Source: Sporopachydermia quercuum (taxonomy: Eukaryota; Ascomycota; Sporopachydermiomycetes; Sporopachydermiales; Sporopachydermiaceae). Taken from it: a stretch of 64,000 bases of DNA. Location of the stretch: NCBI GenBank assembly GCA_001599295.1, contig BCGN01000006.1, positions 744,001 to 808,000 of the forward strand, in the 5' to 3' direction. The stretch's first letter is position 1, and each line of letters begins with the position of its first letter. This document shows positions 1-64,000 of the stretch, piece by piece. Under the pieces are notes generated by a model. The model ran no database searches. It was not told the DNA's origin and saw only the letters and a program-made list of their open reading frames with translations. The translations under genes and the position numbers were made by a program.

Positions 1-691
1 AAGAGACAAAAAATTCTCTTTTTTTGTTGCCAAGTATCCCTGATACATTTGGTGAACAGTATTAAGCTGTTTCATAGCAATTTAATGTTTTTTCTCTTTC
101 TTAATGAGTATCTTATTTTCTTATCGTCCTGCATGCCTCACATACCAACGGTTTACGTATTCCCAATGGACAACATCTAGCATAATGCAAATCTTACAGA
201 TAGAAATGGCGAACATCCATTATATATTCACTTCTTGTTACTCGAATTTATTAAATAAAAGATTTAAGTCATGATTTCCATTCTTTGGTGTTCCAGAGAT
301 AAGCCGTAGCTGAATGCTTATCATCACGTGCGTGTTGGTTACCTAACTAGGCTGTTCCGGTCATTTAGTACTCACACACACTCCTCGTTTCTTTGGCAGT
401 TAGTTATCTTCGAGCACAAATGGACCACAGTTGTACTCCCACATAATCAAGGAACAAACAGAAGTATTAGACAGCTCATATCTATGTTATTAGATAAAAC
501 TGATTATCAGCGGAAATATAATGCCTAAAGGAAAAGCGTAGGNGTACACGGTAAAACAAGTAAGCGAGTTAAACTGGGCACGCAATCATCATTGTGTCTC
601 TGAAAGTCTAGGAATCTCATTGATACACCAGCAAACCAATCAGTATTGACATCAACAGTTTGGAAAAGAAGCAAACTGCTGGTGACAAATA
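1..691. other. Intergenic, left edge and ATG7 upstream region
   Basis: No convincing gene. The one open frame of 66 codons (328-528) lacks any recognisable motif and looks fortuitous. The last few hundred bases must hold the promoter of ATG7. One N at 543. Confidence 0.6.
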
Positions 692-2755
692 ATGGAGACC
701 AAGATATCGGATCAAGTGAAGTATGCTCCTATTTTCTCTTATGCTACCGCACCATTTTTCTCAAAATTGTCATCGAAAAAACTAAATGAATTCAAACTGA
801 AATCTTCATTGATTCCTATTACCGGCAACTATAACTGCCCAATAACCAGCGACTCGAGTCCTTCTATCACTTTGGATGGCAATAGTTTTGAAAATGATCT
901 NGGTGTTGAGTTTTGGAGGGAAAATTTCAATCTACTCTCATTCTCGGGGTCTGTTTACGTAGTAAACACAATTGANGAATTCAAAGAATTCGACCGGTCA
1001 AAGTTAGTAGAAGAAGTGTTGAGATCAACACTAATCGACCCGTTAGAGAACAATATTAATGAGATTCTGAACGATCCTTCGAAGCTCAATATATTCCTTT
1101 TGCTTGTATTCTGTGATCTGAAGAAGTTCAAGTACTATTACTGGTTTGCGTTTCCTACGCTTGCTACTAAATGGACGTTGGAGGTGCTTCATAAATCAAC
1201 ATATAGTCTTGATATTCATGATGGCCCTCTGGCAAATACAATCCGACAATATTTGGTGGATATGACTAGTATTGATGTACGGCAGAAAGGTTTTTTTCTG
1301 ATACGTGAAAGTTTATTTGGTAATGAGAGAGGTGAATGGGAGGTATCTCCATTGAATGAATTCACTGATGACTACTGGAAGGAAGAAACACCAATAGTAG
1401 GATTCATTGATTCAAGCACTATTCCTAATGCGCCATCATGGCAACTGAGGAATTTCTTGACACTATTAGTATATTTGGGGATCCAATCAGTAAACATTGT
1501 ATGCTTCCGTGATGTAATTGATACGCAGCATGCTGGTGATCCCAAAACAATTGTTTTAGAGGCAAGATTGAATGAACCTGAAGATTCGTACAATACAGGG
1601 AATGGGCTAGGAAAGGTTATACAGGGATGGGAAAAAACACATGATGGAAAATTGAGACCCAAAGCAGTTGATCTAGGAAAGCTCCTTGATCCCATTCAGC
1701 AAGCCGAAGAAGCTTCAGAGCTGAATGTGAAACTAATGAAATGGAGAATGGCTCCTGAATTAAAGCTAGATGATATATTCTCCAGGAAGTGTCTCTTGTT
1801 AGGAGCAGGAACTTTGGGTTGTAATGTGGCCCGTAATCTTTTGGCTTGGGGTGTGAAACATATTACCTTTGTTGATAATGGAAATGTAAGTTTTTCTAAC
1901 CCTGTTCGTCAGTCATTATTTACCTTTGATGATAGTGTACATGGTGCACCCAAAGCTNAGGCTGCTGCTGAAATGTTGAAGAAGATTTTGCCTACTGTAA
2001 CGGCGAGAGGCTATCGAATCGCTGTCCCAATGGCAGGACATCCTATTCTGAATGAAGAGAGTGAAAAACCAAATTACGAACTACTAGAAAAGTTAATTGA
2101 CGAACACGATGTAATATTTCTTTTGATGGACTCAAGAGAGAGTCGGTGGCTACCAACAGTTATGGCGAATGTGAAATCAAAACTTGTTATTAATGCTGCT
2201 TTAGGCTTTGACAGCTATTTGGTTATGAGACATGGCTGTCTCAAGGTTAAAGAGCTAGATCTTGAAGTGAATACTAATTCATCCCCAGAGGACTTGTTTG
2301 AGACAAGATTGGGTTGTTATTTTTGTCAGGATATCGTTGCACCTACAAATTCCCAAANCAATAGGACCATAGATCAAATGTGTACAGTCACTAGGCCTGG
2401 ATTAGCAATGATCGCATCTGCATATGCTGTGGAACTATTTGCTACTATTATGCAACATCCTGAAAGACAGTTTGCATCTGCATCAAATGGTGATGATATA
2501 CTTACTGTTTTAGGGAATCCGAAGCACCAAATCAGAGGCTCCTTGCGTGACAATAGCATCAACAATGTCGTTACTCCTGCGTATTCTCATTGTTCNGCTT
2601 GCTCTCTTCAAGTTTTGAGAAGGTACAAGGAAGATGGTTGGGATTTTGTAAAAAGATCATTANGCAGTATGTCTTACATTGAGAATTTAAGCGGACTAGC
2701 AGAGTTACAGCAAGAAGTAGATGATATAGGCGATATGGCATGGATGTCCGACTAA
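692..2755 (+). CDS. ATG7: Atg7, E1-like activating enzyme of autophagy
   Basis: Atg7 adenylates the C-terminal glycine of Atg8 and Atg12, takes them as thioesters and passes them to Atg3 and Atg10 in the cytosol. The 687-residue frame has the two expected parts. The N-terminal domain begins with the family-typical pattern [13 protein letters not shown] and contains [21 protein letters not shown] in halves around residue 236. The ThiF-like adenylation domain has the nucleotide loop GAGTLGC at about residues 371-377. The catalytic cysteine is in the motif [10 protein letters not shown] (C564), and Cys pairs CYFC and CxAC fit the E1 zinc site. Length is near the usual 630-700. Several codons contain an N, giving unresolved residues, but no frame break. 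It lies 519 bp upstream of GCN5 in the same orientation. Confidence 0.97.
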
Positions 2756-3274
2756 TCAACTAAACTATCTTNATCCGTGGTGACAGCCAACGCTCTAATA
2801 TAAAGAAAAAGTCAGATATAAACAAATATTTAAATTATAACAAAGGTTTTTTTTATTTATTATCTTTTTTAGTATATTTTAAGCCAACTAAAGCTTTCCC
2901 ACAGTTACATAGNATCAATGCTATTGTAAATATCACGTGATATTTCTTGCCTTCTTAGAGTATCTTGTGTACCTCCATTTACATTCACTAGAAAACAGGG
3001 TAATATTGCCCGTTTCAGACACTCGAACATGATAAACATGAAGATGTGAAATTTACAAGATCATAACCACAAAGCAATCAATTTACTACCACAAAGCACA
3101 AAACGCACGTTCGTATTGAAGTAAGAGAAGACCTGCGCCATTGCCACATGTCNAACAGCTTAATGATCTGCATTGTTTTTGTAGCTGATTGGTAGCAGAT
3201 AAGACGAAATAACGGTACCTTTGCATTGGTTGTAGTGGAATCTATGTAGTTTGCGTGATCTGATATAAGAAACG
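2756..3274. other. ATG7-GCN5 intergenic
   Basis: Tandem-oriented gap holding the ATG7 3' end and the GCN5 promoter. T-rich stretch near 2847-2880. Three isolated N bases (2772, 2913, 3153). No gene seen. Confidence 0.6.
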
Positions 3275-5248
<1,974 letters not shown>

Positions 5249-5447
5249 TGAGTAATAATTAGTGATTTTCGAAATCTGTATCTTACGTGTATAATTATGA
5301 TTGATAATTGATTCCCAGCGTGGAGNATTATATCAATAATCTAAAAAGAAAGGAATAGAATAAACATTCCTTACTTACTACAATTAACCACAAGGAAACC
5401 GTATTATATCGTAGTATTTTATATTAACATTCATTCTATGAAATAAA

Positions 5448-6200
5448 TTATATTTCAGCAGGTACTTCGCGTTCTAATTTCTCCACAATTTCCGCCATTC
5501 TGTCATCATCGTAAATCTTGAAGCCATCTTCTTTTGTCACACTGGCTAGTTGAGCATTCTTAGAGTCTAATTTCTCTTCCATAACTTGCTTGAGAATCTT
5601 TAATGCCAACAATTCAGCTTCTTCTAACGTCAATGACTGATGATATTCATTCTGTAGTTCTGCTTGAGCACCTTCACTGCCACTACCAATAGCTTTAGCA
5701 TCATATCTATAAAATGTTCCGGACGGTTCTGCATGATACAACTGAGGTCCATCCTCATCAACACCAGCAATTAGTAATGCCACACCAAAAGGTCGTGACA
5801 TGATTCTTTCCTCACCTTGAGCACCTTCACCAAATCTTAATGCTAAATCACAGACTGATTGTGTGACTGCTTCAACTCCTATTGATTCATCATAGTATAA
5901 ATTATGATTCAGCGTTTCAACTCGGGCGTGATTAATCATTGTTCTAGCATCGGCTGTTAAACCACTCATCGCACAACCCACATGTCTATCGATCTCCACT
6001 ATTTTCTCAATCGATGATGATTCCAGAAGTGAGGATGTAACTCTCTTCTCCACGCCAAGGATAACACCTTGAGATGTTGCAATCCCAATGGCTGTTGATC
6101 CTAACTTAATGGCTTCCAATGAATATTCTACTTGGAATAATCTTCCTTCCGGAGAAAATGTACTGACACCCCTGTCATACTCGCTTCGAGTTAAAAACAT
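5448..6200 (-). CDS. PUP2: Proteasome 20S alpha5 subunit
   Basis: Structural subunit of the outer heptameric alpha ring of the 20S proteasome. The 250-residue product begins with the alpha-subunit signature [20 protein letters not shown], in which the N-terminal tail helps gate the pore. It continues with the alpha5-typical stretches [52 protein letters not shown] and [15 protein letters not shown]. Length is slightly below Saccharomyces Pup2 (260), which has a longer acidic tail. No catalytic Thr is expected in alpha subunits. It converges with GCN5 (199 bp between stops) and diverges from ADE3 across 1.4 kb. No intron is needed. I did not find a proteasome-associated control element in the upstream region. 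Confidence 0.97.
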
Positions 6201-7601
6201 AATTGCTGTTTGAACGATACTGGATTAGAATTGATAGTTGATGGATGATGAAGACTACACAAGTAGTAATCTTTGATGAGCTGTGTACTGATATCTGCTA
6301 TCTTCTGACACAACTAATTAAGACGTCCCTTCTGTTAATACAAACGGTGTCAGTTAGCTTCAATTGTAATAGAAATATATGGTATCGTTTTAATAGACTT
6401 CAAACTGAACTAAACTTCAATCATCCTCCATACTTGCTGAATAATTTATTGATATCCAAACACCAACCCATGAAGTTGCCCAGTTTGTGTGGCGATTAGT
6501 GTCCCATTCGANTGCTATTACTTAAGGGGGAGGATACACGAGAGAAGTAGCCTCCCAGCAGAATCTGGGTGTACCCATGGTACAATTGTTGACATAATCA
6601 AATGTACATGGATTATGATTATTTTAGCTTTCATTTTAAATGTATCACTTGCAGAAACTCGCAGAAACTCCTACCATTTTGAGTTTTGAGAAACAGGTCT
6701 AAGAAGAAAAATAAGACTCGGGAATGAAAAAAAAGTCCCATTAAGATGAAAAAGAAGTCTGTTTCTTTGAACCGATATTGATATTAAAGAAATAAATGCT
6801 ACGAGAACAAAATAGGAATAGCAAATACATGAATCAGAAACTGTTGATGAGCTCGAGATGGAGAATGTAAGAAAAGATAGATTTTGTTAATCACGTTGCG
6901 TTAAGAAGACATTCAAGTCCTATGATATATTCATCTATATTCATTTGGCTCTTTACATTCCTCTCCCTTGCTTTCTATCATTGCAGTCTAGCCGTGGCTA
7001 CTTACACACAGCAGATGAACTTGACTAAAAGGAGAACTCATATCTTCAAACGCTACAACTTATTATCATTATCTATATTCACCTATCCAAAACCTTTAAA
7101 TTTCCATAACTTCTTCGACGCTTTTCTTTCTCATTTCTGATCCTATTCGTTATCCTCATATTCCTAAAAATTTTCTCTCCTCCGGCTCTTCTCCATCACC
7201 GGTTCACTTTCTCTCCATTCACCTTCTTGAATAACGTTAAGCATTTCACTGCTCAACGTTGAACTTCACATTATCTTCCTAACTCTAAAATAAAGTTTTG
7301 CACATTATTTCAAACCCAATTTCCCATGCACCTAATCTTTCAATGCTTTTCACTATGTCCATTTTTCACATTTCTTTCTTTACTTCAAACAACAGTTGGT
7401 AAGTAGACAAATAGTTATATATTATCAATAGATCAACAGGTTCTGCTGATTGAATGCCGCTCATTGGTTGACGAACTGAACGAACTGAACGAACTGAACA
7501 GTAGTTCCGAGGCTGATAGATTGTTAGTTTGCTTTGACCCTACCATATTGTAGTGGAGGATCATACCCAATAAAACAAAAGCAATAAACGAATCAAGCAA
7601 A
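6201..7601. other. PUP2-ADE3 divergent promoter region
   Basis: 1.4 kb between divergent genes, carrying both promoters. It is pyrimidine-rich from about 6930 to 7390. Frames of 66-84 codons are present but show no family resemblance. A 9-bp triplicate repeat (7472-7499) lies about 100 bp upstream of the ADE3 start. Confidence 0.6.
7472..7499 (+). repeat. Three tandem copies of a 9-bp unit
   Basis: The unit CGAACTGAA occurs three times head to tail, followed by a single C, just upstream of ADE3. It may be a regulatory-site cluster or simple slippage; nothing in the sequence decides between these. Confidence 0.85.
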
Positions 7602-10600
7602 ATGGTTGCCGAAATTATTGATGGGACTTCTATTGCCAAGTAAGTATTGAAATTAAATGATTTTCAGTGAGCATGACGCGAACATGGATACAATTACTTT
7701 TNTCATTCAAACCATTTTATAAATGTTTTATACTAACTTATCATAGGTCAATCCGCGTACACCTTCACGAAGAAATTCAAGAAATTCAAAGCAAAGATGC
7801 TTCTTTCAAACCAAATTTAGTTATCATTCAAGTGGGTTCAAGACCCGACTCTTCTACTTATGTTAGAATGAAGCTCAAGGCTGCTACTGAAGCCAATATT
7901 GAATGCAGTGCTAAAGCCTTACCTGAAGATGTCAGTGAGCATGAGGTATGTATTGAAATTTCAATTGTTTATATTATAAGTATTTTGTTATTCTGNAAGG
8001 TAAACTGATGGTTGTACAGGAGTTGTTGATGTTTATACTACCTCAGACAGCTTTATTATACATTTTGTTAGGTTCGCCAATACGAAAACTATGCTAGTAT
8101 AAATTCTACACTATCGGCATATTCACTAACACGAAATCTTTAGCTTTTGACTCAAATTGAAGCATTGAACGAAAACCCTGCTGTTCATGGCATTCTTGTC
8201 CAATTACCTTTACCCAGTCATATCAATGAAAGTAAGATCACTTCTGCTGTTGCATCAGAAAAAGACGTTGACGGATTTGGTCCTTACAATATTGGTGAAT
8301 TGGCTATGAAGAATGGTAAGCCAAATTTCATTCCTTGCACACCTAAAGGAATTATGACCTTACTGACTTCCAGCAACGTTGAAATCTCCGGAAAGCATGC
8401 AGTTATTCTTGGACGATCGGATATTGTAGGATCACCAGTTTCTCACTTGCTGAAAAATGCTGATGCTACTGTCACCGTCTTGCATTCCAAGTCTCAAAAC
8501 ATTCCTCAACATTTAGCAACTGCTGACATTGTTATTGCTGCTATCGGTAAACCAGGCTTTGTTAAAGGTGAATGGTTGAAACTAGATGCTGTTGTTATTG
8601 ACGTTGGTACCAACTATATCCCTGACGAAACCAAGAAAAGCGGACAAAGATTGGTTGGTGATGTTGACTTTGAATCAGCTGTTAAGGTAGCATCAAAGAT
8701 CACCCCTGTTCCTGGTGGAGTTGGCCCAATGACAGTTGCTACTTTGTTAGAAAACGTCGTTTTGTCTGCGAAGAGATTTAAGGAATCTCGTTCAAACACG
8801 CACATTGAACCATTACAATTAAATCTCCAAACCCCTGTACCATCAGATTTTGCTATCTCCAGAGCTCAAATACCTAAACATATCACTCAAGTCGCTAAGG
8901 AAATTGGCGTTTTGCCATCAGAATTAGAACCCTATGGAGCGTATAAAGCTAAGATCAAGCTTGATTTACTTGACAGATTGAACAACAGAAAGAATGGTAA
9001 ATATGTTTTGGTTACAGGTATTACCCCAACACCATTAGGGGAGGGTAAATCAACTACAACTGTTGGATTGACCCAAGCATTAGGTGCTCATTTAAATAAG
9101 ATTGTTTTTGCTAATGTTCGTCAACCAAGTATGGGTCCTACTTTTGGTATTAAAGGTGGTGCTGCTGGTGGTGGATACTCTCAGGTTATTCCAATGGATG
9201 AATTCAATATGCATTTAACTGGTGATATTCATGCGATTTCTATGGCTACCAATTTATTGGCCGCTGCTATCGATACAAGAATGTTTCATGAAAGTAGTCA
9301 AAAAGATGGTCCTTTATATAGAAGATTGGTTCCTACCAAGAAAGGAGTAAGAAAATTCTCTCCTGTTATGTTCAGAAGATTAAAGAAGTTAAGTATTGAT
9401 AAGACAGATCCTAATGAGCTTACTGAGGATGAAATTCATAGATTTGTTCGATTAGATATTGACCCTGACTCTATTACATGGAGACGTGTTGTTGATTGTA
9501 ACGATAGACACTTACGTGGCATTACAATTGGTGAAGCACCTACGGAAAAAGGCCATACTAGGAAAACTGGATTTGACATTTCTGTTGCTTCAGAATGTAT
9601 GGCAGTTTTGGCATTGTCGAACTCATTGGAAGACATGAGAGAAAGATTAGGACGTATGGTCGTTGCTGCTTCTCGAGAAGGGGAGCCAATCACTTGTGAC
9701 GATATTGGAGCTGGTGGAGCTTTGACTGCTTTGATGAAAGATGCCATCAAACCAAATATCATGCAAACTTTAGAAGGTACCCCGGTTTTCGTTCATGCTG
9801 GTCCTTTTGCTAATATTTCTATTGGTGCTAACTCTGTTTTGGCTGATAAAATGGCCCTTAAATTAGCTGGCACTGAACCAGGCGAAGCTGATGATAAAGT
9901 TGGTTATGTTGTCACTGAAGCAGGTTTCGATTTCACTATGGGTGGTGAAAGATTCTTCAATATTAAGTGCAGATCTTCCGGTTTGGTTCCTGATGTAGTT
10001 GTTATTGTTGCTACTGTTAGAGCTCTCAAATTACACGGTGGTGGCCCTGATGTTTCACCAGGTGTTCCTTTACCTGATGTTTACTTGAATGAAGATGTTG
10101 AGCTGTTAAGAAAAGGCTGTGCTAACTTGGGCAAACATATTAGCAACGCTAAACAATACGGCTTGCCAGTTGTTGTTGCTATCAATAAAATGTCTTCTGA
10201 TACCGATGCCGAACATGCTGTTATTAGAGAAGAAGCTATTAAGTATGGTGCTGAAGATGCTATTGTTTCTGATCATTGGGCTTTAGGTGGTAAAGGTGCC
10301 GTTAACTTAGCTAACGGTGTTATTGAAGCAGCTAATAAACAAAGCGATTTCCAATTTCTATATCCAACTGAAGGTAAAACCGTCGAAGAAAAGATTGAAA
10401 TTATTGCTCAAAAGATGTACGGTGCATCCAATGTTGAGTTCTCTGAAGTTGCTCAAAAGAAGATTGATCTCTACTCCAAACAAGGCTTTGATAAGTTACC
10501 AATTTGTATTGCAAAGACTCAATATTCTTTGTCTCACGATGCTTCCTTGAAAGGAGTTCCAACTGGATTTACTTTCCCTATCAGAGACGTAAGAGCATCT

Positions 10601-10723
10601 ATCGGTGCTGGATATTTATACGCTCTTGCTGCTGAGATTCAAACTATTCCTGGTTTACCAACACATTGTGGTTTTATGGATGTTGAAGTTAATGAAAAAG
10701 GTGAAATTGAAGGTTTATTCTGA
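7602..10723 (+). CDS. ADE3: C1-tetrahydrofolate synthase, cytosolic trifunctional enzyme
   Basis: Methylenetetrahydrofolate dehydrogenase, methenyl-THF cyclohydrolase and 10-formyl-THF synthetase on one chain, supplying one-carbon units for purines. Exons: 7602-7639, 7747-7945, 8144-10723; introns of 107 and 198 nt with donors GTAAGT and GTATGT and branch points TACTAAC (7731) and CACTAAC (8124). Joining them gives 938 residues, close to Saccharomyces Ade3 (946). Dehydrogenase/cyclohydrolase motifs are [23 protein letters not shown] and [10 protein letters not shown]. The synthetase domain has the ATP loop [11 protein letters not shown] and [20 protein letters not shown]. The N-terminus [13 protein letters not shown] has no presequence, so the cytosolic form is favoured over mitochondrial Mis1. 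Codon use is biased to GGT/GCT/GTT, suggesting high expression. Confidence 0.96.
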
Positions 10724-11701
10724 TTGAATTGAACTATGTGTGGATTCTGTTTGCATAGGAGTTTCATGAGCATCTTCTTCAACTGTGAGTGTTCATTACT
10801 GTATGTTACCTGCTAAGCTAACAATTACTTAAGATTATATGTATACAAAGTCTGACTATCTCCACCAAATAATGTCAACTCGAGTGCGTGCTTTCATTTT
10901 TAATTATCTATTGGGATTTTTTGGTATTTCTTTCTCTTCTTACTTGTAAAAACAATAATCATGAATCTATAATAAATACATAAATGCATTCAACTGTTAA
11001 GATAAATATGAAAATTCCCATACATCGAGTAAGGCAGAATACATTTAATGATTACGTCAGTTTATATAATTGAGTGTGATTTAACGTTACAGTTTGAAGT
11101 ACAAGCCAGGTTGAAAGCGTTATTTTCTGGTTACCTATCTTAAACCTTAACCCTGTCGCTACACAAACTCCCAACATTATAACTCAGAAATGATAATAAA
11201 CTTTATTTTCAGTGGTAGTTTTACTTAATCGGGAGTTATCTAACTACATTTATTACCAGTTTGTGTATTACCTAATCATTAAATTACTGTTCTACTCATT
11301 TCCACTTTTCCCTTATCCTCCAGTCTTACTACCTATTAGCTTGAGGGAATGGCATATTTATGCTGGTTCATGGAAGGCTTTTATGAGAATATCTAACTTT
11401 CAACTCAGTTTAATAAGATATTGAGGAATACTGAGTTTTTCATTCAAGTGAATCAACTTTAGCAAGTGTATTAGTTGCTGGCTTGTTAGCAGTGTCCTAT
11501 TCATAAAACGCACCGTTGATAGATCGATTCGCTCTCCACAAAAACCAAGTACTATGCAATCATATTGGTATAGACATATTATTGTTACTTATACTAATTA
11601 TATCCAAGCATTGTCAACTCTATAGTTTTACTTACAATCGACAATAGCAACATCCTTACGTTAACTGTCTGACTCAACAAAAGCGAATTCTTTAAAATAT
11701 T
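10724..11701. other. ADE3-regulator gene intergenic
   Basis: 978 bp between tandem genes. It holds the ADE3 3' region and the promoter of the zinc-cluster gene. No gene or structured repeat recognised. Confidence 0.6.
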
Positions 11702-14700
11702 ATGGTCTCCAAGTTTGATTATTTGAAAGATCTCCAGCAAATACATTCACAGCTAGGAAATGATTCAGAACCTAATAACAGCAGCGGCAGCAGCAGTAGC
11801 AGCAATAGTAGTAGTAATAATAACAACTCAAGTGCTATGAAGGACCCATCAAACGCTTCGAACAGTAAAAATGTATCGCAATTCATCCGGTCACCAGGAA
11901 TAGACAACTATGTTAGTAAATTGCTAACTAATCTCAATCACTCTGTTCCAGGATCCCCAGGGAAATCTCCTATCCGGCCATTTAATACTAATAGCAATTT
12001 TAATTCTGCTACTCCGAGAACAAAGAATGCAACGGCTATATCCGGAAACTCGCCAGTATTAACTGGAAGCTTCTATTCTCAGATGCCTTCACCGTTTCCA
12101 CCGTCACCGCATTTCCAAGGACTACCTTTATCTCCATCAGAAATGTATAAATCTCCAGGTCCTTACGTCCTCAGTCATATACCTTCTCCAGGTTTAATTC
12201 CTGTACCAGTAACTGTCCCGGGAACTGAAAGCCCTGCCAATCATATATCAGTTTCTATTTCAGGTTCTGTTCCGGCTCCAGCGCTGAATACCCTACAATC
12301 AATTCCTCCGCAACCACTAGCATCAAACCTCCCATCCACTGTTTCTACTACGGCTCCTACCAGTGCTCCCGGAAGTCCGGATTCTTCTGCTAAGCAAGGA
12401 AAACCCAAACGGTCTCGATATGGTTGTTTTACTTGCAGGAAACGCAAGAAAAGATGTTCCGAGACTAAGCCTACTTGTGACGCATGCAAACGACTGGGAT
12501 TGCCTTGTGAATGGCCTGCTCCTGGCCAAGAACACCGTAATAAGAAAAGGAAAAACGAAGCAGAAGCTGATGAAGAAATCGTTGATTTTCTCAAGAAAAG
12601 GCATAATAAAAGTCAGAAGTTAGGTGAGGTTAAGCTGGACATTGTTGTGAAGAAAGCTGTCAGTACTGGTGCTAATAATGATGGTAAAAATGGAAAATGT
12701 GAGAAGATTGGTGATAGCAGTAAGAATCCTAGCAATAAAGGCAGATCTGATACTGAGAGTAAGGTTAATATCAATAGTAATGATGATAGTTATAGCAATA
12801 GACAGAATCGCAACAGCAAGAACGCTAATAAGAAGGCAAGTCAATTTATGGTTCAATCGTTTTCTACTGTCGATGATCAAAACGACGTTTTAGACACGTC
12901 TCAAAAACTTGACCCTAGTAATCAATATCATCATGAGCTCCAGCAAAGGCAAAAGCTAAAGCTGAAACAAAAGCAGAAGCAGAGTCATAAACATTATGAG
13001 AATCAAACAACAACACATCCAACTATCTCTACACCCGCATCACCAATTATGTCTATTTCTGCACTTCTTGATCCTGAGCCTATGCCGTTATCCAATACAC
13101 ACCATCATGGTCATAGCCATAGCCATAATCATAATCCTGATGATCATCGTCATCACTATAGTCATAGTCATGTTCAGAGCTCGATAATGACTCGTCCTTT
13201 TTCTGAACCAATTATTCAAACGAACAAACATGACCAAGAGCAGAATTCATTGCTTTCTTCCATAAACCATAAGGCTTCCACAAACCACATGACAAAGTCT
13301 CATTCAATAGCTACAATAAGTTCGGCTGCATCTGCTTCAACAACAGGTTCAGGAACATCAAATTCTAGTACCAGCACTGGTCGATCAACATCATTTGTCC
13401 CTGATTTCCCATCAGAGCTTGCTCCTTTTGGTGAAGAGGAAAACGAAGAATACTCAAGATTAATGTCTATTCTATTCAGAGACTTGAGAAATACTTCTAC
13501 TGATATTGACTCATTTCTTGCAAAGACAACCGGTCCTTTACTAAACAGCCCCGTACAAGAATTGTCAACAGGAATCAAATCTCCTTCTGCATTTATTGAG
13601 CTACTGGATGAGGAGACTGATTTGGAAAACCCTGACGCTGCAATTCAAGCAATCCAATCTCTACAACATTCAAATCAAGCAAATTCCAATTCGAAGATTA
13701 TTGGTACATTAAGATCCTTTGGAGTTGGTACTAGTTTCAATATCTCGAGATTCGTTCAATTCCTAAAATCAAGAATCGAATTTCAAAAATCACAGGAAGC
13801 AGGCATTTATGAACCAAATGAACCAGGATTTTATAGTCCTGGAGGATCAAATTATTATCATCTATATGCAAATGTTGGCAATGTGTTTAATGTACCTTTG
13901 GACAGTAATCTGGCATTCTTATTAGATCACTATAAGAATAGGCTCGTGTATGACATTTCAGTAACACCGGAAGGTAAAAACACGTTTATTGATACAGTTT
14001 TCCCAATGGCAGCCGACAACCCCATGGTTCTTTATTCAGTGCTTTCAGTATCGTCACATTGGGCTGGTCCTAAATTTCATTCGGTATCTAAGAACTATAG
14101 CGATGAAGCATTGAGATTAGTTAAACAGAATCTATCATCAAGTAATATTTCATATGCAGCATTAGCGACAATCTTATTGCTCATTACTAGATGCGTTCTT
14201 AGAGGTGATATTACTGGTTGGTATAGTATTCTTCAGATGGCGTCAGGAGTTATCCGATCAATGGGTAAGTTAGATGTCGGAATATCTGAAATGATGAAAA
14301 ACACTGGTTCTAGATGGTTGCTAAGGCTTTATGCTTATGTTGAATTGACATCTACAGCTACAATTCCGAACGGGTTAACTTTCAAACCAGGTTTTTATCA
14401 ACAGATATTTAATGACACCTCTGGTGATTTAGATCCTTTCTATGGTTGTTCTATGCCATTATTTGCTATATTCTCGAAGGCGTTTGCTATAACAGCAGAA
14501 ATGAAAAAACTTGGTTCAATTGAAGGTAATTATGATGAACTGAAAGAGCTGTTAGAAAGAACAAAACAAGTTGAATCAGAAATTGATACTTGCACACCTC
14601 ATCCATCGGTTTATAAATATTCTAGTGATGAGATGGAACTTCAATTGACATTGTTTGAAGCATTCCAATATACCTTACGTCTTTATATAAGACATAATAT

Positions 14701-15031
14701 ATATCATATGGTTCCAAGTTCCATTGAGATGGTTGTTATGGTTGATGAGTTCATTAAGTTACTCGATATTGTATTATGCAAAAGAATTGAATCTGCTTCA
14801 ATCTTCCCTTGTTTTATGGCTGGCATATGCTGTATGCCCAGCTATAGGTTATCGATGAAGAAGCGATTAGAATCTTTATTGGAAAGATACCCAGCACATA
14901 ATATAGATTCGACACTAGAATTGTTGGATTTAGTATGGCAATCGAATCCTAGTGGAGATTCATGGATTGATTTTTATGATGTTGTTCAACAGTCGAATCC
15001 TGACATGGATTATGTTCTATCTTTTGGTTAA
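11702..15031 (+). CDS. Zn2Cys6 transcription factor, Fungal_trans_2 type, with His-rich tract
   Basis: Predicted nuclear DNA-binding regulator of 1109 residues; target genes unknown. The binuclear zinc cluster lies at about residues 242-271 (CFTCRKRKKRC then CDACKRLGLPC), followed by the basic patch NKKRK. The C-terminal half (about 670-1100) matches the helical Fungal_trans_2 pattern: FLLDHYKNRLVYDIS, TVFPMAADNPMVLYSVLSVS and ILLLITRCVLRGD. The first 240 residues are Ser/Asn/Pro-rich with an SSGSSSSSNSSSNNNN run. A Gln/Lys-rich helix near 425 precedes a histidine-rich segment (about 467-495) with HGHSHSHNHN and HRHHYSHSH. The cluster resembles acriflavine-resistance/moc3-type regulators more than Gal4. 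A single uninterrupted frame, convergent with CCT6 (119 bp between stops). Confidence 0.88.
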   Translation: MVSKFDYLKDLQQIHSQLGNDSEPNNSSGSSSSSNSSSNNNNSSAMKDPSNASNSKNVSQFIRSPGIDNYVSKLLTNLNHSVPGSPGKSPIRPFNTNSNFNSATPRTKNATAISGNSPVLTGSFYSQMPSPFPPSPHFQGLPLSPSEMYKSPGPYVLSHIPSPGLIPVPVTVPGTESPANHISVSISGSVPAPALNTLQSIPPQPLASNLPSTVSTTAPTSAPGSPDSSAKQGKPKRSRYGCFTCRKRKKRCSETKPTCDACKRLGLPCEWPAPGQEHRNKKRKNEAEADEEIVDFLKKRHNKSQKLGEVKLDIVVKKAVSTGANNDGKNGKCEKIGDSSKNPSNKGRSDTESKVNINSNDDSYSNRQNRNSKNANKKASQFMVQSFSTVDDQNDVLDTSQKLDPSNQYHHELQQRQKLKLKQKQKQSHKHYENQTTTHPTISTPASPIMSISALLDPEPMPLSNTHHHGHSHSHNHNPDDHRHHYSHSHVQSSIMTRPFSEPIIQTNKHDQEQNSLLSSINHKASTNHMTKSHSIATISSAASASTTGSGTSNSSTSTGRSTSFVPDFPSELAPFGEEENEEYSRLMSILFRDLRNTSTDIDSFLAKTTGPLLNSPVQELSTGIKSPSAFIELLDEETDLENPDAAIQAIQSLQHSNQANSNSKIIGTLRSFGVGTSFNISRFVQFLKSRIEFQKSQEAGIYEPNEPGFYSPGGSNYYHLYANVGNVFNVPLDSNLAFLLDHYKNRLVYDISVTPEGKNTFIDTVFPMAADNPMVLYSVLSVSSHWAGPKFHSVSKNYSDEALRLVKQNLSSSNISYAALATILLLITRCVLRGDITGWYSILQMASGVIRSMGKLDVGISEMMKNTGSRWLLRLYAYVELTSTATIPNGLTFKPGFYQQIFNDTSGDLDPFYGCSMPLFAIFSKAFAITAEMKKLGSIEGNYDELKELLERTKQVESEIDTCTPHPSVYKYSSDEMELQLTLFEAFQYTLRLYIRHNIYHMVPSSIEMVVMVDEFIKLLDIVLCKRIESASIFPCFMAGICCMPSYRLSMKKRLESLLERYPAHNIDSTLELLDLVWQSNPSGDSWIDFYDVVQQSNPDMDYVLSFG

Positions 15032-15150
15032 AATGTATACATGGTAAATATATGGTAAATGATTATAATCTATTTCATTGTACATAGTAATATGATTATT
15101 ATGATTTACAACTATCATTATTCTCCATTTTCCTCTTACTCGTTTTCTAT

Positions 15151-16845
15151 TTACATACCCATTGGCATTCCTCCGGGCATTCCGCCGGGCATTCCAGGCA
15201 TTCCACCGGGGCCTCCAGGTCCACCAGGTCCCCCAGCACCTTCTTTCAATGACGATCGACCGGCTTTCAATAGCTCATCACATAATAAAAGATTACAAGC
15301 AATAGATGTAGCAGAAGCAATAGAGTTCCTCAACACTCTATATGAATCATAAATACCTTCAATAGTAGGATCCATGGGTTCACCGGTACTTAAATCAACA
15401 CCTACAACATGCCCTTCTTGATATTCATCTTGACAAGCGGGAATAGTTTCTAGGGCGTCAAAACCTGCATTGACAGATAAGACTTTAGGAATAACAAGTA
15501 AAGCTTCAGCATAAGCAGCAACACCAGCTTTAAGTTTACCCTTGACTTTCTTACCAATGATTTCATGGGTTAAATGATGAGAAGCAGCGATTTGGAAAGC
15601 ACCAGCACCAGGAATAACACATTGATCAACTATGGTGTTAGATACTGATCTCAACCCATCTTTAACTGCATCTTTGATTTGAGCAATAGTATGTGAATTA
15701 GGTCCTTTAATTAATATAGTAACTGATTTTGGATCTTCAACTTCAGTAACATAAGTGAACTTTTCTTCACCGATAGTTTGTTCATAAACTAAACCTGCTT
15801 TACCTAACACCGCTGGTGATAAATCATCACAAGAGTTTTGAGCGGTTCCGCCACAGACAAGTTGTAATCTTTCCATATTACGTCGTTTAGCTCTTCTTAA
15901 TGCTAAAATTCCATTCTTTGCTAGAACGTCTAATGACATAGGATCAATACCCTTTTGGTTGATGATCACAAAGCCTTTGCTTGGATCATTTCCGCAAACT
16001 TCATTCTTTAAGTCGACGATTTGCTTTAGCTTGGCATCCACGAATTTGCGCTCTGAATCAGCGAGCTTCTCCCGTTGATCGGCTGAACTATAAAAAAAAC
16101 TAGAGTTCACTTCAGATTTCTCGTACTCTAAAGACACGTTTAGTGTCAAGATATAAGCATTTTCCACTCGTTTTGGCATATCAGGATGTCGAGCACCATG
16201 ATCTAATACTAAACCACGAACCAACTCAGTCTCAGTAGCTGCTAGATGCTGCATAGTCATAATTTCAACCATATGAAGGTCAACTCTTGTTTCTGATGGC
16301 TCTTTGATAGCTAGTACGGCATCTGTAACAACAGGTGTCAATACTTCAGTTAAAGCGTTCGTTACTTTAGTTGATAATGAGCTCCTAGCAACTGCTAAAA
16401 GCAATTCTCGATCTATTGTTTCTTTCAATTTAAAAGAGTTGAGAAATTCTAATGTTTCTTGTTTAGCTATTTCATACCCATCAACAACAACACGTGGATG
16501 TAATCCTTCACTTATATATCTGTCTGCTTGTTTGAGTAGTTCACCAACGAAGATACACACCGAAGTAGTGCCATCACCAGTTATTTCATCTTGAGCGCTG
16601 GCAGCTCTAGCAATCATCACTGCAGTTGGATTTTGAATTTGCATCTCAGATAATAGCACTTTACCATCTTTTGTAAGCTTAATATTACCTGATCCATCAA
16701 CAAGCATTTTGATAGTTCCTTTAGGCCCTAAATTGCTAGCTAACACGCTTTGTAATCCTTGAGCTGCTGTGATGTTCACATTCAGGGCTTGAGCCCTACG
16801 AATGCTTTCGGCTTTTGGGTTGAGAAATTGAACTGCGGAGGACAT
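15151..16845 (-). CDS. CCT6: Chaperonin TRiC/CCT subunit zeta with Gly/Met-rich tail
   Basis: One of eight subunits of the cytosolic chaperonin that folds actin, tubulin and WD-repeat proteins. I start at the ATG giving [20 protein letters not shown], which matches the family N-terminus; an in-frame ATG 12 codons further out is unlikely. Group II chaperonin motifs are present: [13 protein letters not shown], the ATPase loop GDGTTS, and the zeta-like [14 protein letters not shown] and [14 protein letters not shown]. The body is normal in length, but after [12 protein letters not shown] the protein carries about 27 extra residues of GGPGG and GGMPGMPGG repeats ending MPMGM. Such a tail is typical of GroEL/Hsp60, not of yeast Cct6. 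The frame runs straight through it to the stop at 15151, so it is not an added exon. Confidence 0.96.
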
Positions 16846-17856
16846 TTTCCTTAAATTTATAAACTCCCAGATTGTTTCCACTTACTTACAAAGTTAGAGA
16901 TGGTCAATTAAGTCCTCGAATAACTTAATCTGTCGATTGGTCTAAAGAGTACTATTGATGATCTTTTGTACAGTATTGATAATTGATTCTTGCTGGTTTT
17001 TGCCATTGTGGTAGATTTTTCGCGTGTCAAGTGCATTATGGTTACCCGGATGAATAGTTTCAGTCTCCCGAAAGTTCGTTGCGAGTTGGAATAGTATGAG
17101 GGGGTTACTGGAGATTGGGATGAACAATAAGTATATAATTGAAGAACTTGATGAGGCAGAAAAGATATCAATAACTTATCGGGATAAGGAGAATTAAGGG
17201 TTTTTTGGTATATATTTGGTTTGAAGATTTAGGTAAGAGAACCCTAATAGTGGGTTTTTAGTATGGAAATTAGGCAAGATAGCCGTGTTCTGGAAGATAT
17301 GGAATGGAAACTTAAATTACTTGGGTTTGAAAAAGAGCAAACTACAGATAGCACGGAATAATCGACAATGAATGAATCCAAAATTTAGATTATGATAATG
17401 GGAGTTTTAAATACTTAATACAAGCAAGTTCTAATAAATATTTATATCTACTAGTGCTTATTTACTTTCGTATATTGATGTCGTCATACTGTCGTGTATT
17501 TATTTCCAGGCAGACGAACCATTCTACCATATTAAGTTTATCTGATTACGTGATGTTTGGTTATTCAACTTAGGATCAATGATCTGCTTCAAATAACTAT
17601 GATAGACAGTTTTGTCTGTTATCTTGATTTACTACATTTTCACACTGGCTTTATTTCACTTCTGTATAGTTTAACTCTAATTTCAAGTTTTGAATCTTCA
17701 GGAACACAGCTGTTCTAGTTTCAGCATATACACCATTTATGCATAGAAAATGTTTATTGATATGAACAGGCGTAAAAATGTAACAAAACAATAGAAAAGA
17801 TGACATGAACAAGAAAAAGATAAAAGGATCGAGAACTAAGTAACCCTTATTAGATA
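16846..17856. other. CCT6 upstream region
   Basis: About 1 kb between two minus-strand genes, so it contains the CCT6 promoter and the 3' end of the Trp-repeat gene. Overlapping minus frames of 61-87 codons near 16908-17171 have no family resemblance and overlap each other, so I treat them as chance. Confidence 0.55.
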
Positions 17857-18633
17857 TCAATTACCCCTAATCCAGCCTGCAAGTCTGGAAAGCCATCCTT
17901 TGGTATCCTCTGCGGCCTTATCAACATCACCTCTTGCAGCATCAACACTATTGGCAGTTCTGTAACGGGCATCATCAATTGATTCATTAGCATTTTGCTT
18001 ANTATTTTCCCAATTCTGTCTAGCGGTATCACGAGCTTGTTGAGCTCTTGCATCNACTTGGTTTTTGGTGTCTTCAGCAGATTTTTTTAACCCCAGCCAG
18101 TTTCTTTCTGCCTTGTCATGCACTTCGTCTGCCTTTCTGCTAGCATCGTCACGTGCATCTTGAGCAGATTGCTTAATTCCTAACCAGTTTCTATGAGCAG
18201 TATCCTGAGCTTGTTCGATATTATTGTCCGCATGATCTTTTGCTTCAGCAGCTTCCTGTTTGAGATTCACCCAACTTTCTTCAGCACGGTCACCAAATTC
18301 TTGTACTTGTTTTTTAGCGTATCCTGCTCCTTCGTCAATTTTTCTTCCTGCCCATTCTGCGTTCTTCTTATTGTGCTCTTCTATAGGATCTGGTCCTCGA
18401 AATGGCTTTGCTATTGTGCTTTTAACGGAGTTATAGTTCTCCTTAACTGTCTGTCCAAGTTCATCAGCTGCACGTGAAGCTCTAGCGCTGAGTTTCTTTG
18501 CCTCTTGTTCTGTTTCCCATCTAGCACGATCAACAGTCCATTGTCGCTTCATGTATACATAAGTGACACCAGATCCTGCTGCTGCACCAACCAACATTGG
18601 TACCAATTGAGGATTTCTACTTAATGGGGCCAT
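17857..18633 (-). CDS. Amphipathic LEA/apolipoprotein-like protein with four 29-residue Trp repeats
   Basis: Function unknown. The first ATG gives MAPLSRNPQ and 258 residues. An N-terminal hydrophobic segment (VPMLVGAAAGSGVTYVYM, about 11-28) could anchor it in a membrane. The rest is highly charged, Ala/Lys/Asp/Glu/Gln-rich and predicted helical, like late-embryogenesis-abundant or perilipin/apolipoprotein helices. Residues 119-234 form four perfect 29-residue repeats, each with Trp at position 3 and the core xxWxxxKxxA, e.g. RNWLGIKQSA and RNWLGLKKSA. A degenerate fifth Trp lies 27 residues earlier. The protein ends WLSRLAGWIRGN, another amphipathic helix. Two codons contain N. Likely roles (inference only): lipid-droplet or mitochondrial surface binding, or desiccation protection. 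Neighbour upstream is 2.2 kb away. Confidence 0.85.
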   Translation of the reverse strand: MAPLSRNPQLVPMLVGAAAGSGVTYVYMKRQWTVDRARWETEQEAKKLSARASRAADELGQTVKENYNSVKSTIAKPFRGPDPIEEHNKKNAEWAGRKIDEGAGYAKKQVQEFGDRAEESWVNLKQEAAEAKDHADNNIEQAQDTAHRNWLGIKQSAQDARDDASRKADEVHDKAERNWLGLKKSAEDTKNQXDARAQQARDTARQNWENXKQNANESIDDARYRTANSVDAARGDVDKAAEDTKGWLSRLAGWIRGN

Positions 18634-20874
18634 TGTATTCAAGAGATGAAGATGTCAGTGATTGAAACTATAATGATAAAATATCGGAAACTATTACGAC
18701 TTTAAACAAGAAAATGTCGGAAATAATTTGAACGTCTAGTTTGCTCTCTGCTGTTTTTACTGATTGATTCCTCCTATCAAGTGCAAAAAAGGTTCTGATT
18801 TAATAATATTGTATAATTGAATATAAAACAATTTATGAAATAATTCTGTAATAGATAGAAGAAGGTCGCAGTTCAGTTTTCTTTTAACTGCTGATGAAAG
18901 CTTTTATATATTTGTTCAATGCAATTAACAATTAGCTAATGATGATGGCCATTGGTAATTCCACCTTAAGTCCAATTACGTCACAAGTGGTAATGGGTAA
19001 TACGCCTAAATAGGTGTAGGGGAGCCATTTATCTCAGTACATGAACGTGAATATGTGGAATTCAACAATGAATCAATGAGCTGGATTGAAGAATATATGG
19101 CAATTGTTAACTTAATTACTATGTAATATTCCTGAAGGAGTAAACGGAAGTCAGTCAGAGGGGAACCGGCCATTGAAAAATGGAGAATGGAATGTAGATA
19201 GTTTGTAAAGTTCACTTATGGTTTTATCAAACTTGGTGTTACTATGACGTGTGTTACAATTATTTCCACAATTAAATGGAGTATATGATAAGGTGGAGGA
19301 GAAGCTTACACCTGGTTTGAAAGGAGCAATATTTCTGACACGAAGGTAAGCGGTAAGCGAGTGAGCAAGCGATAGAAGGAGGTCTGATAGATGATATAGG
19401 ATCTAGGACGTTTAGATTTATGTCACCGTAAATTGATCATTTCATGGAACGTAAGTGAAAACAAATAGTACAATTAATACGATGAATATTGGATTAGTTC
19501 AGACTATGTATCATCAACCAATAGTTTATGGAACGGAAGATCTACTTAATGATGACAATATCTAAACCAAAGCTGAGTTCAACAGGAATTACTACTATAC
19601 TTTTACTTCCGTTGAATATAGGATAACAACTATGCAAAGAGATTTACTGAAGTCACAATCTTGGTTTCATACTACTCGGCTTGCTAGCAATACTTTGTTT
19701 CATTCGAAATCAATTGAATACTACTAACATTATATTCTCTTTAGTATGATAGAGGAAATATATACGCCTACTAGAATAATCTTTGGATACAACAGCATTT
19801 GTATTCAACCCTGAAGCTAGTTCTGTGTTAAAAGTTACTAGGAACAGTCAAGCAGTTACAATAGATTAACTTTTTGAAGACAGATCCAGGTGATCATTGG
19901 GGCAATTGATCTAACTTGATTTGGATCAAGTTTCATAGTCATCTGGAACTCGTTGTTGTTAGAATGAATTCTTTCCCTTGAATAATGCATAAATCTTGCA
20001 TCAGGTTGCACAAGTCATACATATGCATTGTAACATAAAGCTCCACACACTTCACCCTGAACTAAGGTTATTGATTTCCCAATATGGTTTTTTTGCTAAT
20101 TAATTTTGGTAATGATCACCCATCAAAGGTTTCATTACGTCATAACTTCAAAGTTTGTTCAGCTTTACCTGCGTCGATTTCACATTACAGTGCAGAAATT
20201 GACACTTACCCTTGACGCGGAAACATGTATTCTGGTATTCTGTAGTTACTGTCTTTCATGTTTTTCGTGTTTTCAATTGATGAATAAGAGTGAAAATATT
20301 CAATGATAAATAAATGAAGAGTGCTCAATTCAGTATCTTACTACTAATTATGTTATGTTTATATAACGAATATACTTTTGTTTCGCGTATAATCAACAAC
20401 ATCCATAAGCAATTTTATGTCGTCTTATGGAAATCAAAATTGTCATCAACATCTCCCAACAGAAGCAGATAAGATAGCATTAAATATCNTGAACATTTAC
20501 AATTTCTACAGCCACTAATCAAAATCATGAATTATCTTGATAGGTGTATTAATGTATTAATTGATTATGAAATTCTTGATAACCGAAATCGAAATTGTTA
20601 TTTCTAACTCTTTTTATATGTTCTCTCATCCTATTCAGTACGATTACTGAATAATAGTTCCCGCTCCTGTTTTATTTTCGTTACAATCTTGTTCTTAGGA
20701 TAATCAGGCTTATACTTTACTAAATCTTTCAGTGGAACTAAAAACCGTAATAACCCTTTAACAAACATAATATGAAACTTTACTACCAAACAGAAGCTCA
20801 TCTATAATAAGCCACACCCAGAACCTTTAATCATTCATTATCTATGTTACGAATCGAATTATAGATCTGATCAT
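18634..20874. other. Intergenic, 2.2 kb
   Basis: Lies between two minus-strand genes: promoter of the Trp-repeat gene and 3' region of the AreA-domain-like gene. Frames of 66-69 codons only, none with recognisable motifs. I see no RNA gene. Confidence 0.5.
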
Positions 20875-23478
20875 TTAGTCTTTCGAACTAAACAGTAACG
20901 ATGAGCTCTTGAAACTTCGAACCCGCGATAACTTTCTGTCTAGTAATAACGATCTTCTCAAAGAGGTGCTAAGATCATCTTTATCCTTATCCTTGTTATT
21001 CTCGCTGGCAACTAATTTACTAACATCAGGAACAAACATATGGGTGGTCAATGCTGTAGGTAAAATATTGGTTGCATATGATGGAACTGATAGTTTTGAC
21101 AATGTTGGTTTCAATGGTTGAATTGGAGGTTGAGTAACTGGTAAAAACGAAGGTGATGCTCCCTCATTATTTGAACTTAAGCTTGCATTATCAGACTTAT
21201 CCAATTTCTTATTAGTGTTTGACAAGTTGGCTAAAGGCGAAGCTTTCGTCAATGATCGATGATGACCTGGTTGCAATAACGAACTTAGGTTAGACTTTCT
21301 TTCAGAAATCCTTGGTTGAGTTTTATCAAAGGTCAAATATTCAGAATCAGATTCAGAATCGGATAAAGACGACCATTCAGAATCCGAGTCAGAACCAGAG
21401 TCCTCGATTATTGTTGAAGTATCTATTGGTTTCCTAAACTTCACACTTTCTGGACCTGGCGATGGTGAGGCAATAAAAAACATAGAGTTTTTTTGTTTCC
21501 GTTGCATTACAGCTTCAGAACTATTTTTCCTGGTGCCAAGCGAAAGACTAGGTGGTTTATAAGGTGAGGTTTCAATGTTATTATTTGTAGTAGCATCAGT
21601 TAAAGAAGACGACGTTGACTCTGGAATTGGTGAAGGGGACACAAAGGTCAAAGATTTCTGTCGGGAATGCTTAAGGTCTTGCTTCATTTCTTCTAAAGTA
21701 GTTTGAGAAGGAGTGAAACCATGAAGGATTGAAGTATTGGATCTACGTAAAACAGGCCTTGAACCACTGCCTATTTGGGTACCATTAGCATTTTCTCCGT
21801 CGATACCTTCCACTTTGTCCTTGTCATCTTTGAATCTATCATCCATAGCACCCAGAAAAGCAAATTGAGGTGTTGGCTGTTCATACAAAATCCCATCATA
21901 AAGTGATGATAAATTAGTCATTGATTTAGTTTTCCCTTTCTTTTTCCTTGGAGCTTGGCTATTATTCACAGCATTCGTGGTAGGTAGGATAGAAAATCTA
22001 CTGGAGGAAATAATACTAGGATTAGATGTTGAAGGTTTCACGTCCGTATTACTCTGTGCAGATAATGGACTTAACGGGGCAGGAGGATTTGCTGTTGTCA
22101 TTAATAGTGAGCTTAAGGCATTCAACCGACCCTTGGAGCTGTTTCTTTTCAGCGGTCTTGGTTTTCGCTGTTGACGAAATAAAGCTGTTTGAGATTTATG
22201 GCCCCTGTTTAAAATTTCGGGTTGTGATTTCTGTCTCCCTCGAATTACACTTTGTTTGTTCTGGACAGCACCTGGTCCAGCGATAGTTAAAGGTGAATCT
22301 GGTTCNTTTTCTACCTCATTTTCTGACCCGTATGAGTTTTCAATGGAGAAATCTTCCTTTGTTTTCGTAATAGTTGAAGGTTCAGTTGATTTACCTTCTT
22401 TCTTCGGTATCATTTCTGAATTAACAATATGTGTTACTGGTGGCTTTTTAGTACTGTTACTATTATTGACGCTATTGGTTTCTCTGGCAGAAGGTGGTAT
22501 TCTCGTTTGAGATAATCTTGTTATGGGTTTTTCGGCCGACCATGAATTCGATGCCGAGCCCATTGCTTTGATTGTTGTTGTGGATGAGTATCTAGATGGG
22601 AGCGAAGGAGTTGAACTTACTTTCTCAGGTTTTGGCTTCATTTCTAAACAAAGATTTAGAGGAGATTTATCAGCGATCACATTCAACAACGCCTGAAGTT
22701 TTTCTGTGGAGATAGCATGTTGATGTTTACTTCGATGACTTGTACGTCGTTGAAAATGTGGTAGATAGGCTTGATCCCATGTCACATTTGTTGAACCCTT
22801 TAGAAATGAACTCGCTTCTATATTCTTGCCACTATTCTGTTGTAAAGATTCCGTAGTTACTGTATTTGCATTTGAAGTTTTTGGTTTAGCAGGGAAGTTA
22901 AATTCTAATGGGTTTGAAGATCCATCAGACGACATAGAATAGTTTGAAGGTCCATAAGCAGTGTTGTTGTCCTCGGTGGATATTTTCTTGAGATTAGATG
23001 ATGTTAGTTTGAAATCAGGTGGTGATGGTGAAAACTCTAAGCTTGGAACCCGTTGATTAATGTGTACACTTTGTTGGTTTGCGCTTATAGGTTGAGGGCT
23101 TCTATGTGATTTATGTTGGTCGTTGTTTTCATCTTCTGAAATTAATAGCTTTTCAGTATTTGATAATAATGAATCAACATCATGGACATAATTAGATTCC
23201 GTGTTATTTGGAGATTGTTGTACCTGACATTTGCTTATAAATTCTGGATTTATTAAACGCCAACTCAGGTTTTCCAGTCGCTTACCATTCTCAACATAAT
23301 TAGCGCATTTAGTGAATACTGACCACATTGATATCAGATCAGGGAAAGGATTATTTGAATGAATAAATAATAAATCATTTTGCAATTTGTCAATAGACTC
23401 AGGTGCTGGTGATATACTTATAGAAAGTAATGGTGGCATTTCAGATCCTGTGAGAGGATCACTAATGATAGGCGCCAT
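20875..23478 (-). CDS. Mks1-like protein with AreA-type GATA-associated (DUF1752) domain
   Basis: A long, mostly disordered Ser-rich protein of 867 residues. Near the N-terminus (about 45-75) it has WSVFTKCANYVENGKRLENLSWRL (given here as WSVFTKCA..NGKRLENLSWRL), which fits the short domain shared by AreA/Gat1-type regulators and Mks1 (PF08550). An acidic Ser patch with EWSSLSDSESDSEY, then RISERKSNLSSLL, and a C-terminal segment LSTSLRRSLLLDRKL recall conserved motifs of fungal Mks1-type proteins. Those act in nitrogen and retrograde signalling by controlling Rtg or GATA factors. There is no zinc finger, so it should not bind DNA itself. The exact orthologue is uncertain; many S/T-P sites suggest phosphoregulation. 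Confidence 0.6.
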   Translation of the reverse strand: MAPIISDPLTGSEMPPLLSISISPAPESIDKLQNDLLFIHSNNPFPDLISMWSVFTKCANYVENGKRLENLSWRLINPEFISKCQVQQSPNNTESNYVHDVDSLLSNTEKLLISEDENNDQHKSHRSPQPISANQQSVHINQRVPSLEFSPSPPDFKLTSSNLKKISTEDNNTAYGPSNYSMSSDGSSNPLEFNFPAKPKTSNANTVTTESLQQNSGKNIEASSFLKGSTNVTWDQAYLPHFQRRTSHRSKHQHAISTEKLQALLNVIADKSPLNLCLEMKPKPEKVSSTPSLPSRYSSTTTIKAMGSASNSWSAEKPITRLSQTRIPPSARETNSVNNSNSTKKPPVTHIVNSEMIPKKEGKSTEPSTITKTKEDFSIENSYGSENEVEXEPDSPLTIAGPGAVQNKQSVIRGRQKSQPEILNRGHKSQTALFRQQRKPRPLKRNSSKGRLNALSSLLMTTANPPAPLSPLSAQSNTDVKPSTSNPSIISSSRFSILPTTNAVNNSQAPRKKKGKTKSMTNLSSLYDGILYEQPTPQFAFLGAMDDRFKDDKDKVEGIDGENANGTQIGSGSRPVLRRSNTSILHGFTPSQTTLEEMKQDLKHSRQKSLTFVSPSPIPESTSSSLTDATTNNNIETSPYKPPSLSLGTRKNSSEAVMQRKQKNSMFFIASPSPGPESVKFRKPIDTSTIIEDSGSDSDSEWSSLSDSESDSEYLTFDKTQPRISERKSNLSSLLQPGHHRSLTKASPLANLSNTNKKLDKSDNASLSSNNEGASPSFLPVTQPPIQPLKPTLSKLSVPSYATNILPTALTTHMFVPDVSKLVASENNKDKDKDDLSTSLRRSLLLDRKLSRVRSFKSSSLLFSSKD

Positions 23479-26400
23479 TAATCGTCTATGCTATCAATTA
23501 GTTTGATAGCTTATGTTTCCTTGCGATCTACTTCTTGAATATAGATTCCTGATCTCAATGATTATGAAATTTATATTGAAAATCAGAGATTACTTCCTTC
23601 AGTTTTCATATTGCTATTCTGATAAGTATAACACAGATGTAAGTGTTCTGGTTGTTGTAGTTGATATGAGTAGCTATAGTACTATTTTTGATTATACGGA
23701 GAATGAGCAGTTCAAAAGCGCGGTCGCCGTATTCTATTTTCAAGTAAAATGAGATTCCTCTGTTGAAAGAAAATATATTGACGTGTTGGTATTTAATCTT
23801 TTGTTTATTTTATCCAGCTACTGCTATGATATTGTTTCCTGTTCTATATATATTTCGTTTGATAGCACAGAGCAAGTATAGATTCTATCGGTCTCTCAAC
23901 CTTTCACCAATAATAGTGGAACCCAACCCAATGAGATAGAATATATTCCGTCTCAAGTGTTACCTTCGTACAATTTTGTTGGACAATCAAAACTTTTGAA
24001 CCGGCGGATGCTATTATGTTCACTTTTATTTCTTCTTTATCTTTTGCAAACTTCTATTCTATGGTGCAAATATCTATCCAATCAAATGAACTTTCTTCCA
24101 TAAACAGCTAAGCATCAATCAATCAATCAGTTTCACTTGTAAATCCCTNTTCGTTAGCATGGATCAACTACACTGGTATTGATCTTCTGCTTTTTGATTA
24201 TAATTTTTTCTCAAAATAACAAAAAGTTTCTCGTTCAATTCAGTATAACTACATCCCTCTACTATATATTATTGCATATTTCCAGAAAGATGAATACATC
24301 TATCACACAGTAAATAGCCTCTCGTTCATACAAAATGAGGTTTCACTTTGTTAAACACACACAATCACACTCTCCATAGGGGCAACTCTTTCGGGAACAA
24401 AAATTTTCCCGCAAAGAAAGTTTGGCTTACTCCACAATTTTGTTCTGCCGATCTCTTGAGTCTCACTATGATAATCTGGGGTTTGGGGGTAAGTCTTGTG
24501 ATGTCACGTGGACGTGATGGGTGTTGTCAGGGTGGTTACATTGATGGTTAGTTAATGCTTGGAAGGAGAGTGGAGTGATTTATGATAATTCTAAAGATAT
24601 CAGGATATATAGCAATGAGAGATATGCTTTTCTTCCACATAGTGGTAAAAGAATTTAGGTCGTAAGATAGACGGAGAGAATTCGTTATAACATTTGCGAG
24701 ATGACAGATAGCCACTGATGGAAGAGATAATCCATAAGTTTATCATAAAAAGCCTGCATGAAATTTCTCATGACCCTACCCTGGCAAAATCCATATGTAT
24801 CATATTTTCTTCTAGATTATTAGCTTTGCCCATCGGAGTTTTATTTATGTCTAAAGGTTGATTCCCTATCTAGCACAATATTTCTCATATGGACTAAAAC
24901 TTGCTATTATATTATCACGTCATCAGTAGTACAACAATTCAAAGATATTCAAGACCGAGGGCAACAAGTAAGATAAATGACCATGAAAGTAACTTTTGCA
25001 GCCGTTTAAACTTTAAAAAGGAACTCTCAACAAATATTATTCAACTGAATACACTTTTTTGATATCGAAATAATAATACTGGTACGTTTTGCTCTATCGA
25101 TAGAAAACAAAACAGAAATGAAATGAAAAGTATAATTTGTGTTATTCGAAATGCATTCGATCAAATAACAACAATAAAAAGAGAAAATATAACAATAACT
25201 GAAAGAAGGGAACCACCCATTTCTTTTGAATAACCAACCAGATTACCTTACTTTGAAAGTTAACGCCCTAAGCTAAATCCACGAAACCTATTCGAAGCAC
25301 CTCGCTCCTGTCACTGACTGTGTAATTGAGTTATTTTTTTGTTGTTCACTGCCAGGTTGAGATTACCACCGATATTGCCGTTGATGCATAGTATTGTTTG
25401 ATTCTGATACTAGAATGCGAACTAACCCTACCAAAGTAATGTATTTATGCATACCAATACATTTATTTGCATCATCATATAGGTACTTTTCTTCGTTGTC
25501 CCATATTAGGAGAGAAATAAACTATGCATCTTGATGCATTAAATCCACAGCCACCTCTAAAAATACTCAACCTTATACTTCAGTGCTAGTAAANAGAGCA
25601 ACAAGAAGTTGTTTGAAGAGCCCTGTCCCGTTATAATAAAATCTGTAGCCCCTTGTTCCCTTTAGTTATCGTTATTGCTTTGTCCCTGGTTTCGTATCAA
25701 CATCAAAATAAAATGATTAATTTTTCGATCCTGTAAGTTTCAACAAGAAATATGATGTTCGCTTTTTGGCTCGTGTCCTCTTGAATCATTCACGCCTTCC
25801 TCATTGACAAAGATCACTAACTCTGGAAATCACCTACAAGAATCATAGCAATTTCTCACCACAAAAATTTCAAATTAAACTTTCTCTTAAATTAAACTCT
25901 GGTCTATTACTTGAATTTATTCAAAACCTTAATTATGAAGTCACATGTACAAGGTTCTTTTTAAATCCACAAACATCCAAATTTCCAAAACGCTAGTAGC
26001 TAATTGATTAATGTATGAAAGTTGCTTCATTTTCGATTTATCTTTTTCTAATAAGAATTACTTGAAAGATGCTCTCTTTTACTGTTTACTGATATTGCTT
26101 ATTTATGTTTGGAATCATTTATTCAAACGTGAAAGAAGTTGAAAAAAGGTGAAAACTACTTCGATTAGTTTGGAAATAGTTGGCTCGAGGTGTGAAGTAA
26201 CATTGTGATAGAGTGGAAGTATAGTGTATAATACAATACATAGTTGATATTGGCATTATTGATTAGTGAAAGGAAGTCACCGCAAAGCATTATAAATCTG
26301 CTTGCAATATCAATCAAGTGAATCATCATAGCATTGTATTGTTTACTACTTTCTATAGTAGTTTAGGTTAATTGTTTTATTGTGGACACCTGGAAAAGGA

Positions 26401-26742
26401 CTGGATTTAAGAGCATTTTCTGGTCAGTTTAATCGGTTTGGAAGTAAGCCTTTCTACGTTAGAAATCGATTGTCTGGATACAAAGTAACTAATCGTATAT
26501 TATATTTTAATCTCGTACCTGAGATTCAAACACTGGAGCTATTTGCTGATCGTTTCTAAAGAAGGGAACATAAGGTATCAGCTTCTAGTATCTGAGTTAC
26601 ATAAAGGTCAAATAGTGGTATATGATCGGGCACAGTTTCTTGGATTGTATTCGACTGTATCGTATTGCTACTTCTGTTTATCATCATCACTATCAATAAT
26701 TTGGAAGTTGTTACCTGATAAAAGAATCTGAGAAGTTAAGTT
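23479..26742. other. Large divergent intergenic region, 3.3 kb
   Basis: Lies between two divergent genes for Ser-rich proteins. No credible coding frame. It contains a local cluster of TGCAT-containing words at about 25384-25539 and several poly-A/T runs. The length suggests complex regulation of one or both neighbours, or an unrecognised non-coding RNA. Confidence 0.55.
25524..25539. repeat. Short inverted repeat ATGCATC-TT-GATGCAT
   Basis: Two 7-bp arms around a TT centre, the strongest element of a local cluster of ATGCAT words (25384, 25447, 25524, 25534) and one TTGCAT near 25467. Possibly a regulatory-site array for the gene starting at 26743, but 1.2 kb away. Confidence 0.6.
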
Positions 26743-28095
26743 ATGGCTAACGAAGAAAAAGTCAAGAAGAACTCCAAGTTGAGTCTCTTGTCGAAGTCCT
26801 TGGCAAAACCATTCTCCCAGTCAAGTTCCTCGGTGAACCTAGTGGAAAATAAAAGGAACCCTACTTTACCTAATAGAACATCTTCTTCATCGAATTTCGT
26901 TGGTGGTAATGTTAGTACGAAGTCTGCTTGGCAAGAATGTGATCCTTTATTCAAACCAAGATCAAATACTTTAGACCGTTCAAGGAGACCAGATGTTAGT
27001 CCTATAATTGGGTCCGGTTCCGGCTCATCTGTATCTGCTGCTCGGTTAGGATCATTACCTATGGGCAATTCAACCAGTGAGAAGAACTACGTACCAGGAT
27101 ATCCTCCAGATTTCTCTCCACCAAATGCTACTGCAAAAGATGGTAGGGACCGTATGAGAAAATCATCCATAGTATCCGATCCTTTAGACCCAAAGTACTC
27201 AGCATCGATTGGAGCAGGTGCTCATTCAATAATATCAATCCCTTCATCACCATCTGCAGTATCTGCAACATCATCTAGTATGATATTTGAGAGAAACGTT
27301 CAAGATCCTTTTCAACCTATTCCTTCTTCGCTTCCAAATAGATCAGATTCCTTCTCTCAACAACAATCTACAACTGCTAGCTTAATATCATCAAACTCGA
27401 TTGCCTCAACTCTAGCTAATTCTGGTGTGCAATCCCCTTCTACAGGACAAGGACATCGTCCATCGTTTTCTTCTATTCCTTCGCATTATAGAAATGAGAA
27501 TTTTATTCCTTCTGTCTTAGATGCTTCAGCTCAAGTATTAACTGATTCTACCGCAAATCTGGATAATATTGATATTGTTTATCCAGAAAGAAGACCGTCA
27601 ACAATAAATCTGTCGTTAGCTCTTGGTAGACATCGAACTAACTCAGTTTCTATGGCTTCGCCAAACCCTGCTTCAACTACAATGTCCAGACAATCTTCAC
27701 TGTTTTCTAATACTTATCAAGACAATCAAGGAATGCCATCTCAAAGTCCCACTTCTCCCATAAAACCAGTATTATCTTTCTGCTCGTTTGCTGATGTTGT
27801 GTCTTCAGAAGCTGGTTCCAACACACCTCAAATGATGCGAGTTGGGTCTATGTCTTTGTCAAATAATCCGCTTACCCATACCATGTCTAACAGAAGTGCT
27901 ATCTCCAAATCCATCTCTAATTCTATTAATATGCCGAGTAAAAGACCTACGTTCACTGCTGGTTCGCCGTCTAACAGTTCTATAGCCTCAGAAGAGAATT
28001 TCCTGCTTAATGGCTCAATGCTTCAATCAGAAAGTGACCTAGTAGTGAGTTCGGTTAGTGACACTTTAAGGAAACACACTGGAGGAGTGTTTTAG
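26743..28095 (+). CDS. Ser-rich protein of unknown function
   Basis: 450 residues, rich in Ser, Pro, Asn and Thr, predicted mostly disordered, with no signal peptide or membrane segment. I do not recognise a domain with confidence. Features that could be conserved are a basic start (MANEEKVKKNSKLSLLSKSL), RRPSTINLSLALGRHR, the hydrophobic island LSFCSFADVVSSE (about 344-356) and a C-terminus SDTLRKHTGGVF. Several R-x-x-S and S-P sites suggest regulation by kinases. Similar SFADV islands occur in uncharacterised Ser-rich fungal proteins as far as I recall, so this is only a lead. The ATG is the first in frame after the 3.3 kb upstream region. Convergent with IMP4. Confidence 0.75.
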   Translation: MANEEKVKKNSKLSLLSKSLAKPFSQSSSSVNLVENKRNPTLPNRTSSSSNFVGGNVSTKSAWQECDPLFKPRSNTLDRSRRPDVSPIIGSGSGSSVSAARLGSLPMGNSTSEKNYVPGYPPDFSPPNATAKDGRDRMRKSSIVSDPLDPKYSASIGAGAHSIISIPSSPSAVSATSSSMIFERNVQDPFQPIPSSLPNRSDSFSQQQSTTASLISSNSIASTLANSGVQSPSTGQGHRPSFSSIPSHYRNENFIPSVLDASAQVLTDSTANLDNIDIVYPERRPSTINLSLALGRHRTNSVSMASPNPASTTMSRQSSLFSNTYQDNQGMPSQSPTSPIKPVLSFCSFADVVSSEAGSNTPQMMRVGSMSLSNNPLTHTMSNRSAISKSISNSINMPSKRPTFTAGSPSNSSIASEENFLLNGSMLQSESDLVVSSVSDTLRKHTGGVF

Positions 28096-28463
28096 ATCAT
28101 TGTTCTATGATATGATTTTGTTTCAAATATTTGGGGAAATTTGGTTTCTGGCTGCTGGTAATCTGAAAGCAGAATATGTAGTATATTTAAATAGTGTCGT
28201 TATATTTATATGTTGTTTAATTATGGTGTGACACATTGCACAACACGCACAGTGTCACACTTAAGAAAAATTAATACATACTTTAGTTTGTTGAACCTAT
28301 TGGTTACACTTAATTTTATTTTCCCTGACTCCTTCCTTTCTGCTTTTACCTCCTATAAGTTGAAACTTTTGTTACCTATACTTTTGGTTTTCCTTTCATC
28401 TATAATGTACATATGCTGAAATTTCATACTCGTTGTTCCATATTATATATTACTAAAACTCAC
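28096..28463. other. Convergent 3' region
   Basis: 368 bp between the stops of the Ser-rich gene and IMP4. AT-rich, with pyrimidine runs; presumably both polyadenylation regions. No gene. Confidence 0.6.
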
Positions 28464-29538
28464 TTAAAGAAAATCCTTCTTGTTGGCGGTTCGGACAAAT
28501 CTTCTCGCATGCCATTCGATTTGCGCATCCTTGTCATCAATGGTACCAAGAGTTATCTCATAAAGCTTCATTTCAAATCTAGGACCAACTTCAGCAAGCT
28601 CTACACCTCCATCACTTGTTCTCGCATATACGTGATGACGCACTGATATAAAATCGCCATTATTAGCAAATGTTACCACTCGTGAAGAATCCTTTTTAGC
28701 TCCTGGTGGAAATAAATGTTTCAGTATAGTGACTACTCTTTTCCCTAGGTCTGTAGTGAATCCTTCAAAGATGAGATGTGGATATGCTTCGCTGACGGTA
28801 CCAGCATTTATAATATCGTGTCTTAGAACTACGTTGTGTAAAGAAAACCTGGCAGTGGGCCCATAAGGTAAATGGCTCACAGTCAAACTAGTAGGTGTAC
28901 CTCTATGTTCATGTAGCACTATTATATCTGTGGAATTGCCTCTTGAACAGGCAGAAACTAAATCGTTCATAATATAGTTACCACGGTTTAATCTTACAGA
29001 CGTTGGGAGCAAGAGTTTGATTTCTTTGGTGAATTGTGATAAACGCGTGCTAGGATCCCTTGAAGTCGTTACTACAACATGCGGATCAGCAATGCCTGAT
29101 AATCTAGCATATTCATCATCAATTCCTAATTCATCTGTAAGCTGTGATTGATCGTAAGCAAAATCTTTTACTGCTACGTCTTTGGCTATATCCTTTGGTA
29201 GCGCTTTTCCTGATTCTAGAGATTTTTTAATGATTTGTCGCTTTTGAGCTGTGGCTGCTTCTTGTAATTCTAGCGATTTCTTATAGAGATACTCTCTCCT
29301 TTCTTTAGCTTGACGGCGAATCTGATAAATGGTTAGTATTGGCACGTTGCATATCATTGATAATAAACTAATACCAAGATTGATCTGACATAAGACAAGT
29401 ATTTCTAGGCATATGAACGCTTTTCCGCGGTATTTATNGAAAGATCTCTGAGTGCTTATGTTGATTAAATACAATAGAGCAATCCATATACACTATCCTA
29501 GCAATCAGCCCATAAATGAACCAAACAAGACTTACCAT
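28464..29538 (-). CDS. IMP4: Imp4, U3 snoRNP Brix-domain protein
   Basis: Component of the small-subunit processome that pairs U3 snoRNA with pre-rRNA in the nucleolus. Exon 2 (28464-29321) encodes [20 protein letters not shown] and a Brix domain, with [35 protein letters not shown] and [16 protein letters not shown]. The family starts M-(L/I)-RRQA, so one residue is missing from this exon. It is supplied by an ATG at 29536-29538 followed directly by the donor GTAAGTC. The intron (29322-29535, 214 nt) has TACTAAC and ends TTTATCAG. The spliced protein is 286 residues (Saccharomyces 290). The first coding exon is therefore just the start codon. A ribosome-biogenesis promoter element lies about 205 bp upstream. 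Confidence 0.94.
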
Positions 29539-30385
29539 TATTAACGAACTGTATTTGTAAAATTTTACAATCAAATGATCTCCAGCCAAATATTGTTAAT
29601 AAATTTACATTAATAGTGTTTTTCTGTACGCTATAAGTATCAAAAATTGTATAATTTCCATATAGACAACTTGTTATATGAGCAGTTTTATTGATGATAA
29701 ATATCGTTCGCCGTTCATAATGAAGAAATTTTCGGTTCTCTATGAAATTTTTCATTTGAGTGAGAAAAGTATTCCGGAAATTATGTGATTGCAGTGCCTG
29801 CTTATTTTCTCCTATTTTACGTCATACCGTAGTGAGACCTATATGCTACAAGACAGGATCGTTGATGAATGAACAAATATTCCTGCTCTTTTTTCTGACA
29901 ACCTTTGGTACGTATATAAAACACCTTGTTACATAAATTTACATTTGCAAATCTCAAGTTTTCTTTTTTTTTTTTGTATTTGTCAGAGTACATTTAGCTT
30001 CTCATTCAACTACTGTTGTATGGTAACTATTGTAAGGGCATTTTTTCCTATGGGTTAACCATCACGTGATCATATTACATATATATCGTTTCCGTAAAAG
30101 ATCATTGCTTCAATATTTCGGAAATAATCTCTTTGTAAGACATAAGGAGTCACCATTTACTACATAACAATATAGATATTTTTGAACAGATGATTGTTCT
30201 TCGAAGGTATCAACAGAATGTAACGAACATGTCACTAGTTTTAGTATTAGTATTGTATTTGTGAAATATGTATTTTTATATTATAAAAATATGCGACGTA
30301 AGGCACTCATTCAAATATTAACTGGCAATCAGTTATGAAAAGCATTCAATACCGGGTTTTGAAGACGAGAATGTTCCTATTCCGT
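29539..30385. other. IMP4 upstream region / SEC23 3' region
   Basis: 847 bp between two minus-strand genes. Contains an RRPE-like element (29744-29754). One minus-strand frame of 85 codons (29498-29755) overlaps the IMP4 start and has no family resemblance. Confidence 0.55.
29744..29754 (-). promoter_or_regulatory. RRPE-like ribosome-biogenesis element upstream of IMP4
   Basis: Minus strand reads TGAAAAATTTC, an exact match to the rRNA-processing element core TGAAAAATTT bound by Stb3 in Saccharomyces. It sits about 205 bp upstream of the IMP4 start codon, a gene of the expected class. I did not find a PAC (GATGAG) partner nearby. Confidence 0.5.
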
Positions 30386-32845
30386 TTATGAGGCCCCAGA
30401 CACAGAAAGCTTGATCAGACTTTCCATGAATGTCTGCAAACTGACATCATCGGTAAGAATTATTGCTCCTAGCCCATCACTTTGACGACCATAATCATCT
30501 TGCTTATAACTATGTGAAGGGTTAAGCTTGCTTAATAAGAATCTAGCCTGTGAACCACCCTCTTGAGTATCGATAAATCTCGGTAAGGGGAATCTATCAA
30601 CAAGAAGTTCTGCAGCGTCACGTCTTGGGGCTTCTAAAAGTTCTTTGAAGTTGGAATATTCTTCTTGTTCTTGATAATTAGCAGCTCTCCATTCCGCAAT
30701 TACACCTCCATGATAAATGAGAATATGGAAAAATGTATCAAGCAACAGAATTCTTTCTGGTCTGATCGATATTGAATCTAATAAACATGGCTCTGGTTCT
30801 TTATCAATTTCATAAGCTGTTAATGTAGGTTGTATCATAATCAATGAGTTCATAGTATCTTCTTCAAACAGAACATGACGATAGAAAGCAGTTTCATCAG
30901 GGGAATTATTGAAAAGCTGTAAAAACTGCGAGCGGCGTAAATGAAACATGAATTGAGGATATAATGAAAAGTTGTTGGCAAGTCTGAATGATCTTTCTTC
31001 ATCTCTTCTATACTCAGCAAACCTTCCACATACTTGAATTAGAAGCTTATCAATGTACCTTAATACTTCAGTATACTCTGCACCTTCAGCTTCTGCTTTA
31101 TAAACAGCTTGACGACCAATCACTACGGCAGCAGCTTCTTGATCTAGTGATGACGCTAAAGAGTCATCAAAACCTCCCATACAAAGGTTTCTAGCAAGTG
31201 TTGTAACTTTCAAACGATAGGTTCCAGACCCATGCTGATAATGAGTTAAAAACTGTACACAAGCAGTAGGAGGTACTGGTTGTCCATCAGATCCTAAGTA
31301 AGAATTTGGAGCTTGACCTGACGCTAATTGAGACGTTCCATTACTTCTGGGCTCAAAATAAATAGCATATGTACTGAATGGCATTATACTGTTAATTTTC
31401 CATGCATTTGTTCCACCAATACCAACAGAAGTCTCTGCAACATTACTTGCTTTTTTCTTCATAGAAGTAGCATGACCAATCAATCCTGTAACCTTTAATT
31501 CCTTTGATGTCACTACCTCCAGACTGCCATTTAGTCCCATCAATAAATAGCCTTCTTCGTCTTTATTGAAAAGACGTTGGAAACTCTGTTTGAAAATAGA
31601 TGTAGTAAACGAATCTGTTAATACCATTACGCCTCCAGTTTGATTGACAATTGATTCTATTTCCCAAATACCTACTTGATCATAACTACCAACAAATAGA
31701 TCAAGCACATGCCCGTTGACAGAACATCTACGGGCAATAGCTTCATATGCTTTCCGAGCTGGCTTCACATGTTTAGCATGACCATTATCAATATCGTGAT
31801 GTGATCTTATTGTTTCCTTCAATTCAGGACCTACAACTTTTCCTGGTCCAACCGTGCAAGGTCCTGCGGTGAATAGTATAATACGAGCACCACAATGAAT
31901 TGAAGAAATTCCCAATAGTGAAGCAGCTATATTCACAGCAGTACCTGTGGCACGCTTAGCTCTACAGGCCTTGGGAATTTCCCAAGAATCTGTTTGCAGT
32001 TCATCAAGAATAGTAGAAAGTTGAAATTCAACCTCTTGTACTGGTTGTAAAAACTTTGATCCTCCAAGTCTATTTCCTAATCCGTTTTTCAGCTCTCTGG
32101 CTTCTTGTTCTCTTAAGTCTGATGGCATCAGACCTAATATTAGTCTTACTTCATCAAGAGAGTAATCGTACTCACCATTAAAAGCATAACTACGCATGCA
32201 GGTAGTAAAAGACAATTCAAACACGTTGACGATTTTACCAAAAGTAATAAGACCAATAAGGGCATTCGGCGGTAGTAAACTCAGAGAAGTAAGAATACTA
32301 TCTTTCAGTGCCTGCAAATTATCAGCTTCAGTACAAGTGTCAACAACAAATAGAAAAATTGGTGGTGGGGGGGGTGGATTTCCTTGATTTGTTGGTAAAA
32401 TATATTCAATTGAAGTAGCAGCAGGATCAATAGAATAAGGCAATTCAGAGTTAGCAATTTGATACTGTGCAGGTAGTTGATTTCTGGTTAAACAGAAAGG
32501 ACAGGTCCATATCTTCGACTGTGGATCGACTTTACAGTAGGGGTTCAACACAGCTCTACATGGAGCTTTACAAACTATAGGGGCATCTTGAACCACTATT
32601 TTATCATTTCTTTCCTTCAATGGTGTATATAATGTAGAAATTGGAATAACTGCTCTTGATGCCTCAAGCTTAGTAGACGCGAAAACGTTCCATGAAATTC
32701 TTACCCCATCAACCTCCTCTATGTCTTCAAACTCCTAATGGAAAATGTTAATAATCAATCAACAAAAATTTAGTTTAAATGATCAATTAATAGATAATCA
32801 TCAACCGTCATTCTCTACAGAACAAAAAATGAACTGCCTTACCAT
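30386..32845 (-). CDS. SEC23: Sec23, COPII coat GTPase-activating subunit
   Basis: Sec23 binds Sar1-GTP on the ER, recruits Sec24 and cargo, and stimulates GTP hydrolysis. Exon 2 (30386-32734) opens with [18 protein letters not shown], the conserved start of Sec23 without its Met. An ATG at 32843-32845 followed by GTAAGG supplies it, with a 108-nt intron (32735-32842) containing TATTAAC and ending ATTAG. The spliced protein is 783 residues (Saccharomyces 768). Visible are the zinc finger ([13 protein letters not shown] then CPFC), the trunk domain ([11 protein letters not shown]), the beta-barrel, helical and gelsolin-like domains, and the Sar1-facing arginine in [15 protein letters not shown]. 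Starting at the internal in-frame Met at 32620 would delete conserved sequence. Confidence 0.95.
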
Positions 32846-33755
32846 TGCTTATGTAACCGTGGATAAAATTGAATGTTTTGTATCAATTACCATTCAATCT
32901 AACGCCGAACATAGAACATGTGTGTTCAAATCGATGAACCAAGCTTTAACCTCAGTTTGATGATGAAAGCACTGCAACAGTTTCTTAGGATTCCTGACGG
33001 ATTGGAGTGATGATGTTGAGCCTCGTCTCCCTACATTTTACCTTAGATATCTTATTCAATGTTCAAGCCAAGTTTACCTATCCCTTCAATCTTCGAAAAA
33101 CCTGTGGGAGGTGGGAAGGTGGTTACATATTTTCATTATGGGAGATAAATCTAGGTTATTTGAGTAATACGCATACCTGTTTTGAGACTGCTTACTTTAG
33201 TTTTCCATATTAGGATTAAAGCTTCTCCAGGATGGGTAATGGCTGGTTGAACTTTATTACTAAATCGGGAAACTGAACGAGAGTTCAATACAATAACTGT
33301 TTAGTGATTACGTGATTTTAATCCGCTAGGTGCTTGAGTGATATGCATAATTATGCAGACTTTGCACCTTTTTTTTTAACCTCTTTCGAATTGATTTAAT
33401 GATTATGTTGAACAAGCTGAAATTTGTTATTGATGTGAAACAATGAGAAGGAAGAGCTGATTATTGTATGTATGTACTATCTACGATAATCTGATTCATC
33501 ATCGGTGCTTTCTTAATATTATTGGAATCTGATTCCTTGATTTTATATTATCTGGAAGTAGTTAATTGGTCGTAGACTTATTGGACTTTGTATTCATATA
33601 TCCATAGATTGGCAAGCTACTTGGTGTGTGCTGGTGAACTCTCTGTTCATTTATCAATCGCCATTCAAAAGGGTACATGATTTCTTGACTACAAGACTGA
33701 CTATGGAACGGAAATTAGTATGTTGAATGTCTGCTGAGAAAATTACAAAGTCATA
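32846..33755. other. SEC23-MSK1 divergent promoter region
   Basis: 910 bp between divergent genes. Two frames of 68-71 codons cross the SEC23 5' end or lie beside it without recognisable motifs. Nothing else seen. Confidence 0.55.
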
Positions 33756-35885
33756 ATGTTGTTAAGCAGTATTTTTTTGAATAACGTTCGTGTAGTCTCC
33801 AGAGTATCAACTAGACCATGTATCAGATGGTTAACTACTGCTACTTCTCCTGATGCTACACAAATTGAAAGTGAAACAATCAATGCTGACGGAAGTACTA
33901 GTGAACGTTCCGATTTGAAAGTGAAAAAACAAGAAAGAAAACAAAGAAAACAGAGGGGGAAAGCTGTCTTGAAACCTGTGAATGAGGAGCAGAATTTCGC
34001 TAATAGAAAGAAGAAGATTCTTGAGATAGGAAACGAAACGGCATATCCAACTATTGGGAATGTTAGAAAACTATTTGCTAATCTTCATCAGTCTAATGAA
34101 GAAAATAAAGATAAGTCATTGACTACGTTGAGAGTTCCTCAATTCAGGAAACTTTTCGAAAGTTATTCATTTGAAAATGAGTTGTTAGATGAGCCTAACA
34201 AGTATTACATTTTAGAAGGTATGTATGCAAGGGCAGACAAACTCAGGAGCTAATAATTGTTTGAAACGTTAGTTGAATTGTCCAATCAACAACGAGCTAA
34301 TGATTTTATTTGATAGGTTGTAACTATTATACTAACTGATTATATAGGTAGAGTAAGCCGTGTGAGAAGAGCTGGTAAGGGAATGGTTTTCTTTGATTTG
34401 ATTCAAGATTATACAAAAGTTCAGGTGATTGCCTCTCATACTCGAATGGGTCTCAGTAAGCATGAATTTGATGCACTTCATCGTATTGTAAAAAGAGGTG
34501 ACCAGATATCAGTTTGTGGTGTCCCTGGCACTACTAGAATGAAAGAATTATCATTAAAATGTCAATATCCTGTTAGAATTGCTACACCTTGTTTGCATCC
34601 TATCCCCTTAGAACTATCCGATGAAAAGAAGACGAGTCATAATAGAATTCTCGATTATTTGATCAACAGCTCTAGTTCCTATATAAAAATCAAGTCACAG
34701 CTTATAAGTTCTATAAGAGACTACTTAACTGATCGTGATTTCATTGAAGTGCAAACTCCAATAATATCAGCTGGTAGCACTGGGGCCAATGCTACTCCTT
34801 TCATCACCATGGCAAAAGCTTTAAAGAGAGAAAGAGAGAAAATTAATGAAGAGCTGTGTGCTTGTTATGATAGTGAAAATGATGATAATCCCACCAGTAT
34901 TTCAAAAGAAGAAAGGGAATCTCAAGATGAAAAGTTAATAGAAAAAAGTATTTCTCTGTCTCTAAGAGTTGCACCAGAATTATGGTTGAAAAGATTAGTA
35001 ATTGGAGGATTTGATAAAGTATTCGAAATAGGTCAAGTGTTCCGAAATGAAGGAATAGATCATACACACAATCCTGAGTTCACTACCTGTGAGTTTTATC
35101 AAAGCTTTATTGATCTTGATCAGTTAATGAAAATGACTGAAGAGATTTTTTATGACAGCTATCAAAGAGTCTGTAAGAAGTTTCCTGATCAAATTGATGG
35201 AACAGCAGAAGAGCTATTAGGGAGTTGTTTGACTGAAACGGGTAATAGCTTTGAATTTCAAAAGGTGGAATTCATCCCTACTATTGAAAAACTAAGTCAA
35301 GAACAATTTCCAGATGCTACTAATCGTGAGCTACTTGAGGGTTTTATTAGTAGATTGGTAAATCGTGGTTTATTAACTGAATATCAAGGGTCAGAGAAAA
35401 TTCATTTCAGTAAATTGAGTTCTGCACAATTGTTAGATAAACTATCCTCAGAATTAATTGAGCCTTCTTGCGGCTCCAAACCTACATTTATTTATCACCA
35501 ACCTGAATTATTGTCACCTCTGGCTAAATCTACTACGATTGAATATCCTGTTTTGGGTGGCAATGGCAAGTTTCTTAAGCATAAAATTTCCAAAAGGTTC
35601 GAATTGTTTATCGATGGGAAGGAGTATGTAAATGCATATGAAGAAGAGAACAGTCCTTTCGAACAACAATTGAAATTTCTTCAGCAAGCTAGAAACAGGG
35701 AAGACTATAATGATGACGAGGCAATTGTTCCTGACTATAATTATGTCGACTCCCTTGAATGGGGTTTACCACCAACTGGTGGATGGGGAATAGGCATTGA
35801 TAGGTTTTGCATGTTCTTTTGTGGCGTCAATAAAATTGAACAGGTGTTGAGTTTTGGTGATTTGAAAAATGTTTTACGTCAATGA
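33756..35885 (+). CDS. MSK1: Mitochondrial lysyl-tRNA synthetase
   Basis: Class II synthetase that charges mitochondrial tRNA-Lys. Exons 33756-34218 and 34348-35885; the intron of 129 nt has donor GTATGT and branch point TACTAAC at 34330. The join restores YILEGRVSRVRRAGKGMVFFDL across the anticodon-binding OB fold (written YILEG-RVSRVRRAGKG). The product is 666 residues. The N-terminus (MLLSSIFLNNVRVVSRVSTR) is a typical mitochondrial presequence. Class II motifs: FIEVQTPIISAGSTGANATP (motif 1), FRNEGIDHTHNPEFTTCEFY (motif 2) and GWGIGIDRFCMFF (motif 3). It is about 90 residues longer than Saccharomyces Msk1, partly from an insert of about 45 charged residues between AKALKRER and LSLRVAPELWLKRL, within the catalytic core. 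Confidence 0.94.
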
Positions 35886-36419
35886 GGCTTGTATATAAAT
35901 AGAGACTTGGTGATATGTGGTAAGTAAATTATCAATTTTGTATATATAGCAATAATATGATATTACAAGAGATTGTAGCAATCCTACTATAATCACTCCA
36001 TTATATCAGAAATATCGGAATACTTAATCAAATATTATTATATCCATAATTCCAAACTTTCGGAAACTATCTGAATTTAATTTGAAATTAGTAATCTTAA
36101 AATATGCATATAATCAGGAACATTGAGTTGTAAATGATTGATCTACGAACATTTAATTGCAAAATATCTCGAATTTTGTCGTATATTTATTATTTCTGGT
36201 GCTTAACTGACTGTTATACAAGAGTTTCTTGACGAGTCCCGCAAAGTTGAACAATTAGGCAAACTAAGAAGATATTATTGTGCCACGCGTAAAACATAGC
36301 TACTACGCGTAAGTGATCAACGTTTTAGCAGATACTGTATTATCCATAAACTGTATATGAACACACAGATGCTGAATCAATAACGATTGTTCTGATTTTA
36401 ACTGAAATACAGGTTTATA
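35886..36419. other. MSK1-RNH201 intergenic
   Basis: 534 bp between tandem genes, AT-rich. ACGCGT occurs twice (about 36285 and 36305), a match to the MluI cell-cycle box used by MBF to drive replication genes. This would suit RNH201, about 115-135 bp downstream. No gene seen. Confidence 0.5.
36286..36310 (+). promoter_or_regulatory. Two ACGCGT (MCB-like) sites upstream of RNH201
   Basis: The words CCACGCGTAAA and CTACGCGTAAG occur about 20 bp apart, 110-135 bp before the RNH201 start codon. ACGCGT is the known MBF (Mbp1-Swi6) site for G1/S genes. Two copies so close are unlikely by chance in this AT-rich sequence. Regulation by MBF is inference. Confidence 0.6.
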
Positions 36420-37355
36420 ATGACACACGAAGATGAGTCATTTCAATTTCCAAGCGTGCCTGGAAATGGCAGTTTTGACTCCAATTTCTACGTTACTAAA
36501 GCACCAGAAGTTACATTGAGCAGCCCTTGCGTCCTAGGAGTAGATGAAGCCGGAAGAGGACCAGTTCTTGGTCCAATGGTTTATGCGTTAGCTTATTGTC
36601 CTATAGAATACAGCAATGAGTTGAAAACATTTGGATTTGCAGATTCCAAAACACTGAAAGATACCGCACGTGAACAATTATTCAAGGCAATGTGCTCGTT
36701 AGATCACGGACTCTATGATAATGTTGGTTGGGTGATAAATAGCCTATCTTCAAGAGACATTTCTGCTGGAATGCTAAGACCTAGCCATGGTTACAGTAAT
36801 GTTGGTGGGATCTACAATTTGAATGAGCAAGCACATGATGCAACAATAAAAATGATTAAAGCAGTTCTTGACTTGGGTATTGATATCCAAGAGATTTATA
36901 TCGATACAGTTGGACCTCCAGCAACTTATCAAGAAAAATTGAAAAGGATATTTCCTGGCATACGAAAAATAGTGGTCGCTAAGAAAGCAGATGCCATTTA
37001 CCCTATTGTTAGTGCAGCAAGTGTGGTTGCTAAAGTAACAAGAGATAAGACACTAGAGAGCTATGGATCCGGCTGGGGAAGTGGGTATCCCTCGGATCCT
37101 AAATCATCAAAATGGCTAAAAGAAAATATCGATAAAGTATTTGGGTGGGATCAAATTGTGAGATTTTCATGGCAAACTAGTAAGGACCTAATAAAGAAAT
37201 CGGATGGTGTTGAAATTGATTGGGGTGACGATAATGATTCCAAACNAAAGTATGGTGTTAGTAAGCTTTTTAGTTCCTCGGATGACATCGATCGAAACTA
37301 TCGCCCGCTACCCTTTGACAACTGGTATGGAGCAAATGTTGCAAGCCTGAAGTAA
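36420..37355 (+). CDS. RNH201: RNase H2 catalytic subunit A
   Basis: Cleaves RNA in RNA/DNA hybrids and removes single ribonucleotides from DNA in the nucleus. The 311-residue product matches Saccharomyces Rnh201 (307). The catalytic residues are visible: D42 and E43 in GVDEAGRGPVLGPMVYA, D162 in YIDTVGPP and D191 in AKKADAIYPIVSAASVVAKV. The substrate-binding DSKTLK motif is at 75-80. It uses CTG for the conserved Leu of DSKTLK, which supports the standard reading of CTG. One codon with N near the C-terminus (residue 276) does not disturb the frame. It is downstream of MSK1 in the same orientation and has two G1/S-type promoter sites. Confidence 0.97.
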   Translation: MTHEDESFQFPSVPGNGSFDSNFYVTKAPEVTLSSPCVLGVDEAGRGPVLGPMVYALAYCPIEYSNELKTFGFADSKTLKDTAREQLFKAMCSLDHGLYDNVGWVINSLSSRDISAGMLRPSHGYSNVGGIYNLNEQAHDATIKMIKAVLDLGIDIQEIYIDTVGPPATYQEKLKRIFPGIRKIVVAKKADAIYPIVSAASVVAKVTRDKTLESYGSGWGSGYPSDPKSSKWLKENIDKVFGWDQIVRFSWQTSKDLIKKSDGVEIDWGDDNDSKXKYGVSKLFSSSDDIDRNYRPLPFDNWYGANVASLK

Positions 37356-38944
37356 ATCCAGGTAGAACACGAATAAACAAGAACCAACAAGAGTAGGTGA
37401 TTTAATCATCACTTTGCCTTGATCTTAACATCAACAACTGATGAAGCTCAATTAAATGGTAAGAATAGTCTTTCTTTCTTTCTTTGTTAGTATCAATTGT
37501 GAGCTATTGTTAGAAAACAAGTCGTTCAAGACTCAGTTACAATAAATCATGATAACGCTTGATACGGTACATGTTGAACTGTACTTCCACCAACTTCCGC
37601 ATAGCCTTGCATATCATTGCATAGCCGGGTGAATTAATTCTAAATGGAATCTGAATAATTCCGTTAGGAGCGGATGAACAGAAATTACCAGAAATTATAA
37701 TGACTGGAACGATTGTAATATAGATACAATTTAAATTGAAGAAGATAAAATATGAAATGTCATGAATGCAATTTGAATGATCCACTGTCTAAACTTGCCT
37801 TAATACATCTCGTTGTAGAATACATGAAGTTTATTCTGAACCTGACAAATCTGATTTTTGTGTGTAAGGCATCTGAGCCTTATCGAACGAGAAGTAATCG
37901 GACAAGAAGACCAAACAGCACTTTGATTCAATATTAGAAATGTATTAATAGAGTAGAGTGTAGTGTAGAGTATATACATAATTGTATGTCCTAGAAAATA
38001 AATGTCTTTTTTTTCCACAATAAAGGTGTTCATGAAAGGGTTCTTTGATGAATTTCTTTCAAATTAGCTGATGAACAATTTTATGAGAGTCCAAACGATG
38101 TTATCATCTTACAGATGAAAAACTAGGAATCTACAAATGGCGAATGAGAATATCTTTCTTTATTGAGGTATTTACCGATCTTTGTTCTCAACTTTATTAT
38201 GAGATCGGTTCGTAGGTATTCAACTTNTTTTCCTGTTACCAAGTTCTCCATTGAAACGCTCTCAATTATTTGTTCATACGGTGAATAGACACACTCTGAT
38301 AACATAGTGGATGAGAAGACAATCTTTAGAAATACTTCCAATCATTCAATCCCAGTTAATCCTTATGGTTAACCTCATTACCTCCATCTACGACTATATA
38401 CTTAATGTTAGCTACCTGTAGTACCAGTAAATATTTCATCTAAAGGTGAAGATGATTCCGATCAATAATACATTAATTCTCCTATCTGAAAGGTGCTGTG
38501 TCGTATTAAGACGAGCATTCATCTGCATGAATATGTATTGAAGCAGGCGCTATTTACTCGTTCTGAGTTTATCTTTTCACATGGACATGTATCAAGCCAC
38601 ATTTTAAGTTCTGCTGCTCATTGCTCTGCGTCATACTCTGCAGCGCCATGCAGTAAAGTGGGTTGACAGTATTCTTCCCTATTGTGTTTCCCAAGTTTCC
38701 CTCTTCACTTCTCTTCCCTTACATTGAGGCAGCAACAAAACGAAAGCGATGGAATCAGAATTAATACTATGTGAAAATGGATGAACAATAGAGAACTTTT
38801 TGGAAGCTAAGGAATAGCAGATAAACCAACATCATCTAGCTTTTTGATTGATTTTTTCTAAATTGATTAAAAGTTGTTGTAGGATTTCAACAGTGTGTTG
38901 TCTATATACATCAGTGAGAAAGGAACGATAGTTCGCATATAAAG
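37356..38944. other. RNH201-LAT1 intergenic, 1.6 kb
   Basis: Tandem-oriented gap. A TTTC tetranucleotide run lies near 37466-37485. Small frames on both strands (61-82 codons) overlap one another and show no motifs. No gene supported; the last few hundred bases should hold the LAT1 promoter. Confidence 0.5.
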
Positions 38945-41014
38945 ATGTCAGCCCTTGTTTTTGCTAGAACACTGACTCGCTCAGGAGTCAGGTTGGCTCA
39001 AAGGTATGTATTTATGAGAATCAGATTGCCTCTTGAATATTTTAAGGTCATTGATGATGTGTTGTAGAATTTGTTACAGCACAAGAAGAAGAAGAAGCGG
39101 GAAGCGCTTCAAAATTGTTTTTACCAGAACTTAATGCATATTACTGAGGATGCATGGGAGTACATCGCTTTTGAGCTGTTTGATCCAGATAGCATGGTAT
39201 TACCAAATTGCCAGAAAACATTAGTAGCCATTAGCTCATAATTCATGGCTGTTTTATGGTTAATTCTTATTGATTTATCATAATTCTTGTGTTGGTATCG
39301 AAGTCCTCACTCAATTGCCAATCTCAGCCACATGATGTATTTAGCCAGGGTTATTACATGAGGTGTAGGGGTATGCATGGATTAAGCATGAACATTACTA
39401 GAGCTTAACGTTATTATACATAATAATACAGAATTATGCATGATGGAGTTAGTTCATTTATCCATCACAAATAGATATTCTGACTCGGTTCAAGACATTA
39501 AATTAGTGATGATATAATACTACTATATTCAATACAAAACATTCATGGTCATCAATGGTTTTTTTCGATATTCGGTGAAAACGACATTTTATTGGTATTT
39601 AAAATGTATTGTCAATCTACTTGAGACTTATACATACTAACATGGGATTTCATTCATTAGATATCCAAATATCTTGGCGAATCAATTACGATTCTATGCT
39701 TCATTTCCTCCACATACTGTGATTGATATGCCAGCTTTATCACCTACTATGACCCAAGGAAATTTAGCTTCCTGGTCTAAAGCTGTAGGTGATAAGCTGG
39801 AACCAGGTGATGTGCTTGCTGAAGTTGAAACCGATAAAGCCCAAATGGATTTTGAATTTCAAGAAGAAGGGTATTTGGCTAAGATTTTGGTTGACGGTGG
39901 TACAAAGGACATTCCAGTTGGAAAGCCAATTGGTGTTTATGTTGATAATGCTGATGATGTTGCTGCATTTGCTGATTTCACTGCCGAAGATGCTGGCGGA
40001 TCTGCTCTACCTCCTAAGGAAGAACCAGCTCCTGCAAAGGAAGAACCCAAGCAAGCTGCTAAAGAAGAATCAAAACCTGCTTCATCTGCTCCTACCTCCA
40101 AACCTGCTGCATCTAAGGCCCCAGTTGGTAGAATATTTGCCTCTCCTTTAGCAAAGACTATTGCTTTAGAAAAAGGTATCTCTTTGAAAGAAGTAAAGGG
40201 CACTGGTCCTAATGGTAGGATTACTAAGAAGGATGTCGAAGCTTACACTCCAGCTGCCAGTTCTCCTTCTGTTTCTGCTGCTCCTTCGGCTACTGCTGCT
40301 GCTGCTGCTGCTTCTTACGAAGATATTCCTCTCACCAATATGCGTAAGACTATTGCCACTAGACTTTCACAATCCAAGAACACTGCACCCGATTACATTG
40401 TTTCATCCACGTGCTCTGTTTCCAAACTTCTCAAGCTTCGTGTTGCCTTAAATGCCAATGCTGATGGTGAGTATAAGATTTCCGTTAACGATATCTTAGT
40501 TAAAGCCATTGCTATTGCCGCTAAGAAGGTCCCAGCTGCCAACTCTCATTGGATTGAATCAGAATCTGTCATCCGGCAATATAACAACGTCGATGTCTCG
40601 ATTGCTGTTGCTACACCATCAGGATTAATCACGCCAATTGTGAAAAATGTCGATGCTAAGGGATTAGTCGAAGTCTCCAAGGCTGCAAAGACCTTAGGTA
40701 AGAAAGCCAGAGATGGCAAATTGGCTCCCGAAGAGTATCAAGGAGGTACCATCACTATCTCTAACATGGGTATGAACCCTGCTGTTAGTATGTTCACAGC
40801 TATTGTTAATCCTCCTCAATCAACCATTATTGCTGTTGGAACTGTTGAGAAGAAAGCTATTCCCGATCCTGAAAGCGAGATTGGCTTTGCTTTTGATGAC
40901 ACCATTACTCTCACTGCATCATTTGATCACAGAGTTGTAGATGGAGCTGTAGGAGCTGAGTTCATGAAAGCTTTGAAAAGAGTAGTGGAAAATCCTTTAG
41001 AATTGATGCTTTGA
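38945..41014 (+). CDS. LAT1: Dihydrolipoamide acetyltransferase, pyruvate dehydrogenase E2
   Basis: E2 core of the mitochondrial pyruvate dehydrogenase complex. Exon 1 (38945-39003) encodes the presequence [20 protein letters not shown] 657-nt intron (39004-39660; donor GTATGT, branch point TACTAAC at 39635) is followed by exon 2 (39661-41014). The joined protein has 470 residues (Saccharomyces 482). The lipoyl domain carries the lipoylated K79 in [12 protein letters not shown] Pro/Ala/Lys-rich hinge follows, then the E1/E3-binding domain ([18 protein letters not shown]), an Ala-rich linker and the catalytic domain with the active-site H443 and D447 in [14 protein letters not shown]. Codon choice is strongly biased, as expected for an abundant protein. 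The intron is the longest in the window. Confidence 0.96.
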
Positions 41015-41206
41015 TCTGCTCATTGGTATTATATTAAACGTTTATTGATGCACTTGGCTACAAGCAATAAAAGTTTTGGTCCTGTATCTTGATTGATTAG
41101 CTATTTTAAATTTGTTGTAAGATAAATTGTCAGAATTCTTAAAATATTGGTCAATTGTGATCATGTATTAAGTAACATTCGTAAAAAGTAACTATCATCA
41201 GTAAAG

Positions 41207-41234
41207 GTTAAATTAGAATAGTTAAATTAGAATT
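41207..41234 (+). repeat. 14-bp tandem duplication
   Basis: The unit GTTAAATTAGAATA is repeated once with a final-base difference, in the AT-rich region after LAT1. Simple local duplication. Confidence 0.7.
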
Positions 41235-41623
41235 GTGTTAATCTGTCTTATTACCTGTTCTGTTTGATCATNGATGTATATTAACAAAAAGTACATATAA
41301 TCATAATAACTCAACTCAATAATGAGGATCAATCAAAGCATCGGACAATTTTCAGCAAGTTAATCATTTACACACCCATTAATTATCTTCCTATCAACGT
41401 TCTTTTTCACTCCAGGTACTTTTCTAATACTATATGATACGCTCTTTTTTCCCTAGTTCATAATAAGAGAATCCCATCTATAATGCGTCTTGCATATCAC
41501 ATGAACGACTTCTATAGATATTAATGATTTTCACAGTATTTGCAATATTCACATGACGCTTTGATAGTTACAAGAAAATTCAAAGCCGATAAAGTCAAGC
41601 ATTTCAGGTCACTTGCAATACAA

Positions 41624-41640
41624 TCTAGAGTTTCTCTAGA
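41624..41640. repeat. Inverted repeat TCTAGAG-TTT-CTCTAGA
   Basis: Perfect 7-bp arms with a 3-base loop. A further CTCTAGACCC lies about 35 bp downstream, so the right half also occurs as a direct repeat. Confidence 0.75.
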
Positions 41641-42709
41641 CCCCTTAAAGATGTTAAGTTAACTCTAGACCCGCAGACGAATTTATATCAAGTTAACCGT
41701 TCATCCTAGATGTTTACGATAATCATTATAATTTTAGAAGTGTACAGAATAAATATAGCAGATTGACATAAGATTGACATAAGATTTCATTTCAAAGGTA
41801 AATTGCAGTTAGAAGACGGAATGGTATGATGAGTTCTCCTTCAGGAACAAAACTTTACAGGAAGAAGAAAGGTTCGTGGACAATTGAGTAAGATGAGCAA
41901 ACGCGATGATTTGTCACCAATTCAATCAGATGGATTTCCTATACAGGTCTCTCATCTCATTTGGTACCTGAAAGGGGATCTCATTACCTTTGTCCTTACT
42001 GTTTCATTACTTCTTGATGATAGTGCCTCAGACAAGAATTTGCCCCTGAAGTAGAATTTCTCTAAAGTGGCATGAACAACTCAGAAAGGGTTGTTTTTGA
42101 CGTTAATAGTAGACTGTATTGGTTTTCTACTAAGGATTTACAATGCTAGTGTTCTAATTTATGATATATAAAGCAGGTTTTGTAGGTTATTCGAAGATTG
42201 ACCATTCAAGGATTCGGTTGCAAACGCATGTGTTCAGTGATTAAGCGACATTAATTTCATCATAAAGCATAAGGTATGTTTCCTAAATGAAAAGATACCT
42301 TTTTCTTATTGGGAATAATCGGACTTCATTAGGAATTAGCCTTTTGTTGAAGTATTTTTATTTAGCTGAATTTACTGTTCAAATTCTGTAAGTGCCCAGC
42401 CAAGAGGATTAATATTGGGAATACAGTAGCTTAGGCCATCAAAATACTATTCAGAATTAAGGTGTCATGTTTAATTGAAGAGCAAATGAAAATGTGTTGT
42501 TTAGATCCAAAAATATCAACGTATAGTCTAGAACGGGGGAGCTCGTATTTTCGCAGTTTCAATCTCCCAGGTTTACAGAATTTGGTTGGTCGGCTTTTGT
42601 TTAAACTTGAGTGCAAGGCTTAAGAATGAGAAAATAGAACACTAAGTGGGCAAAACGTCCAAGTTTTGCTATAGTTGTATGTTATTTTCGGTATTTCTGC
42701 TGACATTTT

Positions 42710-42743
42710 AACTATAAACCTTAACCTGCTTATAGTTAAGGTT
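42710..42743. repeat. Two overlapping dyads
   Basis: AACTATAA (42710-42717) pairs with TTATAGTT (42730-42737), and AACCTTAAC (42717-42725) pairs with GTTAAGGTT (42735-42743). The arms overlap, so the two hairpins exclude each other. Confidence 0.8.
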
Positions 42744-43388
42744 GTGTAAATGTTTTTAGGCAAGTTTTAGCCAAAAACTCTATTTTGAACGTTACTTTTA
42801 GAGTTTGTTTATCCTCATATTTGAAATTATAGGATCTCGCTTCCAAGCATCTGAGGAACCAGAGCGATGGGGTCAATTCCATGCCTATACTACTTATATG
42901 TTGTTGATTATGAATTTATTTCGATACATATGATACCAGGTTTGGTTAACAAGAGAAGACGAAATAAAATAACTTTATAAGTGTGGGCGAAATATTATTA
43001 AGATCTCTTGGATATAAAGACTAAACATCAATTTTTTGTGCTGTCTACGGCCATTGACTTGAACAGATAGTTCTAAACAAAGTCGTAGCAAAATAAACTC
43101 CTTCCCTTTTTTATTTTATTATATTGTTAAGCAGCTAAACGATTACTATGGTCGAAGTGTCTCCTGTCAAATGGATCACTAGATATACAGTAGAAGGCCA
43201 TGCCATAGAGCTTTCAGCCAATGTTGAATTAGTATTTTTTCAATTATTTCCAACTATATATACATAATTTCAATATAACTACAGCTTGTTACAGTTTGCC
43301 CAAACAGTCTTTTCAAGTAAATAGGGCAGAAGAATTTTCAAGCACATTCTATGCACTTAGCAACTTCTTTCACTCATCTAGCTTGTTG

Positions 43389-43431
43389 TGAGATTACTAC
43401 CTATTCAATAGAGGATTAGGTAGTAATCTCA
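43389..43431. repeat. 15-bp perfect inverted repeat with 13-base loop
   Basis: Left arm TGAGATTACTACCTA (43389-43403), right arm TAGGTAGTAATCTCA (43417-43431), loop 43404-43416. Every base of the arms pairs. No T-run follows on either strand, so it is not an obvious terminator of a bacterial kind, and there is no gene beside it. Confidence 0.92.
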
Positions 43432-44002
43432 ATAAAATGATTACTTGTATATTATTGGTTACAACCTTTAACCCATAGTCCTGGTTTAGCACTCTCAATC
43501 GTTTAGCGTAAGAAACATGTGCAACAGTGACCCATTATTGCTCTAACTATTTGAGAGAATTCCCAATATGTGCCAGTGTTTTGAATTGACGAAATATTTA
43601 TTAGATGAGATTTAATTTAAATTAAAGACTAAATTCATAACTAATCAGAAAACTAGTTGATTGGTAGTAGTGATTCCATTGTTTTGAATTAAAGGGATTC
43701 AAATTGGTGGTCCTATTTGATCAAACAATTAATGAGGTTAGGGATGAGAAGAGTGATTTATTGGATGCTATTATTTTTAAGAATAAGCAATCCTCGACAA
43801 TTTTGTTTACATATTGAAGTCATTTAATCAATTGTACAAATAAATGCGTATATTTTGGTAAAATATAATGATCACTTTTAACGAAGCATTCCTTATTCTA
43901 ATTCAATAAGTGTATAACCAACAAATGAATTACATTAAGNTCATCTTTGNTTAATCGGATGAACTTGAAACATATCAATTAATTGATTCAATTCTAGAAT
44001 AA

Positions 44003-44026
44003 AAGCCATAATACATATTATGGCTT
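44003..44026. repeat. 24-bp near-perfect palindrome
   Basis: AAGCCATAATA and TATTATGGCTT (11-bp arms) around a 2-base centre CA. Lies about 570 bp from the 15-bp inverted repeat in the same gene desert. Confidence 0.92.
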
Positions 44027-46782
44027 CAATATATTGTATAGAAACTAATCCAGCTAATCGTAGATAGTCTATTGGAAATCTAGTGGTTTACTCCAAGACG
44101 CATGAACATATATATCTCATCAAAGTAGCAACTACATTCGAAGCCACTATAACTAATTTTCTGTCTACATGTACCATAGTAATATGCAAAGTAATTATGA
44201 ACTATGTAAATATTTCTCAGCTAGTAATGTAAATCTCATTACAACTATTAGTTACTACCTCTCCTTTGTGAGTTTAAACTCCAGTTCCTGAATAGGAAGG
44301 TCAAATTTCTTTCGAGGCAATATTTGACTTAAACTTCTCATACCTGTTTTGGGAACCAAGGCAACCTTATCTTGTATCAAAATAAAGTTAGAGGTTAGAA
44401 CAGCCATTTCATTAACCGAAATCAATGAGGAATACTTAACACAAACATGCAAAATACAATGTTAGTAATCTTGGATAGATGTATTCCATTTTCTTGGATA
44501 TTCTATCATATTCGGAAATTACATGAGAAACAGAACTAAGATTTCATGTCTCAAATGCAATCGATACAAGGGACCCAACCTATTTTTTCTTTTTAATTAG
44601 CTAATCATAATCAAAAATTAAGAATATAACCGTTCATTTGAAATGGTGACAAGATTCCAGACAGTTTTACAAAGCGAAAATTCTCATTGAATACATCAAT
44701 GAAATAAAAATACTAATTACACAGTTTAACTCATGGTGTATTGAATACTTAAAGGCCAAAAACACCACATTTGATCATCGAAAATAAGAGCTTTAGATAT
44801 ATATATCGAATATGTTCTTTATTACAAGGCTCCTCCACCTTAGCAGAAAATTCGGAGAGAATCGGTAATTATTTGATTGAGTTTTTATAAAGCCGTATGG
44901 TAGATAGAATTGAGTGAAGTTCTTTCTTAAAAGCATAAGGTTAGCCACACTTGATTGCAAATTAAAGAATTGACGAGTACATGTTTAGGACACATTTTTT
45001 AGACGTAACTACAACGAGGAATAAAAACGGTTAGATAACATGAGCTGTATACTTTGGGAAAAAAATGTAATAAGTGAAGTAAGGGAGAAGCTGTTATTCA
45101 TGTTCTAGAGCAGGGAACAGAACGCCAAACAATTGTTATTGGCCTTTAGTTAGCACCAGTACTCTGGTAAAATGCCATGTAACGTTAACCATCTTCAGTA
45201 CATATTAATACTTTTTTTAGTTATAACTGACTTGAAATATTAAATTGATAGGCTATATGGTGCAATTAAAATTTGTAGATAAGTGGGAAATCAAAAATTC
45301 TGGTATTGTAATCTTGCGTTATGGGATAACTTATGCCATCTGAATCCCGTGCCTCTACATCGTTTCACTTAGGTTAGTTCACAGATTGACTGAAATTAAT
45401 AATATGGTAAAACATAAAATGAAAATTCAAACCTTATTGTGCTATATAGTGAAATTACTCTTTTCATGCGTAGTTACATCCTAATTGGACCTAACTATGA
45501 GCACCAGATAGGCTGTGCCTATATTTAATGTATATAGTTTATGAACCCTGACGTTGAATAAACTTGTCCCTCTTACGTGAAAACACGACAATTACACGTG
45601 AATTCTTTAGTATTTCAAATCCAGGTTTTCTTATGACACTCTTCCAACTGTTCTATGAATTCATAATACCATACTATATTCTATGAACAGATAGATATCC
45701 ACATTTTCTTAAATTAAAAATGGAAGATGGCTGCAAAAAGTTATTTTTCTGTTCACGAAAATAGTTGTATTACATACATTATCATTGCCATTGCTCTATC
45801 ATTCTGACCAGCAGCTGATAAATGCCTTTATGTCTTATTATTTTGTAGTATGTCATGAAGAATATTTGAATCTTAAAGCTGTTTTGTCCTATTTCTAAAG
45901 CTCCATTTGTAGGTGGTGAATCTTTGAAATAGGAAGGATAAATAGAAAAGGCATATGCTCATGCATATTTGTACATGTCTTGTAGAGGGTTTCTAGTCGA
46001 AAATAAAGTTGTTCAAAAAGTTAACCTGAATAACTTGAAATTCTTTAATTTTCTTCTTCAAAGCTCTACATACAACAAACCTACAACTGTGTATGCAGTT
46101 GAATGGGAGTTCTTTCTTATTGACAGAACAGGGTTTCGTAAAGGCAATTCAAAATATTCTGGTCAATTACGAAGATTAGCCTTACATTCATAAAAAGAAT
46201 TATGTGAAGGAAGAGCTTTCTTATTACATCCATCATTCTATTCATATCTACTTCATCAAGAATACTCTTCTCATCCTCAAATTCAATCAATACCATGGAA
46301 CTTGTTCAATCCAATGGTCAAACATCGATCGACATGTCTACCTAAGCACAAGAACCCTGAACAATATTTAGCTTCATTGTGCTTAACGCCTGAACTATCA
46401 TAGTATATTTTCGTGTGAAATACATATCAGTTATTCCTTTAAAATTTTTATAGGAAATGTCTTTCAATGTTCATTAGCTCATCTACATACTTCATCCCAT
46501 TTTGGTGATACTAACAATCGATTAGGAAAGGCTCTATCACTTTTGGGAGAAACATTTAACTTTTTAATTCGGTTAATAATGTTTCATTAAACAATTTTCA
46601 GTCTAGGCCCTCTAAGTTAGTATTGGAAGACGAAAATTAAGGTTTGAAATAACAAAAGCCAAAGGCTCTTTTAAGGTTATACACTATGATTAATTTTTTC
46701 TATTAACTGAATTTCTCTATTTCTCTTGATTCATATAGTTACATCTTAGGATACCACTTCTCGTGCTGGCTAGAGTCTAAAA

Positions 46783-46807
46783 TAATATATATACAGGGAT
46801 AGATCCC
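46783..46807 (+). promoter_or_regulatory. TATA box and adjoining GGGAT-AG-ATCCC dyad of the secreted-protein gene
   Basis: TAATATATATACA at 46783-46795 is a strong TATA element, 162 bp before the start codon. It is immediately followed by the 12-bp dyad GGGATAGATCCC (46796-46807) and then a CT-rich leader. This is the layout of a strongly, conditionally expressed yeast promoter. Confidence 0.6.
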
Positions 46808-46956
46808 CCAAGTTTTCAAGTATTTCATTTTCTTCCTTTCTCTACTCTTTTTGTTCCCTTTTTAACTATCAATCATCCATTAACAGTATCTCAGCAAGAT
46901 TCAAGAAATTTGTGTTGCAAGCCAAGTATCTTCGTTCGTTAATTAAATCATTCAAA

Positions 46957-47196
46957 ATGCAATTCAAAGTCCAAGCTCTTATCTTCTTGCTCCTCAGCTA
47001 TGTTATGGCTGTTTTCGCTCTCCCTGAAGCTATCACTTTAGCTCCAAGAGCTGTCACCACCGTTGACATTAACCTTGGTACCACCGTTACTATTTGGGAA
47101 ACTGTAACTGTGTGGGTCACCATCACCAGATGGCATACTGTCCAATCTACTATCACTCTTCCTTACATTCCTACTAGTTCTAATTCAAGTGCTTGA
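46957..47196 (+). CDS. Small secreted Thr/Trp-repeat protein
   Basis: 79 residues, function unknown. I chose the ATG that starts MQFKVQALIFLLLSYVMAVFA, a clear signal peptide with likely cleavage after A21; the frame extends upstream without an ATG. The mature part is LPEAITLAPRAVTTVDINL, then a Thr/Val-rich beta-pattern with Trp at 47, 53 and 59 (exactly every six residues), and ends in IPTSSNSSA with one N-glycosylation sequon. There is no cysteine, no dibasic site and no obvious GPI signal. APR at 29-31 could be a propeptide end. Codon use (GTC, ACC, ATC, GCT) is strongly biased, and a good TATA box precedes it, so it is probably abundant. Cell-wall or surface peptide is the likeliest class. 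Confidence 0.75.
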   Translation: MQFKVQALIFLLLSYVMAVFALPEAITLAPRAVTTVDINLGTTVTIWETVTVWVTITRWHTVQSTITLPYIPTSSNSSA

Positions 47197-49312
47197 ATGA
47201 TTTAGAAGTGATTTGATGATACCTTGCTGAAGATGTTGGAGTATGACTGGGGGAATCGATAAGGATATTGCTGTGTTTCAGGCAAAACATTGTGGAAGGT
47301 GTAATGCAAGATAATCATTGCTTTCATCCTATTGATGTTAACGAGTCGAGTGTTTTTTGTGTATTATAGGTCGTTGCATGCATATAAGTCGGAGTTTCAC
47401 TTTAACTTACAACTTTCATTTCTGGTTCTCGGTCACTGTGATCGTGCTTTATAATCTAAATTTAATGGCTGGTTTACAATAAATTTTCATAATACTGATA
47501 ATTCTATAGTTGAATTGTGGGATCGGGATCCATTGTAGGATTTGTGCAATAGATGAGTTTCTGCTGCGTAGGTCAATTCGATGGAAGGTTAGTGAGGTGC
47601 TGCAAGTAGCCGAGAGACTAAGTAAACTTTAGTTGTAATTGGGTTTTGGTATGCTAAGCATTTTAAGCCTCTCAAACTTTATTGTGAATTCCAGTGGACG
47701 CGTGTTGCCTGTTAGTTTATAAGCAGATCTTATCGTTCAACAAAAGAAACTGAATACTAGCTAAAAAAATCCAAAATTATTTTTCTTTTTTTAAATTGAA
47801 CTAACTATGGATTGAAATATTAAAACGTCAGCTTCTTTCTTTCCTTTCCCTTTCAGTAAAGAAAGGTGTAGAAGGTTTTTCTGAAAGTTTGAAAGAAAGA
47901 GTATATTCAGGCAACCAGCCTTTTTTTAGGACGCTATAGATAATTAATCGGTGGTATCTCTTTCTGATAACTTTTGCATTGATAAATATAACTTTGAGTT
48001 CAACCTAAACCGTAACCTTAAAAAAATTATATGATAAAACTTGAGTAGTTTAAGAATACCAAACTAGGTATTTACATACGTTAATCAATGAGGAAAGGCA
48101 GAATGATGATATACTGGTAAAAAATAATATTATCTCCAAGTAATCCGATTAATTAATCACTTAACTATATATAGTTTTTGAGGTAAGTAATGCCTTGGCC
48201 TTGCCATGTGTTTATCAACAATTTTCGTCACTTTCAGAAAGAATGAGCAGAAACAGGAGATGATATACCGATCGCCACGATTCATAGTTTGTTGGATCAT
48301 AATATAGTTGATTGTATGTGATTCTCACATTACTCTTGATAGAAAATTAACAGGAAAGCACGTTTCGATTCATTTAATTGATTGCAAATCAAGAATCCTT
48401 GTCTGCTGATGAAAGTGAACTGTTAGTGTAGATGTTTACGTGGAAAAGCTCATTCAATAAAACTTTGAAGAAAAGTCAAATAACAAAATCAACGATTAAG
48501 TCTTTCTCATCAGTCGAATAAAACATTTTCCAGAATTCCTGATTACACACTTGTTTGTCTGATTGAAATATCAATGCAGATTTAACAGAAAATTCAAGGT
48601 TAGTTTTAGGTTTGAATTTTGTAGAGTTAGTAGTAGGTTATTCTACCAATTATGCTGGCGGTTCAATTCAATTGAAGACTATTGAACTTCATGGAAATAC
48701 CAGACTCATCAACAATTTTTATCTTAATCGCGCAATTCAATTGTAATACTTATAATTCATTTTAGATCTTGTTTAAGCTTTACATTTCTGTAGTTATGAA
48801 GGTTTTCGGTTGTCTCTCTCAGCAAATCTGTCTCAAATATCGAATATCTCTCTCTTCCTTTGCATTACAACATTCATTGGCGTAAACCTAGTCTAATGAA
48901 TCACAACCAAGGCCTACAGGCAGAACTCCCTTCACTTTCAGCTAAAATGTTCTACATAAGTTGATCAAAAACAATTCAGGTGTTTGAGCTCAAGGATCAA
49001 ATTGCTACAGTTCACATTTTTTTTGTAATCAATACAGGTTTATTATTCATCAAGCATTAACAATAATAGAAGAGAAAAGGTAAAAAATAATCTACCTTTA
49101 AAATCCTCATACGATTCAAGTAAAATCGTGAACAATCATAAAACAAAAACATAAAATAGAAAATAGAAAATTATAATAGGAACAGAAATAACCACTATAA
49201 TGTTCTGATATAATAGACAAGATCGGTAAAAAGAAGACTGGTGTCGGAGCCAATAGAACTTTAGAGGCCATTCACCTTCATTCAGAGATATTGTAAGTAT
49301 GATCAACAATCC
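47197..49312. other. Intergenic, 2.1 kb
   Basis: Convergent gap between the secreted-protein gene and the monooxygenase gene. AT-rich with A/T runs; no coding frame or RNA gene recognised. Confidence 0.55.
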
Positions 49313-50905
49313 TTATGAAATGATAAATCCTTCATAATTATTCTTAGCACACTTAGCTAATCTATGACGATAGTCAGGTAATCCACCTAAATAGTTCAAA
49401 GGTTCAATCTTCTTACCAGGAATGTTAGCACCCATATACCAGGACTTAGCTTTGGGGAATAATGATTTATTAGTCAACTCGATATTTCTATTGGTCCACT
49501 CTTCCTCATATTCTTCTTGAGGACTGATTTTACTCTTACCAGAATCAAGGACATCTTTAATCAATTTAACAATAAATATGCCTTGACCCTCAACACAACT
49601 TGGACCATTACAGAAAGCAGTTGGTGCTTGAGGACCATAAGTATAGAACATATTAGGGAATCCAGCAACACTCAAACCGTAAGAAGTTTGAAGACGCTCA
49701 GCCCATTTATCCTTAAGTTTGAGGCTATTCTCACCTTCGATGTCAATTTGATTATAACTACCAGTTAAAGAGTCAAATCCTGTAGCTAAAACTAATAGAT
49801 CGAATTCAATTTCTGTACCGTCTTTCAGAATTGCACCNTTTTCTTTGAAATCAACAATTGGATTAGCATTCCAATCAACAACATCAACGCTATCACTATT
49901 GAAACATTCATAAAAATTTTGTTCCAGTGATGGTCTCTTAGTACCAAAAGGATGAGGTTGTATCTTGGGAGCTAAGATTTCTCTCTTCCTTGGATCCTTG
50001 ACTCTTGCTGCTGTCTTTCTTTGCCAATAGTCATAAGCAATATCATTTGCTTTTTGATCAAATAAAATATCATTATAAGTAGCAAGCCAAAATTCGAATC
50101 CACCAGCAGAAAACAAATCATCAAAGAACTTTTCTCTCTGTTCTGGTGTATCTTCAAAAACACTCTTCGAAGAGAAATCAAATTGCATACCACCAAATGT
50201 ATCTAATCTGTCCTCATAGAATTTTTCATTCTTACCTGGTTGTTTATCGTTAGGACCATACTTTTCTTGTTGCATTGGTAAACATAAGTTAGGAGTTCTT
50301 TGGAAAACAGTAACTTCCTTAGCAACTTCTGCAGCTTCTTGAGTTACTTGAATACCTGTTGAACCAGTACCAATTATAGCAATCTTTCTGTTAGTCATAT
50401 CAACCCCTTCTAAAGGCCAGTCAGAAGTATGATAACACTCACCTTGGTAATTATGTAAACCTTTGAAGTTAGGGACAAATTTCTTAGCAGCAAACCCAGT
50501 ACAAGGTAAGAAGAAAGTAGCAGTAGCATGGACACCATCTTGGGTGTGAATATGCCATTTATTTTCGTGGCTCTTATAATGAGCAGCAGTGACAAAACTA
50601 TTAAGGGTGACATCAGGCCAAAGATTCAATGTATCACCAGCAAATTTGAAATATTTCTGAAGTTCAGGCCAAGCAGGATATTTTTCAGACCATTTCCAAG
50701 ACCAAAGCTTTGGATTTGATAACTCATAAACAGGAATTGACGAGTCAACTCTTGCTCCTGGATAGCGGTTATGACACCAGGTGCCACCTAGCATTTCACC
50801 AGAATCAAAGATATGAACTTTGAGTCCTAATTCTCTTAATTTATCTAAGAAATAGATACCGGAGAAACCAGCTCCAATAATAATAACATCGTATTCATCA
50901 ACCAT
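49313..50905 (-). CDS. Flavin-dependent monooxygenase, Baeyer-Villiger type
   Basis: Predicted FAD/NADPH enzyme that inserts oxygen beside a carbonyl, turning ketones into esters or lactones. 530 residues, the normal size for the family. The FAD-binding GxGxxG is GAGFSG at 11-16, followed by the typical GGTWCHNRYPGARVD (40-54). The NADPH-binding Rossmann loop GTGSTG is at 179-184. The Baeyer-Villiger fingerprint FxGxxxHxxxW(P/D) appears as YQGECYHTSDWP at 153-164, with Tyr for Phe at the first position. The later LVLATGFDSLTG is also family-typical. No signal or membrane segment. The gene has no intron, in an intron-rich neighbourhood, and such enzymes are patchy in budding yeasts, so horizontal origin is possible. 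It diverges from a serine hydrolase 3.2 kb away. One codon contains N. Confidence 0.9.
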   Translation of the reverse strand: MVDEYDVIIIGAGFSGIYFLDKLRELGLKVHIFDSGEMLGGTWCHNRYPGARVDSSIPVYELSNPKLWSWKWSEKYPAWPELQKYFKFAGDTLNLWPDVTLNSFVTAAHYKSHENKWHIHTQDGVHATATFFLPCTGFAAKKFVPNFKGLHNYQGECYHTSDWPLEGVDMTNRKIAIIGTGSTGIQVTQEAAEVAKEVTVFQRTPNLCLPMQQEKYGPNDKQPGKNEKFYEDRLDTFGGMQFDFSSKSVFEDTPEQREKFFDDLFSAGGFEFWLATYNDILFDQKANDIAYDYWQRKTAARVKDPRKREILAPKIQPHPFGTKRPSLEQNFYECFNSDSVDVVDWNANPIVDFKEXGAILKDGTEIEFDLLVLATGFDSLTGSYNQIDIEGENSLKLKDKWAERLQTSYGLSVAGFPNMFYTYGPQAPTAFCNGPSCVEGQGIFIVKLIKDVLDSGKSKISPQEEYEEEWTNRNIELTNKSLFPKAKSWYMGANIPGKKIEPLNYLGGLPDYRHRLAKCAKNNYEGFIIS

Positions 50906-53822
50906 TGTGATAGTATATTGTTGTCGTAGTAGTGATTGTAGTGATAGTTGTAGTTTACTGTTAACTATAGATAAACTAATGTTTATTTGCTTTGATCTTC
51001 TGATCTTGTAACTTAGATNTATTGATGGTTATCTCAAGTACTATTTGATCTAATTAAAGATTTACTAATAAATTTCATCTCCCTTCAAAATCTTTAATCT
51101 AAATGGTAGGATACTTTTCACCTTATATACCTTTGGTGTGCTTTCTGACGAAAGGTGAATCTTATGGCTATTTTCAGCATTTTCTTATATTATACTAGAA
51201 CAATAAAGCATTTTTTGATTCACTATAACTAATAAGCTCGGAGACTTCTAATGCGATTACTTGCTTCACCAAATACTGCTTTGGTTTCTCCAACACACCA
51301 AGCTTCCATCTATAGTAAACGATTCGTACATTACCTCATCTCAGTTGGCTGGTACACATGATCAAACTAAAACTGATGATATGATAAAACAAACCTGGGG
51401 TAAATGTATGGGATTTTTGAACGAAAAAGCTTAAAAGTAGGTTTGAGATTCTTTGTTTCATGGTAAATTAAAGGAAAGAAGTCGCTTCGTTGCAAAGTTC
51501 ATCGGGAGCATGGCAGTAGAAGCAATTAAGGTTTCAGCGAAGATCTACTTCCCGTTCGAAACTCAAAGTTCAATTTGGATATAGTACAAGTGCTTTTCAA
51601 TTAATGCTAAGTGCATGATTATTAAAATAATCAAATTCCTTTTTCTCATATTATAATACGATATAACGGTATATGATAGCGGAAAACCAAGTNTTCAGGA
51701 ATAGTATGTGAGATTTCACTCCTCAACAATTTTAACTAGCATTTGAATTATGAAGAACGTAGAAAAAGGGTTTCTTAAACTCAATCTCGTAAATGTTCAT
51801 ATAAGGCAAGTGTTTTCTAAAGTTCACTAACCTCATCTCTTTAATTTCGTATGAGATTCGTCCATAATGAAATTTACCATTTAGGAATATGTAATCAATT
51901 ATGATCATAAAGGACTAAAGCAACATGATTTTTTTAACATTATCACGGTCCTGCGACACGTTAGAAAATATTAAGGTGTTTCAAAAAAGCCAATCTCCTT
52001 TTTTATTGATAGCAATTTGTTTGACTGGAAGGTAATGAATGTTCTGTTCTACTGTACTCTGTTTTTTCCCAAAAATTTTCAAATTTTTATTCCTATCTTC
52101 CTCTCGAATCATACGAAACTTTTACAGATCTCGTACTGAAAATGTAGGATGGAAAAACTGAATACGGAAGTAAATTATTGATGATGTGATCAGTATTTCC
52201 ACTTTTATACATAGGAGCAATCATCAGGATCCTGTAGTTCACCATGAGATTGCTAGTCTTCAATATTATTTCCCATGTAGGGATCATCACGATTTACAAA
52301 AAATTATAACATGATACTAAATTGTGTATAATAGCTACATAAATTTATAATATCAAATAATTCAATCGTATGATAACCTGTTGCTAAGTATCAATGTGAT
52401 GTTAATGTCCTTTCAATCAAGCAGGGACAGCCCCTCCAAGACAAGATACCAGTAAAGTTTTCTGCACCACAGCAATTCTTACAACTTACTCCTCCTTCAG
52501 AAACAAAACTGTCAACTTTATGTTCCAATTCAAGCTTTATGAAGTAAAATACATTCTTGAGGTTATCGGAATATCCGCTCCGATCATACTCTTCAGTACA
52601 AGATACCAAATACCAAACTAAGATTGCTTTTACGCTATCTTCCCCGCACTTTCTCGGAAAAAATGATGTTCTATCTTCTAATACTCTTTGAGGCTCATTT
52701 ACAATCCCCTGAATGTTTTTAACTATTCTAATTTGGCGATCATTTAATTATATTCTTTATAGTTCAATTTGTTATTCGCCGTTTTTCAATATCTACCAAT
52801 TTTCAAGGTAATTATTCATTATCTAGTTGATCAGCATATTATATTGATCATGGTTCCCATTCTTTGGCGCAGAACGGCTGGATCAACTCTCTCTGCTATA
52901 CTTCTATAGATTCGGATGTATAGATAATAACTATCAGACTGCTTTAGATTATAAGTTATGTAACCCTGGTGAGGTCAAGTAATTATTTCTTGATTATATG
53001 ACTATTCTTTCAACTTGTCTCTCATTCCATTTGATCCATTATTCCAATATCTTACTTTTCCATCTATCAAACCCTTGAGTAAGTCGGTCAGTTAGTGCAG
53101 TTTGTCCCTTAAAAATAGTACGTATCTCTTTACTAAAAGAGAATTACGAGAACAGTAGGGGAAACTAAATACGAATGCTAAACCATGTGCTTCAAGATGG
53201 GATGGTCAACTCCGAGGAGAAATCTATAGCAGTAAAGAGTAGAAAAGATATACTGATTATAATTATAAACATATAGATTTTAGATGGAAATAGTTTGCTA
53301 GTATTTGAGTCAAACTTGGATGGGTTTGAATAATAGGAGAAATCGGTTGTAAGTGCAAACAAAGTATGACCGAAACTTAACAGATGCACGGCAGAAAAGA
53401 ACTAGTAATGTGGAGCGGCTTGTATAGTAGAAACATCAAACATTATTTGACTTGAAGATAATACACAATCAAACAGCTCCGCTCCATACAATGAATTCTA
53501 ATGAGGCTTTTGCTTGAAAACAATATGGAATTTTTTGTAAGAATGGCATCTCAACTATACGAACCAATGGGTCAACGAGTGTCTAGTGCATTTAACGAAG
53601 ATAACATAACATTTATCACGTAACGTTTCTCATTATATCTTTCGCTAAACAAAAATATAATTGAATAAATGTTTCCCGCTTCTCTCATATCACACACTTT
53701 TTTTGTATCCTGATCTATTCATCAATCTACAAAAAACCAAATGAGAGTCAATCAGTTTACGATTAATTCTTCTTCTTAACGTACAAGGTTCAACATTGGA
53801 TTAAGATAAACTTTATTGAGAT
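50906..53822. other. Divergent intergenic region of the monooxygenase, 2.9 kb
   Basis: AT-rich region between divergent genes. Frames of 60-72 codons on the minus strand (52093-52609, 53192-53389) show no motifs. No gene or clear repeat recognised. Confidence 0.5.
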
Positions 53823-53987
53823 ATGTATGAACCTTATTTTGAAAACCCAGTTTCCAGACGAGGTATTTCAAATCTTGCTAACGTTCTAACATTACTTGAA
53901 GGTAAGTATTTAAATGGGGATTTGCCCACTTATCAACAGTTACAGTTGAACATTTTGATAATAATGAGGAAGTTTTTACAAGACTGA
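53823..53987 (+). CDS. Possible 54-residue small protein or gene remnant
   Basis: An ATG-started frame of 54 codons, 94 bp upstream of the serine hydrolase. It reads like a real helical protein (SRRGISNLANVLTLLEGKYL, then GDLPTYQQLQLNI) rather than random AT-rich translation. The pattern of L..LL.GK...PT..Q vaguely recalls the N-terminal helices of fungal Ham1-type (DUF5923) proteins. It could be a tiny protein, an upstream frame in the hydrolase leader, or the surviving 5' end of a lost gene. A GTAAGT within it (53891-53896) could also act as a splice donor, but I could not find a matching acceptor that extends the frame. Confidence 0.3.
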   Translation: MYEPYFENPVSRRGISNLANVLTLLEGKYLNGDLPTYQQLQLNILIIMRKFLQD

Positions 53988-54081
53988 CAATCAAGGAAAT
54001 AACCAAACTTGATGGTAATCAAATCACACACTATCGAAGCGAAGCAACTACCAATATTCTCAATACCAATTAGTCTGCACA

Positions 54082-55305
54082 ATGGCTTTACTATCTGCTG
54101 AACAACAGGCTGCACTTAAGACCGAGGTTGATGCCATCTTGCATAAAGTGGTCTCTGGCGATGTCAAAGTACCAGGTGTTGTTGCTGGCATCACTGATAA
54201 AGATGGTAACATTCTCTATTCTGGTGAAGCAGGTGTTAGGTCACTTCGTTCAGGCAGCAAGCCAATGACACAAGACACTATATTTGCTATCTACTCAACT
54301 ACTAAAGCCTTAACTGGTACAGCTGCCTTAAGACTTTATGAAGAAGGTAAGCTTGATCTTGATGCTCCTGCCAAAGAATATTGCCCTGAGTTAGGTGATG
54401 TTGAAATAATTCAAGGATTTGATGAAAATGATAAACCAATTCTCACTAAACCAAAGAATGAAATAACTACGAGAATGTTACTTACCCACACTGCAGGTTT
54501 TGGATATTTCTTCTTCAATGAAAAATACAATAAGTTACTACAAACTACTGGTGAACCAAATATCCTGAAAGCAACCAAGAAATCTCTATTAACACCGATT
54601 TTATTTGAGCCAGGTACCAAATGGGAATATGGGACAAATATGGATTGGGCTGGGCAAGTTGTTGAGGCTATCTCTGGCAAATCTTTAGACAGTTACTTGA
54701 GAGAAATTTTGTTCACACCATGTGGAATGAATGATACAAGCTTCATCAGGAATGAAGACTTTCTCGAAAGGCAAGCTGAGATTCATCAAAGAGATTTGGA
54801 AAAGCCTGAGAACTTGACACCTTTAGGTGACTTATCACCAACTAACCCAGAAGTCCATATGGGAGGGCATGGTCTTTACTCCACTGTTGGTGATTATCTC
54901 AAATTCTTACAAGTTTGGCTTAATGATGGTAAATCTCCTATTACCGGAGCTCAAGTTCTTAAACCTGAGACAATTAAGTATGCCGAAAAGAACCATTTGC
55001 CTGTTGGCACCGAAGTTACTCAATTGCCAGCAGTCGTTCCTGAATTAACACACGCTGCTGAATTTTTCCCTGGTGATCCAAAAAGCTGGGGTATAACTTA
55101 TTTCATCAATGATGTTGATGCACCAACTGGAAGACCTAAGGGATCTTTGGCTTGGGCTGGTTTACCAAATTTGTATTATTGGATTGATCGTAAGAATGGA
55201 GTAGCAGGCTATTGGGCAACACAAGTTTTTCCATTTGCTGATCCAACTTCAGTTGGGGGATACTTCGAAATGGAATCTGCTTTATATAAGACTTTAAAAG
55301 CTTAG
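54082..55305 (+). CDS. Serine hydrolase of class C beta-lactamase/family VIII esterase fold
   Basis: 407 residues, predicted cytosolic esterase or transacylase. The catalytic S-x-x-K is STTK at 72-75 in FAIYSTTKALTG; the second motif is YGTN (Y183) in KWEYGTNMDWAG, in place of the beta-lactamase YSN. Other family marks are TTRMLLTHTAGFGY and MGGHGLYSTVGDYLKF. The C-terminal GYWATQVFPFADP replaces the usual KTG-like strand. No signal peptide, so it does not look like a secreted drug-degrading enzyme. Related proteins include bacterial EstB-type esterases and fungal transesterases such as LovD. Intronless. The divergent monooxygenase would make esters from ketones, so hydrolysis of that product is a reasonable but untested role. 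Confidence 0.9.
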   Translation: MALLSAEQQAALKTEVDAILHKVVSGDVKVPGVVAGITDKDGNILYSGEAGVRSLRSGSKPMTQDTIFAIYSTTKALTGTAALRLYEEGKLDLDAPAKEYCPELGDVEIIQGFDENDKPILTKPKNEITTRMLLTHTAGFGYFFFNEKYNKLLQTTGEPNILKATKKSLLTPILFEPGTKWEYGTNMDWAGQVVEAISGKSLDSYLREILFTPCGMNDTSFIRNEDFLERQAEIHQRDLEKPENLTPLGDLSPTNPEVHMGGHGLYSTVGDYLKFLQVWLNDGKSPITGAQVLKPETIKYAEKNHLPVGTEVTQLPAVVPELTHAAEFFPGDPKSWGITYFINDVDAPTGRPKGSLAWAGLPNLYYWIDRKNGVAGYWATQVFPFADPTSVGGYFEMESALYKTLKA

Positions 55306-56011
55306 GCAATTTGGATGCTATATGAATATGACGATACGATTTGATTGAAACTTTTCTTTAATAGTTCACGTTTTATGTTATTTTGTAAGTTTAAATTGTA
55401 ATGATAGGATAGAACCAATCGAGGTTTGGTTCCGTAGAACGAAGGTGAAAGAAGAGTAGAACTTACATGGAACATACATACAATCTTTCGACGACAAGAA
55501 TTTATGAACAGTTCTTGATTCTGCTGAACCCTTACTAGCTTTATTCTAAACATCTATGCTTCAGCTATTGTATTGGACAACTATGACTTCAATATGGCAA
55601 TTCCTTTTCCTAGACTTATTTACCTCAGGTACACAGTTTATCGAAAGTCAGTGTGTTTATTCAAAAACTACCCCGCTTTTTCTGTTTTATTGCCTTGAAC
55701 AATGATTGATTAAACTATTTATTGATTATATAATAAACAATTGTGAAAGCTTTGAAATAAAGGGAGGGAGATCTGATATTGTTTAAGGCCGGGTAATATA
55801 TGGCATTTTTGATCACTTTTTCACTTTCTGTCCAGGGCAAAGGATAAATGTGGTGGTAAAGTAAGGAAAGAAATGTCTGAAGATCAGTTATCAAAGTCAT
55901 TGGGATTAATGAGAAAGGGGAGAAAGAAGAGCAACGAACTTGGAGATCAGATCTTTAGGCAGTAAAATCGAATAGTTCACACTTTTGAGTTACATATTCT
56001 TGAAAATCACA
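55306..56011. other. Hydrolase-TOM7 intergenic
   Basis: 706 bp between tandem genes; 3' region of the hydrolase and TOM7 promoter. No gene seen. Confidence 0.6.
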
Positions 56012-56416
56012 ATGGCCAACGGTTTGTTTTTATCTGAAGATTCTAAGGTACGTCTTTGATACAGTGTAGTTGAAGAGAGAATAAGTATAATAATGGTTTG
56101 GAATGCTAACTTTTGTTTTCAGGAGAGAATCACCAAAGTATTAGATGCTTCCATGGTTTTCCTTCACTATGGATTTTTGCCATTAGTTTTATATCTGGGT
56201 ATGTGTTTATGTTTATTTTGTTGGGCGTTCGTTAGAATTATTGATAGATTTAGACTAATAGCTGTATTTGCAACTGTATACTAACTATGAGATTAGGATA
56301 TGCTAATAGCAACCCCAAACCTTCATTGATTGCGTAAGTTGATTTCTGCTAAATTTTGCTACATATTTATTGTTCATACTAACCAAATCAGTTTATTGTC
56401 ACCTTTCGGTAACTAA
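56012..56416 (+). CDS. TOM7: Tom7, small subunit of the mitochondrial outer-membrane translocase, four exons
   Basis: Tom7 tunes assembly and stability of the TOM import complex. No exon is long enough to be noticed alone. Exons 56012-56047, 56123-56198, 56297-56333 and 56392-56416; introns of 75, 98 and 58 nt with donors GTACGT, GTATGT and GTAAGT and branch points TGCTAAC, TACTAAC and TACTAAC. The phases join to a 57-residue protein (Saccharomyces 60). Its parts are SEDSKERITKVLD, a cytosolic helix, and HYGFLPLVLYLGYANSNPKP, matching the conserved HYGW-P-VLYLG-A---RP transmembrane core, then the ending LLSPFGN (Saccharomyces LLSPLPSV). CTG encodes the conserved Leu of YLG. Confidence 0.94.
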
Positions 56417-57889
56417 ACTATCGTTATCGGTTCGATATGAATTGAACCACCTACTGTTACTGTCTGTATATAAAGGGAATGTTATTTGTTCATTTCTATA
56501 GAGAAAATCTATTTGTAAGAATGTATTAGAATATCTTAGTTATAGGATCTGATGATACCTTAAACACATCCTTGTTTCAATAGTAGTATGAATTGGAGCA
56601 AGTTGTGGTGTACAAACAACTCACACATTTGATAGTTCGAGAGACTTGAGCGTTTCCTATTCATCGGCTATTGACAAGTCTTGATCTATGTCCGAATCTA
56701 GGCTTTCCAATGTGATACTTATGTGATTGCTGAACAAACGTATTATAGACGTAGTATTATATCTCTTAGATATTCAGAAAGCGACACAGGGTCACTATCT
56801 TTGGTTATTCAATGCTTATCATTCTACGTGTAAAGTCCAATAACTCATCTTCACTGACTGTTTTCTTAATCTTTTTATTATTTTGCCTACCAAGTTTATT
56901 AGGCGGAAGGTACGATCACTCTAATGGCATTAGTCTTATTATTGAGCAAAGAAGACATTTAATACATTGAAGTAGTATGGCTAAAAGCTCCTACTTTTCT
57001 TCCTGCGCATCAAGGTTTTTTATCAGTAACTAAAACTCGTTACTATGGAAAAATATTGTTCGTATTATAGTCGCAGTCTTTGTCAGCATGGATTATTCTT
57101 CCCGTGCAATTCAGTGGCTTACGATGGTCTTCTTTGTTAACTCACCACATTTAGAGCCTCAGACATTGCACGTTCCAAGATGCATGGCTTCTAACTTATT
57201 GGCTTCAAATTGCAGAGTTTATTTCACCAGCAGGAAACTCTGGCTATTCCCCATAAATTCATATAACGTCTGATATTCGATGATTGAGCGGAAAGTCAAC
57301 GGCTATCGCAGATTTCTATATACCCAGAATGATTGATCTCCTTTCAGTTTTGGCTCAGTCACCATCATTTCAGTTGGAATCCGAAGTAAGACATCTTCTT
57401 CTGATGATCGCAAATCCAAATCAAAGCATTCCGTTTTCGTGTGTTACTTCATTCTATAGCAGCAGCTTACATAATACATTTGAATAAAATAAGTATATGT
57501 ATATATATCTAACCGTTCATTTTCATTTGATCCCTTTTTTAAACTTGGCCAACTGCCAAAGGGTGGTTGTAGCCAAAAAAATAAAGTTGTGAAAATCACT
57601 AAGAAAAATCCAACTGCCAAACGCAGCTTAGTTGTCTTTTTTATGTATTTCATTAGCACATGATGAGAAAACGGCCATATTGACCGATGTCGATTATTAT
57701 TTTTTTGATCTGATCTGTTAGTCCAGAATAAATAGATGAAAAAGAGTTTGTATTCTATATTCTAAATCAAACCAAGAATACAAAACGATATAATACTAAT
57801 AAGGGATTGAACTCCTAACAAATACTCTCTAGCTATCTCATTTGCATCTAAAAAGAAAAATAGTAGTTGATCACAATGAGCATAACATT
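56417..57889. other. TOM7-FLX1 intergenic, 1.5 kb
   Basis: Between tandem genes. The words CCAACTGCCAAA occur twice (about 57549 and 57610). Frames of 61-71 codons lack motifs or an ATG. No gene supported. Confidence 0.55.
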
Positions 57890-58867
57890 ATGAAAGATTC
57901 AAATAGCAGCAGCAAACGAAGAGTGACCAAAAGGACTGCAGAGTCCATCTCTGGGCTCACAGCCGGAATTTGCACAACAGTTGTAGTCCATCCTTTGGAT
58001 TTGATTAAAACACGATTGCAGCTTGACTCATCACGAACAAATAGACTACATATTGGAGCGGTTAAAAGTACGATAAAGAAGATTCAAGCGGATTCTCAGC
58101 GGTATGGGAAAAAGAGCAAGGTTAATTTTGTAAGAGAAGTGTATAGAGGATTAGGATTGAATGTTATAGGGAATGCTAGCGCTTGGGGTTGCTATTTTTC
58201 TATTTACGAAGAGCTGAAAACAGCTTTGACGAGTCATAAACTGGTATCAAAAGAACTATCACCAGTGGATTATCTTGGATGTGCATTCATTTCAGGTATA
58301 TGTACTGCTCTCATTACTAATCCTATCTGGGTGCTTAAGACAAGAATCTTATCAACCTCAAAATTAGATTCAGGAGCATATAAATCAGTATTTGATGGTA
58401 TCAAACAAGTGTTTGCGAAAGAAGGTATCTTAGGTTTTTGGCAAGGTCTTACACCTTCTTTGATGGCAGTCAGTCACGGAGCTATCCAGTTTTCCGTATA
58501 TGATAGCCTAAAAAAATATCGCATGAAACAAAAACCAAAAATATACTCCGATGCATCAGAGAAGCATATGGACGTACCAAGTCTAGGCACGATTGAATAT
58601 ATCATTGGTTCAGCTGCAGCAAAATCAGTGGCCACGTTGATAACATATCCTCTGCAAGTATGTAAATCAAGGCTGCAAGCTTACGGCTCAAAGCAAATAT
58701 ATGGGGAACGGAGAGTTTTTATTAATATGGTTGGAACAATTTATACACGAGAGGGAATTTTGGGATTTTATAAAGGATTGATACCAAATTTGGTAAGGGT
58801 TATCCCTTCTACGTGCATCACGTTCACGATCTATGAACATTCCAAGCACTTATTAACAACAATTTAA
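57890..58867 (+). CDS. FLX1: Mitochondrial carrier, FAD transporter Flx1
   Basis: Inner-membrane carrier for flavin exchange between cytosol and matrix. The first ATG gives MKDSNSSSKRR and 325 residues (Saccharomyces 311). Three carrier repeats are visible, each with the Px(D/E/-)xx(K/R) signature: HPLDLIKTRLQ, NPIWVLKTRI and YPLQVCKSRLQ. It matches Flx1 beyond the general family in ELYRGL-like VYRGLGLNVIGNASAWGCYF, AILTNPIWV-like ALITNPIWVLKTRILSTSK and the C-terminus LVRVIPSTCITFTIYEHSKH. The neighbouring 0.2 kb separates it from the convergent RPL16 gene. The related NAD and folate/FAD carriers are the alternative, but the C-terminal IPSTCITF favours Flx1. Confidence 0.92.
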   Translation: MKDSNSSSKRRVTKRTAESISGLTAGICTTVVVHPLDLIKTRLQLDSSRTNRLHIGAVKSTIKKIQADSQRYGKKSKVNFVREVYRGLGLNVIGNASAWGCYFSIYEELKTALTSHKLVSKELSPVDYLGCAFISGICTALITNPIWVLKTRILSTSKLDSGAYKSVFDGIKQVFAKEGILGFWQGLTPSLMAVSHGAIQFSVYDSLKKYRMKQKPKIYSDASEKHMDVPSLGTIEYIIGSAAAKSVATLITYPLQVCKSRLQAYGSKQIYGERRVFINMVGTIYTREGILGFYKGLIPNLVRVIPSTCITFTIYEHSKHLLTTI

Positions 58868-59074
58868 TGCATATTTAAGGAAATCAATGTACATTTGAAA
58901 TTGAACAAATTTTTCAAACCATTTTCCGTAATCAAAGTCGCCACTATACATATATACCTATTAGAATTGGTTCTTCTACTGTAATTGTTAATATGTGAGT
59001 TTTTAATTCATTACATGATACTATGATAACATTTAATGAGATGAAATTATAAGTTTATTTCAGAGCCATATAAA

Positions 59075-60037
59075 TTAGTAACCGAATTCAGCTAAAGCCT
59101 TGGAAGCTTCAGTTTCAGAAGCAGCAGACTTAGCAGAGGCAACCTTCTTAGCAAAAGCCTTCTTCTTAGCATAGTAAGCAGCAGACTTAACCTTTCTCTT
59201 TTCTTCCAAACGATCGACAACATCAGCATATTTCCAGCCAACTTCAGCACTTAATCTGCCGACAGTGGTGTATTTTCTTCCTTGCTTCAATCTGAGGACT
59301 CTTAGGGCTTGAGGNACAACAACTCTCTTCTTCTTGTCATATGGAGGAGGAACACCCTCGAAAACCTTAAGACGTTCTAAAGCAGCCTTACCACGGGCAG
59401 TCTTGTGAGGAATCATACCACGAACGGCCTTGTAGAAAATTCTTGATGGGGCACGAAAGTGGAAAGGACCACGCTTTTGGTTGAATCTGGTGGCCTTTCT
59501 GAGGTAAGCGTGGTATTTGAGTTTAGCTCTGAAGAAATCACCGGAAATGTTCAAAGCTTCACATCGGACAACAACAACTTGTTGACCGTTGAGGATTTGC
59601 TTGGCAACAGTGGAAGCAAGACGACCTAAAAGGTGTCCCTTACCTATAAGATAGTTAGTATATGATTCAGTATTAGCACCAAAAATAAAACAGAGCGATT
59701 AATCGAATGATAGCACGAAACTGACAGTTTACTGACAATCTGGTGGTATTGTAAATCTGTAATATAGCCGCGAATGTTACCTAGATAACGTGAAATAGAC
59801 CGTTGAATGATCTTATGAACCATAGTGAAGTTTAATATAATTTCTATCGACCGTCAACTAATTCAAGCCCAGATGTTCTGGTGATTAATATTTCATAACA
59901 GCTGTAGATGTTGCTTTATCAATCAAATTCTATCCTCTGCTGATAATAGTACGTCGTTTGTCGCTATCATTCAGTCAACATCAATAATTCAGTTGAAACA
60001 TACCATCAATAACAACAACAGGTTCGAAGGTGCTCAT
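59075..60037 (-). CDS. RPL16: Ribosomal protein uL13 (L16)
   Basis: Large-subunit cytosolic ribosomal protein. Exon 1 (60004-60037) encodes [11 protein letters not shown] and one base; the intron of 360 nt (59644-60003) has donor GTATGT and branch point TACTAAC 10 nt from the acceptor. Exon 2 (59075-59643) continues [18 protein letters not shown] and runs to ALAEFGY. The 200-residue product is nearly colinear with Saccharomyces Rpl16 (199), including [20 protein letters not shown] and [19 protein letters not shown]. Intron near the 5' end is usual for yeast ribosomal genes. One codon contains N but is GTN (Val) whichever base is right. Confidence 0.97.
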
Positions 60038-60769
60038 TTTTGATCTTTGATGGTTATAATCTAATCTTCTGATTGTTGGTAACCAAAGAATAAACCCGAT
60101 GATCAACTTCAATATCTACTGGTAAATTCAATAGTTAGTAGAAGTAAAGGATATAATGCAAAAGAGTTTATCAGCCTCTAACAAGCCATAGTGTCATTTG
60201 CGTGGGTGAGTAACACTTGGTTGATTATGAGTCGGTTTGCTTGGTAGAGCATTGTGCGTTTCCTAGAATGGACTACACTTGAAGAGTGAAAATCATAAAA
60301 TGAAAGTTCGAAAATTGCGTAGACTTCAGATACTTGTTTGGGAAACCACTTTATAAATACGTGACAATGTTATAAAACCTACAGAAGATCACACGAAAAC
60401 CACATGATCAAAAGTATTAGAAATTTGTTATTGATTATGTAATATTATAATATATAATTGGTCGATAAACCGTACCTTCTCAGCTACACTATTGTGACGG
60501 CGATTACAACAACTAATACTCTCAAAATCTATAGAAAATCATTTTTTTTTTTTTGATCCTTGAGATTACACGTTAGTCTCTAAGTAAGAAGAGATCAACA
60601 AAGGGTTCAAGAATTGACTTGCAACTGACCATATTACATTTATTCCCCTTTAAATCATTAGCTTAGACCAACTTAAGCACATTTTTCAAGAAGTCAAAAT
60701 TTGAGTGATAACTTAAGCACATTTTTCAAGAAGTCAAAATTGAGTGATGATAACTAATCAACGAAAAAT
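60038..60769. other. RPL16 upstream region with 40-bp tandem duplication
   Basis: 732 bp between two minus-strand genes: RPL16 promoter and 3' end of the Rad51-paralogue-like gene. Contains a run of about 13 T near 60542 and the duplicated segment 60671-60749. A TACTAAC on the minus strand at 60131-60137 followed by ACCAG could mark a leader intron of RPL16, but I found no good donor. Confidence 0.55.
60671..60749 (+). repeat. Tandem duplication of a 40-bp segment
   Basis: A 40-bp unit starting ACTTAAGCACATTTTTCAAG is directly repeated; the second copy has one T fewer (39 bp) and is otherwise the same. It lies just beyond the 3' end of the Rad51-paralogue-like gene. The near identity points to a recent duplication. 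Confidence 0.95.
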
Positions 60770-61694
60770 TCATGAATGAATAATCAAAGGTTTACCTAAA
60801 ACACCAGTAGTATCCACACTTATTGTTGTATTTAGCCTTTTTCCAGGCTGATTACTAAAGTATAAGTTCAAATCACAATAATAACTTATAGCTTGTGTGC
60901 CGTTGACGGACAGTTCCTTGTAGTCAAATGATTGAGTTTCGCATAATATGAACACTTGAACACCAATAGTTCGTGTAATGTATCGTAAGAGAGTCAAAAG
61001 GTTCGTAATTTCCCATTGAACTGGAGATTGTTAGTAAACTATCACATCAAACAAAAGTATATATTTAAAGCCCAGTAGCTACTTACCGTGAACATATGTT
61101 TTACTCATCGAACTTCTAACCAAATGGTGAAAATTATCAATTACAACAATGTTTCTCTCATCTGATTGTATGGTGTTCATTTTTGTTCTTACAAACTCAG
61201 TTAACCCCTTCAAATCGAAGCATCGTATTTTATCAACAGCTGAAGCACAATTTTGTAGACTTCTTCCGTCCACAGATTGGTTTGTTTTGGATAAAGTGTT
61301 TTTCAGTGTACTTGCAATCCCTTTGAGTGGAAACGTTCCAGAAGTATCAATCCACGAAACATGAACAGCTTTGAAGGTATCAGTAGATTCAGGATTTCCA
61401 ATTGATTCAACAATTGCTTCTGAGACCAATTCAATAACGCTCTATTTATCGTTAGATTTCCTCGTCATTCGGATAGAGGGCATAAACAGTCGTTCTCAAG
61501 GAAAATGTATAACATACCTGCAAACAGATGGAATACTTGGATGTCACACTAACCAAATTGACAATAACACCAGAGGGAATTCTTGAATTTGGTATCATCA
61601 CATCTGCATCGTTTCTAGTATCATCGCTACCATCATTTTCTTGCAAGCATTCAATTACAAACCTGGTCAAACAACTGCCACTTGAACTAAACAT
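60770..61694 (-). CDS. Rad51-paralogue-like protein with degenerate P-loop, three exons
   Basis: Exons 61518-61694, 61087-61441 and 60770-61020, joined across introns of 76 nt (donor GTATGT, CTAACG branch) and 66 nt (donor GTAAGT, TACTAAC branch). Phases agree and give 260 residues. The layout is that of a RecA core: a Walker A position SSSGSCLTRFVIECLQ (Cys-Leu where Gly-Lys is expected), KAVHVSWIDTSGTF, the paralogue-like KIRCFDLKGLTEFVRT, Walker B NIVVIDNFHHLV, and LLTLLRYITRTIGVQVFILC with a final beta-rich YYCDLNLYFS. It is probably a recombination mediator such as a Shu-complex Psy3-type or Rad55/57-type paralogue; size is nearest Psy3 (242). Without the lysine it should not hydrolyse ATP well. 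An extra upstream exon cannot be excluded. Confidence 0.7.
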
Positions 61695-63560
61695 CGGATA
61701 CGCCAATCATCAATCATTACTGAACCAGACAAATCAACAAGTCTCAGGCATCCAATTCACACACAGAATCCCAGATCTTTGATGTTCATGCTTTATCGTA
61801 CAATCCGTACCACTTGTTGGCATAGTTCATCTCTAGCAATGAACTGTTTATCTATTCATTTACATCCGATGACATTCGTGGCATGTGATTTTAGCGTTGA
61901 ATGTCCTGCATGTAAATGCACAATCATGCAATCATCTACTTATTTGTCTGTCATATTTAAGATTTGTCATGATAAACCGTAAACTAAAACAACGTAACTC
62001 AGCCTTGAGTGTCATGTCATGCTCTGACATTATACGATTTCAAGGCTTTCACTATTTTATAGGCTGTGTAGTTCTGCTAACCATTTGATAATGCTTTGAA
62101 AAGCAGATAACTAAGAATAAGGCTTGGATTCGTAAGGTAAGATTAAGTATGGATGAATCACGCTACGTTGCAACTACTGGGCTCTGGATCAAAAGTCTTT
62201 TGTTTATTGAAAGACTGAAAGCAAGCTCTGGACCTTGTCTTCGATTTGAACTAGCAATAACCATCGGAATTATGGATCTAAAATAGAATTCTTAATTACT
62301 GGGATTAGTCGTTGCCTTTTTCAGGTAGTCGTTATTTATTTATTCACAGTATGTAGATTACATGCACATACGACTCACTATTTCATCTGGTTATACTCCA
62401 ATTCATGGGGATATACATTCATGATTTAATTTGAAAACAACAAAATTTCTAAAACACTTATTCATATAACGACCTACTGCCTTTATTTCCAATCTTCCTT
62501 CATATTTATTTCATTCATTCACTCCACTTCTTTCTGCCCAGCCCTTCCGTTCAACCTTCTGTCATCGGGTAGTCCTAGTAATCCTGTACTTCTTGCATAA
62601 TATTTCCCATACTATTTCCTATTTTGTCCTCCGAAGCTATACAAGGAACCTAACTTTATTTAGCTTCATCTCCAGACACTCCCCTAGATCAATAATCGAT
62701 TTCGCACCACCGACCACATAAGTGATCATGATAACAAAAAGAAGCTACTAACACCACAGAGACTTCTCTCTCCACCATTTTCATTATTATTGTTTCACGA
62801 AATAGTCCAATAGTCTTAGCTATATATTGCTTAGTCCGGCTTTAATCTTATGATAGCTTCCTCACTTGTCTCAGCGTAGGAGATAGACGAACAAGAAGAT
62901 TGCGAAACCATGAAGATATCAACTAAATATAGCTACTAGTTACTTGATTTATTAAAGAACAAGATAAAGACGCCTCGCATCGTTCATATTTCAACAAGTA
63001 TGGGTTTATGAAATGAAAGTGGGATCAAAGAAATACAAGTAAATATAACTACGAAAAAGAATATTCCGAATTTATAAATTAGCGAATATTGAAGTCAACA
63101 TTTGGATTATAAAGGCAAGGAAAACTAATTATTGTTGACAGCGGCGTCATTAGGTCTAAATCACATTATCTTAATTATCATTTGGAGCCGTTTGTTTTGT
63201 GCTGTTGGATTCGTTATAAACCCAAGGAAAACAAATCCCATGAACAGAAATTCACGCTCTTGGATTTACTTATCGGACGTTTTAATCGTTATTTTTGCTG
63301 TCTTATCTATCCTGCTCTTGTTTTTGATTATTACATATCTTGAGGGAAGTTTGTAAATAGTCTAGAAGTTCAGCTAACAGTGGCAACAACGGATTGCAAA
63401 GGGATTCAGAAAACAAGAAGAAAGGAAAAAAGAAAAGAAGACAACAACTTACATACATTTAAACTTATTATCAACCGTGAAAGAAGAAAATAATAAAAGA
63501 GAATCAATACATTTCAGGCTTGGGTAGTAACCAACAATCAAGCAATAATCTAACTATATA
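61695..63560. other. Divergent intergenic region, 1.9 kb
   Basis: Between the Rad51-paralogue-like gene and the ubiquitin-like gene. Several overlapping frames of 67-84 codons at 61528-62088 are antisense or chance. A hydrophobic frame at 63132-63356 is noted separately. No RNA gene seen. Confidence 0.5.
63240..63356 (+). CDS. Possible single-span membrane micropeptide
   Basis: The first ATG in the frame gives 38 residues: a short polar start MNRNSRSWIYLSD, one strongly hydrophobic helix (VLIVIFAVLSILLLFLIITY), and EGSL. Upstream of the ATG the frame stays open to 63132 and encodes a second hydrophobic stretch (HIILIIIWSRLFCAVGFV). An acceptor-like TTGACAG at 63135-63141 would allow an unseen 5' exon and a two-span protein. 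I could not find a matching first exon and recognise no family. It may equally be an upstream frame of the next gene. Confidence 0.25.
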   Translation: MNRNSRSWIYLSDVLIVIFAVLSILLLFLIITYLEGSL

Positions 63561-64000
63561 ATGAAAATGGAACAAGAGAATCCCAGTCCAGAAAAGGACT
63601 CACATGACATTAGGCTATCATTCTTGTTTATTTCAGGGCTTAGATATGATTTAATAATTAATGATCATTTTCTAGAATTACAAAGTTTGGAGAAGAAGAA
63701 ACCAGAAGATGTGAAAATCGCAACAATCAGAACTGTACTGAAAGATAATTGGGAAGACTCTTGGGGAGAAAGTCCAAGCGATTCATCATGTATCAGACTT
63801 ATTCACTTAGGAAGAATTATGGAAGATTCAGGGAAACTGTCCGATTTTAACCTAGAATTATCAGATGTTGTGCATGTTTCAATACGGCCAGCAAATATGA
63901 CTGCTTCCAAAAGGAAAAGTAAAGAGAAGACTAGAAAGCACAAGAATGCAGCAAATGAAGCAACGACTTCTGCTTCAACATCTCAACCAAGCGTTTCATN
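63561..64000 (+). CDS. UBL3/MUB-type ubiquitin-like protein, cut by window end
   Basis: The frame starts MKMEQENPSPEKD and is open to the end of the window (146 codons seen). Residues about 16-110 fit a membrane-anchored ubiquitin-fold domain (Rad60-SLD_2 family): IRLSFLFISGLRYDL, IRTVLKDNWEDSWGESPS, CIRLIHLGRIMEDSGKLSDF and VVHVSIRP. The WxxxW-type DNWEDSW followed by RLIxxGR is the hallmark of UBL3/MUB proteins. A basic then Ser/Thr-rich tail follows. In relatives a C-terminal CAAX box or membrane segment anchors the protein; that part lies outside the window. There is no diglycine in view, so it need not be a conjugated modifier. Confidence 0.75.
   Translation, partial: MKMEQENPSPEKDSHDIRLSFLFISGLRYDLIINDHFLELQSLEKKKPEDVKIATIRTVLKDNWEDSWGESPSDSSCIRLIHLGRIMEDSGKLSDFNLELSDVVHVSIRPANMTASKRKSKEKTRKHKNAANEATTSASTSQPSVS

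Follow-up and report, generated by a model that had tools for sequence, protein, structure and literature searches.

A 258-residue protein from the yeast Sporopachydermia quercuum contains four tandem units of 29 residues, each with a Trp at its third position, in a region predicted to be almost entirely helical (Table 1). The repeat is real; its building blocks are ordinary, and their sum is unusual. Tentatively, and with less than even confidence, we favor a single-pass, N-terminally anchored and almost wholly helical rod, most likely at the mitochondrial outer membrane and similar to Om45. The stretch of DNA analyzed here (the window) comprises 64,000 nucleotides of a genome of 16.39 Mb in 12 contigs. 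A protein search of that genome matched only the protein itself, with no second copy.

Table 1. Positions in the window of the open reading frame and of the features of its product
Feature	Residues	Positions	Strand	Remarks
ORF P0001	258 aa	17857..18633	minus	ATG start, no interruption; sole copy found in genome
N-terminal hydrophobic stretch	10-28	18550..18606	minus	Best 19-residue window, mean Kyte-Doolittle 1.41; then K-R-Q-W
Predicted helix 1	23-73	18415..18567	minus	Runs out of the putative anchor; block pLDDT 53-78
Pro/Gly linker	75-83	18385..18411	minus	pLDDT <50 at 75-81
Fifth, degenerate unit	92-118	18280..18360	minus	27 residues; Trp94; W-A-G-R-K start
Unit 1	119-147	18193..18279	minus	29 residues
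Unit 2	148-176	18106..18192	minus	29 residues
Unit 3	177-205	18019..18105	minus	29 residues; one codon GTN, always Val
Unit 4	206-234	17932..18018	minus	29 residues; codon ANT = Ile, Asn, Ser or Thr
C-terminal amphipathic helix	240-257	17863..17916	minus	Trp247 and Trp254; moment 0.52

A preliminary description of this DNA had reported four exact, Trp-headed repeats of 29 residues. The four units are confirmed at 17932-18279 on the minus strand (residues 119-234), with Trp121, Trp150, Trp179 and Trp208 spaced 29 residues apart at unit position 3. The repeats are exact in length. Their sequences are not: any two units are identical at 8-12 of 29 residues and at 39-48 of 87 bases, and five of the 29 columns are invariant across all four (W3, K7, A10, D26 and A28). 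The array goes undetected by Tandem Repeats Finder. As only this many bases agree next to the shared residues, the units may be old, or may have been kept alike by selection on the protein. The fifth unit is two residues shorter and retains the W-x-G-x-K start. Counted from Trp94, the Trp spacings are 27, 29, 29, 29, 39 and 7.

The periodicity is evident over most of the protein. Between residues 30 and 258, 36 positions are identical at lag 29, compared to 15.2 in shuffled sequences (z 5.7), a value reached by none of 20,000 shuffles, and the signal persists with all Trp residues masked (z 5.0). When residues 119-234 are folded at a period of 29, the pair identity is 0.345 versus 0.085 in shuffles (z 12.5). 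Of 19 ORFs examined in the window, two exceed z 2.5 at lag 29, namely this one (5.6) and a GCN5-like ORF (4.6), and the excess in the latter is due to its Glu/Asp-rich tract. In this second ORF (3275-5248, assigned by eye), the acidic tract is very long and lies in the N-terminal part, which is unusual for a GCN5 acetyltransferase.

A spurious or decaying ORF, with a pattern that arose by chance, is hardly credible given the uninterrupted 258 codons, the residues shared between units though so few of their bases agree, and the failure of every shuffle to reach the lag-29 signal. Two ambiguous bases within the repeats and a codon-adaptation index of 0.588 (7th among the 12 window genes scored) are the points in its favor. 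Single N letters are scattered over the window at 34 positions, 17 of them within 1-8000 and two inside this ORF (18002 and 18055). They are possibly heterozygous or ambiguous base calls of the assembly.

The period of 29 can be resolved into shorter ones. In residues 30-258, lags 7 (z 2.6), 11 (z 3.3), 18 (z 4.8) and 25 (z 2.8) are enriched besides 29 and 58. For residues 85-247 the enriched lags are 11 (z 3.4), 18 (z 4.0) and 40 (z 2.6), with 7 and 25 absent, and upstream of the array (residues 30-118) they are 18, 25, 43 and 61 (z 2.9-3.5). Lag 7 falls below z 2.5 once Trp is masked, as it does in residues 85-247, and the heptad is the weakest component of the pattern. Folding of residues 119-234 at other periods gives z 3.1 for 11, 2.5 for 18, 0.8 for 22 and -0.3 for 7.

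A scan of the 203 distinct eight-position registers that consist of three 3-steps and five 4-steps finds the best one at unit positions 3, 6, 10, 13, 17, 21, 24 and 28, with 26 nonpolar residues. This strip is nonpolar at 26 of its 30 known positions, as against 10 of 84 outside it. Its steps, 3-4-3-4-4-3-4-4, are readable as 7+11+11, that is, one heptad and two hendecads. The runner-up registers contain 25 and 24 nonpolar residues, and the order of the 3s and 4s is therefore not firmly fixed. Because lags 7, 11, 18 and 25 are raised and the register reads as 7+11+11, the period of 29 is best described, at the level of sequence, as a higher-order period built on a heptad/hendecad pattern. The repeat had initially been taken for a design apart from the 11-residue helices of LEA proteins and apolipoproteins. 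This distinction largely does not hold, in view of the enriched lags 11 and 18, the register, and Apolipoprotein as the best Pfam match (see below). A text search of the literature did not find '29-residue repeat' together with 'amphipathic'; the decomposition of coiled coils into 3, 4 and 7 is discussed in the available text of PMC9369452.

The prediction by AlphaFold2 that had been proposed as a check places one helix over residues 84-191, in a single-sequence model with a pTM of 0.34 and a mean pLDDT of 78.5. The other predicted helices cover residues 23-73, 195-209 and 213-257. Block pLDDT values within helix 84-191 are 63-79 up to residue 110, and they are 86-95 over residues 111-220. The breaks at 192-194 and 210-212 are probably artefacts of the model, since they are located on the unknown residues 193 and 211. 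At 0.15 nm per residue, helix 84-191 would be roughly 16 nm long.

The expectation that 29 residues make eight helical turns and bring the four Trp onto one face is borne out. The turns have 3.625 residues each, a pitch that brings the four Trp of the array to the same angle (resultant 1.00); the resultant is 0.93 at 100 degrees and 0.81 at 11/3. Addition of Trp94, Trp247 and Trp254, leaving out Trp32 and Trp39, reduces it to 0.50 at 29/8 and 0.63 at 100 degrees, so not all Trp residues of the protein lie on one face. The hydrophobicity of residues 84-257 has a period of 3.618. Its moment is reached by none of 3000 permutations for residues 84-258 and by one of 3000 for residues 119-234. Unit 3 alone has no helical hydrophobic period, its best angle being 118 degrees.

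These features are also compatible, in part, with a purely protein-protein coiled rod, the main rival of the anchored rod proposed here. The strip would then be an interface with a partner or with other copies in a homo-oligomer, as in a coiled-coil or helix-bundle tether, the Trp residues would act as spaced knobs, and lipid would be contacted only at the anchor. A register of 3- and 4-residue steps is that of heptad and hendecad coiled coils, and the low mean hydrophobicity of residues 119-234 (-0.09) suits a soluble rod. On the other hand, Ala predominates in the strip, where large residues other than Trp and Leu/Ile are few, and Foldseek finds no match in the PDB at E ≤10, for which a single-sequence rod model is a poor query. 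We consider the coiled rod rather unlikely.

The moments of the individual units are 0.21-0.32 and their mean hydrophobicities 0.00 to -0.14. Published moments, as given in the available text of PMC5889406, are 0.30 for alpha-synuclein, 0.35 for Plin3, 0.39 for ApoA-I and 0.53 for CIDEA; they were obtained by similar, not identical, methods and are only roughly comparable with ours. Judged against these values, the array would bind lipid weakly at best. The C-terminal tail (residues 240-257), with a moment of 0.52 and a mean hydrophobicity of 0.36, would be the strong binder, and its moment resembles that of CIDEA (available text of PMC5889406). The terminal Trp helix of the preliminary description is thus present, as an amphipathic helix, and it is the strongest candidate for lipid binding in the protein.

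In favor of a lipid-droplet coat of the perilipin or Oil1 type are the length and repetition of the amphipathic helix and the bulky residues in the helix at the C-terminus; Oil1, a Yarrowia protein, has been called perilipin-like (available text of PMC12446351). However, the seven Pfam families listed at E ≤10 do not include Perilipin (PF03036), the hydrophobic stretch at the N-terminus points to an anchor in a bilayer, and the unit moments are below that of Plin3, though they bracket that of alpha-synuclein (a rough comparison; available text of PMC5889406). We regard such a coat as improbable. The Perilipin model has no match in a search of the genome either, a search in which it matched no control. 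Perilipin 4 offers a parallel in its giant amphipathic helix, where tandem units likewise impose a longer period on the 11-mers (33 = 3x11, per the available text of PMC5889406). The unit here is 29 rather than 33, as 7+11+11, and every unit contains a Trp, whereas the Plin4 helix has no bulky residues according to the available text of PMC8064757.

The best Pfam match of the protein is Apolipoprotein (PF01442), with an E of 5.5e-7 and a score of 29.9 bits, well below the cut-off of 90. The top match in a PDB sequence search (phmmer) is ApoA-IV (E 0.0083). The Apolipoprotein model also matches in 10 of 14 control genomes, all ten of them prokaryotic and none above the cut-off, and another, unrelated place in the S. 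quercuum genome outscores this ORF. The match therefore reflects a pattern and not kinship. Exchangeable apolipoproteins share the long helices with 11-residue periodicity (theirs per the available text of PMC5889406), but the 258-residue protein differs in its N-terminal hydrophobic stretch and in having no 22-residue signal (z 0.8). Two other loci of the genome that match PF01442 (L003 and L005) are absent from the protein search with this ORF; the long ORFs listed there look unrelated to it. An ORF at L003:712-1629 has a hydrophobic N-terminal part and ends in tandem 11-residue repeats (S-Y-I-D-E-A-S-E-S-T-T), and its product is perhaps a secreted or cell-wall protein.

In the case of LEA proteins, an anchored helix of the group 3 type that folds on drying and shields the membrane would account for the charged, Ala-rich composition (42 basic and 43 acidic residues between 28 and 258) and for the embedded 11-residue periodicity, both of which resemble LEA_4. 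The protein, however, is Trp-rich (nine Trp in 258 residues), unlike LEA proteins, and likely anchored. For the 11-mers of LEA proteins, an amphipathic helical fold is assumed (available text of PMC8670023). A pure 11-residue period is not observed (z 3.1 at 11 compared to 12.5 at 29 for residues 119-234), and LEA_4 is not found among the seven Pfam families listed at E ≤10, so neither of the families named beforehand as evidence against a new design, LEA and perilipin, is matched. Moreover, two matches to the AGGGG stress element are present in the 800 bp upstream of the ORF, and at least two are found in 124 of the 1264 window stretches of 800 bp; this count is therefore no signal of stress control. 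A LEA-like protectant appears quite unlikely.

The remaining matches to known families at E ≤10 are weak, 12 in NCBIfam and four in PHROGs. The best of these are a PHA granule protein (E 0.004, 17.2 bits with 94.7 required) and a tail tape-measure protein (E 0.0039), and they are read as matches to a helix pattern. A fold search of a viral library gives one match, at E 7. The protein may also bear some resemblance to fungal 'calcofluor white hypersensitive' proteins.

The N-terminal hydrophobic anchor of the preliminary description has to be stated with more caution, as the stretch is present but only moderately hydrophobic (mean 1.41). It is likely to be a membrane anchor. Moderate hydrophobicity followed by basic residues suits the signal anchors of the mitochondrial outer membrane. 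Among the three roles originally suggested, a tether is compatible with these observations; a lipid coat is less likely because the moments of the repeats are small and a membrane anchor is likely.

In the anchored rod that we favor, the N-terminal stretch would insert into a membrane, most likely the mitochondrial outer membrane, as in Om45. The long repeat helix may lie along this membrane or along a partner protein, with each unit contributing one Trp and a few Ala residues to the contact face, and the C-terminal Trp helix could fix the other end of the protein to this membrane or to a facing one. The repeat would thus serve as a spacer or rod with a non-winding contact face, since 29/8 = 3.625 matches an undistorted helix.

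A detailed comparison was made with Om45, a mitochondrial outer-membrane protein of S. cerevisiae, in the form of a provisional sequence, three stretches of which agree with primers printed in the available text of PMC12116889. The two proteins share an N-terminal hydrophobic stretch, a long charged domain in which Trp occur at scattered positions, and Trp near the C-terminus. The provisional Om45 is longer (393 residues versus 258) and has a more hydrophobic anchor (mean 1.88 versus 1.41), and its Trp residues (120, 223, 264, 288, 305, 339, 340, 343, 379 and 388) are not regularly spaced at 29. Its lags above z 2.3 are 7, 40 and 58 (z 2.6-2.7), where 58 = 2x29 and 40 = 29+11; lags 11, 18 and 29 all remain below this value. 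The Smith-Waterman score between the two is reached by none of 500 residue shuffles and by 19 of 500 block shuffles, and the hhalign score (probability 3.3) by none of 150 and four of 150, respectively. There is no match by phmmer at an E of 1000, so that by this method ApoA-IV (E 0.0083) is the better match, and an HMM of the 29-residue unit performs no better on the provisional Om45 than on shuffles (848 of 1000 reach its score). A search of the genome with the provisional Om45 gave no match at E ≤10, although an empty result shows nothing where, as here, there was no positive control. Homology to Om45 is suggestive at most, a lead and not membership. According to the available text of PMC7338081, Om45 is an abundant protein of unknown function that cross-links to Por1 and Nde1; the first descriptions had it facing the cytosol, whereas this text places it largely in the intermembrane space. 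It is also cited as an interactor of MICOS (available text of PMC10214851).

No relative of the protein was confirmed among six pattern stretches of viral contigs or 47 stretches of bacterial and archaeal genome contigs, and tblastn found none in plasmids. As these collections are viral, prokaryotic and plasmid rather than fungal, the searches are silent on the conservation of the 29-residue beat. A more far-reaching version of the rod, which we count as a long shot, would be a family conserved within the lineage, whose 7+11+11 unit has one Trp and one Lys in every eight turns and forms an untwisted ruler apposed to the membrane, of about 4.4 nm per unit, the number of units setting the span between two membranes. 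Conservation of the beat in relatives would make the protein a natural example of a straight amphipathic rod encoded in sequence, intermediate between the heptad (3.5) and hendecad (3.67) classes; it would also offer a way into those fungal proteins of the mitochondrial surface that, like Om45, are poorly understood. Otherwise, this is one more charged helical membrane protein of a yeast.

The gene is located among ordinary fungal genes, with that for the CCT zeta subunit immediately downstream. Other neighbors encode proteasome alpha-5, ATG7, a Zn2-Cys6 transcription factor with a fungal-specific domain, and a GATA/AreA-type protein. The top PDB matches of CCT zeta and of proteasome alpha-5/PUP2 are chains that we take to be from S. 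cerevisiae. The three CTG codons in CCT6 and PSMA5 align with Leu (two of three) and Val (one of three). As none of them aligns with Ser, a CTG-Ser yeast is rejected; CTG appears to be read as Leu here, in what we take for a budding yeast outside the CTG-Ser clade. Elsewhere in the window, in a stretch poor in ORFs of at least 140 residues, a flavin monooxygenase-like protein (49313-50905) is encoded near a protein of the beta-lactamase fold (PF00144, 54082-55305), and both are possible catabolic genes.
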